Source: a virus | Virus record (IMG/VR): IMGVR_UViG_3300046375_000045 | Span: 1-39,288 of that record | Reading direction: 5' to 3' (one strand) | DNA: 39,288 nt | Shown here: positions 1-39,288 of the stretch, piece after piece | Numbering within the stretch: position 1 is the stretch's first letter | How the letters are laid out: the number at the start of each line of letters is the position of its first letter | Program-made: the position numbers and the translations under genes | Notes under the pieces: model-generated | What the model was told of the DNA's origin: nothing | What the model saw: the letters and a program-made list of their open reading frames with translations, nothing else | Database searches by the model: none

Positions 1-127
1 CACCCTTAGGCTTCTTAGCTTGAGGCTTTTTCCTTGTTACGAAACGGAGCGGCCATTCCAATTCTTCGCCGGCCTCGATCTGTTCAACATAGGTTTTGCC
101 AACTTCATCGAAAAAATGTGAGCGACC
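1..127. repeat. Contig-end direct repeat, left copy (circularisation overlap)
   Basis: These 127 bases are identical to the last 127 bases of the window (39162-39288). The length equals a common maximal assembly k-mer, so it is best explained as the overlap left by closing a circular or circularly permuted molecule. The unique genome is then 39,161 bp. The segment lies inside a reverse-strand gene that is split only by the linear presentation. Confidence 0.95.
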
Positions 128-211
128 CCTGAAGCGGAGTTTTCGAATCGCGGGCAGGAATCGCTTTTCGATAAATTCGCGGGGCCAGTCCACAGTTGAA
201 ACGTTTGGCAC
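1..211 (-). CDS. Junction-spanning small basic protein, N-terminal part (hypothetical)
   Basis: Read on the reverse strand, a frame opens right after a TGA (212-214) with a GTG at 209-211 and runs off base 1. On the closed circle it continues from 39161 down to a TGA at 39097-39099, giving 91 residues. The N-terminal two thirds look globular (WPREFIEKRF, HFFDEVGKTYVEQIEAGEE). The tail is rich in Lys, Pro and Arg, as in nucleic-acid-binding extensions. No good Shine-Dalgarno is visible before the GTG. The 3' end overlaps the integrase gene antisense by about 50 bases. I do not recognise the family. The frame is invisible to a linear ORF search, so it was reconstructed by hand. Confidence 0.5.
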   Translation of the reverse strand, partial: MPNVSTVDWPREFIEKRFLPAIRKLRFRGRSHFFDEVGKTYVEQIEAGEELEWPLRFVTRKKPQAKKPKG

Positions 212-464
212 TCAGATAATCGAATCGCAAGAAGGTTTTGGTGGCAAATCAAAGGTTCTCTTTCAATTTCTTTGAAACGCAATGCACGTTTTCGCCACAG
301 AATGACCAAATTGCAACACGCAAAGGTTTGCGCGCATAAGTGCACGGAATTATTGTTACAGAATCGTAATATTTTTATTGCAATTACTTAGCTTGAGTTC
401 TACTTCTCACTTCTCGCAAACTTTATAGAGATTCTCGCCACTGGGAATTTAGGATATTGGCTCT

Positions 465-557
465 ATGGGTTGGTTCATTTTGCTCGTCTATTTATGCGGC
501 TTGCCGGCGCTTTTAAGATTCTTGCGATTTCGCAAAGATAAAGACGACTCAAGCTGA
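465..557 (+). CDS. 30-residue single-span membrane peptide (candidate)
   Basis: ATG at 465 follows an AGGA about 10 bases upstream. It encodes 30 residues: a hydrophobic stretch (residues 3-20, GWFILLVYLCGLPALL) and then a charged tail RFRKDKDDSS, the pattern of a one-pass small membrane protein. The remainder of 212-706 contains no other convincing gene. The frame is short enough to be chance. Confidence 0.35.
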   Translation: MGWFILLVYLCGLPALLRFLRFRKDKDDSS

Positions 558-566
558 TCTCAAAGT

Positions 567-604
567 TTGTTAGTGATTCCCGCAAGCGTGCGCTTTGCTA
601 ACAA
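567..604. other. Imperfect nested hairpin
   Basis: TTGTTAG (567-573) pairs with CTAACAA (598-604). Inside, GCAAGCG (582-588) pairs with CGCTTTGC (591-598) with one bulge. No T tract follows, so it is not a standard intrinsic terminator. It lies between the candidate peptide at 465-557 and the membrane protein gene at 707. It may be a transcript end, a processing element or an operator. Confidence 0.4.
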
Positions 605-614
605 TCGATCTCGG

Positions 615-636
615 TTGTTAATAACTTGTTAATAAG
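615..636. repeat. Tandem 11-bp repeat upstream of the 707 gene
   Basis: TTGTTAATAAC (615-625) is followed directly by TTGTTAATAAG (626-636), 10 of 11 bases identical. The repeats sit about 70 bases upstream of the ATG at 707, where a promoter or operator is expected. The 11-bp period places both copies on one face of the helix, as for cooperative regulator binding. No clear -35/-10 pair was found. Confidence 0.5.
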
Positions 637-706
637 TCCCCTTTCAATCTGTCGGAAAGGGTTGCAAAAGTTCTTTATCTCGAGCTAGTCACAAGAAGGT
701 TTAAAA

Positions 707-1240
707 ATGCCCAAGCGGCAGCTTGCACCACAGATTGGTGAGGTTTCGGCGATTGAACATAAAAGCCGGAAACGGCGAATCAAACGCCTTGTTCACCTGC
801 GGCTGGGATACGGGAAATCGGCTTTCTTTGATACCCATACTCATCAACCGCGTTATCCGATCGATGAAATTTCGGTCGCTCTTTACAAGGTCCTGTGCAA
901 GGCCAACAAGATCAACAAGCATCTGGACTTGAGCACTGAAGAAAAGGATTTGTGGAATCAAATCTTCAAAGTGATCGCTATCGCGTTTAGTGCGTGTCTC
1001 TTGCTTTATTACACAGATTTAGATGGTGACGGCGTCCCGGATTTCTTCGAGTTTCTAAATCATCTGACGACCGGCTCAATGTCCACTTGTATCGTTCGCA
1101 AGAGCAACGAGAGGCGCCTCGATCCGGATTTTATCGAGAAAGCTCTTGGACTCGAAGATGGCGCGATAGAGAAAAGCCTCGGACTGCCGGACTATAGCGT
1201 CGAGCACTGCTGTCCTTGGACGGATAAAAACGACAGTTAA
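707..1240 (+). CDS. Membrane protein with an EF-hand-type calcium loop
   Basis: 177 residues; AAGAAGG at 692-698 supports the ATG. Residues 18-31 are strongly basic, a hydrophobic span covers about residues 87-102 (FKVIAIAFSACLLLYY), and right after it D104-E115 (DLDGDGVPDFFE) has acidic residues at loop positions 1, 3, 5, 9 and 12, the exact spacing of an EF-hand or dockerin-type Ca2+ loop. The C-terminal 60 residues hold two similar segments, IEKALGLEDG and IEKSLGLPDY. It stands alone upstream of the switch region, with a repeat and a hairpin ahead, and could be a lysogeny-expressed surface protein. Family not recognised; function unknown. Confidence 0.8.
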   Translation: MPKRQLAPQIGEVSAIEHKSRKRRIKRLVHLRLGYGKSAFFDTHTHQPRYPIDEISVALYKVLCKANKINKHLDLSTEEKDLWNQIFKVIAIAFSACLLLYYTDLDGDGVPDFFEFLNHLTTGSMSTCIVRKSNERRLDPDFIEKALGLEDGAIEKSLGLPDYSVEHCCPWTDKNDS

Positions 1241-1382
1241 AATCCGTCAAGAAAAGCTTTAAATTTTTCTCTCGAGTACAGGCATTTCGCTCTGTCCTCG
1301 CCTTGCAGTCGTTTTGGTTCGCTTGATGGTTCCGTTGAAACATTGTGTGCAAAGATTTCCGCATATGAAAGGGAATCCGAGC

Positions 1383-1613
1383 ATGAAAGTGAAACCGTTG
1401 TTTTCCGAGCTGGATCGGCGGCGACGGATCCCAATCAACGAAGTTGCGCAAGTCACCGGGTTCACGGCTTGGACGCTCAGACAATACGCGCTTGATGGCA
1501 CGATCCCGGGTGCCCGCCAGGCTGGCCCGGGCAAACGCCTGAGCTTCGATCGGGATCTGCTCGAGGCCTGGTGGCAGGAATTCAACGCACCAAGAAACGG
1601 GCTCGTCAAATGA
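1383..1613 (+). CDS. AlpA/MerR-like helix-turn-helix protein (excisionase or regulator)
   Basis: 76 residues from the ATG at 1383, chosen because AAAGGGA (1368-1374) lies 8 bases upstream; in-frame starts further upstream would add up to 23 residues without a good RBS. Residues about 17-66 (INEVAQVTGFTAWTLRQYAL...IPGARQAGPGKRLSF...LEAWWQEF) fit the winged-helix DNA-binding domain of excisionases and AlpA-type activators. It converges on the reverse-strand RHH gene. In phages this fold serves as Xis or as an early regulator; the integrase is about 3.7 kb away across the closed junction, so either role is possible. Confidence 0.8.
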   Translation: MKVKPLFSELDRRRRIPINEVAQVTGFTAWTLRQYALDGTIPGARQAGPGKRLSFDRDLLEAWWQEFNAPRNGLVK

Positions 1614-1618
1614 ACCCG

Positions 1619-1861
1619 TTATTTCTTCTTGGCTTTTGGCTGGCGGCCGCGCCGGATCCGTGGCGGCGCATCGCGCCCAATATCGCGAGGATTGTACAAG
1701 CCGACCGCGATCAGGTCGCGTTCAAAGAGCCGGCGCAGATAATCGCTGCGGCTATCGAGGCCGAGCTCGACACAACGCCGATTGATTGCGGCTTCCATCT
1801 CGGGCGGGCAGGAGAACGAGAGCGACACGTAGGTGCGGCCGGCAGTTTTCTTGGTAGCCAT
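1619..1861 (-). CDS. Ribbon-helix-helix DNA-binding protein (candidate lysogeny regulator)
   Basis: 80 residues. An AGAGGAG lies about 8 bases upstream of the ATG on the reverse strand. Residues 9-50 (RTYVSLSFSCPPEMEAAINR, then CVELGLDSRSDYLRRLFERD) show the beta strand and two helices of an Arc/CopG-type RHH domain; the tail is basic (GRQPKAKKK). It is the second gene of a two-gene reverse unit that starts at 2095, with which it shares a junction without a gap. A forward open frame covers the same bases but has no recognisable content. Arc and Mnt of P22 are RHH phage regulators, which makes an immunity role plausible. Confidence 0.75.
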   Translation of the reverse strand: MATKKTAGRTYVSLSFSCPPEMEAAINRRCVELGLDSRSDYLRRLFERDLIAVGLYNPRDIGRDAPPRIRRGRQPKAKKK

Positions 1862-2095
1862 TTAGCCGAGCTCCTCTTTAACGGGGATCGGTGGTTGTTC
1901 AACCAGAACGCTTCGGATATCTCGGAATGCAATAAAGGCGGCGCTGCCACCTTGGTAAACGATCAGGTGTCCGCTCTCTGGCGGGAAAAAGATCCATTCC
2001 GGGCGACTTATCCGCACCAAGGTGCCACCGCTGGTTTCGATAAAAAACGGGCGGAAGGGGCGGTAAGCGGTTTGTTGGTAAATCTGTTCGATCAT
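1862..2095 (-). CDS. Small PFRPF-type protein of unknown function
   Basis: 77 residues, beginning MIEQIYQQTAYRPFRPF. The pattern 'PFRPFxIxxxxGxxxxIxxPE...LIVYxGGxxxFIxxxDI' matches short uncharacterised proteins I know mainly from Planctomycetes and Verrucomicrobia, which supports the host guess. It is the first gene of the reverse two-gene unit with the RHH gene at 1619-1861. Only 23 bases separate its start from the divergent RHH gene at 2119, so the promoters must overlap coding sequence. No Shine-Dalgarno is visible. Confidence 0.7.
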   Translation of the reverse strand: MIEQIYQQTAYRPFRPFFIETSGGTLVRISRPEWIFFPPESGHLIVYQGGSAAFIAFRDIRSVLVEQPPIPVKEELG

Positions 2096-2118
2096 TATTT
2101 GCTATCTTACGACCCAGT

Positions 2119-2274
2119 ATGAACAAAACAAAGCAAAAAGTTCCGGTGCAGAAACTTTCAATCAGCGTGCCAGTCGACCTCAAGGCGTTGGTCCGGCAAC
2201 GGGCCGAAAGTTTGGATCTGACCGTGTCGCAGTATATCCGAAAACTGGTTAATTCGGATGGAAAAAGTTCTTAA
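2119..2274 (+). CDS. Short ribbon-helix-helix protein, divergent from the first
   Basis: 51 residues. KLSISVPVDLKALVRQRAES (residues 12-31) followed by LDLTVSQYIRKLV is a textbook minimal RHH domain: strand, helix, turn, helix. The start lacks an obvious RBS. It faces the reverse RHH operon across a 23-bp gap containing TTACGAC (2107-2113), the reverse complement of GTCGTAA found in the downstream promoter (2290-2296). This suggests an operator shared by the divergent genes. The stop codon overlaps the 26-bp promoter repeat at 2270-2295. Confidence 0.75.
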   Translation: MNKTKQKVPVQKLSISVPVDLKALVRQRAESLDLTVSQYIRKLVNSDGKSS

Positions 2275-2295
2275 GTTCGTTGCGATTGAGTCGTA
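2270..2295 (+). repeat. 26-bp dispersed promoter-region repeat, copy 1
   Basis: This segment matches 8922-8947 at 23 of 26 positions; the first 12 bases (CTTAAGTTCGTT) are identical. Each copy includes an imperfect inverted repeat, TTRCGA-N5-TCGTA(A/T), and each lies just upstream of a gene start. It overlaps the -35 region of the promoter at 2280-2308. Confidence 0.7.
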
Positions 2296-2308
2296 ACCAT
2301 AGTATATA
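2280..2308 (+). promoter_or_regulatory. Predicted early promoter
   Basis: TTGCGA (2280-2285) and TATATA (2303-2308) are separated by 17 bases, a good sigma70-type promoter. Initiation 7-8 bases downstream would fall at or next to the ATG at 2316, so the first message would be leaderless or nearly so. It is well placed to drive the early operon starting at 2468. The inverted repeat around TTGCGA-N5-TCGTAA could be the binding site of one of the RHH proteins. Confidence 0.6.
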
Positions 2309-2315
2309 CATAGTT

Positions 2316-2462
2316 ATGATACGACATTCTGCAGTCGCCCAAATCGATAACCGCTGGCGCGCCCGGCGCGTGCTTAAAGCCCTCTGGCTCTCCTACCCGG
2401 AGCATTCCGAAGGTAGGCGTTACTACGAGTCTATTTTCGATGGTACCTTTTTTATTGCCTAG
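2316..2462 (+). CDS. 48-residue hypothetical protein, possibly from a leaderless message
   Basis: ATG at 2316 gives MIRHSAVAQIDNRWRARRVL and continues to a TAG just before the Sak4-like gene. No Shine-Dalgarno is present, and the predicted transcription start coincides with the ATG. It is basic at the N-terminus with no recognised domain. It may instead be the untranslated leader of the early operon. Confidence 0.35.
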   Translation: MIRHSAVAQIDNRWRARRVLKALWLSYPEHSEGRRYYESIFDGTFFIA

Positions 2463-2467
2463 CTCCT

Positions 2468-3307
2468 ATGAATAACGACAACCAAACAACTACTATTGAA
2501 GCGCCGCCCGAGGTTAACCCGTTTGCCGAGCGGGCAGCGGCTGAGGCGGCTAAACCGCGCAAAGCTAGCATCCTTGACCAGGTCACGGTGCGCAAACGGC
2601 GTCGGCCAATCTTTGGGTTGCTCTATGGTCAACCGGGAATAGGCAAATCAACTTTTGCCGCAAGCTTGCCTAAGCCAATTGTGATCGCTACCGAGCGCCT
2701 GGATCAGATTAACGTGCCTAAGCTGCCAGTGCCGCGCGATTTCAAGGGGCTCTATGATCAGATCGATGCGCTTGATAAAGAGCAGCACGAGTATGAATCG
2801 ATTGTCTTAGATACGGTCGATGCGGCCGAGCTCCTGATCTGGCAACGGGTCTGTTCGGAAGGCAAAGTTAAATCAATCGAGGAGTTCGCCGGTGGGTGGG
2901 GAAAAGGATACACCAGGGCGCGCGAGCTCTGGACCGGTTTACTCTCGAAACTGAGCGATATGAGCGAGCGGTACAATGTCTTGCTGACGGCCCATGCCCA
3001 TGTCAAAACTTTTGCCGATCCATCGCTCTCGACGCCTTACGACCGGTGGGTAATGAAGATCCATGACAAGAGCGCGGAGATCATCCGCCAGATGGTTGAC
3101 CTGATTCTGTTTGTCCAGTTGGAGACTACTATCCAAAAAGACACGCCAAAAGCACGTAAGGGTCGCGGGATTGTCAGCGGCGACCGGGTGCTCTGGACTC
3201 AGCCGGCGACGGGTTACGAAGCAAAAAATAGGTATGACCTGGAGAGCCCGCTTGAGTTCAGTTGGGAGGCTCTCCAAGCGGGCATCGATAAATTTTACAA
3301 CAACTAA
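2468..3307 (+). CDS. Sak4-like RecA-fold ATPase (AAA_24 family)
   Basis: 279 residues. Walker A GQPGIGKST spans residues 54-62 and Walker B SIVLDTVD is near residues 111-118, followed by an ADP/ATP-binding core ending in VDLILFVQLE. The layout matches phage AAA_24/Sak4 proteins, RecA-like single-strand annealing or strand-exchange proteins that act with an SSB. The next gene is an SSB and a Fe-S exonuclease follows, so the operon encodes a full recombination set. The N-terminal 45 residues are basic and likely disordered. Confidence 0.85.
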   Translation: MNNDNQTTTIEAPPEVNPFAERAAAEAAKPRKASILDQVTVRKRRRPIFGLLYGQPGIGKSTFAASLPKPIVIATERLDQINVPKLPVPRDFKGLYDQIDALDKEQHEYESIVLDTVDAAELLIWQRVCSEGKVKSIEEFAGGWGKGYTRARELWTGLLSKLSDMSERYNVLLTAHAHVKTFADPSLSTPYDRWVMKIHDKSAEIIRQMVDLILFVQLETTIQKDTPKARKGRGIVSGDRVLWTQPATGYEAKNRYDLESPLEFSWEALQAGIDKFYNN

Positions 3308-3310
3308 GCA

Positions 3311-3841
3311 ATGTCAAACTACAGATACCGCGGTGAGCCGGAGCAGCGTGTATTTGGTGCGCTGCCCGAAGGCGATTACCAATTCGTGGTAGCGGAAATC
3401 GACGAGCCGTATACCAATCCAAGGAGCGGCAATGATGTGTTGCCGGTCAAATTAAGCATTCAGCCGCAAGGCGTGCCAGTGTTCGCGAATCCGTGGTGTG
3501 GTACGGATAAGAACGGCGAAGACCGTGACGGCATTGCCGAATTTCTTCTGGCGGTTAATCGGGCACCAAAGATCGGCGAAGAGCCGGATTGGAAACGGTT
3601 AGTCGGCGCGAAAGGTAAATGTCGGCTCAAGGTAGAAATCGCCGCCCAAGGATCGCTGGCCGGGAAAGAGGTTAACAAAGTTGGCTGGTTCTATCGGCCA
3701 AAGCAGGTTGGCCCGACCGCGGAAGCGCCGCAGCAGAGCTTTACCGAAGCTGAGATCAAGGCAAACCAGGCGGCAATTGGCAAGACGCTGACCGGTAAAG
3801 ATCCCGATCTGGATGTCGAACCAGACGATATCCCGTTCTGA
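3311..3841 (+). CDS. Single-stranded DNA-binding protein (DUF669-like) with SSB tail
   Basis: 176 residues. The body (GDYQFVVAEIDEPYTNPRSG, then LPVKLSIQPQG... GKCRLKVEI) fits the DUF669 family of phage SSB-like proteins. The C-terminus is an acidic linker ending VEPDDIPF, the conserved bacterial SSB tip that recruits recombination and repair partners. Two bases separate its start from the Sak4-like gene, with which it probably works. Confidence 0.85.
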   Translation: MSNYRYRGEPEQRVFGALPEGDYQFVVAEIDEPYTNPRSGNDVLPVKLSIQPQGVPVFANPWCGTDKNGEDRDGIAEFLLAVNRAPKIGEEPDWKRLVGAKGKCRLKVEIAAQGSLAGKEVNKVGWFYRPKQVGPTAEAPQQSFTEAEIKANQAAIGKTLTGKDPDLDVEPDDIPF

Positions 3842-3845
3842 TACT

Positions 3846-4079
3846 ATGAATGAGCCTGATTTCGGATTAGATCGAGACAGAATCGAGCGACTGGCTGGCG
3901 AGATCCTTATAGCGATCCGAGCGAACTACGTCAAGGGGCCGATTAGCCGTGATCGAGTTTACGAGGCATTGAACGCGCTGGCATTTAGCGCAGCAAATGT
4001 GATCAACGGCGCTCATGATCCTGAGGCACTCGAATTCTTTTCCAAAGCGCTCAACCTGAACCTGACTGATAAACTATGA
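3846..4079 (+). CDS. Conserved phage protein with a paralogue at 37177-37584
   Basis: 77 residues from the ATG at 3846, four bases after the SSB stop; an upstream in-frame start would overlap the SSB gene. The core LDRDRIERLAGEILIAIRANY followed by GPISRDRVYEALNALA and a final FFSKALNLNL is mostly helical. The reverse-strand protein at 37177-37584 has the same core with GPVSRDRCFEALNALA and FFDKAI, so the genome carries two diverged copies. I know this type as a widespread phage protein of unknown role. Its stop overlaps the next start (ATGA). Confidence 0.8.
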   Translation: MNEPDFGLDRDRIERLAGEILIAIRANYVKGPISRDRVYEALNALAFSAANVINGAHDPEALEFFSKALNLNLTDKL

Positions 4080-5236
4080 TATATCGAGACGTTAACGGGG
4101 AATTGGTTGGATGGAGCGACGAACGCCTTGGCCTGCCGAGCGCCTCAGCCTGGCACCGCTACGAACTCTGTGCTGGTTCCTGGCAGCTTGAGACCGAGGC
4201 GCGGGCACTCGGCCAAAGTGCACATGAGACTTCGCCTGCAGCCGAACGCGGTGCGCTGATCCACGCCTGGCTGGCGGGCGAAATCGACGAAGACGGCACC
4301 GAGATCAAGCTCGATGAGTCCGAGCAGCAGACTGCCGATTTTTTGCAGGAGCGCGCTACCGAGCAGGTTCACCGGATCTTTGGGGATGAGCCGACTTTAG
4401 AACTGGCCGAGAAACGGTTGTGGCTTACCGTCAACGGGCGCAAGGCGGCGAGCGGGCGTTTCGATCGCGTGATCTACACGCCAAGCGTCGCGCTGGTGCA
4501 GGATTTTAAGACCGGGTGGCTTGAACCGGATCCGGCCGAACAGAACAGCCAAATGAAGGTCCTGGCAGTGTTGGTGGCGTTGCACATGCCCAGTATGTTG
4601 CGCGAGGTCATTGTCCAGATCATTTCAGGGCCCTTCGGCGTGACGGAGGCTAGATATGACTTGCCGGCGCTGGCCAAGGCCTATAACGAGATCCTGGCAA
4701 CATTGCGGACGATCCAGGACCCGCTGGCGCCGCTCAATCCGTCACCGGAGGCCTGCCGGTTTTGTCCAGCAATTCTAGTTTGTCAGGCGGTCAAGAACTT
4801 GGTCCTGCCTGTCGCTAAGACCCAGGTTTCGGCACTTCCCGATGGTGTTCGCGGTGCCAAGCTGCTCGATGAGGTCGCCATCCTCGAAAAGCATTTTAAA
4901 GAGATTAAAAAATATTACGAGCGCCGGTGCAATGAGCTGACCTATAAGTTGCCGGGCTATGGCCTGGTGCCGGGGAACGAAGTCCGCGAGGTAGTGGACT
5001 GGGAGAAAGCCGAGATGCGTTTGGCTGAGTATCTGGAGGCCGACCAACTTAAAGAGGCGCACTCTTATACGATCGGCAAGCTGGAGGCCGCGCTGGCCAA
5101 AAGCTTAAAGCTCACCGCCGACCAAGCCAAAGAGAAGCTTAACCAAATTCTCGATGGCCTGATCGTCAAGAACCAGAACAAATCCAGCCTAAAGCGGGTT
5201 AGCAAGAAGGGCTTGGTCGTCGTCGAGCTGCCGTAG
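4076..5236 (+). CDS. Fe-S PD-(D/E)XK exonuclease (DUF2800 / Cas4-like)
   Basis: 386 residues. The RecB-type nuclease motifs are visible: H63 (GALIHAWL), D130 (SGRFDR), D143 and K145 (VQDFKTG). Cysteines C32, C227, C230 and C236 (ELCAG ... CRFCPAILVC) have the one-plus-three spacing of a 4Fe-4S cluster, as in Cas4 and AddB. The expected role is 5' end resection to give single strands for the Sak4/SSB pair just upstream. The C-terminal 110 residues are helical and charged. Confidence 0.85.
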   Translation: MIYRDVNGELVGWSDERLGLPSASAWHRYELCAGSWQLETEARALGQSAHETSPAAERGALIHAWLAGEIDEDGTEIKLDESEQQTADFLQERATEQVHRIFGDEPTLELAEKRLWLTVNGRKAASGRFDRVIYTPSVALVQDFKTGWLEPDPAEQNSQMKVLAVLVALHMPSMLREVIVQIISGPFGVTEARYDLPALAKAYNEILATLRTIQDPLAPLNPSPEACRFCPAILVCQAVKNLVLPVAKTQVSALPDGVRGAKLLDEVAILEKHFKEIKKYYERRCNELTYKLPGYGLVPGNEVREVVDWEKAEMRLAEYLEADQLKEAHSYTIGKLEAALAKSLKLTADQAKEKLNQILDGLIVKNQNKSSLKRVSKKGLVVVELP

Positions 5237-5244
5237 AGGAATTT

Positions 5245-5619
5245 ATGACGCCCAAAGGATTTGAACGGCATAGAGGCCAGCTTTTAACCGAAAAGAACGA
5301 GATCGATCTGGAGCTTGCCGCCATCAAAAATGAGCTAAAAGTCGCAAGGCGAGAATTTGCTGCAACTGGTCGAGCCGCAAACAGAGAGTGGTTGAGCGAA
5401 CGGGAAAATCGTTTGCTAGAGTTGCAGCGCACTTCACAAGAGTTGCAGCGTCAGATAGGTGGACTGAATGCCATCAAAAAAGCTGAAATAGGTTTAGATC
5501 ATTTTGTTCACGAGGTCTTGCTCGAAAAAATGTCGCGCGAAGAAGTAGTGGAGATTTTTCGCGAAGCCATTCTTCGGCGGCGATTGTATCTCGATAGCAA
5601 TAATAAGGAATTGCCGTGA
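5245..5619 (+). CDS. Coiled-coil hypothetical protein
   Basis: 124 residues; GAGGA (5235-5239) precedes the ATG by 5 bases. Residues 10-75 have a heptad-like pattern of Leu, Ile, Glu and Lys without Gly or Pro interruptions, so a long coiled coil is likely. The C-terminal 40 residues (HFVHEVLLEKMSREEVVEIF) form a separate amphipathic region. No family recognised. It is in the early operon between the exonuclease and the ParB-domain gene. Confidence 0.7.
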   Translation: MTPKGFERHRGQLLTEKNEIDLELAAIKNELKVARREFAATGRAANREWLSERENRLLELQRTSQELQRQIGGLNAIKKAEIGLDHFVHEVLLEKMSREEVVEIFREAILRRRLYLDSNNKELP

Positions 5620-5624
5620 GGCAT

Positions 5625-5637
5625 AGCACTGAGTGCT
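5625..5637. promoter_or_regulatory. Palindromic operator candidate upstream of the ParB-domain gene
   Basis: AGCACT-G-AGTGCT is a perfect 13-bp palindrome five bases before the ATG at 5643. The 10-mer TGAGTGCTAA it contains (5630-5639) recurs at 11796-11805 and, reversed, at 20847-20856, each time between genes. Autoregulation by the ParB-domain protein or control by a phage repressor are both possible. Confidence 0.5.
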
Positions 5638-5642
5638 AATTT

Positions 5643-6509
5643 ATGAACATACCAAAACCATCCGGTAAGGTTCATCCGGTGGCGGACATGTTTCCGCTGA
5701 TGCCAGAGGACGAACTTGATGAACTTGCCGCAGATATCAAAACAAATGGGCTCAACAATCCGATCGTCTTAGATAAGGATGGAACGTTAATCGACGGGCG
5801 CAACCGACTCGCTGCGTGCAAACGCGCAAAGATCACTCCTACCTATATACTTTTGGATGGCCAAGATTCGATCGCCTTCATCCTTTCTCAGAACATTAAT
5901 CGGCGGCATTTGAATCAAGGGCAGCGGGCAATCATTATCGCGGAGGCATTATCAGAGTCTGATAAAACGCAGCAAGTGGCATCTAAACAATCAGGAGTAA
6001 AACAGTCGCAGATAAGCGAAGCCAAAAGCATTCTTAAGTATGCACCAGACTTAGCAGATGCAATCGTTTTTGGTAGCGGCAAATTTGATCCAGCATATCA
6101 GATTGCGAAGCAGCGCAAAGAGATAGCGGCACGTAACGAAGCAAATGCGGCACGCCTCCAAGCTGAAGACACTGAGCTGTGGGCCAAGGTTCAAGACGAC
6201 AACGACCCAATGACTCTGGATACGGCGATCATTGAATTGGCGCGCCGACAACGTGCCGCGGAAGAAAAAAAGGCTGAAGAGGCCGCGGTGCGCATGCAAC
6301 AGCGGATGCTTAGTACTCAGCACTTGGAAACCGCGATCAACTATTGCGAACCACATGGTTATACGCCACAGGAATGGGCGCAAAGGTTTGTAGAACTTTT
6401 TGATCCATCCAGTTCGCGTGAAAAAATTACTCGGGAACGCATTGAGCAAAGCGCGGAAGTATTAAAGCATTTATCAAAAATCTGGCCCACTCTATATGGA
6501 CAAGAATAA
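5643..6509 (+). CDS. ParB-domain DNA-binding protein
   Basis: 288 residues. The N-terminal ParB/sulfiredoxin-fold domain (about 10-95) has VHPVADMFPLMPEDELDELA, the box DGTLIDGRNRLAACKRAK equivalent to the ParB CTP-binding GERRxRA region, and SQNINRRHLN. A KorB-type HTH follows (about 105-140, QQVASKQSGVKQSQISEAKS), then a charged coiled coil. Phage proteins of this type regulate or modify rather than partition in many cases. Here a consensus parS-like site occurs at 12728-12743, so site-specific clamping is worth considering. A palindrome lies just before the start; no strong RBS is seen. Confidence 0.85.
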   Translation: MNIPKPSGKVHPVADMFPLMPEDELDELAADIKTNGLNNPIVLDKDGTLIDGRNRLAACKRAKITPTYILLDGQDSIAFILSQNINRRHLNQGQRAIIIAEALSESDKTQQVASKQSGVKQSQISEAKSILKYAPDLADAIVFGSGKFDPAYQIAKQRKEIAARNEANAARLQAEDTELWAKVQDDNDPMTLDTAIIELARRQRAAEEKKAEEAAVRMQQRMLSTQHLETAINYCEPHGYTPQEWAQRFVELFDPSSSREKITRERIEQSAEVLKHLSKIWPTLYGQE

Positions 6510-6972
6510 AACTAAAAAGCCGACTTTGATCGAAGTCGCGATGACAGAGCGTTTCGCCCTGGAGAAAAACGGTGTTTCTAAAAATTCGGAAGTTGTTAGT
6601 GCGGTCGAAAAGCGTATTTATGCCGATGTTACCCTTACGGGAATTGACTTTAGAAGTATGGCGCAAAGTGCCGTCACTTCTGAAGTTAATTCCCGCCGAC
6701 CAGATTGGATGTCTCCGGGATTTGATTGGTATCAGCGTGATTTATTAATCCCTATTGATGAGGAGATGAATGGGACTCAGGTACGGCTCGAATTAGCTAC
6801 TTCAGAACACTTGGACCATTATTACGAAATCTATATTAAGGAATTCGATAATCGTAAGGCAGCTGAAAAAGCGTTTAAGAGAGCATTCGGTTGGATTCAA
6901 ACTAATATTGTGGGGTCCAATAATCTGGGCGAAGCGATGACTAAAAAGTTTGGACCAGATTTCGGCAAATGA
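6496..6972 (+). CDS. Hypothetical protein, 158 residues
   Basis: Starts inside the 3' end of the ParB-domain gene (14-base overlap), indicating translational coupling. Soluble, acidic in the second half, with no recognised motif; the C-terminal part (YYEIYIKEFDNRKAAEKAFK) looks helical. The region 5240-7000 is visibly more AT-rich than its neighbours, suggesting the ParB gene and this one came in together. Confidence 0.7.
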   Translation: MDKNKTKKPTLIEVAMTERFALEKNGVSKNSEVVSAVEKRIYADVTLTGIDFRSMAQSAVTSEVNSRRPDWMSPGFDWYQRDLLIPIDEEMNGTQVRLELATSEHLDHYYEIYIKEFDNRKAAEKAFKRAFGWIQTNIVGSNNLGEAMTKKFGPDFGK

Positions 6973-7253
6973 CCACCCCCACCGAACCCGAACAACTAAT
7001 TAATCTGATTACCCATCAGACCGAGCGCTTGCTCCAGAATCATTGGGCTGACATCGAATCTTATCGCGATGGCGACGAAGAGATCAAGATAGGTTTCAGC
7101 CATAAGCTTTCCTATTCCGGCTCTGAACGGACCGTGAAAACGGCCATCAGCTTTTCCCACCGGGTCAAGGATGAGCTAGAGCAATCGATCGATACCGAGC
7201 AGGCGGACTTGCCGCTCAAAGTAACCATCCGGAAAGGGCGGACAAATGAGTGA
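6969..7253 (+). CDS. Hypothetical protein, 94 residues
   Basis: ATGA overlap with the previous gene. Sequence features: a helical N-terminus (EQLINLITHQTERLLQNHWA) and a beta-rich middle (EEIKIGFSHKLSYSG... TVKTAISFSHRV). No signal peptide or membrane span. I recognise it only as a type of small phage early-operon protein without known function. Confidence 0.65.
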   Translation: MTTPTEPEQLINLITHQTERLLQNHWADIESYRDGDEEIKIGFSHKLSYSGSERTVKTAISFSHRVKDELEQSIDTEQADLPLKVTIRKGRTNE

Positions 7254-7446
7254 ACGCTTCGTTAGCATGGATGACATGATCGGCTGCGCCAAGCGCGAAC
7301 TCTTGATGCGCAAACGGGTTTACCCGCGGTGGGTGGCTGAAGACCGGATGAGCCAAGAGAAGGCCGATAAAGAGATCGCGTTTATGGCGGCGATTCTCGA
7401 GCACCTGCTAAAAGCTGCCGGGCGCAGGGAGGAGAATCTTCTCTAA
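7246..7446 (+). CDS. Conserved small phage protein (YPRWV type)
   Basis: 66 residues, overlapping the previous gene by 8 bases. The pattern RELLMRKRVYPRWVAEDRMS followed by KADKEIAFMAAILEHL is a recurrent early protein in many unrelated phages and prophages, all uncharacterised. It is helical and mixed in charge. The stop codon overlaps the start of the VRR-NUC gene (TAATG). Confidence 0.7.
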   Translation: MSERFVSMDDMIGCAKRELLMRKRVYPRWVAEDRMSQEKADKEIAFMAAILEHLLKAAGRREENLL

Positions 7447-7919
7447 TGGGTACCGACCCGGCCAGCCTCTCTAAAGAGCAACTCGAGCGCATGGCACCCG
7501 AGGATCGCCAACTGGTGGCGGCGGCCGTTGGCCACCCGAACGCCGGGCTAACCACTAAGGAGGCGTTGGCCAAAGGGCTGCGTCGACTCGAGCGCCAAGA
7601 ACAAAACACGCTGGTCAGCTGGCTCTTCCTGCAGGAGGAAGCCGGTAAGCTGACATTCGATTGGTCCCGGCCCGACCGTAAAACGACCAACCGCAAAGGT
7701 ATGCCGGATTTCCGGATTTACCGGGATGGTCGGGTGCTCCTGGGCGAAATGAAAATGGACGGCGCCAAGCTTTCGCCGGACCAGGAACAAATGCGTGAAA
7801 AGCTTCTGCGCGCCGGGACCGAGGTACAAATTTGGTCAAGCGCCGAGGTCGGGATCCGGGCAACCCGGAACTGGCTCTGGACGCATTGGCGCTTGTGGAA
7901 TGAAGGAATGGTCGAATGA
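7446..7919 (+). CDS. VRR-NUC family nuclease
   Basis: 157 residues. The core GMPDF (85-89), GEMK (100-103) and LSPDQ (109-113) is the PD-(D/E)XK signature of VRR-NUC proteins, with D88, E101 and K103 as probable catalytic residues. In phages this family is linked to Holliday-junction or branched-DNA cleavage. It would resolve recombination or packaging intermediates produced by the Sak4/SSB/exonuclease set. The N-terminal 45 residues are a helical extension. Confidence 0.85.
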   Translation: MGTDPASLSKEQLERMAPEDRQLVAAAVGHPNAGLTTKEALAKGLRRLERQEQNTLVSWLFLQEEAGKLTFDWSRPDRKTTNRKGMPDFRIYRDGRVLLGEMKMDGAKLSPDQEQMREKLLRAGTEVQIWSSAEVGIRATRNWLWTHWRLWNEGMVE

Positions 7920-8311
7920 CACCACAAGAACAGGAAGATCAAAAAGTTCGCGCTGATTTACAAGCATTAGGACGGCACGTCGATCATCAATTGCCTTATG
8001 GCTGGGGCTTTGTTGTTCTGGCGTTCCCATTCTGGGCCGACGGCCGAATGAATTACATCTCGAACGCGCAACGAGCTGATGTGGTGCGCGCCATGTACGA
8101 GTTTATCGAGGCGACCAAAGAGAAATGGGCGGAGCATGAACCCGATCTTGGTGCGGCGGCTGAAGATGAACAACTCGGGCGCACTCGGCAACAGATAGCT
8201 GAGTTGAAGCGCCTCCTCACCCGCGCGGCCGATGCGCTGGATGGATATGGACTTAAGCCTTGGCATCAATACCGAGAATTAATCGCCGAACTACGAAAGG
8301 CGACCCAATGA
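7916..8311 (+). CDS. Conserved phage protein (GWGFxxLxFPF / RMNYISNAQR type)
   Basis: 131 residues, ATGA overlap with the nuclease gene. LPYGWGFVVLAFPFWADGRM followed by NYISNAQRADVVRAMYEFI is a motif shared by many small phage proteins of unknown function. The C-terminal half is a charged helix ending AELRKATQ. The next tiny ORF ends with nearly the same codons, which suggests a local duplication of the 3' end. Confidence 0.7.
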   Translation: MTPQEQEDQKVRADLQALGRHVDHQLPYGWGFVVLAFPFWADGRMNYISNAQRADVVRAMYEFIEATKEKWAEHEPDLGAAAEDEQLGRTRQQIAELKRLLTRAADALDGYGLKPWHQYRELIAELRKATQ

Positions 8312-8421
8312 ATGCTTTAAAGGAGAAACCTACTGAACATCTCGAAGGACTTCGCCATACGCTTGCATGGATGTTAGGAATGGTAGTTGCCGAGCTTGAA
8401 CTGCGAAAGGCGGCACAATAA
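8308..8421 (+). CDS. 37-residue hypothetical peptide
   Basis: Begins by ATGA overlap with the preceding gene and ends by overlap with the next, so the spacing supports translation. The peptide reads MNALKEKPTEHLEGL and ends AELELRKAAQ, close to the AELRKATQ end of its upstream neighbour. It may be a remnant of a partial tandem duplication. Confidence 0.5.
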   Translation: MNALKEKPTEHLEGLRHTLAWMLGMVVAELELRKAAQ

Positions 8422-8609
8422 TGGGAGACACTAAAAGCGCGGTGTTCACGCCCGAGGAACTGGATTATGTCCGTTGCGCGCTGATCAAATATCAGACTGA
8501 TCTGCGCGCCAGAACCAAGCTGATGGAGCGGTTCGCTAACCCGGAGCACCTGGCCAATCACCAGGCCAAGATCGCGCTGGGCGAAAAGCTTTTGGAGGAT
8601 TTGTCATGA
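8421..8609 (+). CDS. Hypothetical protein, 62 residues
   Basis: Overlaps its neighbours on both sides. MGDTKSAVFTPEELDYVRCA and the following KYQTDLRARTKLMERF form two amphipathic helices. No domain recognised. It belongs to the chain of tightly overlapping tiny genes that closes the early operon. Confidence 0.6.
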   Translation: MGDTKSAVFTPEELDYVRCALIKYQTDLRARTKLMERFANPEHLANHQAKIALGEKLLEDLS

Positions 8610-8785
8610 AAGACGTTCTCCTGGTTATCATGTGCGCGCTTTCCATCGTGGTGGCTGGCCTGCTGCTCTATTTCGGCTGGCTCCTGTACGTGACGCATGA
8701 ACTGCTCAAGGCGACGCGCCGGAGACTGCGGCCGCCGCAAGTTGCCAGGGACGGAGCCGGTCGGCCGCTCAAGGAACGTGTCTAG
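8606..8785 (+). CDS. 59-residue single-span membrane protein
   Basis: TTGGAGGA (8592-8599) stands 6 bases ahead of the ATG. A long hydrophobic segment (residues 4-28, VLLVIMCALSIVVAGLLLYF) is followed by a basic tail (LLKATRRRLRPPQVA). That is an N-out or signal-anchor type small membrane protein. It could be a superinfection or host-takeover factor; nothing in the sequence decides. Confidence 0.6.
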   Translation: MKDVLLVIMCALSIVVAGLLLYFGWLLYVTHELLKATRRRLRPPQVARDGAGRPLKERV

Positions 8786-8951
8786 ATGGCAAAGATGCAG
8801 TGTAGCCGGTTGCGTGCGCCCGGCCAAAGCGCGCGGGCTCTGTGACGCGCACTACAACCGGAGCCGGAAAACGGGACTTAACCCGGAGTTGCCGATTCGT
8901 TCGTTAGCCGGTCGGAATCGGCTTAAGTTCGTTACGATTCGGTCGTATTAG
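8778..8951 (+). CDS. Small Cys/His (zinc-ribbon-like) protein
   Basis: The motif CSVAGCVRPAKARGLCDAHY has three Cys and a His in the spacing of the small zinc knuckle found near phage HNH proteins (CxxxGCxRPxxARGLCxxHY). GTG 8778 gives 57 residues; an ATG at 8697 would give 84 but overlaps the membrane-protein gene by 89 bases. Neither start has a well-spaced RBS. The 3' end overlaps the promoter-type repeat at 8922-8947. Confidence 0.5.
   Translation: MSRWQRCSVAGCVRPAKARGLCDAHYNRSRKTGLNPELPIRSLAGRNRLKFVTIRSY
8922..8947 (+). repeat. 26-bp dispersed promoter-region repeat, copy 2
   Basis: This segment matches 2270-2295 at 23 of 26 positions. Here the inverted repeat is TTACGA-N5-TCGTAT. A TTACGA -35-like hexamer (8932-8937) is followed after 17 bases by AGTACA, a poor -10. 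It lies 13 bases before the secreted-protein gene at 8961 and inside the end of the previous ORF, so it is more likely an operator or weak promoter than coding signal. Confidence 0.65.
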
Positions 8952-8960
8952 AGGAGTACA

Positions 8961-9425
8961 ATGAAACGAATTTTTTTACTGGCCCTAGGCGCCTGCGCGC
9001 TCGCGGGAAACCTTAAAGCGGATACGCTTGGGTTCCCATCCCACAGTGAAACAGTGTGGCAACAGGTTGGACGTTCTCTTGATACAATGGCCCAAGTTGA
9101 TGTCGCGAGGGAATCGCGCCTACAGCGGGCAGAAGCCCGCCAAAATGCGATCGATCACGCCGAGGCCAAAGCTGAGGCGCAAACTTATGCCCAAGAAGTA
9201 GCTGATGCTCGCCAGGCAGCTGATCAAAAGCGGCAAGCAGATTTTAGAGCGCTTTGCCAAGCCCAAGGTGCCGGCCAGCAACCAGCCGAATGCGACAGCA
9301 ATGGAACAATTGAGCGGTTTTTGAAAATTAATGGCTATCCGCAGCCTTCGTTGGTCCAAATTGAAGCTGTCCGTAGTTATATGCAAAGTCACGGGTTACA
9401 ACACGTTTGGCAAATTGCCCAATAA
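8961..9425 (+). CDS. Secreted coiled-coil protein
   Basis: 154 residues; GAGGAG lies 4 bases before the ATG. The N-terminus MKRIFLLALGACALAGNLKA is a clear signal peptide with a likely cut after NLKA. The mature part is Ala/Glu/Gln-rich and helical (residues 40-95), with Cys at about 96 and 108 that could pair in the periplasm. It is preceded by its own promoter-type repeat, so it may be expressed separately from the early operon. Function unknown; a periplasmic exclusion or lysogenic-conversion role is only a guess. Confidence 0.7.
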   Translation: MKRIFLLALGACALAGNLKADTLGFPSHSETVWQQVGRSLDTMAQVDVARESRLQRAEARQNAIDHAEAKAEAQTYAQEVADARQAADQKRQADFRALCQAQGAGQQPAECDSNGTIERFLKINGYPQPSLVQIEAVRSYMQSHGLQHVWQIAQ

Positions 9426-9426
9426 A

Positions 9427-9501
9427 ATGTTGCACACCCTCGGCATGCTGATTCTGGCGCTCCTGCTCTGGGGCGCTATTCGGGCCGCGCGGCGCAAGTA
9501 A
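9427..9501 (+). CDS. 24-residue membrane micropeptide (candidate)
   Basis: Starts two bases after the previous stop. MLHTLGMLILALLLWGAIRA then ARRK is one hydrophobic helix with a basic end. It is the last frame before the terminator at 9588-9617. The length allows chance occurrence, but position and composition favour a real small membrane peptide. Confidence 0.4.
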   Translation: MLHTLGMLILALLLWGAIRAARRK

Positions 9502-9587
9502 AATCCTTTATTCCCAGCCTTGCCGCGGAACTAAAAACTAGGGCAGGATCACCGTGACGGGAGACTGATTGCGGTCAGGGTTCCATC

Positions 9588-9617
9588 GCGGGGTTACCTT
9601 TAAAACCCCGCTCTTTT
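9588..9617 (+). terminator. Intrinsic terminator of the early operon
   Basis: GCGGGGTT (9588-9595) and AACCCCGC (9604-9611) form a perfect 8-bp stem with an 8-base loop, followed by TCTTTTT. Forward orientation, about 90 bases after the last small ORF. Confidence 0.9.
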
Positions 9618-9631
9618 TGTTCTTTGATGAC

Positions 9632-9661
9632 AAAAAACCCGGCCACCACTCAGTGACCGGG
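9632..9661 (-). terminator. Reverse-strand intrinsic terminator
   Basis: On the reverse strand CCCGGTCAC pairs with GTGGCCGGG (one G-U pair) around a 6-base loop and is followed by TTTTTT (9637-9632). The T tract lies only on this side, so it terminates leftward transcription. No leftward protein gene is nearby, which points to a non-coding transcript. Confidence 0.8.
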
Positions 9662-9966
9662 TCGACAAGTTTTAACCAACGATTGGCGATCAATCGCCCA
9701 ATCCCGGCACGGCCACAAGCTAAATCGCGCCAACGCCGCGCCTGTGCGCCGATTCTGGCGCGTTTCAGCCGAAGGACAGGTCACGATAGCGGCTAAGTAA
9801 ACAAAACGCCTTAAAAAGGCTCGCCAGTCGTTGCGTTTCAGTGCTAAGGTTTCGGCCCCGGCCTTCCTTAAAAAAGCGAAAAGACCCGCGGATGGATACA
9901 CGAGTCTTTTCGGTGCTAAGAAGGCATCATCTCAAAGGAGGTTACGTTCCAGTGAATGATTGGCTG
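9632..9966 (-). ncRNA. Candidate antisense / small RNA of about 335 nt
   Basis: A reverse-strand promoter (10001-9973) and a reverse-strand terminator (9661-9632) frame this stretch. It is full of stems: CGAAAAGAC (9877-9885) with GTCTTTTCG (9904-9912); GATTGGCGAT (9681-9690) with ATCGCCcAATC; CGCGCCA (9727-9733) with TGGCGCG. The RNA would be antisense to a forward leader with a strong AAAGGAGG (9934-9941). A reverse open frame of 83 codons exists here but starts without an RBS and runs into the terminator stem, so I favour RNA over protein. Confidence 0.5.
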
Positions 9967-9972
9967 ACCGTA

Positions 9973-10001
9973 TTTTTACTTTTTAGTCGGTTACCCGTCA
10001 A
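9973..10001 (-). promoter_or_regulatory. Predicted leftward promoter of the antisense RNA
   Basis: Reverse strand TTGACG (10001-9996) and TAAAAA (9978-9973) are 17 bases apart. The -35 is five of six consensus bases and the -10 four of six. The -35 overlaps the loop of the forward terminator. Confidence 0.5.
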
Positions 10002-10017
10002 GAGCGACGGGTTTTTT
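9994..10017 (+). terminator. Intrinsic terminator upstream of the replication genes
   Basis: CCCGTC (9994-9999), a 6-base loop and GACGGG (10006-10011) are followed by TTTTTT. It lies after the leader at 9934 and 45 bases before the DnaB-N-like gene, the position of an attenuator. Alternatively it simply ends a short forward leader transcript. Confidence 0.85.
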
Positions 10018-10061
10018 ATTTGTGCCAGGTTGGCACTCAATACGAACCGGAGGCCGTGGCC

Positions 10062-10670
10062 GTGAACAATGACCAAGCGCCGCCAACCTTTATCTTTGCG
10101 CCCGAGATCGAGCAGGCCATGGTCGCGCTCTGTTTCCAGGCACCGCACCGGGTCGCTACCGTTTACCGCGAGCTCGATCCGGCTGTCCATATCACCCGGC
10201 CTGAGCTGCGCTTTATCCTGGAAGCGATCGACCTAGCGTACCGCGAACTTGGGGCAATGGATTTTGCCTCCGTAATCCAGGTCCTGCGCGAGCTCGGCCG
10301 CCTGGAGGCATGCGGCGGTGCGCCAGGGGTCAATTCCGTGTTCGAAGAGTACCGCTACGGATTCTGGAAGCCGAACCCAGAGACCGAGCAAAAGATATTC
10401 TGGAAGCCGGATCCAGAGGCCGAAGAGGAAATCTTTACCCACTACATCGAGACGCTTAAAACCTACGCCATAAATCGTCAGAAGGATCCGCCGCAACCGG
10501 TGTATCGATTCACCGATGGCAAAGCGACGCTTGTGCCAAACAAGGTTAAACGCAAGGAATCGGATCCGGACTTTATTGGCGAAGCCCGCGTCCACGGCCG
10601 TAGCTACATTGCCAAAGTTTGGATAGCGATTGACGGCTCATTCTTGAATTTTCGTTTCCAACCCAAATGA
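10062..10670 (+). CDS. Stand-alone DnaB N-terminal-domain-like protein
   Basis: 202 residues from GTG 10062, chosen because GGAGG (10049-10053) is 8 bases upstream; an earlier TTG (10020) lies on the terminator. Residues 10-100 (PEIEQAMVALCFQAPHRVAT... FILEAIDLAYRELGAMDFAS ... LRELGRLEACGG) fit the helical N-domain of DnaB helicases, but no RecA-type helicase domain follows. A tandem duplication, FWKPNPETEQKI then FWKPDPEAEEEI (36 bp per unit, 10362-10433), lies in the linker. The next gene is a RecA-fold helicase lacking this domain, so a two-subunit helicase or loader is an attractive inference. Confidence 0.7.
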   Translation: MNNDQAPPTFIFAPEIEQAMVALCFQAPHRVATVYRELDPAVHITRPELRFILEAIDLAYRELGAMDFASVIQVLRELGRLEACGGAPGVNSVFEEYRYGFWKPNPETEQKIFWKPDPEAEEEIFTHYIETLKTYAINRQKDPPQPVYRFTDGKATLVPNKVKRKESDPDFIGEARVHGRSYIAKVWIAIDGSFLNFRFQPK

Positions 10671-10685
10671 AAGGATTCTGTGTAC

Positions 10686-11678
10686 ATGGTGAACGAAAAA
10701 ATCGTCCCGCTCATCAAGAACGAGAACATAAAGAGCTGGGTTACTGCTTTAGCTGAAGGCGGTTGTACAAGCGCGCAATTCACAGATTTAATTATTGAAC
10801 ACCGGGAATTATTGGTCGGCGACTGGCTTCGACGGGGAGATTTAGGTTTCATTTTTGCTGCTCGCGGCCTTGGAAAAACCTGGTTTTCAATGAATCTGGC
10901 TAGAGGCATCGCCGAACGAAAAAACGTTGGCCCCTGGTCCACCCATCATCAGGCTAAAGTTTTGTATCTCGATGGCGAGATGCCACCTGATGACATTAAA
11001 GAAAGGGATTCGCTACTTGGTGATCCACTTGACGATCTGACTTATATCAATCACGAGATTCTTTTCCAGCGTACCGGCAGATCAATGAATTTGGCGGATA
11101 TGGATTTCCAGCAAGCCGTATTAGATTTTTGCCTCGATCAGCGATTTAAGGTCCTTTTTGCTGATAATCTTTCGACGCTCTCCTTTGGTATTGACGAAAA
11201 TAAATCACTCGACTGGGAAATTATTTTGCCGTGGCTTTTGAATCTTCGCCGCAATCACGTGACGGTGATTTTTATTCATCACGCCGGCCGCAATAACGAG
11301 ATGCGCGGGTCATCTAAACGCGAAGACCCAGCGTTTTGGGTTATTCGGCTTGATCCTCCGTTTAAAGAAGCTTCCGTCGGAGGAGCCAATTTCATTACCA
11401 GGTTTACCAAATGGCGCAACTCCAGCCAGAAACCGTTGCCTTACCAATGGAATTATCAGGCTATCAATGATGGCAAAGAGCTCTCAATCGAATTTAGCGA
11501 ATGCAGCAATTTATCGCTTTTCCGCCATTGGATTGAGTCCGGCCTCGATACCTGCACTGATATCGCCTCTGAGATGGACGTTACCAAAGGTTACGTTTCG
11601 CGTATGGCAAAATCCGCTGAAGCCGCTGGCTGGCTTGGCATTAAAAACCGGCGCTATTTCATCAAGGAAAAGACGTAA
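10686..11678 (+). CDS. RepA/AAA_25-like replicative helicase with C-terminal winged HTH
   Basis: 330 residues from ATG 10686 (a GTG at 10680 is nearer the AAAGGA at 10670-10675 and could add two residues). Walker A is FAARGLGKT (57-65), KVLYLDGEMP is the following core strand, and KVLFADNLSTL carries Walker B. HAGRNNEMRGSS matches the RepA/AAA_25 helicases, hexameric RecA-fold ATPases of plasmids and phages. Residues about 285-325 (CTDIASEMDVTKGYVSRMAK) form a winged HTH, perhaps for origin recognition. The iteron-like segment lies right downstream. Confidence 0.8.
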   Translation: MVNEKIVPLIKNENIKSWVTALAEGGCTSAQFTDLIIEHRELLVGDWLRRGDLGFIFAARGLGKTWFSMNLARGIAERKNVGPWSTHHQAKVLYLDGEMPPDDIKERDSLLGDPLDDLTYINHEILFQRTGRSMNLADMDFQQAVLDFCLDQRFKVLFADNLSTLSFGIDENKSLDWEIILPWLLNLRRNHVTVIFIHHAGRNNEMRGSSKREDPAFWVIRLDPPFKEASVGGANFITRFTKWRNSSQKPLPYQWNYQAINDGKELSIEFSECSNLSLFRHWIESGLDTCTDIASEMDVTKGYVSRMAKSAEAAGWLGIKNRRYFIKEKT

Positions 11679-11892
11679 ACGCCTCCTCGTATTTCTTTTT
11701 TTGATTTTTTACTCGTTCGTTTCCTTCCTCGTATACCGTTTAAAAGTAAACGAATTTGTAAACAAAGCGCCTTTTCTCCTCGACACTCTTATTGTTGAGT
11801 GCTAACGGCTCTTTGTAAACCGCCTCTCGTTTACCCCCCCTATGCATGAAGGATGGGGGTATACGATGCGATCAAGCACTCGTTTCCCCCCC
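11679..11892. other. Repeat-rich intergenic segment, candidate replication origin
   Basis: No gene is seen here. GTAAAC occurs at 11746-11751, 11758-11763 and 11815-11820 and inverted (GTTTAC) at 11829-11834. CGTTTA-AAAG-TAAACG (11737-11752) is a perfect hairpin. TACCCCC (11832-11838) pairs with GGGGGTA (11855-11861). The segment begins with T-rich tracts, useful for melting, and includes one TGAGTGCTAA copy (11796-11805). Its place right after the helicase with a winged HTH fits an iteron-type origin. Confidence 0.45.
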
Positions 11893-12717
11893 ATGTCAGA
11901 ATACAAATTCCAGCAGCCTGGTAATGAAGATTCAAAACTGGTTCCATTTGGTAAATACAAAGGCCAGCCAATCGAGAGCATGCTCGCTGATCGTGATTAT
12001 TTGGATTGGGTGATTGCTCAGCCGGGCATCGTCTCGATGCTTCAGGTAAAATTTCCTGCGCTTTTCAATATCATCAGCGTTGGTACTCCAACCCTCGATG
12101 ATTCTCCTGAGCACAATAAACTGCAGGCAAAGTTCCTCGATAAGGCTTTTCAATATGCTTTCGTCGAACTTTTGAACGGCAAAAGTGTTCAGTCGATTTT
12201 GGAAGATGAACTCTTGCAGCGCAATGCCGAGCTTTTAGAAGAATGGAAAGAGGAACGTAAAAAAATATTGGAAGATGGCCGCAGGAAACTCGAGCGCGTT
12301 CTTTTTCTCAAAAAATCACTTTTCGAAGGCCGTAACTGGTATTCGGAAGCTGATCTTCAAAAAGGAATAGCTGACTTAGAACAACTCATTAAAAATGAGG
12401 AACTTTCGCGTCATCCACCACCGCAAATTACTGAGTTGCCTGTTAAAATTGTGCTTAATTTTGAATGCGGTTTCGATGTCGCCATAGGAATCCGAGTACA
12501 CCATTATCGCAAAGAATGGAGTGTCGAAATAAAGCCAATGCTCGGCGATGATTTCCCTTCAGTCCTAAGGCAAATAAAACGCAATGAGGCGACAGTTGTC
12601 CTCATCGGCACATTTCAATCAACTGCTTGTACTTTTGATCAGGTTAAAGCCATCTTTGCAGCCGCTGGTGCAAAGATTGTGACGTTTAATGAAATCGAGC
12701 GCATTAAACGTTCGTAA
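11893..12717 (+). CDS. DUF3820 / ExoX-C-like domain protein
   Basis: 274 residues from ATG 11893; in-frame ATGs at 11866 (GGGGG six bases upstream) and 11842 are alternatives, so the start is unsettled. Residues 16-44 (LVPFGKYKGQPIESMLADRD, YLDWVIAQ) form the 'FGKYKG...P..YL.W' module found at the C-terminus of exonuclease X and in DUF3820. The middle is a charged coiled coil; the end (VKIVLNFECGFDVAIGIRV ... VVLIGTFQSTACT) looks like an alpha/beta domain I do not recognise. Likely DNA-metabolic. Confidence 0.7.
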   Translation: MSEYKFQQPGNEDSKLVPFGKYKGQPIESMLADRDYLDWVIAQPGIVSMLQVKFPALFNIISVGTPTLDDSPEHNKLQAKFLDKAFQYAFVELLNGKSVQSILEDELLQRNAELLEEWKEERKKILEDGRRKLERVLFLKKSLFEGRNWYSEADLQKGIADLEQLIKNEELSRHPPPQITELPVKIVLNFECGFDVAIGIRVHHYRKEWSVEIKPMLGDDFPSVLRQIKRNEATVVLIGTFQSTACTFDQVKAIFAAAGAKIVTFNEIERIKRS

Positions 12718-12727
12718 CCAGTGCCAA

Positions 12728-12743
12728 CGTTCCACGTGAAACA
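12728..12743. promoter_or_regulatory. parS-like ParB-binding site
   Basis: CGTTCCACGTGAAACA matches the bacterial parS consensus TGTTTCACGTGAAACA at 14 of 16 positions and fits the core GTTNCACGTGNAAC without mismatch. It is in the short gap between 12717 and the TerS gene. Equal-base chance for the 12 fixed positions is about 0.002 per genome of this size. The phage also encodes a ParB-domain protein (5643-6509). Confidence 0.75.
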
Positions 12744-12812
12744 TTTTCCGACGTCCTCTGAAAAATTGCGTTGCCACTCAGTGCCATGAGTCATATTGTC
12801 GCTAGCCATATC

Positions 12813-13241
12813 ATGGCTCGCCCACGCAAGGTTGTTGATGCTGCCAAAGTCGAGCAACTGGCAAGCGTCGGCTGCACCCCGGAAGAGATCGGGCTTCTCT
12901 TTGATGCCAGCCCGCGCACGATTCATCGGCGATTTGGCATTCCCTTTCAAAAGGGAGTGTCAAAATTGCGCCATACCCTTAAGCGTGAACTCTTTAAGCA
13001 GGCTACCAGCGGTAACACCGCGGCACTCATTTTCGCTACTAAAGTCTACTGTGGCCTTAAAGAGACTCCGGATACAACCATTAACGTCTCAGCTACTGCG
13101 GTCGGTGGCCAAGTCATTTTCTCTGAAGAAACCAAAAAGCAGCTCGAAGAGTTCCATGTGAAACTCCAGCAGCGCGTTTATCAACGCACCTACCCCAAAG
13201 AACCGGTCGAGAGTGGAAACGGCGACCACACTCAGAATTGA
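12813..13241 (+). CDS. Terminase small subunit (predicted)
   Basis: 142 residues from ATG 12813; a weakly supported upstream ATG (12786) or TTG (12771) would extend it. MARPRKVVDAAKVEQLASVG followed by CTPEEIGLLFDASPRTIHRR is an N-terminal HTH as in TerS proteins, then a helical oligomerisation region (LRHTLKRELFKQATSGNTAA). Its 3' end overlaps terL by 29 bases. It should recognise the packaging site, probably in the upstream gap that also holds parS. Confidence 0.8.
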   Translation: MARPRKVVDAAKVEQLASVGCTPEEIGLLFDASPRTIHRRFGIPFQKGVSKLRHTLKRELFKQATSGNTAALIFATKVYCGLKETPDTTINVSATAVGGQVIFSEETKKQLEEFHVKLQQRVYQRTYPKEPVESGNGDHTQN

Positions 13242-14640
13242 TTCACTCTACCAATATCCAAAAGGCGTTATACCCCCCTGGATGTTCGCTAACGTTGTTT
13301 TGGGTGTTACGGGCATTTACCCTTGGCAAGGCGAAGCGATGGAAGCCGTTGCCCAAGGGCTCCCGACGGCGCTCTTAGCTGCTAACGCCAGCGGCAAAAC
13401 CAAACGGGTTATCGCGCCGCTTCTGCTCTGGTTGCTGTTCTCTTTTCCTAAAGCTGTCGGCAAAATGACTAGCGGCTCCTGGCAACAGATTCAGGAACAG
13501 CTCCTTCCTACTATGAATGAGTTCAAGCCGCGGCTACGCGGCCTGGGCTGGACTTGGCTCGATGGATGGATCGAGTCGCCTGAAGGCGGGTTTATCAGTG
13601 TGTTTTCGACTGATCAGCCGGGCCGCGCGGAAGGTTTTCACGGCACGCTCGAGGCGCCGCTCATGTACATCATCGACGAGGCCAAATCGGTTTCTGATCA
13701 AATCTTTGCCGCGAGCGATCGGTGTACGGCGCAGTACCGGTTATTTGCTTCATCGACCGGTAGCCCAACTGGCCGCTTATACGATTGTTTTAACCGGTTA
13801 AAACAGTTCTATTACGGGATTCGCATAACCAGTTTCGAGTGCCCGCATATCCCGGAAGAAACCAGGGAACGGGACAAGAAGATGTGGGGTGAAAACGATC
13901 CATGGTACAGGTCTCGGCACCTCTCGGAGTTCTCAGATGACGAGACATTTCCTAAAATTTGTAAGCCGCAGTGGATCAGAGCGTGTTGGGCTGAGCCGCC
14001 GGTGCACAAATCGGCTAACAAACGCGCATTCTGTGACTTTGCGGCTGGCGGCGCCGAGAACGTGATCGCGGTCGTCGATGGGAATCGAGTGTTCATCGGT
14101 GCGGCGTGGCGTGAAACCGATACGGTCCAGGCGGCGCGCCAATTCCGACGCGAATTTGAGCGTCTGGGCTTAAACCAAGGCCAGGTCTTCGGCGATGACG
14201 GCGGCCTGGGCACCGTGATGATCGACCAGATCGCCGAGCTCGGGTTCCAGGTTATCCGGGTACGGAACGAGGCTGAGGCTAGCGATCCGGAGCACTTTGC
14301 TAACTTGGGCAGCGAGGCTTGGTTCAATGCCGCGCGGATGATTGAGAAACGCGAAGTGATCCTGCCAGAAGATAAGACGTTCTTTGATCAAGCAACAGCA
14401 AGGCGACGCGATTATGACAGCAAAGGCCGTTTGATTGCCGAGCCGAAAAAGAAGTTGAGCGCCCGGGGTGTTGAGTCGCCGGACCGGGCGGATGCCGTGT
14501 TCGGTGCGCTGTACAATCCGTACCACGGCGCGGTCACGGCCGAACAGTTGAGCGGCATCTATCTGCCGAGCGGGAGCGGGTTCCAGCGTGATGACCTCGA
14601 CTTTAGCGGGGCAGAACCAGGGGAGGGCTTTTTCGGATGA
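13213..14640 (+). CDS. terL: Terminase large subunit
   Basis: 475 residues, GTG start inside the TerS gene. ATPase: Walker A AANASGKT (56-63), Walker B MYIIDE (151-156), coupling motif SSTGS (180-184). RNase H-like nuclease: D275 (RAFCDFAAGG), D328/D329 (VFGDDGG) and D424/D427 (SPDRADAVF). The full motor is present, so headful or cos cleavage is supported by an intact nuclease; which one cannot be told. The protein resembles the terminases that accompany Mu-type portals. Confidence 0.95.
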   Translation: METATTLRIDSLYQYPKGVIPPWMFANVVLGVTGIYPWQGEAMEAVAQGLPTALLAANASGKTKRVIAPLLLWLLFSFPKAVGKMTSGSWQQIQEQLLPTMNEFKPRLRGLGWTWLDGWIESPEGGFISVFSTDQPGRAEGFHGTLEAPLMYIIDEAKSVSDQIFAASDRCTAQYRLFASSTGSPTGRLYDCFNRLKQFYYGIRITSFECPHIPEETRERDKKMWGENDPWYRSRHLSEFSDDETFPKICKPQWIRACWAEPPVHKSANKRAFCDFAAGGAENVIAVVDGNRVFIGAAWRETDTVQAARQFRREFERLGLNQGQVFGDDGGLGTVMIDQIAELGFQVIRVRNEAEASDPEHFANLGSEAWFNAARMIEKREVILPEDKTFFDQATARRRDYDSKGRLIAEPKKKLSARGVESPDRADAVFGALYNPYHGAVTAEQLSGIYLPSGSGFQRDDLDFSGAEPGEGFFG

Positions 14641-14747
14641 TGAACTGGCGCGATCGTTACCAAGTTGATGATCTTAATGCGTGGCTCTTTTTTGGGTTGC
14701 TCTTACTTGCGTTGGTCAGCGCAGCGCTACTGCTTTGGGTGGACTAA
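14637..14747 (+). CDS. 36-residue membrane peptide of the lysis region
   Basis: Overlaps the terL stop and abuts the endolysin start. MMNWRDRYQVDDLNAWLFFG leads into a single hydrophobic helix (residues 15-34) ending WVD. A polar N-terminus and one span upstream of an endolysin candidate fit a pinholin-size or accessory lysis peptide, but size alone gives limited support. Confidence 0.55.
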   Translation: MMNWRDRYQVDDLNAWLFFGLLLLALVSAALLLWVD

Positions 14748-15443
14748 ATGAACGAACCTGACCTTGACTTTATTCGTCGGATTCTTTCGGTAGCCGAGTG
14801 CGGTAAACCGGATTTTCCGTTTAGTGAGGTCTACATTTATGCCGATGATAACCGGTTCTCTCCTGCGCGGCGCCAGATCACACTTTCAATCGGATTCACC
14901 GAAGGCGGGGGGAACCTGAAAAAAGTGCTCGAGCGCTATATCGCGCAAGGCGGCGCATTGGCGAAGGATCTGCAGGCGTTTATGCCTGGCATGGGCGACA
15001 AATCACGCGGTTCCTTGGCCGGTAACCAGGCGTTTATCGCTCTGCTCAAGGTCGCCGGCAAAGAGCAAATCATGCAGCAGGTGCAACGTGAAGAGTTTGA
15101 CCGGATGTACTTACAGCCGGCAATCCGCTGGGGCGAGACCTACAAGTTCACCTTAAATCTATCGTTCCTGACAATCGCCGATTCCTATCTGCATTCGGGA
15201 TCGATGCTGCCGTTCTTGATGGCGAAGTTCCCGGAAAAAAAGCCGGTCGACGGCGGCAACGAAAAGAAATGGATCACCGATTACCTGGATGCGCGGAAGA
15301 GTTGGCTCGCTAATCACTCGAACAAGATTTTAAACGGCACGGTGTACCGGGCCAATTGTTACCTAATCGAAGCGAGCAAAGGCAACTGGGATTTGCAAAC
15401 CGCCGTGGTGATGCACGGAACAAGTGTGGGGCCCAGCGTATGA
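14748..15443 (+). CDS. Chitosanase/lysozyme-like endolysin candidate
   Basis: 231 residues. RRILSVAECGKPDFPFSEVY (11-29), the following D33/D34, QITLSIGFTEGGGNLKKVLE (43-62) and RYI match a phage family related to GH46 chitosanases, whose typical signature is a Glu near residue 17 and a downstream Asp before a 'GISYG..Q....GSL' strand. E17 and D33 or D34 are the probable catalytic pair. The second half is helical (residues 165-215). No signal peptide, so it would need a holin. It lies between two small membrane-protein genes. Confidence 0.65.
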   Translation: MNEPDLDFIRRILSVAECGKPDFPFSEVYIYADDNRFSPARRQITLSIGFTEGGGNLKKVLERYIAQGGALAKDLQAFMPGMGDKSRGSLAGNQAFIALLKVAGKEQIMQQVQREEFDRMYLQPAIRWGETYKFTLNLSFLTIADSYLHSGSMLPFLMAKFPEKKPVDGGNEKKWITDYLDARKSWLANHSNKILNGTVYRANCYLIEASKGNWDLQTAVVMHGTSVGPSV

Positions 15444-15628
15444 TGCTGGCGCTTATCCAATGGCTGGTCTTAGTGATCGTAGTCTGCCTGCTTTACTGGG
15501 TAGTCAGCCAGTTTGCGCCAGCACAGATTCTCAAAGTCGTGCTGGTGGTCTGTGTGGTCATTGTCGTCTTAAGTTTAATCTTTTTATTTCTGCCGCTCGC
15601 CGGCGTTCACTTAGGAGGGTTAAGATGA
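15440..15628 (+). CDS. Two-span small membrane protein, holin candidate
   Basis: 62 residues from ATG 15440 (ATGA-type overlap with the endolysin gene). Two hydrophobic spans, MLALIQWLVLVIVVCLLYWV and ILKVVLVVCVVIVVLSLIFL, are separated by a short QFAPAQ turn. This is the pattern of class II holins and of a common small phage membrane family of unknown role. Adjacency to the endolysin candidate argues for holin or antiholin. Confidence 0.65.
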   Translation: MMLALIQWLVLVIVVCLLYWVVSQFAPAQILKVVLVVCVVIVVLSLIFLFLPLAGVHLGGLR

Positions 15629-16008
15629 TGAAAATCATTTTCGCATTTCTGCTTTGGTCCATCGGTGCGGATGTGGCCTGGGCATCGCCGTTCCTGGTCT
15701 GTGATCCGTACCCGGCCGGCCTGGATCAGAACACGAGCCCGGTTTCGTTTATCTTGAAAGGACTTTCGGCTAACCCGATTTCGACTCCGGTTCAGACTAA
15801 TCAGGACGGTACAATCCAGCTTCATTATGATCTTTCAACGCTAGGTAACGGTACTTACACGGTTATCGCGGACGCCGTGAATGTGTTTGGAGGAGTGAGT
15901 CCCGATAGCGCCCCCTTTCGTGTTCACAAAAGGCGTACCGGCCTCGCCCAGCAACTTACGAATCGTACCGTGACCGTTGGCAGTTTCGTTTTTACCGAAT
16001 CAAACTAG
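15625..16008 (+). CDS. Secreted Ig-like domain protein
   Basis: 127 residues; AGGAGGG (15613-15619) precedes ATG 15625. MMKIIFAFLLWSIGADVAWA is a signal peptide with an AWA|S cut. The mature part (SPVSFILKGLSANPISTPVQ ... GTIQLHYDLSTLGNGTYTV) has the Pro/Gly strand pattern of an Ig/FN3-like sandwich. It ends one base before the portal ATG. Export is unusual in a late operon; it could aid lysis or decorate the cell surface. Confidence 0.7.
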   Translation: MMKIIFAFLLWSIGADVAWASPFLVCDPYPAGLDQNTSPVSFILKGLSANPISTPVQTNQDGTIQLHYDLSTLGNGTYTVIADAVNVFGGVSPDSAPFRVHKRRTGLAQQLTNRTVTVGSFVFTESN

Positions 16009-16009
16009 A

Positions 16010-17968
16010 ATGGCCGCTAACCCCGACGTCGTCGATACCACTAAGCCCGAAGCGATCGTTCCGGATACGGCGACTACGGCCGTGACCGAGCCGTTGATCC
16101 AGGTCGAGGTCCAGGATCGCCTCCTGCGCGAGCTTAAACGACGCTTGTTTCCAAACGATGTCGAAGGAATCCTGTATTCGGCCATCGTCGGCGATCTTTA
16201 TTGGCAAGACCAGCTCTGGAGCCTCATGGTCGATACCTGGCCACGGCTCCAAACTAACTTGGGCAAACTGAAGCAATCGGTATCGAGTATGGAGTTTGCC
16301 GTTACGCCGTATGCTGAAGCTGACGACGAGCCGACCCCGAGCGCGCTCGAGAAAGCCGATTTCGTTAAGACGGCGCTCTTTGGCATGCACGGCGACGTCG
16401 CGTTCCAGCAGCACGATTTTAAGGAGACTCTGGAAGATATCGTCGACTCGATCGTGGCCGGGTTTACCGTGATGGAGGTTTACTGGGAACAGCGCGACGG
16501 CGGGATCATGCCGCAATGTACCCGCTGGTTGCCGGCGAGGTATTATCGGTATCCGTACGTTCTCGATGATGTCGACCGGTTGATGCTGAACCCGAGCGGG
16601 ATGCTTGGTGGCACGCAACTGGTGGATTTTCCGCTGTACAAGTTCCTGGTCTGCATCAAGCAAAGTCACGCTAATCATCCGGTGTTTACGGCACCGATGC
16701 GGACCCTGAGCGCCTGGTGGATCGCGAGCCGGTTCGGGCTGGAGTGGTTCATGACGTACGCGCAGCTCTTCGGGATCCCGAACCGGATAGCGTACTACCA
16801 GCCGGGTGACGACGTCGTGTACCAGAAACTGGTCCAGATGATGCGCCAGAGTGCCGCGGCGACCTGGGGCGTTTATCCCAAAGGTACCGAGATCCATATC
16901 GATGCCGCAGCCGGGAGCTCGAGTGGACACCTGCCGCAAGAACGCTTGATCGATGAGGCCGATAAGGTCTGTGACATCATGCTGCTAGGCCAGACGCTGA
17001 CGACCGAGGTACGGGAGAGCGGCGGCAACCGCGCGTTGGGCACGGTTCACCGCAAGGTCATGGACGAGGTGATGGAAGCGGCCGCCAAGTACGCCGCTAA
17101 GGTGATCACTACCCAGATCATTCCGGGGATCATCATTTACAATTTTGGCGAAGCCACTGAGTTCCCGACTTTAGCGCCGGTCGTCAATTCGCCGATCGAT
17201 CTGTTTAACCTGGCGCAGGCTTACAACATCTTGTTTAACCAGATGAAGATCCCGGTCCTGAACAAAGAACTTTATGCCCGGATCGAGTTTACACCACCGG
17301 AGGACGACGATGATGTTTACGAGCCACCCGCGGCACCGCCACCACCTGCTAACCCGTTTGGATTCCCGCATCCACAACCAGAAGGTACCCGACCAGAGCC
17401 GGCTGGAGCGCCTAACGGCAGCAAGGAACCAGGGGCTAAACCTAATATCGTTGAGCGTGTGGGTGCTGCTGGGCTTGGGGACGCTGACTGTTGTGATCCA
17501 GATTTTGATGGTGCTGGCGAAGGTCCGGATGGAAACGCTGTTCCGGCTCGCAAGGTAAGTTTTGCGCTGGATTACGGCGAGGAACCGGAACCGGGCGAGG
17601 TGATGCGATTTCTAGAGAAGGTCGAGGCGCGACGTGAACCCGGAACAACGACGGTGCTTGAGCCAAGAAAGCTGGATCGTTCGCCGGCTGAGGCGGCTGT
17701 GTCGCATGACACCGCCCAGTATTTCCGGGAGAACGCCGCGACGATCAAGGGCGTCAAATGGAAATCGGTAATGGACGATCGGACCACGCCTGAGTGCGTG
17801 GCCTTGAATGGCAAGCGCTGGACTTACCCTGACCTAAAGCCGATCGGGCACGACCTCGAATTTCCTGATTTCCCGCCGATAAAATGGAACTGCCGCTCGA
17901 GCGTGATGCCGGTCTTGAAAACGTGGCCACAGATCCGGCAATGGCTCAAAGGAATTTTTAAGCGATGA
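16010..17968 (+). CDS. Portal (DUF935, Mu gp29-like) fused to a MuF-type C-terminal domain
   Basis: 652 residues from ATG 16010, right after the previous stop (an upstream TTG overlaps that gene). Residues about 25-430 match Mu gp29-type portals (YWQDQLWSLMVDTWPRLQTN; LEDIVDSIVAGFTVMEVYWE; MLLGQTLTTEVRESGGNRAL). A Pro/Gly/Asp-rich linker (about 430-530) follows. The last 90 residues (GVKWKSVMDDRTTPECVALN ... FPPIKWNCRSSV) carry the conserved 'W.S..D..T...C..LNG..W......P...WNCR' end of MuF/SPP1 gp7 proteins. The long helical part of MuF is missing, so portal and minor head functions are merged and shortened. Confidence 0.85.
   Translation: MAANPDVVDTTKPEAIVPDTATTAVTEPLIQVEVQDRLLRELKRRLFPNDVEGILYSAIVGDLYWQDQLWSLMVDTWPRLQTNLGKLKQSVSSMEFAVTPYAEADDEPTPSALEKADFVKTALFGMHGDVAFQQHDFKETLEDIVDSIVAGFTVMEVYWEQRDGGIMPQCTRWLPARYYRYPYVLDDVDRLMLNPSGMLGGTQLVDFPLYKFLVCIKQSHANHPVFTAPMRTLSAWWIASRFGLEWFMTYAQLFGIPNRIAYYQPGDDVVYQKLVQMMRQSAAATWGVYPKGTEIHIDAAAGSSSGHLPQERLIDEADKVCDIMLLGQTLTTEVRESGGNRALGTVHRKVMDEVMEAAAKYAAKVITTQIIPGIIIYNFGEATEFPTLAPVVNSPIDLFNLAQAYNILFNQMKIPVLNKELYARIEFTPPEDDDDVYEPPAAPPPPANPFGFPHPQPEGTRPEPAGAPNGSKEPGAKPNIVERVGAAGLGDADCCDPDFDGAGEGPDGNAVPARKVSFALDYGEEPEPGEVMRFLEKVEARREPGTTTVLEPRKLDRSPAEAAVSHDTAQYFRENAATIKGVKWKSVMDDRTTPECVALNGKRWTYPDLKPIGHDLEFPDFPPIKWNCRSSVMPVLKTWPQIRQWLKGIFKR
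17310..17558 (+). CDS. Nested ORF in another frame of the portal linker: membrane protein candidate
   Basis: Inside the portal gene, GGAGG (17299-17303) is followed after 6 bases by an ATG in another frame, giving 82 residues. The N-terminal half is His/Arg-rich; residues about 44-70 (LNLISLSVWVLLGLGTLTVV, IQILMVLA) form a strong membrane span, then a basic end. The overlapped portal segment is a low-complexity linker free to accommodate a second frame. RBS and span together suggest a real overprinted gene, but chance remains possible. Confidence 0.4.
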   Translation: MMFTSHPRHRHHLLTRLDSRIHNQKVPDQSRLERLTAARNQGLNLISLSVWVLLGLGTLTVVIQILMVLAKVRMETLFRLAR

Positions 17969-18174
17969 CCAGCGAGGAATTAACTAAGCGATTTACTTAT
18001 CACCCGGTGAAAGGCGATCAAGAACAACGCTATGTGCACATTCGAACAGAGGCCGGACGTCTGGCGCAGGTCATAACAGATATGACGCCGGAAAGTCGCG
18101 AACAGGCGATCGCATTTACTAAGCTTGAAGAAGTCGTGATGTGGGCCAATGCGGCAATTGCGAGGAACGAATGA
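17965..18174 (+). CDS. Acb2/Tad1-like hairpin protein, candidate anti-CBASS/anti-Thoeris sponge
   Basis: 69 residues, overlapping the portal stop by 4 bases. RFTYHPVKGDQEQRYVHIRT (9-28) followed by helix, the turn TPESREQAIAFTKLEE and VVMWANAAIARNE matches a widespread phage family that, from memory, is annotated as the Acb2/Tad1 hairpin domain. Acb2 and Tad1 bind cyclic nucleotides or gcADPR and so blind CBASS or Thoeris defence. The conserved Tyr, Lys, Arg and the SREQ turn are present. Placement at the head of a run of tiny genes inserted in the head module fits an anti-defence locus. Confidence 0.65.
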   Translation: MTSEELTKRFTYHPVKGDQEQRYVHIRTEAGRLAQVITDMTPESREQAIAFTKLEEVVMWANAAIARNE

Positions 18175-18356
18175 GCGATTCGGAAATTATCTATGATCCG
18201 ATCCGTTGCGAAACGCACATTGGAGATTTTGTGATCTCCGATCAGATGCTAGCAGAGATGGGTCTCAGCGTTGAAAACCTTTTAGAACGAGTTGATTTCA
18301 CCAAACGGTCTAAAAGGGTGCGAGTCGATTTAAAAATTCCAGAATCCTCCAAATGA
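18171..18356 (+). CDS. Hypothetical protein, 61 residues
   Basis: ATGA overlap with the Acb2-like gene. MSDSEIIYDPIRCETHIGDF begins a soluble, beta-leaning protein with a basic end (KRSKRVRVDLKIP). No family recognised. It belongs to the run of tiny overlapping accessory genes 17965-18994. Confidence 0.6.
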   Translation: MSDSEIIYDPIRCETHIGDFVISDQMLAEMGLSVENLLERVDFTKRSKRVRVDLKIPESSK

Positions 18357-18496
18357 ATAATCTTACCAAAGAGCAATTCGACGAATTAGTTGAGAAGCTT
18401 TTCTTCGATTATCCGGTAATCCAGGATCGATTTATCGATTTAACTACAGGGAAGGTGGTTACGAGCGAGGACATTTACGGCAAACTGACATGCTGA
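18353..18496 (+). CDS. Hypothetical protein, 47 residues
   Basis: ATGA overlap with the previous gene and 7-base overlap with the next. MNNLTKEQFDELVEKLFFDY with an acidic helix, ending SEDIYGKLTC. Too short for a family call; overlaps at both ends support expression. Confidence 0.55.
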   Translation: MNNLTKEQFDELVEKLFFDYPVIQDRFIDLTTGKVVTSEDIYGKLTC

Positions 18497-18777
18497 CGCG
18501 CGCCGAAAAGCTTTTCAATATCCGGGCCCAGGTCCAGAAAGCCGTGAGCGAGATCGAGCACGGGGCGGTGTTTACTTCTACTCTGGCGTTAGCCGATGCG
18601 TTAGAGGCCGTGCTGAGATTCTTGGAAGAAGAGATGCCCGAGAAACCGCCAATTGTATCGCCTGTGCCGCCGCCTGATCCGGATGCGGTCGATGAGATGC
18701 TGCAGCGGGAACGCCGGATTCATCCTATGGGTGAAAAGGTGAAAGAAGCCGAACCGGCAAAAATCAAACGGAGATAG
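18490..18777 (+). CDS. Hypothetical protein, 95 residues
   Basis: Helical N-terminal half (AEKLFNIRAQVQKAVSEIEH; LADALEAVLRFLEEEM), a Pro-rich hinge (KPPIVSPVPPPDPDAVDEML) and a basic C-terminal tail. It is codon-biased like the surrounding structural genes, unlike its AT-richer neighbours. Function unknown. Confidence 0.65.
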   Translation: MLTRAEKLFNIRAQVQKAVSEIEHGAVFTSTLALADALEAVLRFLEEEMPEKPPIVSPVPPPDPDAVDEMLQRERRIHPMGEKVKEAEPAKIKRR

Positions 18778-18782
18778 TCAGA

Positions 18783-18896
18783 ATGCAATTGTTTAAATTT
18801 CTTCGAGTTGTTCACCATAAGCCGAAGCGTGCAACTCCGCGCGCCATAACTCTTCTCCGAGCAACCAGCTTAGTATTGGAGCTGTTTTCACAATGA
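18783..18896 (+). CDS. 37-residue basic peptide (candidate)
   Basis: GGAG (18770-18773) lies 9 bases before the ATG. MQLFKFLRVVHHKPKRATPR leads to a short hydrophobic end. The stop overlaps the next start (ATGA). The RBS and the overlap argue for translation; no family known. Confidence 0.4.
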   Translation: MQLFKFLRVVHHKPKRATPRAITLLRATSLVLELFSQ

Positions 18897-18994
18897 TGCC
18901 GTCTTTGACGATAAACCCAGCGCAGAAGGTTCTCCCGGTGAGCCTAAACAATCTTTCCACTTCACACTACTACGTCATATTTGAGCAAAAATGA
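18893..18994 (+). CDS. 33-residue peptide coupling to the protease gene (candidate)
   Basis: Its start overlaps the previous stop and its stop overlaps the protease start, both by 4 bases, exactly filling an otherwise empty gap. MMPSLTINPAQKVLPVSLNN is neutral and lacks motifs. It may serve mainly to carry ribosomes to the protease start, which has no good RBS. Confidence 0.4.
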   Translation: MMPSLTINPAQKVLPVSLNNLSTSHYYVIFEQK

Positions 18995-20286
18995 AAATTA
19001 TTCAGGCGATCGAGAAACGCGAGGACGTGAGCCCGAGTGAAGGCAAATCGAAGTATGGCGACGTGAAGTACGCCGACGAAAAGAACAAGAAATACCCGAT
19101 CGATTCGGAGGCTCACGTACGAGCGGCTTGGAGCTACATCAATATGCCGAAGAACGCCGCGAAGTATTCGAGCGAAGACGTCAAGACGATCAAAGGCCGA
19201 ATCAAGGCAGCCGGCAAAAAGTACGGGATCGAATTCTCGGACAACGGCGACAAGACCGAGAGTTCGCTGGTGAGCGCCGCGTCGATCGATCTGGAAGGCG
19301 AGACACCGGCTGAGATCATCTATTTTCCGAAAGGCGATTGGCGGATCCGGCCGGTAGTAAACGGCAAAGCCAAAGAGGTATCGGTCAAGGTCGACGAGAG
19401 CGTAGCGAGCGTGCTGCAAGCCGACCTAAATCGTCGGCTTAAAGATACCGTGCGCCCATACGCGGCCTTCGATCACAAGCCCGGTGCAGCCAGCTTTTTG
19501 CCGAAACAATTTAAGTGGGATGATTCCAAAGGTGTCGTGCTCGAGGTTGACTGGACCCAAGCTGGTAAGGACGCCGTGGCGGGCCGAAACTATTCGTATT
19601 TTTCCCCTACGTTCCTACTCAGTGATAAGGGTAAAGTGGCCGGGCTACCGGATACCGGCGAGATCGGCAGCCTGACGAACAACCCAGCTTTTCGAGAAAT
19701 ACAAAAAATCGCAGCGTCGGCGGATGATGACGACGAAGGAGAAGAAAGCAAAATGGTAAAATTGACAGATAAGTTAGTTGAGCTTGAGGTGATCACCGCC
19801 GAACAAGCGGCGGACGCGGATGAGGAGTTTCTCGTGCGCGCGGTCACCGGGCTGCATGAGGCGCTGGCGACCGTACAAGCGGCCAACGCGCGCCTGGTAA
19901 GCGAGAACACGGCGCTAGCGGCCAAGGCGATCGAGGTACAGAAGGCTGAGGCGAGCTCGATTGTGCAGGCGGCAATCGCCGAGGGCAAGATCGGGGCTAA
20001 AGACAAGACATCGATCGAGTTCTGGACCGGACAACTGGTGAGCTCACCGGAAACAGCTAAGAAGGTAATTGCATCGTTGCCGACCAATCCGGTTTTGCAA
20101 AAAGTGATCGACGTCAAGGTGAGCGATACCAAGCGGGTTGCTCAAGGCCAGAGCACTGCAGACCTGGTGCAGGCCCAGCACTTGGCGGTAGCCGAGATCC
20201 AGGCGGCTAACCCGAACCTGTCGTACACGGACGCGTTTAATAAAGCGCGTCGGGACAAACCGGAGATCTTCCCGGTCGAAGCTTGA
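18991..20286 (+). CDS. Head maturation protease/scaffold (Mu gpI-like)
   Basis: 431 residues. An N-terminal extension (1-85, KYGDVKYADEKNKKYPID...HVRAAWSYI) resembles a small helical domain found beside phage proteases. The protease domain (about 98-245) has AAFDHKPG (D161, H162), WTQAGKDAV and YSYFSPTF (S195), the gpI pattern, followed by TGEIGSLTNNPAF. From about 255 on, Ala/Glu-rich coiled coil (LHEALATVQAANARLVSENT) is the scaffold. It should trim the scaffold and capsid during prohead maturation, as in Mu. Confidence 0.8.
   Translation: MKIIQAIEKREDVSPSEGKSKYGDVKYADEKNKKYPIDSEAHVRAAWSYINMPKNAAKYSSEDVKTIKGRIKAAGKKYGIEFSDNGDKTESSLVSAASIDLEGETPAEIIYFPKGDWRIRPVVNGKAKEVSVKVDESVASVLQADLNRRLKDTVRPYAAFDHKPGAASFLPKQFKWDDSKGVVLEVDWTQAGKDAVAGRNYSYFSPTFLLSDKGKVAGLPDTGEIGSLTNNPAFREIQKIAASADDDDEGEESKMVKLTDKLVELEVITAEQAADADEEFLVRAVTGLHEALATVQAANARLVSENTALAAKAIEVQKAEASSIVQAAIAEGKIGAKDKTSIEFWTGQLVSSPETAKKVIASLPTNPVLQKVIDVKVSDTKRVAQGQSTADLVQAQHLAVAEIQAANPNLSYTDAFNKARRDKPEIFPVEA
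19753..20286 (+). CDS. Nested in-frame scaffold start (Mu gpZ-like arrangement)
   Basis: An ATG at 19753 sits exactly at the border between the protease and the coiled-coil scaffold, with AAGGAG (19736-19741) 11 bases upstream. Initiation here would yield a 177-residue scaffold without protease, as gpZ is produced inside gpI in Mu. The spacing is long, so the assignment rests mainly on position and precedent. Confidence 0.5.
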   Translation: MVKLTDKLVELEVITAEQAADADEEFLVRAVTGLHEALATVQAANARLVSENTALAAKAIEVQKAEASSIVQAAIAEGKIGAKDKTSIEFWTGQLVSSPETAKKVIASLPTNPVLQKVIDVKVSDTKRVAQGQSTADLVQAQHLAVAEIQAANPNLSYTDAFNKARRDKPEIFPVEA

Positions 20287-20299
20287 GAGAGAGAGTGAA

Positions 20300-20372
20300 C
20301 TGCAAAGGCCAGAACAGTTGGCAAGCGCGAAAGCGGACGTCGCGCTCGGTCCGACAGTGAGCGCCTTTGCAG
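20300..20372 (+). other. Strong intercistronic RNA structure upstream of the capsid genes
   Basis: CTGCAAAGGC (20300-20309) pairs perfectly with GCCTTTGCAG (20363-20372). Inside, AGCGCG (20324-20329) pairs with CGCGCT (20341-20346). No T tract follows, so it is not an intrinsic terminator. The gap 20287-20417 has no gene. A processing or stabilising hairpin that raises decoration and capsid mRNA over the upstream message is a reasonable inference. Confidence 0.6.
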
Positions 20373-20417
20373 ATCGGAGAAAACAGATAACACAAGAAAA
20401 ATTGAAAGGTAAATAAA

Positions 20418-20843
20418 ATGAGTACAGTTGGAACGCTCGTCCGCGATCCGGGGATTGTCTGGCTGCCGATTCAAGCGGCTGCCGCAGCCGGCGCGACTGC
20501 GATTTTGCGAGGAATGCTCGTGGTAGTCGATGGGACTACCTTTACGGCGCGCCAAGCGGCATTAGCCGATGCGCACATTCATGGGGTCGCTTTAAGCGAC
20601 GCTGATCCTGATTTGTTGAGTGTGGCAGTTGCTGCTATCGGCGGTTATACCGTGAGCATGGCGCCGATTGCAGGTCAGACGTTTAACGTTGGGACGCCTG
20701 TTTATCAGGACCAGACTGCCGGCGGCGGCTTTAAAGTGACCGCGGCAGTAACCGCCAGCAAGATTCTTGGTTGGTGCGTGAACCCGCAAAAGGATTCCTT
20801 GGGCAACATCGAAGTTGCAATGTTCACCATGCTTGAGACCTAA
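20418..20843 (+). CDS. Capsid decoration protein candidate (DUF2190-like)
   Basis: 141 residues; AAAGGT lies 8 bases before the ATG. GTLVRDPGIVWLPIQAAAAA... LRGMLVVVDGTTFTARQAAL and the beta-rich Ala/Val/Gly composition fit small head-stabilising proteins encoded between protease and capsid. Residues 83-105 (GQTFNVGTPVYQDQTAGGGF) form a further strand pair. Location in Mu-like heads matches a decoration protein. Confidence 0.65.
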   Translation: MSTVGTLVRDPGIVWLPIQAAAAAGATAILRGMLVVVDGTTFTARQAALADAHIHGVALSDADPDLLSVAVAAIGGYTVSMAPIAGQTFNVGTPVYQDQTAGGGFKVTAAVTASKILGWCVNPQKDSLGNIEVAMFTMLET

Positions 20844-20875
20844 AGGTTAGCACTCAGTAATAAGGATAAATTGTT

Positions 20876-21772
20876 ATGACCAAAGATCATGTTCAGTTAC
20901 TAACCTTTTCTCAAGGTGTGGTGGCCGATTACGAGAAAAAGAATCAGATCGGTTCTTTTTTGGCCCCGGAAGTAGTGGTGGGCGGCGGGATCTATCATTA
21001 CAAGGATTATGGGCTCGGCAACGCTTTTACGGCGATCGACATGCGCCGTGTCATCGGTGGACCATCGAAGATGTTGCACCTAAGTGTTAACGATCTCCAG
21101 GACATCAACTCCGAGTATAGTCTGGCGACGTTCATCGATGATCAAGAGCGGGAGAACAACCCGGCCAATATCGCGGTCTTGGAACAGCGCAAGATCACCG
21201 ACTTGGTGAACACCGCGATGAACAACAACCTGTATCTGGTGTTGGCGGCAGCGCGGACCTTGACGGCAAACGTGGCGTTGCCTACGGTGGCTACTCCCGG
21301 TGTTTGGTCGAACACCGCTAATGATCCGGTGAACGAGATCAACTTAGCGTGCAAGTACATTGCCGACAATTACGGAGTCGTTCCTAATCGGATTTATTTC
21401 GATTCCGGTGCTTGGATTAAATATCAGAACAACCCGAATGTTCGTGGCCGATTCCAAGGCGTGTTGGTCCAGTCGGTTACTCCGGAGAACACGGTTCAGC
21501 TGTGGAACGTGCCAATGACGGCAAAAGTCAACCAGGGCGCGTTGTATGAAGGCGGCACCGGATTCAATGATGCGATCATTTTCTTTGGCCAGGATGGCCC
21601 GAGCCAATATGACGCCACCTTCATGAAGACATTTGTGAACGTGGCCGGTCGTTTTACTCGGATTCGAAGCTGGCGCGATGAGGACACTTCCAGCGATAAA
21701 TATAAGGCGAGCTGGTTCCAGAAGATCAAGCTAACGGGCCAGGCAACGGCGTATCGGTTCACAGTCAGTTAG
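20876..21772 (+). CDS. Major capsid protein
   Basis: 298 residues; AAGGA (20862-20866) 9 bases upstream. GSFLAPEVVVGGGIYHYKDY opens the protein; AACKYIADNYGVVPNRIYFD-like helix and strand (residues ~155-180) and the C-terminal RIRSWRDEDTSSDKYKASWF agree with HK97-fold capsid proteins of the gpT/coat type. Position after protease and decoration gene is canonical. No N-terminal delta domain is visible, in keeping with a separate scaffold. Confidence 0.85.
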   Translation: MTKDHVQLLTFSQGVVADYEKKNQIGSFLAPEVVVGGGIYHYKDYGLGNAFTAIDMRRVIGGPSKMLHLSVNDLQDINSEYSLATFIDDQERENNPANIAVLEQRKITDLVNTAMNNNLYLVLAAARTLTANVALPTVATPGVWSNTANDPVNEINLACKYIADNYGVVPNRIYFDSGAWIKYQNNPNVRGRFQGVLVQSVTPENTVQLWNVPMTAKVNQGALYEGGTGFNDAIIFFGQDGPSQYDATFMKTFVNVAGRFTRIRSWRDEDTSSDKYKASWFQKIKLTGQATAYRFTVS

Positions 21773-21787
21773 GACTGGAGGTCAGAT

Positions 21788-21967
21788 ATGGCAGATCAAC
21801 TAGAGGTGCCAACGGTCGAACCCTTAGCTGGTTCAACCGTTATTACTCGTGCTCAAGTCTTGTGTTGGCCCTTGCATGATTGCCGCACAAAAGGGAATGC
21901 AGCAATTCCTGATTGGCAATTTCTTACTTGGGCCAAACACGACATCATTCGAGTCAACGGATTGTAA
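21788..21967 (+). CDS. Hypothetical protein, 59 residues
   Basis: GGAGG (21775-21779) is 8 bases before the ATG. MADQLEVPTVEPLAGSTVIT continues to a Trp-rich end (IPDWQFLTWAKHDIIRV) with two Cys. No family known. The strong RBS directly after the capsid gene suggests high expression, as for a minor head component. Confidence 0.65.
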   Translation: MADQLEVPTVEPLAGSTVITRAQVLCWPLHDCRTKGNAAIPDWQFLTWAKHDIIRVNGL

Positions 21968-21976
21968 GGAGAAGAG

Positions 21977-22309
21977 ATGAATGCACCCGTGCAATCAATC
22001 GTCGGCTTCGGGAGTGTGTCGCTGCCGGCTACTGCAGGCACCTATGTTCAGTTGCCCAATATTGTATGCGACCACGTCGGATTCGGCAAGACTGCCGCCG
22101 ACATCCGATTAGCGGGCAGCGCGACGCCCGGTAACGCTTATCTTTTGTTGAACACTTCGGCTACTGGTCAAGGTGCGAACGCAAATATAGCCGTTCCTTG
22201 TGCGGGCAACGCCAACAATCTTTGGTTGGCCAGTGACACTGCCACCGCCCAGATCGTGGGCTTCATGTGGCTGCAATCCGGTTTGGTGTACACCTGTCCC
22301 GGCGTGTGA
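21977..22309 (+). CDS. Beta-rich small structural protein (head decoration candidate)
   Basis: 110 residues; AAGGAG is 5 bases upstream. Gly/Ala/Thr-rich strands (VSLPATAGTYVQLPNIVCDH; GNAYLLLNTSATGQGANANI; IVGFMWLQSGLVY) suggest a beta sandwich or barrel, as in head fibres or decoration proteins. Located directly after the capsid gene set. Confidence 0.65.
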   Translation: MNAPVQSIVGFGSVSLPATAGTYVQLPNIVCDHVGFGKTAADIRLAGSATPGNAYLLLNTSATGQGANANIAVPCAGNANNLWLASDTATAQIVGFMWLQSGLVYTCPGV

Positions 22310-22374
22310 AACCGCTTAGTAGTCAAAAAAACTATGCTTCTGTATAAATGGATCACAAACAGTTAGGAGGCAAA

Positions 22375-22533
22375 ATGCCTGGAAAATCTAAAGCCCAGAG
22401 GCAAGCCGCGGGGATCGCGCATGCTATTCAAAAAGGCGAAGTCAAACCGCAAAAGGGTACGCCGTCTGCGGAAATGGCCAAATCAATGACGATGAAAGAA
22501 ACTAAGGCGTTTTCACAGAAACCAAAGAAGTAG
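22375..22533 (+). CDS. DUF3008-like small protein
   Basis: 52 residues from ATG 22375, set by TAGGAGG (22364-22370). MPGKSKAQRQAAGIAHAIQK ... MAKSMTMKETKAFSQKPKK corresponds to the DUF3008 pattern (PxKSKAQ....G.A...K.G... VAKSM....KDFA). Widespread in tailed phages between capsid and connector genes; role unknown. Very basic. Confidence 0.75.
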   Translation: MPGKSKAQRQAAGIAHAIQKGEVKPQKGTPSAEMAKSMTMKETKAFSQKPKK

Positions 22534-22538
22534 GCGTT

Positions 22539-23006
22539 ATGGCCTGGATCACGCTGGCAACCGATCATGTAGTTAATAGCCTGACTACGCAGGAGCAGTC
22601 GATGATGACTGATCCTGCCAGCTCGGTTGATCTGGCGAACATTGTCCAGGGCGTTACTGCGCTGGTTAGGGGCAAGGTTTTCTCCTGGCGCCCGAACCAA
22701 GGTTTGATGCCGGTGGTTCTGCCAGGCACGATTCCGGATGAGCTTTTGGGCCCGGCGATCGCAATCGCTCGGTTCAAGTTTTTGACGCACCTTCCCGGTA
22801 CTCAGCTCATAACCAAGGAGCGTAGTGCAGATAAGGACGAGGCCTACGCTTATCTTGATGACGTGTCGAGCGGCAAGATGATCATCTTGGGGCCCGATGG
22901 CACCACGGTCCCAAGTAACCCGGCTGACACCGATGGTGAACCCTATTTCAAACCTTATCCGGATTGGCAATCGGCTGGCACGCCGGCGTGGGGAGGCTAC
23001 TGGTGA
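22539..23006 (+). CDS. Head-tail connector (DUF1320, Mu gp36-like)
   Basis: 155 residues. AWITLATDHVVNSLTTQEQS, then an array of helices (LANIVQGVTALVRGKVFSW; LLGPAIAIARFKFLTHLPG; RSADKDEAYAYLDDVSSGKM) fit the gp36/DUF1320 adaptor family. It should plug the portal ring after packaging. Its stop overlaps the following GTG start. Confidence 0.8.
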   Translation: MAWITLATDHVVNSLTTQEQSMMTDPASSVDLANIVQGVTALVRGKVFSWRPNQGLMPVVLPGTIPDELLGPAIAIARFKFLTHLPGTQLITKERSADKDEAYAYLDDVSSGKMIILGPDGTTVPSNPADTDGEPYFKPYPDWQSAGTPAWGGYW

Positions 23007-23173
23007 GTATGACTGAAGCCGATTATCTGAAAATGCCTGAAGCCGATTATGCGCTTCTGCTTGCCAATAAAATTCTGGATCGAATAAGCGCTGATCCCGA
23101 TGACGATCTCGCAATCTTAGCGCGCCAGCTTCTGCGGGCTCGAGAACGACTAGACAAGATTGAAAAGCAGTGA
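23003..23173 (+). CDS. Hypothetical protein, 56 residues
   Basis: GTG 23003 is 6 bases after GGGAGG (22991-22996); ATG 23009 is an alternative. MSMTEADYLKMPEADYALLL has a short internal repeat (EADY) and is followed by an acidic, then basic helix (LLRARERLDKIEKQ). No family known; between connector and neck genes. Confidence 0.6.
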   Translation: MSMTEADYLKMPEADYALLLANKILDRISADPDDDLAILARQLLRARERLDKIEKQ

Positions 23174-23745
23174 ACGTCAAAGTCACAGTGCAGGAAAGTG
23201 TCCGGTTTAAGCGTAAGCTGAGCGAGATCGCGGCGCTTTCCTCGATTGTGCTGAATCAGGCCGGGCGCGACACCGCCGATTGGCTCCGGCGTTACCATAC
23301 CCGATTCCGGCAAAGATGGCAGGGCCCGCGGTACATGGCCGGACCGCGTTCTAATCTGTTCTGGCAACAGGTCGTTGCCGGATGGCAGGATCCGGTAGTT
23401 AGCGGCAAGCGGGTAACGATTACCAACACGTTCGGATTGCTCAAATGGAAAACGACAGGCGGGACGATTATGCCAAAACGCGCCCGGATGTTGACGATTC
23501 CGCTGGTACCCGATGCCAAGGGTTTGACTGTGGCCGAGTACGAGGCCGAGGAGGGTACGCCGCTTTTCCGCGCCGGGAACGCGCTCTGTCGGCGGATTGG
23601 TAAACGGCTCGAGGCGATTTACGCGCTCAAGGAATCCGTTACGCAAGCACCGTGGCCTGACGCGATGCCGCCGGATGACGAAATTAAGAAAGTGTTCACC
23701 GATTCGGTCAGAGCGCAAATTCGAGGAATCGCCAAACAGCAATGA
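23170..23745 (+). CDS. Neck / tail-completion protein candidate
   Basis: 191 residues, GTG start in a GTGA overlap. SVRFKRKLSEIAALSSIVLN and RRYHTRFRQRWQGPRYMAGP resemble phage virion-morphogenesis and gp10-type proteins; FGLLKWKTTGGTIMPKRARM followed by LTIPL is a strand-rich core typical of tail-completion proteins. Position between connector and tail-tube genes supports a neck role. Family assignment is by context. Confidence 0.6.
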   Translation: MNVKVTVQESVRFKRKLSEIAALSSIVLNQAGRDTADWLRRYHTRFRQRWQGPRYMAGPRSNLFWQQVVAGWQDPVVSGKRVTITNTFGLLKWKTTGGTIMPKRARMLTIPLVPDAKGLTVAEYEAEEGTPLFRAGNALCRRIGKRLEAIYALKESVTQAPWPDAMPPDDEIKKVFTDSVRAQIRGIAKQQ

Positions 23746-23758
23746 ACGCCGTTTCCAT
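23742..23758 (+). repeat. 17-bp direct repeat, left copy
   Basis: ATGAACGCCGTTTCCAT is identical to 24296-24312. Each copy is the start (ATG plus first codons MNAVS) of a gene. Recombination between them would delete 554 bp and restore a continuous tail-gene junction. Confidence 0.9.
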
Positions 23759-24299
23759 ACTGTTCGCGGCGCGTAATTCGGTTTACAAGACCATCCCAGG
23801 ACTCGACGTATGGGACGAGGACCGAGATGCACTGAACTGGCATGGAGGCAATCCGGGGATATTCCATCCACCCTGCAGGCTCTTCAGCAAATGGTTGCGA
23901 CAGTTTTCCAAAGCGCCGTCATCAGAAAAACTTCTTGCGCACTGGGCGGTGGATCAGGTCAGAACGTGGGGTGGCGTATTGGAACATCCCGCCTGCTCTC
24001 TTCTCTGGGACGAAGCGCGGCTCCCGTCGCCGGGGACCAGGGATAAACATGGATTGTCCATAGCGGTAAACCAACTGTGGTGGGGCCACAAACTGTACAA
24101 AACGACGTGGCTCTATATCTGTGGGGCGGCAACCATTCCTGAGATCCCTTTTACGTTGAAGGAACCTACCCACGCTTATCGCACGGAAAGTCCGCACCGC
24201 ATCAGGATAAGTTCCGCCGCTAGGCAGGCTACGCCGATTGAATTCGCCAAATGGCTCGTATCGGTCGCCGAGCGTTGTGAACCGGCCAAGATAATATGA
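23742..24299 (+). CDS. Methyltransferase-fold-like phage protein, probable moron
   Basis: 185 residues. IPGLDVWDEDRDALNWHGGN, then IFHPPCRLFSKW (HPPC), GGVLEHPACSLLW and WWGHKLYKTTWLYICG form the pattern of a common phage protein that I know only as uncharacterised. HPPC and the LEHP segment are reminiscent of the PPC and ENP/ENV motifs of cytosine-5 DNA methyltransferases, suggesting a Rossmann enzyme acting on DNA or nucleotides, but the full motif set is not present. It breaks up the tail genes and is bounded by 17-bp repeats, as expected of a moron. Confidence 0.6.
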   Translation: MNAVSILFAARNSVYKTIPGLDVWDEDRDALNWHGGNPGIFHPPCRLFSKWLRQFSKAPSSEKLLAHWAVDQVRTWGGVLEHPACSLLWDEARLPSPGTRDKHGLSIAVNQLWWGHKLYKTTWLYICGAATIPEIPFTLKEPTHAYRTESPHRIRISSAARQATPIEFAKWLVSVAERCEPAKII

Positions 24300-24312
24300 A
24301 CGCCGTTTCCAT
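24296..24312 (+). repeat. 17-bp direct repeat, right copy
   Basis: Second copy of ATGAACGCCGTTTCCAT, at the start of the 24296-24790 gene and overlapping the stop of the upstream gene. Confidence 0.9.
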
Positions 24313-24790
24313 GCTCGAGCAACTCCAGGGCGTTGCGGTAAACGCCTTGAGCGCTGACCGGATGTTCAGCGGTGCACAGAGTGCCAATGGCCAGCCGGTG
24401 CCGATCGTGCTCGAGGCCAAGGGCGATATCATAACCCAGATTGAAACGGCGCTGGGGTCGGTCGGTATCTGTGCGCTGGTGATGACGCCTCTGATGGAGC
24501 TCTTTAACGAGCTGCTCCCTAACATGAGCGGCTGGGCGTTGATGACCGTGACCGTGTTTGAAAACGTGCCAGTTAATCAAAGTAATGGCGGCACCCAGAT
24601 TCGGGCGATTGCAATGGTGCAACGGGTTTTCGCGATTCTGCACCATTTGCCAACCGGGTTACCGACTGACTCGGGTGACCAGGATGTGCCAAGCTTTATG
24701 GGGATTAAGCGACCTTTTCAGATGCTCAGTGAAGGGCCCCCGTTGCAATACAATGTTTCATTCCAGGCGCATGTGCGCCTAATCGGTTAA
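24296..24790 (+). CDS. Tail terminator / completion protein candidate
   Basis: 164 residues, ATGA overlap. MNAVSMLEQLQGVAVNALSA, central strands (VPIVLEAKGDIITQIETALG; WALMTVTVFENVPVNQSNGG) and a final YNVSFQAHVRLIG resemble tail terminators that cap the tube, usually encoded just before the major tail protein, which follows here. The first five residues equal those of the previous gene because of the repeat. Confidence 0.6.
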   Translation: MNAVSMLEQLQGVAVNALSADRMFSGAQSANGQPVPIVLEAKGDIITQIETALGSVGICALVMTPLMELFNELLPNMSGWALMTVTVFENVPVNQSNGGTQIRAIAMVQRVFAILHHLPTGLPTDSGDQDVPSFMGIKRPFQMLSEGPPLQYNVSFQAHVRLIG

Positions 24791-24808
24791 AACAGAAAAA
24801 GAAAACTT

Positions 24809-25189
24809 ATGGCAGGTTATGTAACAAAGTTCCCGGCGGCGACCACCTACATTTTTGGCTCGACGGACGAGACCGGGATATCGACAGAGAGCTACGATCA
24901 GAATGATACGACTGATTCGTATGAACAAAAGAACGGTCAAGGCGAAGTCATCGAGCTGGTGACCCATAATCCGCGGGGCGAGATTACGCTCTTGGGTGAA
25001 GTTACCGGTACGATTGCGGCGAAGGTTGGCCAAACATTCACCTTTGCTAACTTCGTGTCGACCTATTACACGACGCCGCCGGTCTTGGCTGGGATCTCGG
25101 TAATTAAAGGAATTAATAGCTCAAAGGGTCGATCCAAGAACCAACAAATCCGCATCACGGCAACTTTCTATCCTCTGCTGTCTGCTTGA
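24809..25189 (+). CDS. Major tail (tube) protein candidate
   Basis: 126 residues, beta-rich with many Thr and Gly (GEVIELVTHNPRGEITLLGE; VTGTIAAKVGQTFTFANFVS; QQIRITATFYPLLSA). It precedes the chaperone and tape measure and follows the terminator candidate, the usual slot for the tube protein. It is short for the family, so it may be a minimal tube fold; no other tube candidate exists in the window. Confidence 0.6.
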   Translation: MAGYVTKFPAATTYIFGSTDETGISTESYDQNDTTDSYEQKNGQGEVIELVTHNPRGEITLLGEVTGTIAAKVGQTFTFANFVSTYYTTPPVLAGISVIKGINSSKGRSKNQQIRITATFYPLLSA

Positions 25190-25650
25190 ACGGAGCACTT
25201 CACGAGCGGATTTTTACTACCACCGACATGCGGTTAGCGGTGGTCCTGTTAATTTTTGGCAGCAAGTTGCGCCAATGCCTGCCGCTGGAGTGGAGCGATA
25301 TCTATCCGTCGGTGGACGCTTACCTGGAAAACCTTGAGAACCCGCGTCGCGCGCAACCTCGGACGAGGATTATTTTTAATTTCGAGCTGGTCAATTTACC
25401 GGATCAAATTTCGGAGAAATTTAAAACTGGGGAAAATGTATCCGCTGTAATCAATTGCTTGATTGCTGATGGTGCGCGTGAAGCGCTCCTGGCGGCGCGT
25501 CAACATCTTTACGATTTGATCGTGCTCATGAGAGATGAACGGCCAGACGCCAAATGGGACATGATCAAAGGGCACGGGGCCGGAGAACTGGTCACATTCG
25601 GTAAACGGGCGCCGGTCGAATTGCAGGAAGAATTTCTAAGCAAACTATGA
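25186..25650 (+). CDS. Hypothetical tail-module protein, TTG start
   Basis: 154 residues; TTGA overlap sets a TTG start at 25186. Residues 1-45 are hydrophobic/mixed (DMRLAVVLLIFGSKLRQCLP), followed by charged helices (LENPRRAQPRTRIIFNFELV; AREALLAARQHLYDLIVLMR). No family recognised. Its stop overlaps the chaperone start. Confidence 0.65.
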   Translation: MNGALHERIFTTTDMRLAVVLLIFGSKLRQCLPLEWSDIYPSVDAYLENLENPRRAQPRTRIIFNFELVNLPDQISEKFKTGENVSAVINCLIADGAREALLAARQHLYDLIVLMRDERPDAKWDMIKGHGAGELVTFGKRAPVELQEEFLSKL

Positions 25651-26048
25651 ATGTGGAACAAGACATCGAGATGTCGACCGACGAAGCGCTGATCTCAGCG
25701 CTGACGCCAAAACAGGTTGGCGAGATCGAGTTGCAGCCATTTAGTCTGATGCGCCAGGTGATTTCGACTCGCCTGTGTCGGTCAGACGATACCTTTTTTA
25801 ATTCCGTAGTGACAGCCTGGGTTTGTACGCTCAGCGATACCGAAGTTTTAGAGCGCACCGAGAATGCCACACAAGCACGTTTAGCTGCGTTTGAATGGGC
25901 CGAGGCGCAAGGATACTCGATCACTCATTACAAGCCGCTCATGGACGCCTATAAGCGGCTAAATGCCGAATTGGCTGCTTCGACGCGGGCGCGGATGCGT
26001 GGCTCTGACGGGGACGCGCCAAAAAACGATGGAGGGCAGCTTCGGTAA
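25647..26048 (+). CDS. Tail assembly chaperone, unshifted form (gpG-like)
   Basis: 133 residues, helical and acidic (MSTDEALISALTPKQVGEIE; LRxx-type central helices; AFEWAEAQGYSITHYKPLMD). Placed immediately upstream of the tape measure, where lambda has G and GT. Near its end is an A AAA AAC slippery heptamer (26021-26027) in the correct phase, with a hairpin 7 bases further on. The unshifted product adds only six residues (DGGQLR) after the slip site. Confidence 0.8.
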   Translation: MNVEQDIEMSTDEALISALTPKQVGEIELQPFSLMRQVISTRLCRSDDTFFNSVVTAWVCTLSDTEVLERTENATQARLAAFEWAEAQGYSITHYKPLMDAYKRLNAELAASTRARMRGSDGDAPKNDGGQLR

Positions 26049-26242
26049 TCGAGGTTGCCGCGTGTATCATGCCACTCACTGGAATGACGCTGCAGGAGGT
26101 CTTGTGGACGTTGCCGGCGGCAGTCGCCTATCAGTTCCAGCTTGTTTACATGCAGATGCAAGGGCGTGAGTTTGTGATCGATAAACGTTCGCCGCAGTTG
26201 CTCGAGCGGCTCAAGAAAGCGAGGGCGCACCGTGGCCGATGA
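25647..26242 (+). CDS. Tail assembly chaperone, -1 frameshift form (gpGT-like)
   Basis: Coordinates include a -1 shift after AAC at 26025-26027; base 26027 is read twice. The product is 198 residues: 127 from the first frame plus 71 from the second (RWRAASVIEVAACIMPLTGM ... PQLLERLKKARAHRGR). The extension has no in-frame start codon with an RBS and ends at TGA 26240-26242, overlapping the tape measure start at 26232. This is the G/GT layout conserved in long-tailed phages. Confidence 0.8.
26021..26059 (+). promoter_or_regulatory. Programmed -1 ribosomal frameshift signal
   Basis: A AAA AAC (26021-26027) is in phase with the chaperone frame (CCA AAA AAC). After a 7-base spacer, GGCAGCTTC (26035-26043) pairs with GAGGTTGCC (26051-26059) over 9 pairs (two G-U) around a 7-base loop. 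Heptamer, spacer and stimulatory hairpin are all within the usual limits. Confidence 0.85.
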
Positions 26243-27752
26243 TATCAACGTAACGTTCGGGGCCGATGATTCGGCTTTGAGTCAGGCGATCGCCAAGATC
26301 AAAGCGTCGATGGCGCAACTCGATGCCGGTGCCGTCGCGTTAGGCAAAACAATCTCGGAAGCCTTCGCCAAGATGAATATTACTCAGGCGGCGGGTTTTA
26401 AGCTTGCTGGGCCTGAAGAGCAAAACGCTCTGGCACAATATTGGGCGAGCTTGGATAAAGTAGGAAAGAAAGTCGATGAGGTCAGCCAGGCGCACGGTAA
26501 AATGGGGCAGGCGACTAGACAGGCTGGGATAGACTTTGGGGCAATGGCCGAGCGAATGGCAGCTCGGATGGTGATTTTCGAAGCGATCCGGCTCGTGATC
26601 CAAGGGATCAAATATGCTTTTGATCAAATTTCAAATCTGCAACAGGTGCAACTCCAGTTTGATGCAATGGCAGATTCGGCCGACAACTTGGCCGGCAAAT
26701 TCAAATACCTTAAGGAAGGGTGGGAAGCTGCGTTCGTAAAACCGGAAAAGGCAATTGCCGCCTACGAGGCGCTTAAAGATCTCGGGGTAAGCGAAAATAC
26801 GGCGGCGATGGCAACCAAGGATCTGGACCAATGGAGCCAGATTCTTGGGATCGATGCAGTTAAATTAGCCGAGGCGCTTGGTCAGGTGGCCGAGGGGACC
26901 GCGTCACTGCAACAGATGCGCTTAGTGACCCGGATGATGGGCGAGCAAGGGGCAGCTGGGCGAGAGTTGGTCCAGAATCTAGTCGATTTGGAAAAAGCGC
27001 AAAAAGCTTTAGATGTTCAATCAGCGGCAACTGAAAAAAGCATGGCTGCGCAGTTGCGCGCGACCGAGCAGGCCAGTGCAGAAGCCGAGCGCCATCTCGA
27101 GCGGCACTTATCTTTTACTGAAAAGATTATCAACGCGCAGACCGCATGGGATCGGGCCCGCGGCCGCGAGACCAGGACACCTGCCCAGGTGCTGACCCAA
27201 GCTTTCGAAGCGCGCGGAGCTGGCGGTGGCGTTCCTGGGAGTGAAGTCATGATGCAACCCAGGGGTGGTTGGGGTGGCACGATGATCCCCAAGGCTGAGC
27301 TGGAGGAATATCGGCGTGGAATAGCCGCGATTGCGCAAGAGCAACATATCAGTCAATCGGCAGTTCATACCCTGATCCAGCAACAAGTGCTTGATTACCA
27401 TGATGTTTTAGCTGCGGCCAAGGAACGGACGAGCGACGAGATGCGTAACCTGACGCAGCTCGATCAAAAGCAACGGGACATGATGGAAGCGCAACGGACT
27501 GCCGCGGGGCTCGCGGTGACTGGCGCCAAAGCCCAGATCGCGGCCGCTTTACCGCAAGCTGTGACTGCACCGCCGACGGCGCTCTGGGAGCAGTTCACCA
27601 GCTCAATTAAGGGGTCCGGTGACGCGGTCAAACAATCAATTGATACTGGGATAGCAAAACTAGTTGAAGCGGTAGGGAAAGCTGAAAAAGCCAGTCAGCT
27701 GACGGCTGACCATACCGAAAGCCTCTATACATTATTGGCTGGTGGCACTTGA
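26232..27752 (+). CDS. Tape measure protein
   Basis: 506 residues from GTG 26232. The N-terminal part (DINVTFGADDSALSQAIAKI) and the long helix-rich body with heptads (LEKAQKALDVQSAATEKSMA; TEQASAEAERHLERHL), plus one hydrophobic stretch (MVIFEAIRLVIQGIKYAF), are typical. By the usual 0.15 nm per residue it predicts a tail of about 75 nm, short for a siphovirus. It is the longest gene between the chaperone and the distal tail genes. Confidence 0.8.
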   Translation: MADDINVTFGADDSALSQAIAKIKASMAQLDAGAVALGKTISEAFAKMNITQAAGFKLAGPEEQNALAQYWASLDKVGKKVDEVSQAHGKMGQATRQAGIDFGAMAERMAARMVIFEAIRLVIQGIKYAFDQISNLQQVQLQFDAMADSADNLAGKFKYLKEGWEAAFVKPEKAIAAYEALKDLGVSENTAAMATKDLDQWSQILGIDAVKLAEALGQVAEGTASLQQMRLVTRMMGEQGAAGRELVQNLVDLEKAQKALDVQSAATEKSMAAQLRATEQASAEAERHLERHLSFTEKIINAQTAWDRARGRETRTPAQVLTQAFEARGAGGGVPGSEVMMQPRGGWGGTMIPKAELEEYRRGIAAIAQEQHISQSAVHTLIQQQVLDYHDVLAAAKERTSDEMRNLTQLDQKQRDMMEAQRTAAGLAVTGAKAQIAAALPQAVTAPPTALWEQFTSSIKGSGDAVKQSIDTGIAKLVEAVGKAEKASQLTADHTESLYTLLAGGT

Positions 27753-27756
27753 GAAA

Positions 27757-28755
27757 ATGGCGCTCATTTTCAATAGCATCACGCAATTCGAGATCCAGCC
27801 TGAGCGGACCAAGCGCCGGGTCAAGCGCGATGATCTGGATACGCTGACCGAAATCTGGACCGGGCCGAGTGATCAGGAAGATAGTTTTATTCCGCTGATT
27901 GGTACGCAGCATCCGGAATGGAGTTTAATGACGGTTATTGACACTTCCATTAAACGGATGCCGGCCAGCGTTTCGGAAGTGACGATCAATTATCAGGGGA
28001 AATTCGCTGGTGGAGGTTCTTATAGTTCGGTGCCGACCATCTCGCAATCGTGGATGGAAGGCGAAGTGTCTTATCAGAGCGTTTACACGACCGATGTACG
28101 GGTACCGACCGGCAGCGGTAGTTATTACACGTTCCCACAGGTAGGCTTAAACACCTTTTCGCGGCGGTACAACGGTCGCTGCTGTCAGCTTGCTTATATC
28201 ACGACGATTCGGCCGACTGGTAATCCGACTCAGATCGGGTTGGCTGACGATTTTTTGGGGTTTACGAACGTGTGGGAAACGTTGACGGCTTTTCAACCGG
28301 GCGCCTCTTTTGCCATGCAAGGGACGCCGATCGAACAGATGGTGTGCACCGACGTAAAAATTGAAGACCGAGCGGACGGCTGGTATCGGGTAACGGAGAC
28401 CTACCAAAGCAAGCAGTTTCCAGGGCCAGCAGTACGTGGGCCGGTATTCGGCCAGATTGGAGTAGGTACCAGAACAGTGGATTCGAGCAGCCCACAACCG
28501 CAACCGATCACGGCACAAAATACCGGCTGGCTTTTTAGCAGTTCCGGTGCTCAAGGAGCGGCGAACGCTGCCGGGCAAACGTTACCGTCCAGTGATCCGA
28601 CAACCCAGTCGGTGCAGGTTGCCACCACTAAACAGATTGGAATAGATCCGGCCTGGGGTGGGGTTGACAATGCTCCGGCTTCGGCGGCTTCAACCATCAG
28701 CTATTCGCAAACTCAAGCCAATATGGCAACGCCGGCCCAGCAACTTACCTATTGA
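27757..28755 (+). CDS. Distal tail / baseplate protein candidate
   Basis: 332 residues from ATG 27757 (a GTG at 27742 is an alternative). Beta-rich: LDTLTEIWTGPSDQEDSFIP; ASVSEVTINYQGKFAGGGSY; WYRVTETYQSKQFPG, with a Pro/Gln/Ser-rich tail. Directly downstream of the tape measure, where distal tail and hub proteins are encoded. Family not recognised. Confidence 0.6.
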   Translation: MALIFNSITQFEIQPERTKRRVKRDDLDTLTEIWTGPSDQEDSFIPLIGTQHPEWSLMTVIDTSIKRMPASVSEVTINYQGKFAGGGSYSSVPTISQSWMEGEVSYQSVYTTDVRVPTGSGSYYTFPQVGLNTFSRRYNGRCCQLAYITTIRPTGNPTQIGLADDFLGFTNVWETLTAFQPGASFAMQGTPIEQMVCTDVKIEDRADGWYRVTETYQSKQFPGPAVRGPVFGQIGVGTRTVDSSSPQPQPITAQNTGWLFSSSGAQGAANAAGQTLPSSDPTTQSVQVATTKQIGIDPAWGGVDNAPASAASTISYSQTQANMATPAQQLTY

Positions 28756-28763
28756 GGCTTTTT

Positions 28764-29111
28764 ATGTTGGAGCGAATTTCCATTGGTTGGGTATGGCTGG
28801 AGCGGACGCTCAACCTGATCATTGACGGGATAAACCAGCAAAAGCCGATCGCTTCCAGCACGATTGCCGTTGAAGAATCGCCCAACGGCACGCTCTTGAA
28901 AGTTATTCCGATCCAACAAGGGCCATCTGGCTCCTCGTCTCCGAGCGGAGGTGGCGCCGGTGGGGCTAAAACAATCTGGCCGCCTGGGGTCGGCTGGCAG
29001 CCGATGACGGTGATTGATACCAGCTCCGGGAGTTGTGTCACAGAATACATTTGGTACTGGGGCACAAGGCCGACTGGCACTCAAACACCGCCGCCACCCA
29101 ATCCAAAATGA
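28764..29111 (+). CDS. Hypothetical distal tail protein, 115 residues
   Basis: ATG 28764 is set by TGAGG six bases upstream; the longer TTG start lacks support. MLERISIGWVWLERTLNLII then a Gly/Ser-rich hinge (SGSSSPSGGGAGG) and a C-terminal segment rich in Trp and Pro (YIWYWGTRPTGTQTPPPPNP). The hinge suggests a flexible linker between two tail parts. Confidence 0.6.
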   Translation: MLERISIGWVWLERTLNLIIDGINQQKPIASSTIAVEESPNGTLLKVIPIQQGPSGSSSPSGGGAGGAKTIWPPGVGWQPMTVIDTSSGSCVTEYIWYWGTRPTGTQTPPPPNPK

Positions 29112-29494
29112 TTTACGCGCCAACCTACTGTCCGCTTTCGGCTTGTGACCCGTGCAAGCCCAAGCCGATTATTAAGAATGCCTATTTAACGGCAACGTTC
29201 TGGATTAATGGTGGCCAACCGGTGGTCGGGGTGGTCGCCAGTGATCCGCTTTTCCAGGAGTACAACGGACTGGTGATTAGCGCGCTCGTCACCTTTTATG
29301 TGGCTGGTCGAGCGGTCGCCTCGGTCTCGGGCAATTCCCCGCCCCAGTACGGATTTTTGCGCCCGACATTTTATATTCCGTTCCAGAACGTAGACATCCA
29401 GATTGACACCACCAAACCGGCCGTAGTGACCGCGATGGTTAGTTCTTCGATCGCGATGGATGCGTTTCATCTACCCCGAGTGGTTCTTTACTAG
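29108..29494 (+). CDS. Hypothetical tail protein, 128 residues
   Basis: ATGA overlap. Four Cys near the N-terminus (YAPTYCPLSACDPCKPKPII) could bind a metal; the rest is beta-rich (LVISALVTFYVAGRAVASVS; VVTAMVSSSIAMDAFHLPRV). Between the distal tail gene and the first fibre, probably an adaptor. No family known. Confidence 0.6.
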   Translation: MIYAPTYCPLSACDPCKPKPIIKNAYLTATFWINGGQPVVGVVASDPLFQEYNGLVISALVTFYVAGRAVASVSGNSPPQYGFLRPTFYIPFQNVDIQIDTTKPAVVTAMVSSSIAMDAFHLPRVVLY

Positions 29495-29506
29495 GAGAAA
29501 CATGCT

Positions 29507-32434
29507 GTGGTTATCGTTATTGATCTAGACTTGCAGCAGGCGGTGCAAGGATTCGGTTCGCGCCAACCGGCACCCGCTATCCAGGTAAAGAGCCAGGATA
29601 CGCCGACACTCTCGATCTATTTTGCCAAGGGCAACGTCAATTATGACCTGGGCGCATCGCCTGGGATCCGGTTTGGGGTGTTTGTTACCGGAAACCCGAA
29701 CGCGCTGGTTCAGTACACGAGTTTCTCCCGGCTACTGGATGCGCAATCTCGGGTTACTTACGTTGGGTACCCGAATTTTAATACGATCGAGATGGGCGCG
29801 GCGATCGGTAGTGCGGCGTCATTAAGTGCTGTTGCCGAGATCCGTTACCAGACCACCTTCGGAACCATTGCGCGTACGCTGGATATGCCGATCACGGTGA
29901 TGCGTTCGCTCCTATCCGAGATGAACCAGGACACGACGATCGCGGCGTTCACGGTGCCGGCGGTCAACGCCAATGTCACGGTTCGGATCAATAATACCGG
30001 CTGGCTGAGTGCTGGGCTGAACGTAACGATCGGAGGAGGCGCGGGCGCTTACCAGGTCGTTTCGATCACGAACTCGACCGACTTCGTTGCCCAGAACCTC
30101 GGCGGCGCTTCCAATGCCGCACCGGCCACGGTGATTGCAAGTGGATCAAGCGTCGGGATTACGCCGGCGCATGTGATTGCGACCTACCCGGACGCTTCGC
30201 TGCTCGAACTGATTACGCGAAAAGGCGTGGCGAGCGGGTACGCCGGGCTCAACTCGAGCGCGAAACTCATTGCGGCAGCTATTCCAGTCGACAACACGAC
30301 CATTAGTTTAAGCAGTGGCGGCAACCTGCAATCAGCGTCAATCGCGGCGAGCGTTGCCGCCAACTTCACGACCCCGGCCTCCGGTGGTACGGTTAATGTG
30401 ACCGTCAGCAGCTCGACTGGCTTTGTCGTTGGCCAGTGGGTGCGAATCCCGATTGCCGGTTATTACTCGGTGACCGCGGTACCGGACGGGACGCATGTCA
30501 CGCTCCAGAACCTTGGCGATCCCTGGAACGCCGGCAGCGGCACGACAATTACGAGCGGGGCGGCGATTCTACCTTGGAGCTCGCTGGGTGGAACTGGTGG
30601 CGGTGGCCCAGGCCAAAACGCTTTTAGCACCACGAGCGCCAATTTCACGGTGCCCGCGGTATCGGCAACGGTGCCGGTTACGATGGCGTCAACTGCGTGG
30701 CTCGGTGGCGCGGGCTACACGGTCTTTATCGCTGGTGCTGGGTACTATGCGGTCTCCTCGATTACGGACGCGACCCATGCGGTTCTGACCAATCTGGGCT
30801 ATCTCGCCACCAACGCAGCGCCGGGCACGGTGATCACTTCCGGCGCGATGGTGACTCCGGGCGGTATCGCGGGACCGTCTTCGGCTGGGACGCCTGGCGC
30901 GAACGCCTACGATGCGACGACGGCCAGTTTTACGGTGCCGGCAATTTCAACCAATGTGCCGGTGGCAATCGGGAACACTGCATGGCTCACCGTTGGGCAG
31001 GTAGTCGTAATCGCTGGCGCAGGCTCTTATCAGGTAGCCGCAATTACCAGCGCAACGGTTTTCAGCGCCACCAACCTAAACTACTCAGGCAACGCCACTG
31101 CAGGCGCAGTGATCGGCTCCGGCGCGCATGTGTCGCCCGGTGGCTTGATTGGACCAGCCGGGGCTGGTGGCGCGGGCCTGAACGCGTTCACCAACCTCCT
31201 AGCCAATTTTACGCAGCCGGCGGCGAACGCCAGCGTCACGATCAATGTTGGCACGACCTCGTGGATGGTGGTCGGTCAGGCCATCTTCATCTTGGGCGGC
31301 GGCTATTACACCGTGGGTTCGATTACCGATATCAACCATGCGGTGGTGACGAACCTGGGCTACAGTGGCAACGCGAGCTCCGGGGCGACGATCGCCAGCG
31401 GTGGCGGCGTATCCCCATCGGGCTTAAACGGCGCTGCCGGGGCGAATGCTTTCACCTCGACTACGGCCAGTTTTACCATGCCGACCAGCGGCTCGACGGT
31501 CACGGTCACGGTCGCCGCAACCTCGTGGATGGCGCAGGGGCAGAATCTGTTTATCCCGAGCGCAGGTTATTTGAGTGTGTCGGTGGTCACTGACGCGACG
31601 CATGTTGTCCTGACTAACAGTGGAACGACCGGGAATGCGGCGGCTGGCACGGTTGTAGTGAGTGGTGCGCAAGTGTCACCGGCTGGTTCAACCGGACCGA
31701 CTGGAGCCACTGGGCCGGCGGGAAGCGGTGGAGGAGGTGGCGGTGGTCTTCCCGGCCAAGGTTATTGGGACCCTGCCAACGGCTTTTTTTTCAGTGATGA
31801 TTTCAATTATCAAAGTTTTCCTACTCCTTATTTCCAGCAACAGCAGGCGGTCGTGCTCAATCCTGCTTATGGGCGGGACAGCGTTAAAAAGATTTTCGGT
31901 AGCCTACAGCTTTCGACCGGGGTTTCAGCTACTGGAACGGCGCTCGGTTACGGCTCAGTGCTGTCTGGTGATGGGACTATTATTTATGGATTGGGCCCAC
32001 TGACCTGGAAAACAAGGCTATTTTTTGAATCACCATTACCGGGGGTGGGGATCGGCTACGTCGCCAGAGCCGGCCTTTGGCAAGCACCTGGTGGCGCTTT
32101 TGCGTCCAACGTTCCGGTTCAAGGTTTTTTGTTTGAGTATTCTCCCGATAATAATGCCGGACAATGGCGTGTCGGTGTAGGTGCCGCTTCCATAACTTAT
32201 GCTAATACCACTTTAGCTGTGGCTGGTGATACGGCGTACAACCTTGAAATCGACATTAATACCGGTTGGACTCAGATAACCTTTATCATTAATGGAGTGA
32301 CGGTCGCCACGGTGACGACAGGAATTCCCACTTCAAAGGGCATTCCATGTTGGACGGCTACTGAAACCGGAACGACCACGGCGTTCCTGATCGCCTTGGA
32401 TAGTTGGTCGATTTATTATCCGTTTACGAGGTAA
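29507..32434 (+). CDS. Tail fibre built of six ~80-residue beta repeats with a jelly-roll tip
   Basis: 975 residues; AGGAG (29493-29497) nine bases before GTG 29507. An N-terminal attachment domain (about 1-140) is followed by repeats with the pattern 'FTxPA...V.V...T.W...G....I.GAG.Y.V..IT......L.NLG..GNA..GT.I.SG'. Six units start near residues 143, 283, 368, 468, 560 and 645. A short collagen-like [10 protein letters not shown] piece and a Gly run lead to an AT-richer C-terminal domain (about 755-975, FFFSDDFNYQSF ... FLIALDSWSIYYPF) like ConA-type lectin folds. It should carry a receptor-binding tip. Confidence 0.75.
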   Translation: MVIVIDLDLQQAVQGFGSRQPAPAIQVKSQDTPTLSIYFAKGNVNYDLGASPGIRFGVFVTGNPNALVQYTSFSRLLDAQSRVTYVGYPNFNTIEMGAAIGSAASLSAVAEIRYQTTFGTIARTLDMPITVMRSLLSEMNQDTTIAAFTVPAVNANVTVRINNTGWLSAGLNVTIGGGAGAYQVVSITNSTDFVAQNLGGASNAAPATVIASGSSVGITPAHVIATYPDASLLELITRKGVASGYAGLNSSAKLIAAAIPVDNTTISLSSGGNLQSASIAASVAANFTTPASGGTVNVTVSSSTGFVVGQWVRIPIAGYYSVTAVPDGTHVTLQNLGDPWNAGSGTTITSGAAILPWSSLGGTGGGGPGQNAFSTTSANFTVPAVSATVPVTMASTAWLGGAGYTVFIAGAGYYAVSSITDATHAVLTNLGYLATNAAPGTVITSGAMVTPGGIAGPSSAGTPGANAYDATTASFTVPAISTNVPVAIGNTAWLTVGQVVVIAGAGSYQVAAITSATVFSATNLNYSGNATAGAVIGSGAHVSPGGLIGPAGAGGAGLNAFTNLLANFTQPAANASVTINVGTTSWMVVGQAIFILGGGYYTVGSITDINHAVVTNLGYSGNASSGATIASGGGVSPSGLNGAAGANAFTSTTASFTMPTSGSTVTVTVAATSWMAQGQNLFIPSAGYLSVSVVTDATHVVLTNSGTTGNAAAGTVVVSGAQVSPAGSTGPTGATGPAGSGGGGGGGLPGQGYWDPANGFFFSDDFNYQSFPTPYFQQQQAVVLNPAYGRDSVKKIFGSLQLSTGVSATGTALGYGSVLSGDGTIIYGLGPLTWKTRLFFESPLPGVGIGYVARAGLWQAPGGAFASNVPVQGFLFEYSPDNNAGQWRVGVGAASITYANTTLAVAGDTAYNLEIDINTGWTQITFIINGVTVATVTTGIPTSKGIPCWTATETGTTTAFLIALDSWSIYYPFTR

Positions 32435-32438
32435 TTCC

Positions 32439-32858
32439 ATGACTACCGCCGATCCATACGCCATTACGATCCGGAACGCGTTCCAGGGCGCGCCGATCCC
32501 TTTCACTGTAACCTTTTGGGATACGCCGCCCGATCCCAACGCCGTGCCGCCGGTGGTCGGCGTCCCGCATGATATTTCTTCTTGGCATTTCATGTTTACC
32601 ATGAAAAAAGATCTCGACGATGCCGATACTGTGCCGCCGGCGGTTTACGTGCATGATTGGCTGATTGCGGCTGGAGCCGGTACAAACGGTAAAGCTTCCT
32701 GGACTGTGCCGGCGGCAACCATCAACTCGATCGAGGCCAAATTCCTTTATTATTGGGACCTGCGCGCAATCATCGTGACCGGTGATCCGAACGAGCTCAT
32801 TGCTGGAACCGTTTTTCTTAACCCGAGCGTTGGTCAACGGCTGGTACCTGTCACATGA
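32439..32858 (+). CDS. Baseplate upper-protein-like small tail protein (candidate)
   Basis: 139 residues. [39 protein letters not shown] and [20 protein letters not shown] followed by Y-W-D-L-R resemble BppU N-terminal and phage fibre-base folds that accept a polarised material description ('F.F.M.......DAD...'). It is placed between the two fibre genes, so a fibre-attachment role is likely. The next gene starts within its stop. Confidence 0.55.
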
Positions 32859-35800
32859 GCGTTCAAATAGATTGCACGGTTGATCTTGCGCCGACCCCGA
32901 TTGCGGTCACGCTGCTGCCGTCCTCGAGCATCGATGTCGCGCTTTATTCGGGTTCCCAGATCGATGTCAATTACGGGCACCAGGGCATTCAGGGACCGCC
33001 TGGGCCAACTGGGCCGCAAGGACCAACCGGCGTAACCGGGCCGCAAGGGCCGCAGGGACCGCCAGGCGGTGCAAGTGCGAACACGACTTTAAGCGCCGTT
33101 TTCACGATGCCCGCGGTCAATGCGACCGCTATTGCGCAAGTGGCTAATACCTCGGTCTTCGGTGTTGGGCTCATCGTCTACGTCGACCCGGTAGGCTATC
33201 TGAAAGTGACCGCAGTAGCGTCACCAAATCTTACTTTGCAGAACTTGGGTTACAGCGTTAACGAAGCGCCTGGTTCGACGGCACCGAGTGGCAATGCGTT
33301 GAGCGGCGTGGGGCCGCAGGGACCGCAAGGGCCTGCAGGACCGCAAGGCGCCCAAGGGCCGCAGGGGTTGCAGGGATCCCAGGGCATTCAAGGGCCGACT
33401 GGTTCGACGGGTTCACCGGGCGTTACGGGGCCGACCGGCCCAATTGGTCCGACCGGTCAAGGCTATACTTGGCGTGGCGCGTGGGTAAACACAACGGCTT
33501 ATGTGCCTTACGATACCGTTAGCCGTGCAGGCAGCTCTTATGTGTGCATCGTGCCGAGCACCGCTAATGATCCTAGTTTTGACACGACCCATTGGTCAGT
33601 GATCGCCCAGATTGGCGCGACTGGCGCGACCGGTACGCAAGGTCCGACGGGAGCCGCTGGTAGCCAAGGGCCTCAAGGCCCGAACGGTGCTACCGGGGCG
33701 ACGGGCGCGACTGGTCCAACCGGAAACACCGGGCCGCAAGGGCCGGCTGGCCCGACTGGCCAGGGGTACACTTGGCGCGGTGCGTGGGTCAATACAACGT
33801 CGTATCTGCCTTATGATACGGTCAGCCGTACCGGAAGTTCTTATGTCTGCATTTTAGCCAGCACAGCGAATGATCCGGCTTTTGACCAAACCCATTGGTC
33901 GCTTATCGCTCAGGTTGGCGCGACGGGGGCAACCGGGTCTCAAGGGCCAATGGGCAATACCGGTGCTCAAGGTCCGCAAGGCAATGCAGGGCCACAAGGT
34001 TCACAGGGTTTGACCGGATCCACTGGTCCACAGGGACCGCAAGGGCCGACGGGCGCCACCGGTAACACCGGGCCGATTGGTCCAGCGGGTCCAACCGGTC
34101 AAGGCTATACTTGGCGGGGTACCTGGGTAAACTCGACTGCTTATGTGCCCTACGATACAGTCAATCGATCGGGTAGCTCTTACGTCTGTATCCTTGCTAG
34201 CACAGCAAATGACCCAGCTTTTGACACCACCCATTGGTCAATCATTGCGCAAATTGGCAATCCTGGTCCGCAAGGCCCAGTTGGCGGGCAAGGTCCGACC
34301 GGGGCAACGGGTTCACAGGGTGCGACTGGTCCGCAGGGCGCTACTGGTGCGCAAGGGCCGACTGGTGCGACTGGGCCGCAGGGTCTTACGGGACCCCAGG
34401 GACCGGCTGGAGCTCAAGGCGTAGTTGGTCCAACCGGACCACAGGGGCCAATTGGGCCAACCGGACCGGTTGGAGCATCTCTGGTTATTAAGGGCACGGT
34501 GCCGACGGCAGCTGATTTGCCGACTACTGGTAATACCCAAGGCGATTTATGGATTGCGGCCGATACCGGACATGGCTGGGCGTGGCAGGGCAGTACCTGG
34601 GTCGATGTAGGTCCGGTTCAAGGGCCAAAGGGAGCGACCGGGGCAACTGGTCCGGCTGGCCCTACGGGACCAACCGGGGCGACCGGCGCGCAAGGTCCGG
34701 CCGGTGCGCAAGGGCCCGCTGGGTCAACTGGCGCGACCGGCGCGACTGGGCCCGTTGGATCACAAGGCGCTACGGGACCGCAAGGGGCAACTGGTGCGGC
34801 CGGCCAAGGCTATACTTGGCGAGGTGCATGGGCATCTGGAACAACTTATGCCCCCTACGATACCGTTAGCCGAAATGGAAGTTCGTATGTTAGCTTAACC
34901 ACCGCCAATGTGGGGAATGATCCAGCTACCGATCCGGGGACTCATTGGAATATAATTGCGCAAATAGGTGCAACCGGCCCAACGGGACCAACCGGTGCCA
35001 CCGGTCCCCAAGGTCCGGCAGGCCCGACGGCGGTCAGCACAAACGCCAACAACAAAGCAACCCTCGGCAGCGATTCGTTACTTCTGGTTCAAGGAACTGC
35101 TGCAGGCGTCGCGGCGACTACCCACGCGCAAACTGTCTCTGGCGACGATCCGCAGTTGACCAATACGCGTGTGCCAACAACTCACGGCTTGACTCATGCC
35201 GGCAATGGCAGTGACCCGGTCCCAGTCGCTACGACGACGGTAGCTGGCTTGGTGCCGGCAAAGCCGAACGCTGGAGTCAATGCGACGACTACGCAAGTCG
35301 TGATGGGCGATGATACGCGGTTGACCAATTCGCGAATGCCGACTGCGCACGCCACGACGCATCAGGCTGGCGGCTCGGACACGATTGCGCTTGATACGTT
35401 GGCGGCGCCTACCGATAACACGACGCTCAATGCCAGCACCTCGGCGCACGGGCTGATGCCGAAAGCCACCGGTTCAGCGAGCACCTTTTACGGCTCGGAC
35501 GCCACACAGAAAGCTGTTCCTTATTCGTCACTCTCGGGAACGCCGAGCACTTTCGCGCCCTCGGCGCACGAAACTAGCCACGTCACCGGCAGCGACCAGA
35601 TCCCATTGGCTAGCGCATCGACCAAAGGTCTCTTAAATCAGACCAGCGGCAACACGACCGATTTCATTGATGGCACCAACAACAGCCATCCTTTAAATCA
35701 ACCTGTGTTACTTGGTGAAACCGCGGCAGATTCGACTTTTACAAGTGGCATCATTGTTCCTCGCTATAAAACGCATCCGGATGCAATCTGGACACCCTAC

Positions 35801-36424
35801 GGCGTCTTCGATGATCATTTTGATAATCCTGTAAGTGGTACGCCCAATGCAAAATGGGTGCAATCGAACACTTCCGGGATGGTTTCATTAACTACCACTC
35901 AGGCCGGAAGCAAGCTTTGTATAGGTGGAGCGAGTCCGGCGGCGACTACTGCTTATTATCAAAATTTAGCAACTCAACAACTTCCAGCGCAAATCAATCA
36001 TACTGTTACTTTTAAAGCAGAATATTTTGGTTTAGCGTTAAATGCCGCAACGACTGCCAGTTCGAGCGGCGTAATTTTTTCATTGGCTTATGGATCTAAT
36101 GCCGGTGGTGTAAATGTTTTTATATATAGTTTTAAGAGTCCGAGTTTTGCATCGACTTACCTAGATATAAATTATGGAGCTAATTACGGTTCATACATCG
36201 AATATGTTTTAATGGGATGTCCAGCTTATTTCAGATTTGCTTATACAACTACCAATACGATTATTTCACTTTCTTTTGATGGCATTACTTGGTTTCCGAT
36301 TGCTACTATTACTGCCGCGCAATCGGGTTTTGGCACTAATGTGCCGACTCAATTTATTTTAGGCGTTCAGGTTAATAATCAATCTTTGGCTTGGGCGCAG
36401 GTTGATTGGATCAAACACGTGTAA
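32855..36424 (+). CDS. Collagen-like tail fibre with CBM5/12-like modules and a lectin-like tip
   Basis: 1189 residues. A short base domain (1-50) leads to Gly-X-Y tracts. One ~80-residue repeat of the type found in the previous fibre is inserted (about 72-150). Four modules of ~53 residues (near 203, 303, 416, 651) start [20 protein letters not shown] and end THWS(V/L/I)IAQIG, a CBM5/12 chitin-binding-like pattern; another insert (541-587) is different. From about 735 come H-x-H-rich fibre repeats ([20 protein letters not shown]). The AT-richer final 240 residues ([19 protein letters not shown]... VDWIKHV) look like a ConA-like jelly roll. Confidence 0.8.
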
Positions 36425-36430
36425 AACTCT

Positions 36431-36757
36431 ATGGCTACACTCATCGAACGATATGATTTGCAATATGGACACACCTTGTTGCGTCAACGGGTTCAAGTCG
36501 CGATTGAATCGGCGGCGTATGATGTCATCAATGAAGATCCTGCAACGGCCAATCACGCTAATCGGATTATCTGGGCTAATACGGCTTTAAATAATCCTGA
36601 AAGATTGACTGCAATCGAGATGTCGTTAGTGGTGCAAAATCCAGCCATTGCGGCGGCTGGAGACAATGCCACGGATGGTGATATTCAGTTTGTTGTCAAT
36701 GGGTTAGTTGATCCAATTGCAAACGGAATTGCAAACGGAGTCATTAAGGTTCAATGA
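36431..36757 (+). CDS. Hypothetical late protein, 108 residues
   Basis: ERYDLQYGHTLLRQRVQVAI ... NEDPATANHANRIIWANTAL and DIQFVVNGLVDPIANGIANG. Helical first half, polar second half. I have seen similar small proteins after phage fibre genes but know no function. No clear RBS; AT-rich like the end of the fibre gene. Confidence 0.65.
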   Translation: MATLIERYDLQYGHTLLRQRVQVAIESAAYDVINEDPATANHANRIIWANTALNNPERLTAIEMSLVVQNPAIAAAGDNATDGDIQFVVNGLVDPIANGIANGVIKVQ

Positions 36758-36799
36758 TTGCCAACTTTGTCGCCCATCCGGCGCCCGGAGCGTGAATCG

Positions 36800-37150
36800 A
36801 TGAGTGAAGAAGTGACAGAAAAAAAGAACGGGAACGGTATTGTAGCGTTGCTTACCACATTGGCTCGCAGTGGTGACAAGGCGATCCAGTTTGGAATTTT
36901 GGCATTGGTTGGCTTGAGCGGATTGGGAAATTGGTTGACTACGAATAACAATGCCAATGAAACCCGAACGCAGGTCAATGTAGCACGGGAACAAGCTTTT
37001 CGGGATCTGCGGGATTTGCATAACGCCCTAGACGATTTCGAAAAGCGGCAGAAAGCGGTGTTGGACGGGCTGCAGGTGAGCGCCCGCAACCAGCAACAGA
37101 TGCTGGATAATCAAGCGCGGATCCTATCCGAGATTCGGCAGGCGCACTAA
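36800..37150 (+). CDS. Single-span membrane protein with coiled coil, holin-like candidate
   Basis: 116 residues from ATG 36800. A short N-terminal helix (IVALLTTLARSGDKAIQFGI) runs into a membrane span (LALVGLSGLGNWL), then a long charged coiled coil (NVAREQAFRDLRDLHNALDD). Late position after the fibres suits a lysis or anchoring protein, possibly a second holin or spanin-like element. Family not recognised. Confidence 0.6.
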   Translation: MSEEVTEKKNGNGIVALLTTLARSGDKAIQFGILALVGLSGLGNWLTTNNNANETRTQVNVAREQAFRDLRDLHNALDDFEKRQKAVLDGLQVSARNQQQMLDNQARILSEIRQAH

Positions 37151-37176
37151 TAACTTATGACCTCTTCGTGTTTGCT

Positions 37177-37584
37177 TTATTGATTCTCTACGGTTGGGTC
37201 TGGCATGATCTGGACGTCGATGCCCATCTGAGCGAGTTCTTCGCGGATCTGGGCGGCGTCGCGTTTGAGGCCGTTGCGCTCGAGCCGGTGAATCGCCTTG
37301 GCGCAGCACCGCAGCGCCATCGCGACTTCGATGTGCTCCGGGTCGTGAATTGTCGGGCCGACGTGTTGGATAATCGCTTTGTCGAAGAACGCACGCGCCT
37401 CGCCACCGGGACCGTCTGAGCCTTCGATCACCAGAGCCGCGCTTGCAGCCAGCGCGTTGAGCGCCTCGAAACATCGATCGCGCGATACCGGGCCGCGCGT
37501 GTAATTGTCGCGGATCACAAGCAGAATTCCTCTGGCGATCTCCTCGATGCGAGCTCGATCCAGTTCCGGCAAATTTTCGCTCAT
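37177..37584 (-). CDS. Reverse-strand paralogue of the 3846 early protein
   Basis: 135 residues; on the reverse strand AAGAAGG precedes the ATG. Residues 8-75 (LDRARIEEIARGILLVIRDN ... GPVSRDRCFEALNALAASAA, FFDKAIIQ) are clearly homologous to the 77-residue early protein. A C-terminal extension (HDPEHIEVAMALRCCAKAIH ... LAQMGIDVQIMPDP) is absent there. Alone in leftward orientation between the late genes and attP, it is likely expressed in the prophage. Confidence 0.8.
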   Translation of the reverse strand: MSENLPELDRARIEEIARGILLVIRDNYTRGPVSRDRCFEALNALAASAALVIEGSDGPGGEARAFFDKAIIQHVGPTIHDPEHIEVAMALRCCAKAIHRLERNGLKRDAAQIREELAQMGIDVQIMPDPTVENQ

Positions 37585-37689
37585 CCTGTGCCTTCTTTAC
37601 GGTATCGCTACGCTCGATATCAATCGCAAATTTGGTCTGTTCAGCCTCAAAACTGCGTTATTTTTTGCGTTATTGGCAAAATTGCAAAT

Positions 37690-37828
37690 CTATAAGTACT
37701 TAAGCATAAAACACTTATAGAATTCATTCCTTCGCCCTCTCAAGGCCGGTACATGGGTTCAAATCCCATACGCGCTGCGCCCTTTTCGGTCTTCGTAAGT
37801 TCCTAAAAATCAAGGCGTTACACTTACG
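37690..37828. promoter_or_regulatory. Candidate integrase arm-type sites flanking attP
   Basis: CTATAAGT (37690-37697) and ACTTATAG (37713-37720) form an inverted pair left of the tRNA-like core; CGTAAGT (37794-37800) and ACTTACG (37822-37828) form another on the right. ACACTTATAG (37711-37720) and ACACTTACGG (37820-37829) share 8 of 10 bases. Such paired repeats on both sides of a core are typical of tyrosine-integrase arm sites. The gap 37585-37886 contains no gene. Confidence 0.5.
37734..37777 (+). other. attP: attP core: 3' half of a tRNA gene, probably tRNA-Glu(CTC)
   Basis: The segment reads as the anticodon loop CTCTCAA (37737-37743, anticodon CTC), 3' anticodon stem GGCCG, 4-base variable loop, T arm ATGGG-TTCAAAT-CCCAT (37753-37769), acceptor strand ACGCGCT (37770-37776) and discriminator G. 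Lengths fit a class I tRNA exactly. The 5' half is missing and the upstream stem is only partly complementary, so it is a fragment. Integration would rebuild an intact host tRNA. It lies 110 bases before int. Confidence 0.75.
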
Positions 37829-37886
37829 GCATTTTTCTCACTTGCGTCAAGAGAAACTTTTGATTTAGTTGAAATAAGAGGTTGTT

Positions 37887-39146
37887 TTGGCAAAAATCTC
37901 CGTTACTATAACGCAGATGAAACCAATCCCTTTCCCTTCAAAAACAAGCCCTTGGCGGGTCGAGGTGCCCGGTCGCTATTTTGCCAATGGCAAGCGCAAA
38001 GCGAAGTATTTCACAACTCGAGCCGCGGCCGAAAGATTCATTCAGAAACTCAAAATAGAGGGTCGTGCGGCACTCGACCTGTCGAGACGGCAACCGAATG
38101 AGGACGCTTTCGGTATTGCCGTGCGTGAGTTTGCCAAGATGTATGATGGCGATGTTTCAAAGTTTTATGTAGCGCATGAGAGACTCCGGAAGCTGCAAAA
38201 CATCAAGCCGGCAACGGTCCGCGAGGCGGTCGAAGCATTCCAAGCATGGCGGCAAACTCAAGTCGGCAGGACGTTTAAGCAATCGACGGTCACGGGCGAT
38301 CGCTGGCGGCTGCTTAAGCTCATCAATGCATTCGATAGGGTGCAATTGACAGATCTTACGCCGGTCGCGTTGCGCGAATTTTTTGACGGGATCACAGGCG
38401 ACCCACGTAGCGTTTATAAGTCGGTCCGAGTCTTTTTTGGCTGGGCGACTGATCGTGGCTACCTGGGAGAAGATCCTATGGTCTCGGTTAAGCCGGTCGG
38501 CGAATACGGGATCAACAATGAATATTATCCGGTGGCGACCTTTCGCCGAATGCTGCGGATTGCCGCCGGCCTCGAGGCGCCTCGTGTCGGCGGAGAGCCA
38601 ACCCGGGCTTTTATCGATATGTTGCCCTGGTTTATCTTATCGGGCTTTTGTGGGTTGCGCAGTTGCGAAGCCTACCGGCTTAACCGCGGTGCCGAAGCGA
38701 TCCGGTGGACCGATCTACATTTCGATGCCGAGGTTCCCAATATCGAGGTGCGCGAAGAAGTGGCTAAAGCGACTGCTCGAGACACGGACGTTCGACACGT
38801 CGAGAGTGCCCATTATTTGGAAGCGGCCAAAGCCTGGTTAACGCTGGTGCCAGCTAACGGGCCCTTCATCGTCCGTTGGACCAAACGGCAGATGCAAGAG
38901 CTCAAACGAGATTTTACCAAGGCGACCAAGATCAAGTTTATTGAAAACGGTTTCCGCAACAGCTTTGCGACCTATGCCTTGACGTTCAACGGTCTGCAGG
39001 GTGTCGGCAAGCTCGCGCTGGAAATGGGCAACTCAGAAGGGATCTGCAAACGGCATTACGTGAAAAACATCGCGCCGGGCAGCGGCCGGGCCTGGTTCAG
39101 CCTGCGGCCTTTCGAGGTCGTTTCGTCGGCGGCCGCGACTGCTTAG
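37887..39146 (+). CDS. int: Tyrosine-type integrase
   Basis: 419 residues from TTG 37887, chosen because AAGAGG (37876-37881) is 5 bases upstream; ATG 37917 is an alternative. An N-terminal arm/SAM-like region (1-200) precedes the catalytic domain: R258 (GFCGLRSCE), probable K294, N354-x-x-R357 (NGFRNSF), N382 (MGNSEG) and Y391 (KRHY). Two positions that are usually His are Asn. The 'LALEMGNSEG...HY' box resembles integrases I associate with Verrucomicrobiota. attP lies upstream; no xis is adjacent, though the HTH protein at 1383 could serve. Confidence 0.9.
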   Translation: MAKISVTITQMKPIPFPSKTSPWRVEVPGRYFANGKRKAKYFTTRAAAERFIQKLKIEGRAALDLSRRQPNEDAFGIAVREFAKMYDGDVSKFYVAHERLRKLQNIKPATVREAVEAFQAWRQTQVGRTFKQSTVTGDRWRLLKLINAFDRVQLTDLTPVALREFFDGITGDPRSVYKSVRVFFGWATDRGYLGEDPMVSVKPVGEYGINNEYYPVATFRRMLRIAAGLEAPRVGGEPTRAFIDMLPWFILSGFCGLRSCEAYRLNRGAEAIRWTDLHFDAEVPNIEVREEVAKATARDTDVRHVESAHYLEAAKAWLTLVPANGPFIVRWTKRQMQELKRDFTKATKIKFIENGFRNSFATYALTFNGLQGVGKLALEMGNSEGICKRHYVKNIAPGSGRAWFSLRPFEVVSSAAATA

Positions 39147-39288
39147 TGGTCTTCTTTGGCGCACCCTTAGGCTTCTTAGCTTGAGGCTTTTTCCTTGTTA
39201 CGAAACGGAGCGGCCATTCCAATTCTTCGCCGGCCTCGATCTGTTCAACATAGGTTTTGCCAACTTCATCGAAAAAATGTGAGCGACC
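39097..39288 (-). CDS. Junction-spanning small basic protein, C-terminal part
   Basis: Continuation of the reverse frame at 1-211; because of the 127-base duplication this copy starts inside the repeat. It ends at TGA 39097-39099 within the integrase 3' end. The C-terminal residues are Lys/Arg/Pro-rich (KKPQAKKPKGAPKKTTKQSR, PPTKRPRKAAG). It is antisense to the last 50 bases of int. Confidence 0.5.
   Translation of the reverse strand, partial: GRSHFFDEVGKTYVEQIEAGEELEWPLRFVTRKKPQAKKPKGAPKKTTKQSRPPTKRPRKAAG
39162..39288. repeat. Contig-end direct repeat, right copy
   Basis: Identical to bases 1-127. See the left copy for interpretation. Confidence 0.95.

Follow-up and report, generated by a model that had tools for sequence, protein, structure and literature searches.

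The IMG/VR virus record analyzed here, whose entire 39,288 bases we refer to as the window, carries a 1022-bp slot between its portal and head maturation protease genes. The slot is occupied by the gene for a putative Acb2-type sponge protein (acb2), three further small genes (orfB, orfC, and orfD), and 213 bp of doubtful sequence. The features of this region, all on the plus strand, are as follows.

15977..17968, plus strand: portal protein with a C-terminal MuF domain, left border of the slot (PF06074, 1.2e-61; PF04233, 6.6e-07)
17965..18174, plus strand: putative Acb2-type sponge protein, 69 aa (PF24729, Pfam 4.3e-20; phrog_1454, 3.2e-23)
18171..18356, plus strand: orfB, 61 aa (same-slot homologues in relatives L030, L031, and L033; dN/dS 0.14-0.63)
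18353..18496, plus strand: orfC, 47 aa (93% identical same-slot homologue in L032 and L034; dN/dS 0.07)
18490..18777, plus strand: orfD, 95 aa (homologues in L030-L037; dN/dS 0.21-0.27)
18783..18896, plus strand: orfE, 37 aa, doubtful gene (weak codon-usage z of 1.8)
18893..18994, plus strand: orfF, 33 aa, doubtful gene (weak codon-usage z of 2.0)
18991..20286, plus strand: Mu-type head maturation protease I, right border of the slot (PF20223, 2e-32; PF10123, 1.8e-17; phrog_328, 6.3e-22)

These profile matches confirm the flanks named in the original prediction, a portal gene and a Mu-like protease I gene, the latter with a DUF6582 domain (PF20223) fused to its N-terminus. The accompanying statement that the two genes are adjacent in Mu-like heads applies to two distant relatives of this phage and not to phage Mu itself, in which the two are separated by F and G; in the window, MuF is fused to the portal. 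A short way upstream, and separated from the portal gene by an ORF at 15424-16008, is a glycosyl hydrolase family 46 (chitosanase) domain (14748-15443; 4.2e-14). Akkermansia phage Chantilly, a distant relative, has its endolysin gene directly before the portal gene, so the GH46 gene may encode an endolysin.

Five tiny genes, all in overlap, had been proposed to follow the 69-residue ORF. Homologues in relatives, with fewer amino-acid than silent changes, uphold orfB, orfC, and orfD. No Pfam or PHROGs family and no match among annotated phages was found for orfB, which the IMG/VR scan located in two contigs only. orfD, which has a conserved N-terminus (MTRAEKLFNIRAQVQKA) in the closest relatives, occurs in most of the relatives compared and usually adjoins the protease gene; as the gene most often kept, it is probably resident in the slot. 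orfE and orfF, in contrast, are probably not genes: neither has a homologue in any relative compared, and in the closest relatives the protease gene follows directly on the one preceding it, with no orfE or orfF between. Nor is the overlap continuous, as the start at 18783 lies 5 bp past the preceding stop. On the minus strand, a 55-aa ORF (18793-18960) overlies orfE and orfF and may be the real gene of the 213-bp insert; its first half weakly matches Gordonia phage Keelan (E=0.02, 47% over 32 aa), and it returned no IMG/VR match and no family. None of the small slot genes had a convincing match in Pfam, PHROGs, or PADLOC.

The 69-aa protein, whose start overlaps the portal stop codon as ATGA, clearly belongs to the Acb2/Tad1 hairpin family, as had been predicted. 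An HMM search with PF24729 gave 72.1 bits against a curated cut-off of 27 bits and covered the entire profile (1-58 of 58). The match was recovered by a six-frame scan of the genome and was seen in none of 14 control genomes, which together with the Pfam score rules out a chance match. The same model scored T4 Acb2 (Vs.4) at 71.4 bits and read-through PaMx41 gp24 at 59.5 bits, so that the 69-aa protein is as good a member of the family as these proven proteins. Its PHROGs placement, phrog_1454, is annotated without a function. The closest solved chain by sequence is PDB 9ptq, 'Acb2 homolog 43' (E=0.0085), for which a literature search found no publication. The protein is a further member of a known sponge family.

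Conservation extends to positions linked to nucleotide binding in T4 Acb2. In an alignment of 19 sequences, the protein and 18 homologues encoded on other viral contigs (44-65% identity), R27, P42, E46, A50, L54, E56, and the stretch VVMWANA (57-63) were invariant, and Y12, H13, R45, T52, and R67 were at least 90% conserved. R45 occupies what we take to be the alignment position of the PaMx33 Acb2 arginine that contacts cyclic trinucleotides. In the alignment to T4 Acb2, which shares the motif TKLxExxMWA, Y8, K23, and T68 correspond to Y12, R27 (a basic residue 15 places past Y12), and T52, respectively. The Y8A substitution in T4 Acb2 disrupts dinucleotide binding (PMC12657218), and T68M has been reported to lower binding (PMC12657230). 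A third T4 residue, F82, stacks on the ligand, and its change to Cys weakens binding (PMC12657218); this column holds A66 in the 69-aa protein and also Ala in PaMx41 gp24, indicating that Phe82 is characteristic of T4 Acb2 rather than diagnostic of the family. The C-terminal tail that extends past the hairpin in T4 and PaMx41 Acb2 is absent, and the affinity and spectrum of the predicted sponge may therefore differ from theirs.

AlphaFold2, run from the alignment, places helices at residues 3-9, 19-40, and 45-67 (mean pLDDT 86.6, lower at 63-71 over the first 20 residues). The predicted plan is that of Acb2, a short N-terminal helix and two long antiparallel helices with no other domain. Foldseek ranked T4 Vs.4 with cGAMP first with a probability of 0.96, yet a weak E of 0.56, and VIA-align against Acb2 chain 8h2j_B gave an rmsd of 2.4 over 62 of 69 residues and a Z of 6.3, no higher than for unrelated helical bundles; with a fold as simple as a helical hairpin, such comparisons may be read as agreement, not proof. 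Selection on the gene was assessed against relative L031 (portal 92% identical), whose copy is 5'-truncated and covers codons 26-69 only. The 17 synonymous and two non-synonymous differences over these 44 codons (dN/dS about 0.02) indicate strong purifying selection during most of the time since divergence.

In the relatives of this phage, the space between portal and protease is a cargo slot of variable content, empty in two of them and 372-1284 bp long in the others. Its contents, in order, are as follows.

L030: 372 bp; orfB, orfD
L031: 1284 bp; extended portal frame, 60-aa gene, acb2 fragment, fragments of orfD and the portal end, orfB, 46-aa gene, orfD
L032 and L034: 513 bp (measured in L032); 46-aa gene, orfC, orfD
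L033: 684 bp; 95-aa gene, orfB, orfD
L035: 516 bp; orfD-like gene, 92-aa gene
L036: 839 bp; orfD-like gene, 169-aa gene
L037: 528 bp; 76-aa Lar-family protein gene, orfD-like gene
L087 and L038: empty

Within the available sequence of the twelve records searched, several of which are fragments, PF24729 was found only in the window and in L031. That acb2 comes and goes between phages whose portals are about 90% or more identical is consistent with accessory cargo. The L031 slot (4580-5890) is a mosaic containing pieces of acb2, of orfD, and of the 3' end of the portal gene, with a 46-60 aa gene present twice, and these fragments suggest that slots change by illegitimate recombination. The L037 slot protein scores 37.5 bits with PF14354 (Lar restriction alleviation; cut-off 28.6), an independent if weak hint of anti-defence cargo; a second Lar-like match in the same record (about 6543-6710), downstream of the major capsid gene, scores 19 bits and so falls below the cut-off. 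Scans of additional slot genes from the relatives detected no family other than Lar. By eye, the 92-aa gene of L035 resembles the gene that follows an acb2-like gene in another record, L025, a likeness that suggests shared cargo.

Beyond this group, relatives of the 69-aa protein occur (E up to 1) in 410 phage records, most of them from actinophages and Paenibacillus phages. Neighbors of the Acb2-like gene include the portal gene in Gordonia phages Schomber and ScarletRaider, tail genes in cyanophage S-2L, a recombinase and HicAB region in Lily, the terminase region in Ibantik, DnaQ and endolysin genes in KimJongPhill, thymidylate synthase and DNA polymerase genes in Remus, and replication genes in Halcyone. 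Linkage of portal and acb2 as a general rule was accordingly rejected, and the place in the head operon is not a rule of the family. Several of these loci merit record in their own right. The S-2L match (L040 6001-6201; MW334946 35205-35405) is unannotated, 51% identical, and lies in a gap between tail genes; two acb2-like hairpin matches stand in tandem in L026 (6001-6204 and 6265-6471); and in Paenibacillus phages, e.g., L098 2495-2710, Acb2-like proteins are labeled 'putative phosphomannomutase,' apparently a misannotation. In two Gordonia phage records (L039 7201-8289 and L094 4692-5789), portal, Acb2-like, RNA ligase, and ADP-ribosyltransferase genes succeed one another. A hairpin scan of genomes found only four loci (in Anaeromyxobacter, a Clostridia MAG, a Christensenella bin, and a Phascolarctobacterium MAG), and a search for the host that ran the portal alignment against 84,980 genomes found no relative.

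Relative to Acb2 of T4 (Vs.4), PaMx33, and PaMx41, the protein retains the full PF24729 profile, the helix plan, and the Y8 and T68 positions, but is shorter (69 aa against 88-94), with a reduced inter-helix region, lacks the tail and the F82 equivalent of the T4 protein as described above, and is encoded in a head operon between portal and protease. Short hairpin forms are already known in actinobacteriophages: Xandras gp101, 37% identical in the tblastn match, is annotated as a CBASS antagonist, as are short forms in cluster E mycobacteriophages (PMC11953737), and Acb2 has also been annotated in Microbacterium phage Statler (PMC13348362). The cluster E phages belong to a different group, however, and there the gene overlaps a ClpP-like protease gene instead of the portal. 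Another close counterpart is Schomber gp23, which is 50% identical and scores 73 bits with PF24729, and whose start codon begins at the final base of the portal gene; it is nevertheless followed by RNA ligase and ADP-ribosyltransferase genes, not a protease, in an unrelated phage.

The 69-aa protein is most likely a cyclic-oligonucleotide sponge directed against CBASS-type signaling, and an anti-defence role for it is likely. We consider it probable that it is an Acb2-kind sponge, carried in a cargo slot and expressed in step with the head genes, that sequesters the cyclic oligonucleotides of CD-NTases. Translational coupling to the portal gene would have the sponge made late alongside head proteins; it would then assemble, probably as a hexamer, and capture cyclic oligonucleotides produced by the CD-NTase of the host, which would keep the effector of CBASS or a similar system switched off. 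The slot would thereby yield the sponge together with head proteins, which are known to trigger CBASS and Thoeris. Interaction of a prohead protease with a CBASS sensor has been shown (PMC12409349), and a TIR-based system is reported to sense capsids (PMC11312562); production of the sponge with the head genes would fit both reports.

Less probably, the short form is a sponge for other signals, mainly cyclic trinucleotides at the three-fold interface common to Acb2 and Tad1, or a still-unknown signal. The hairpin is the part these two families have in common; the trinucleotide site, in the trimer channel, is separate from the dinucleotide pocket (PMC12043709), and it is this pocket that would be without the tail found in T4 and PaMx41 Acb2. 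The near-invariance of Y12 and R27 among short forms, however, suggests that the dinucleotide pocket has been kept. That the protein inhibits Thoeris in the manner of Tad1, by sequestering gcADPR, seems hardly probable at all. The protein does have the helical hairpin that forms the C-terminal part of Tad1, and weakly matches Tad1 hairpins in the PDB by sequence, but it aligns only to the C-terminal helices of those 123-132 aa chains, is predicted to be all helical, and has no counterpart of the extra N-terminal beta domain that contributes to the gcADPR pocket of Tad1. The absence of this domain led us to reject Tad1-like, anti-Thoeris activity as the main reading; since the protein is more like Acb2 than Tad1, anti-Thoeris activity is less likely than anti-CBASS activity.

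The location in a head operon, and the equivalent portal-adjacent place in Schomber and ScarletRaider, could instead point to a small protein with a structural or assembly role in the head, one that has an ancestral hairpin in common with Acb2 and binds no nucleotide. This is quite unlikely given that phages with portals about 90% or more identical do without the gene, which is thus not needed for the head, that the family is found elsewhere among replication, nucleotide-metabolism, or tail genes, and that the ligand positions are conserved.

The neighbors of the acb2 gene had been put forward as candidates for further inhibitors. This proposal receives modest support from the variability of the slot and the Lar-family protein in one relative; against it, the neighbors have no convincing family match and two of the five are probably not genes. 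Members of the Acb2 family in other phages lie mostly in replication, packaging, or tail regions, and together with the lack of convincing family matches and the two doubtful genes, such contexts mean that the neighbors could be ordinary head or accessory genes. Opinion is evenly balanced on whether orfB-orfD are ordinary head or packaging accessories and the sponge alone serves counter-defence. The small genes all lack matches to defence or anti-defence families, and orfD homologues occupy the slots of eight relatives (L030-L037) as a resident gene would, both of which agree with the accessory reading; orfB and orfC, on the other hand, come and go as the sponge does, and the Lar-family slot protein again counts in the opposite direction. 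It is doubtful that the gap is a dedicated late counter-defence slot, in which sponges, Lar-like proteins, and small genes are swapped beside head proteins that trigger CBASS and Thoeris, with orfB and orfC as new inhibitors. As anti-immunity genes, orfB, orfC, and orfD are reasonable, though unproven, suspects.

These findings add an uncultivated phage group with Mu-like heads to the carriers of the short Acb2 form that lacks the tail, and show this form there as exchangeable cargo inside the head operon. Should the slot prove to hold counter-defence cargo, its small genes would form a compact list of candidates, and by encoding a sponge beside its protease and capsid genes a phage would have a simple means of making the antidote together with the trigger of the alarm.
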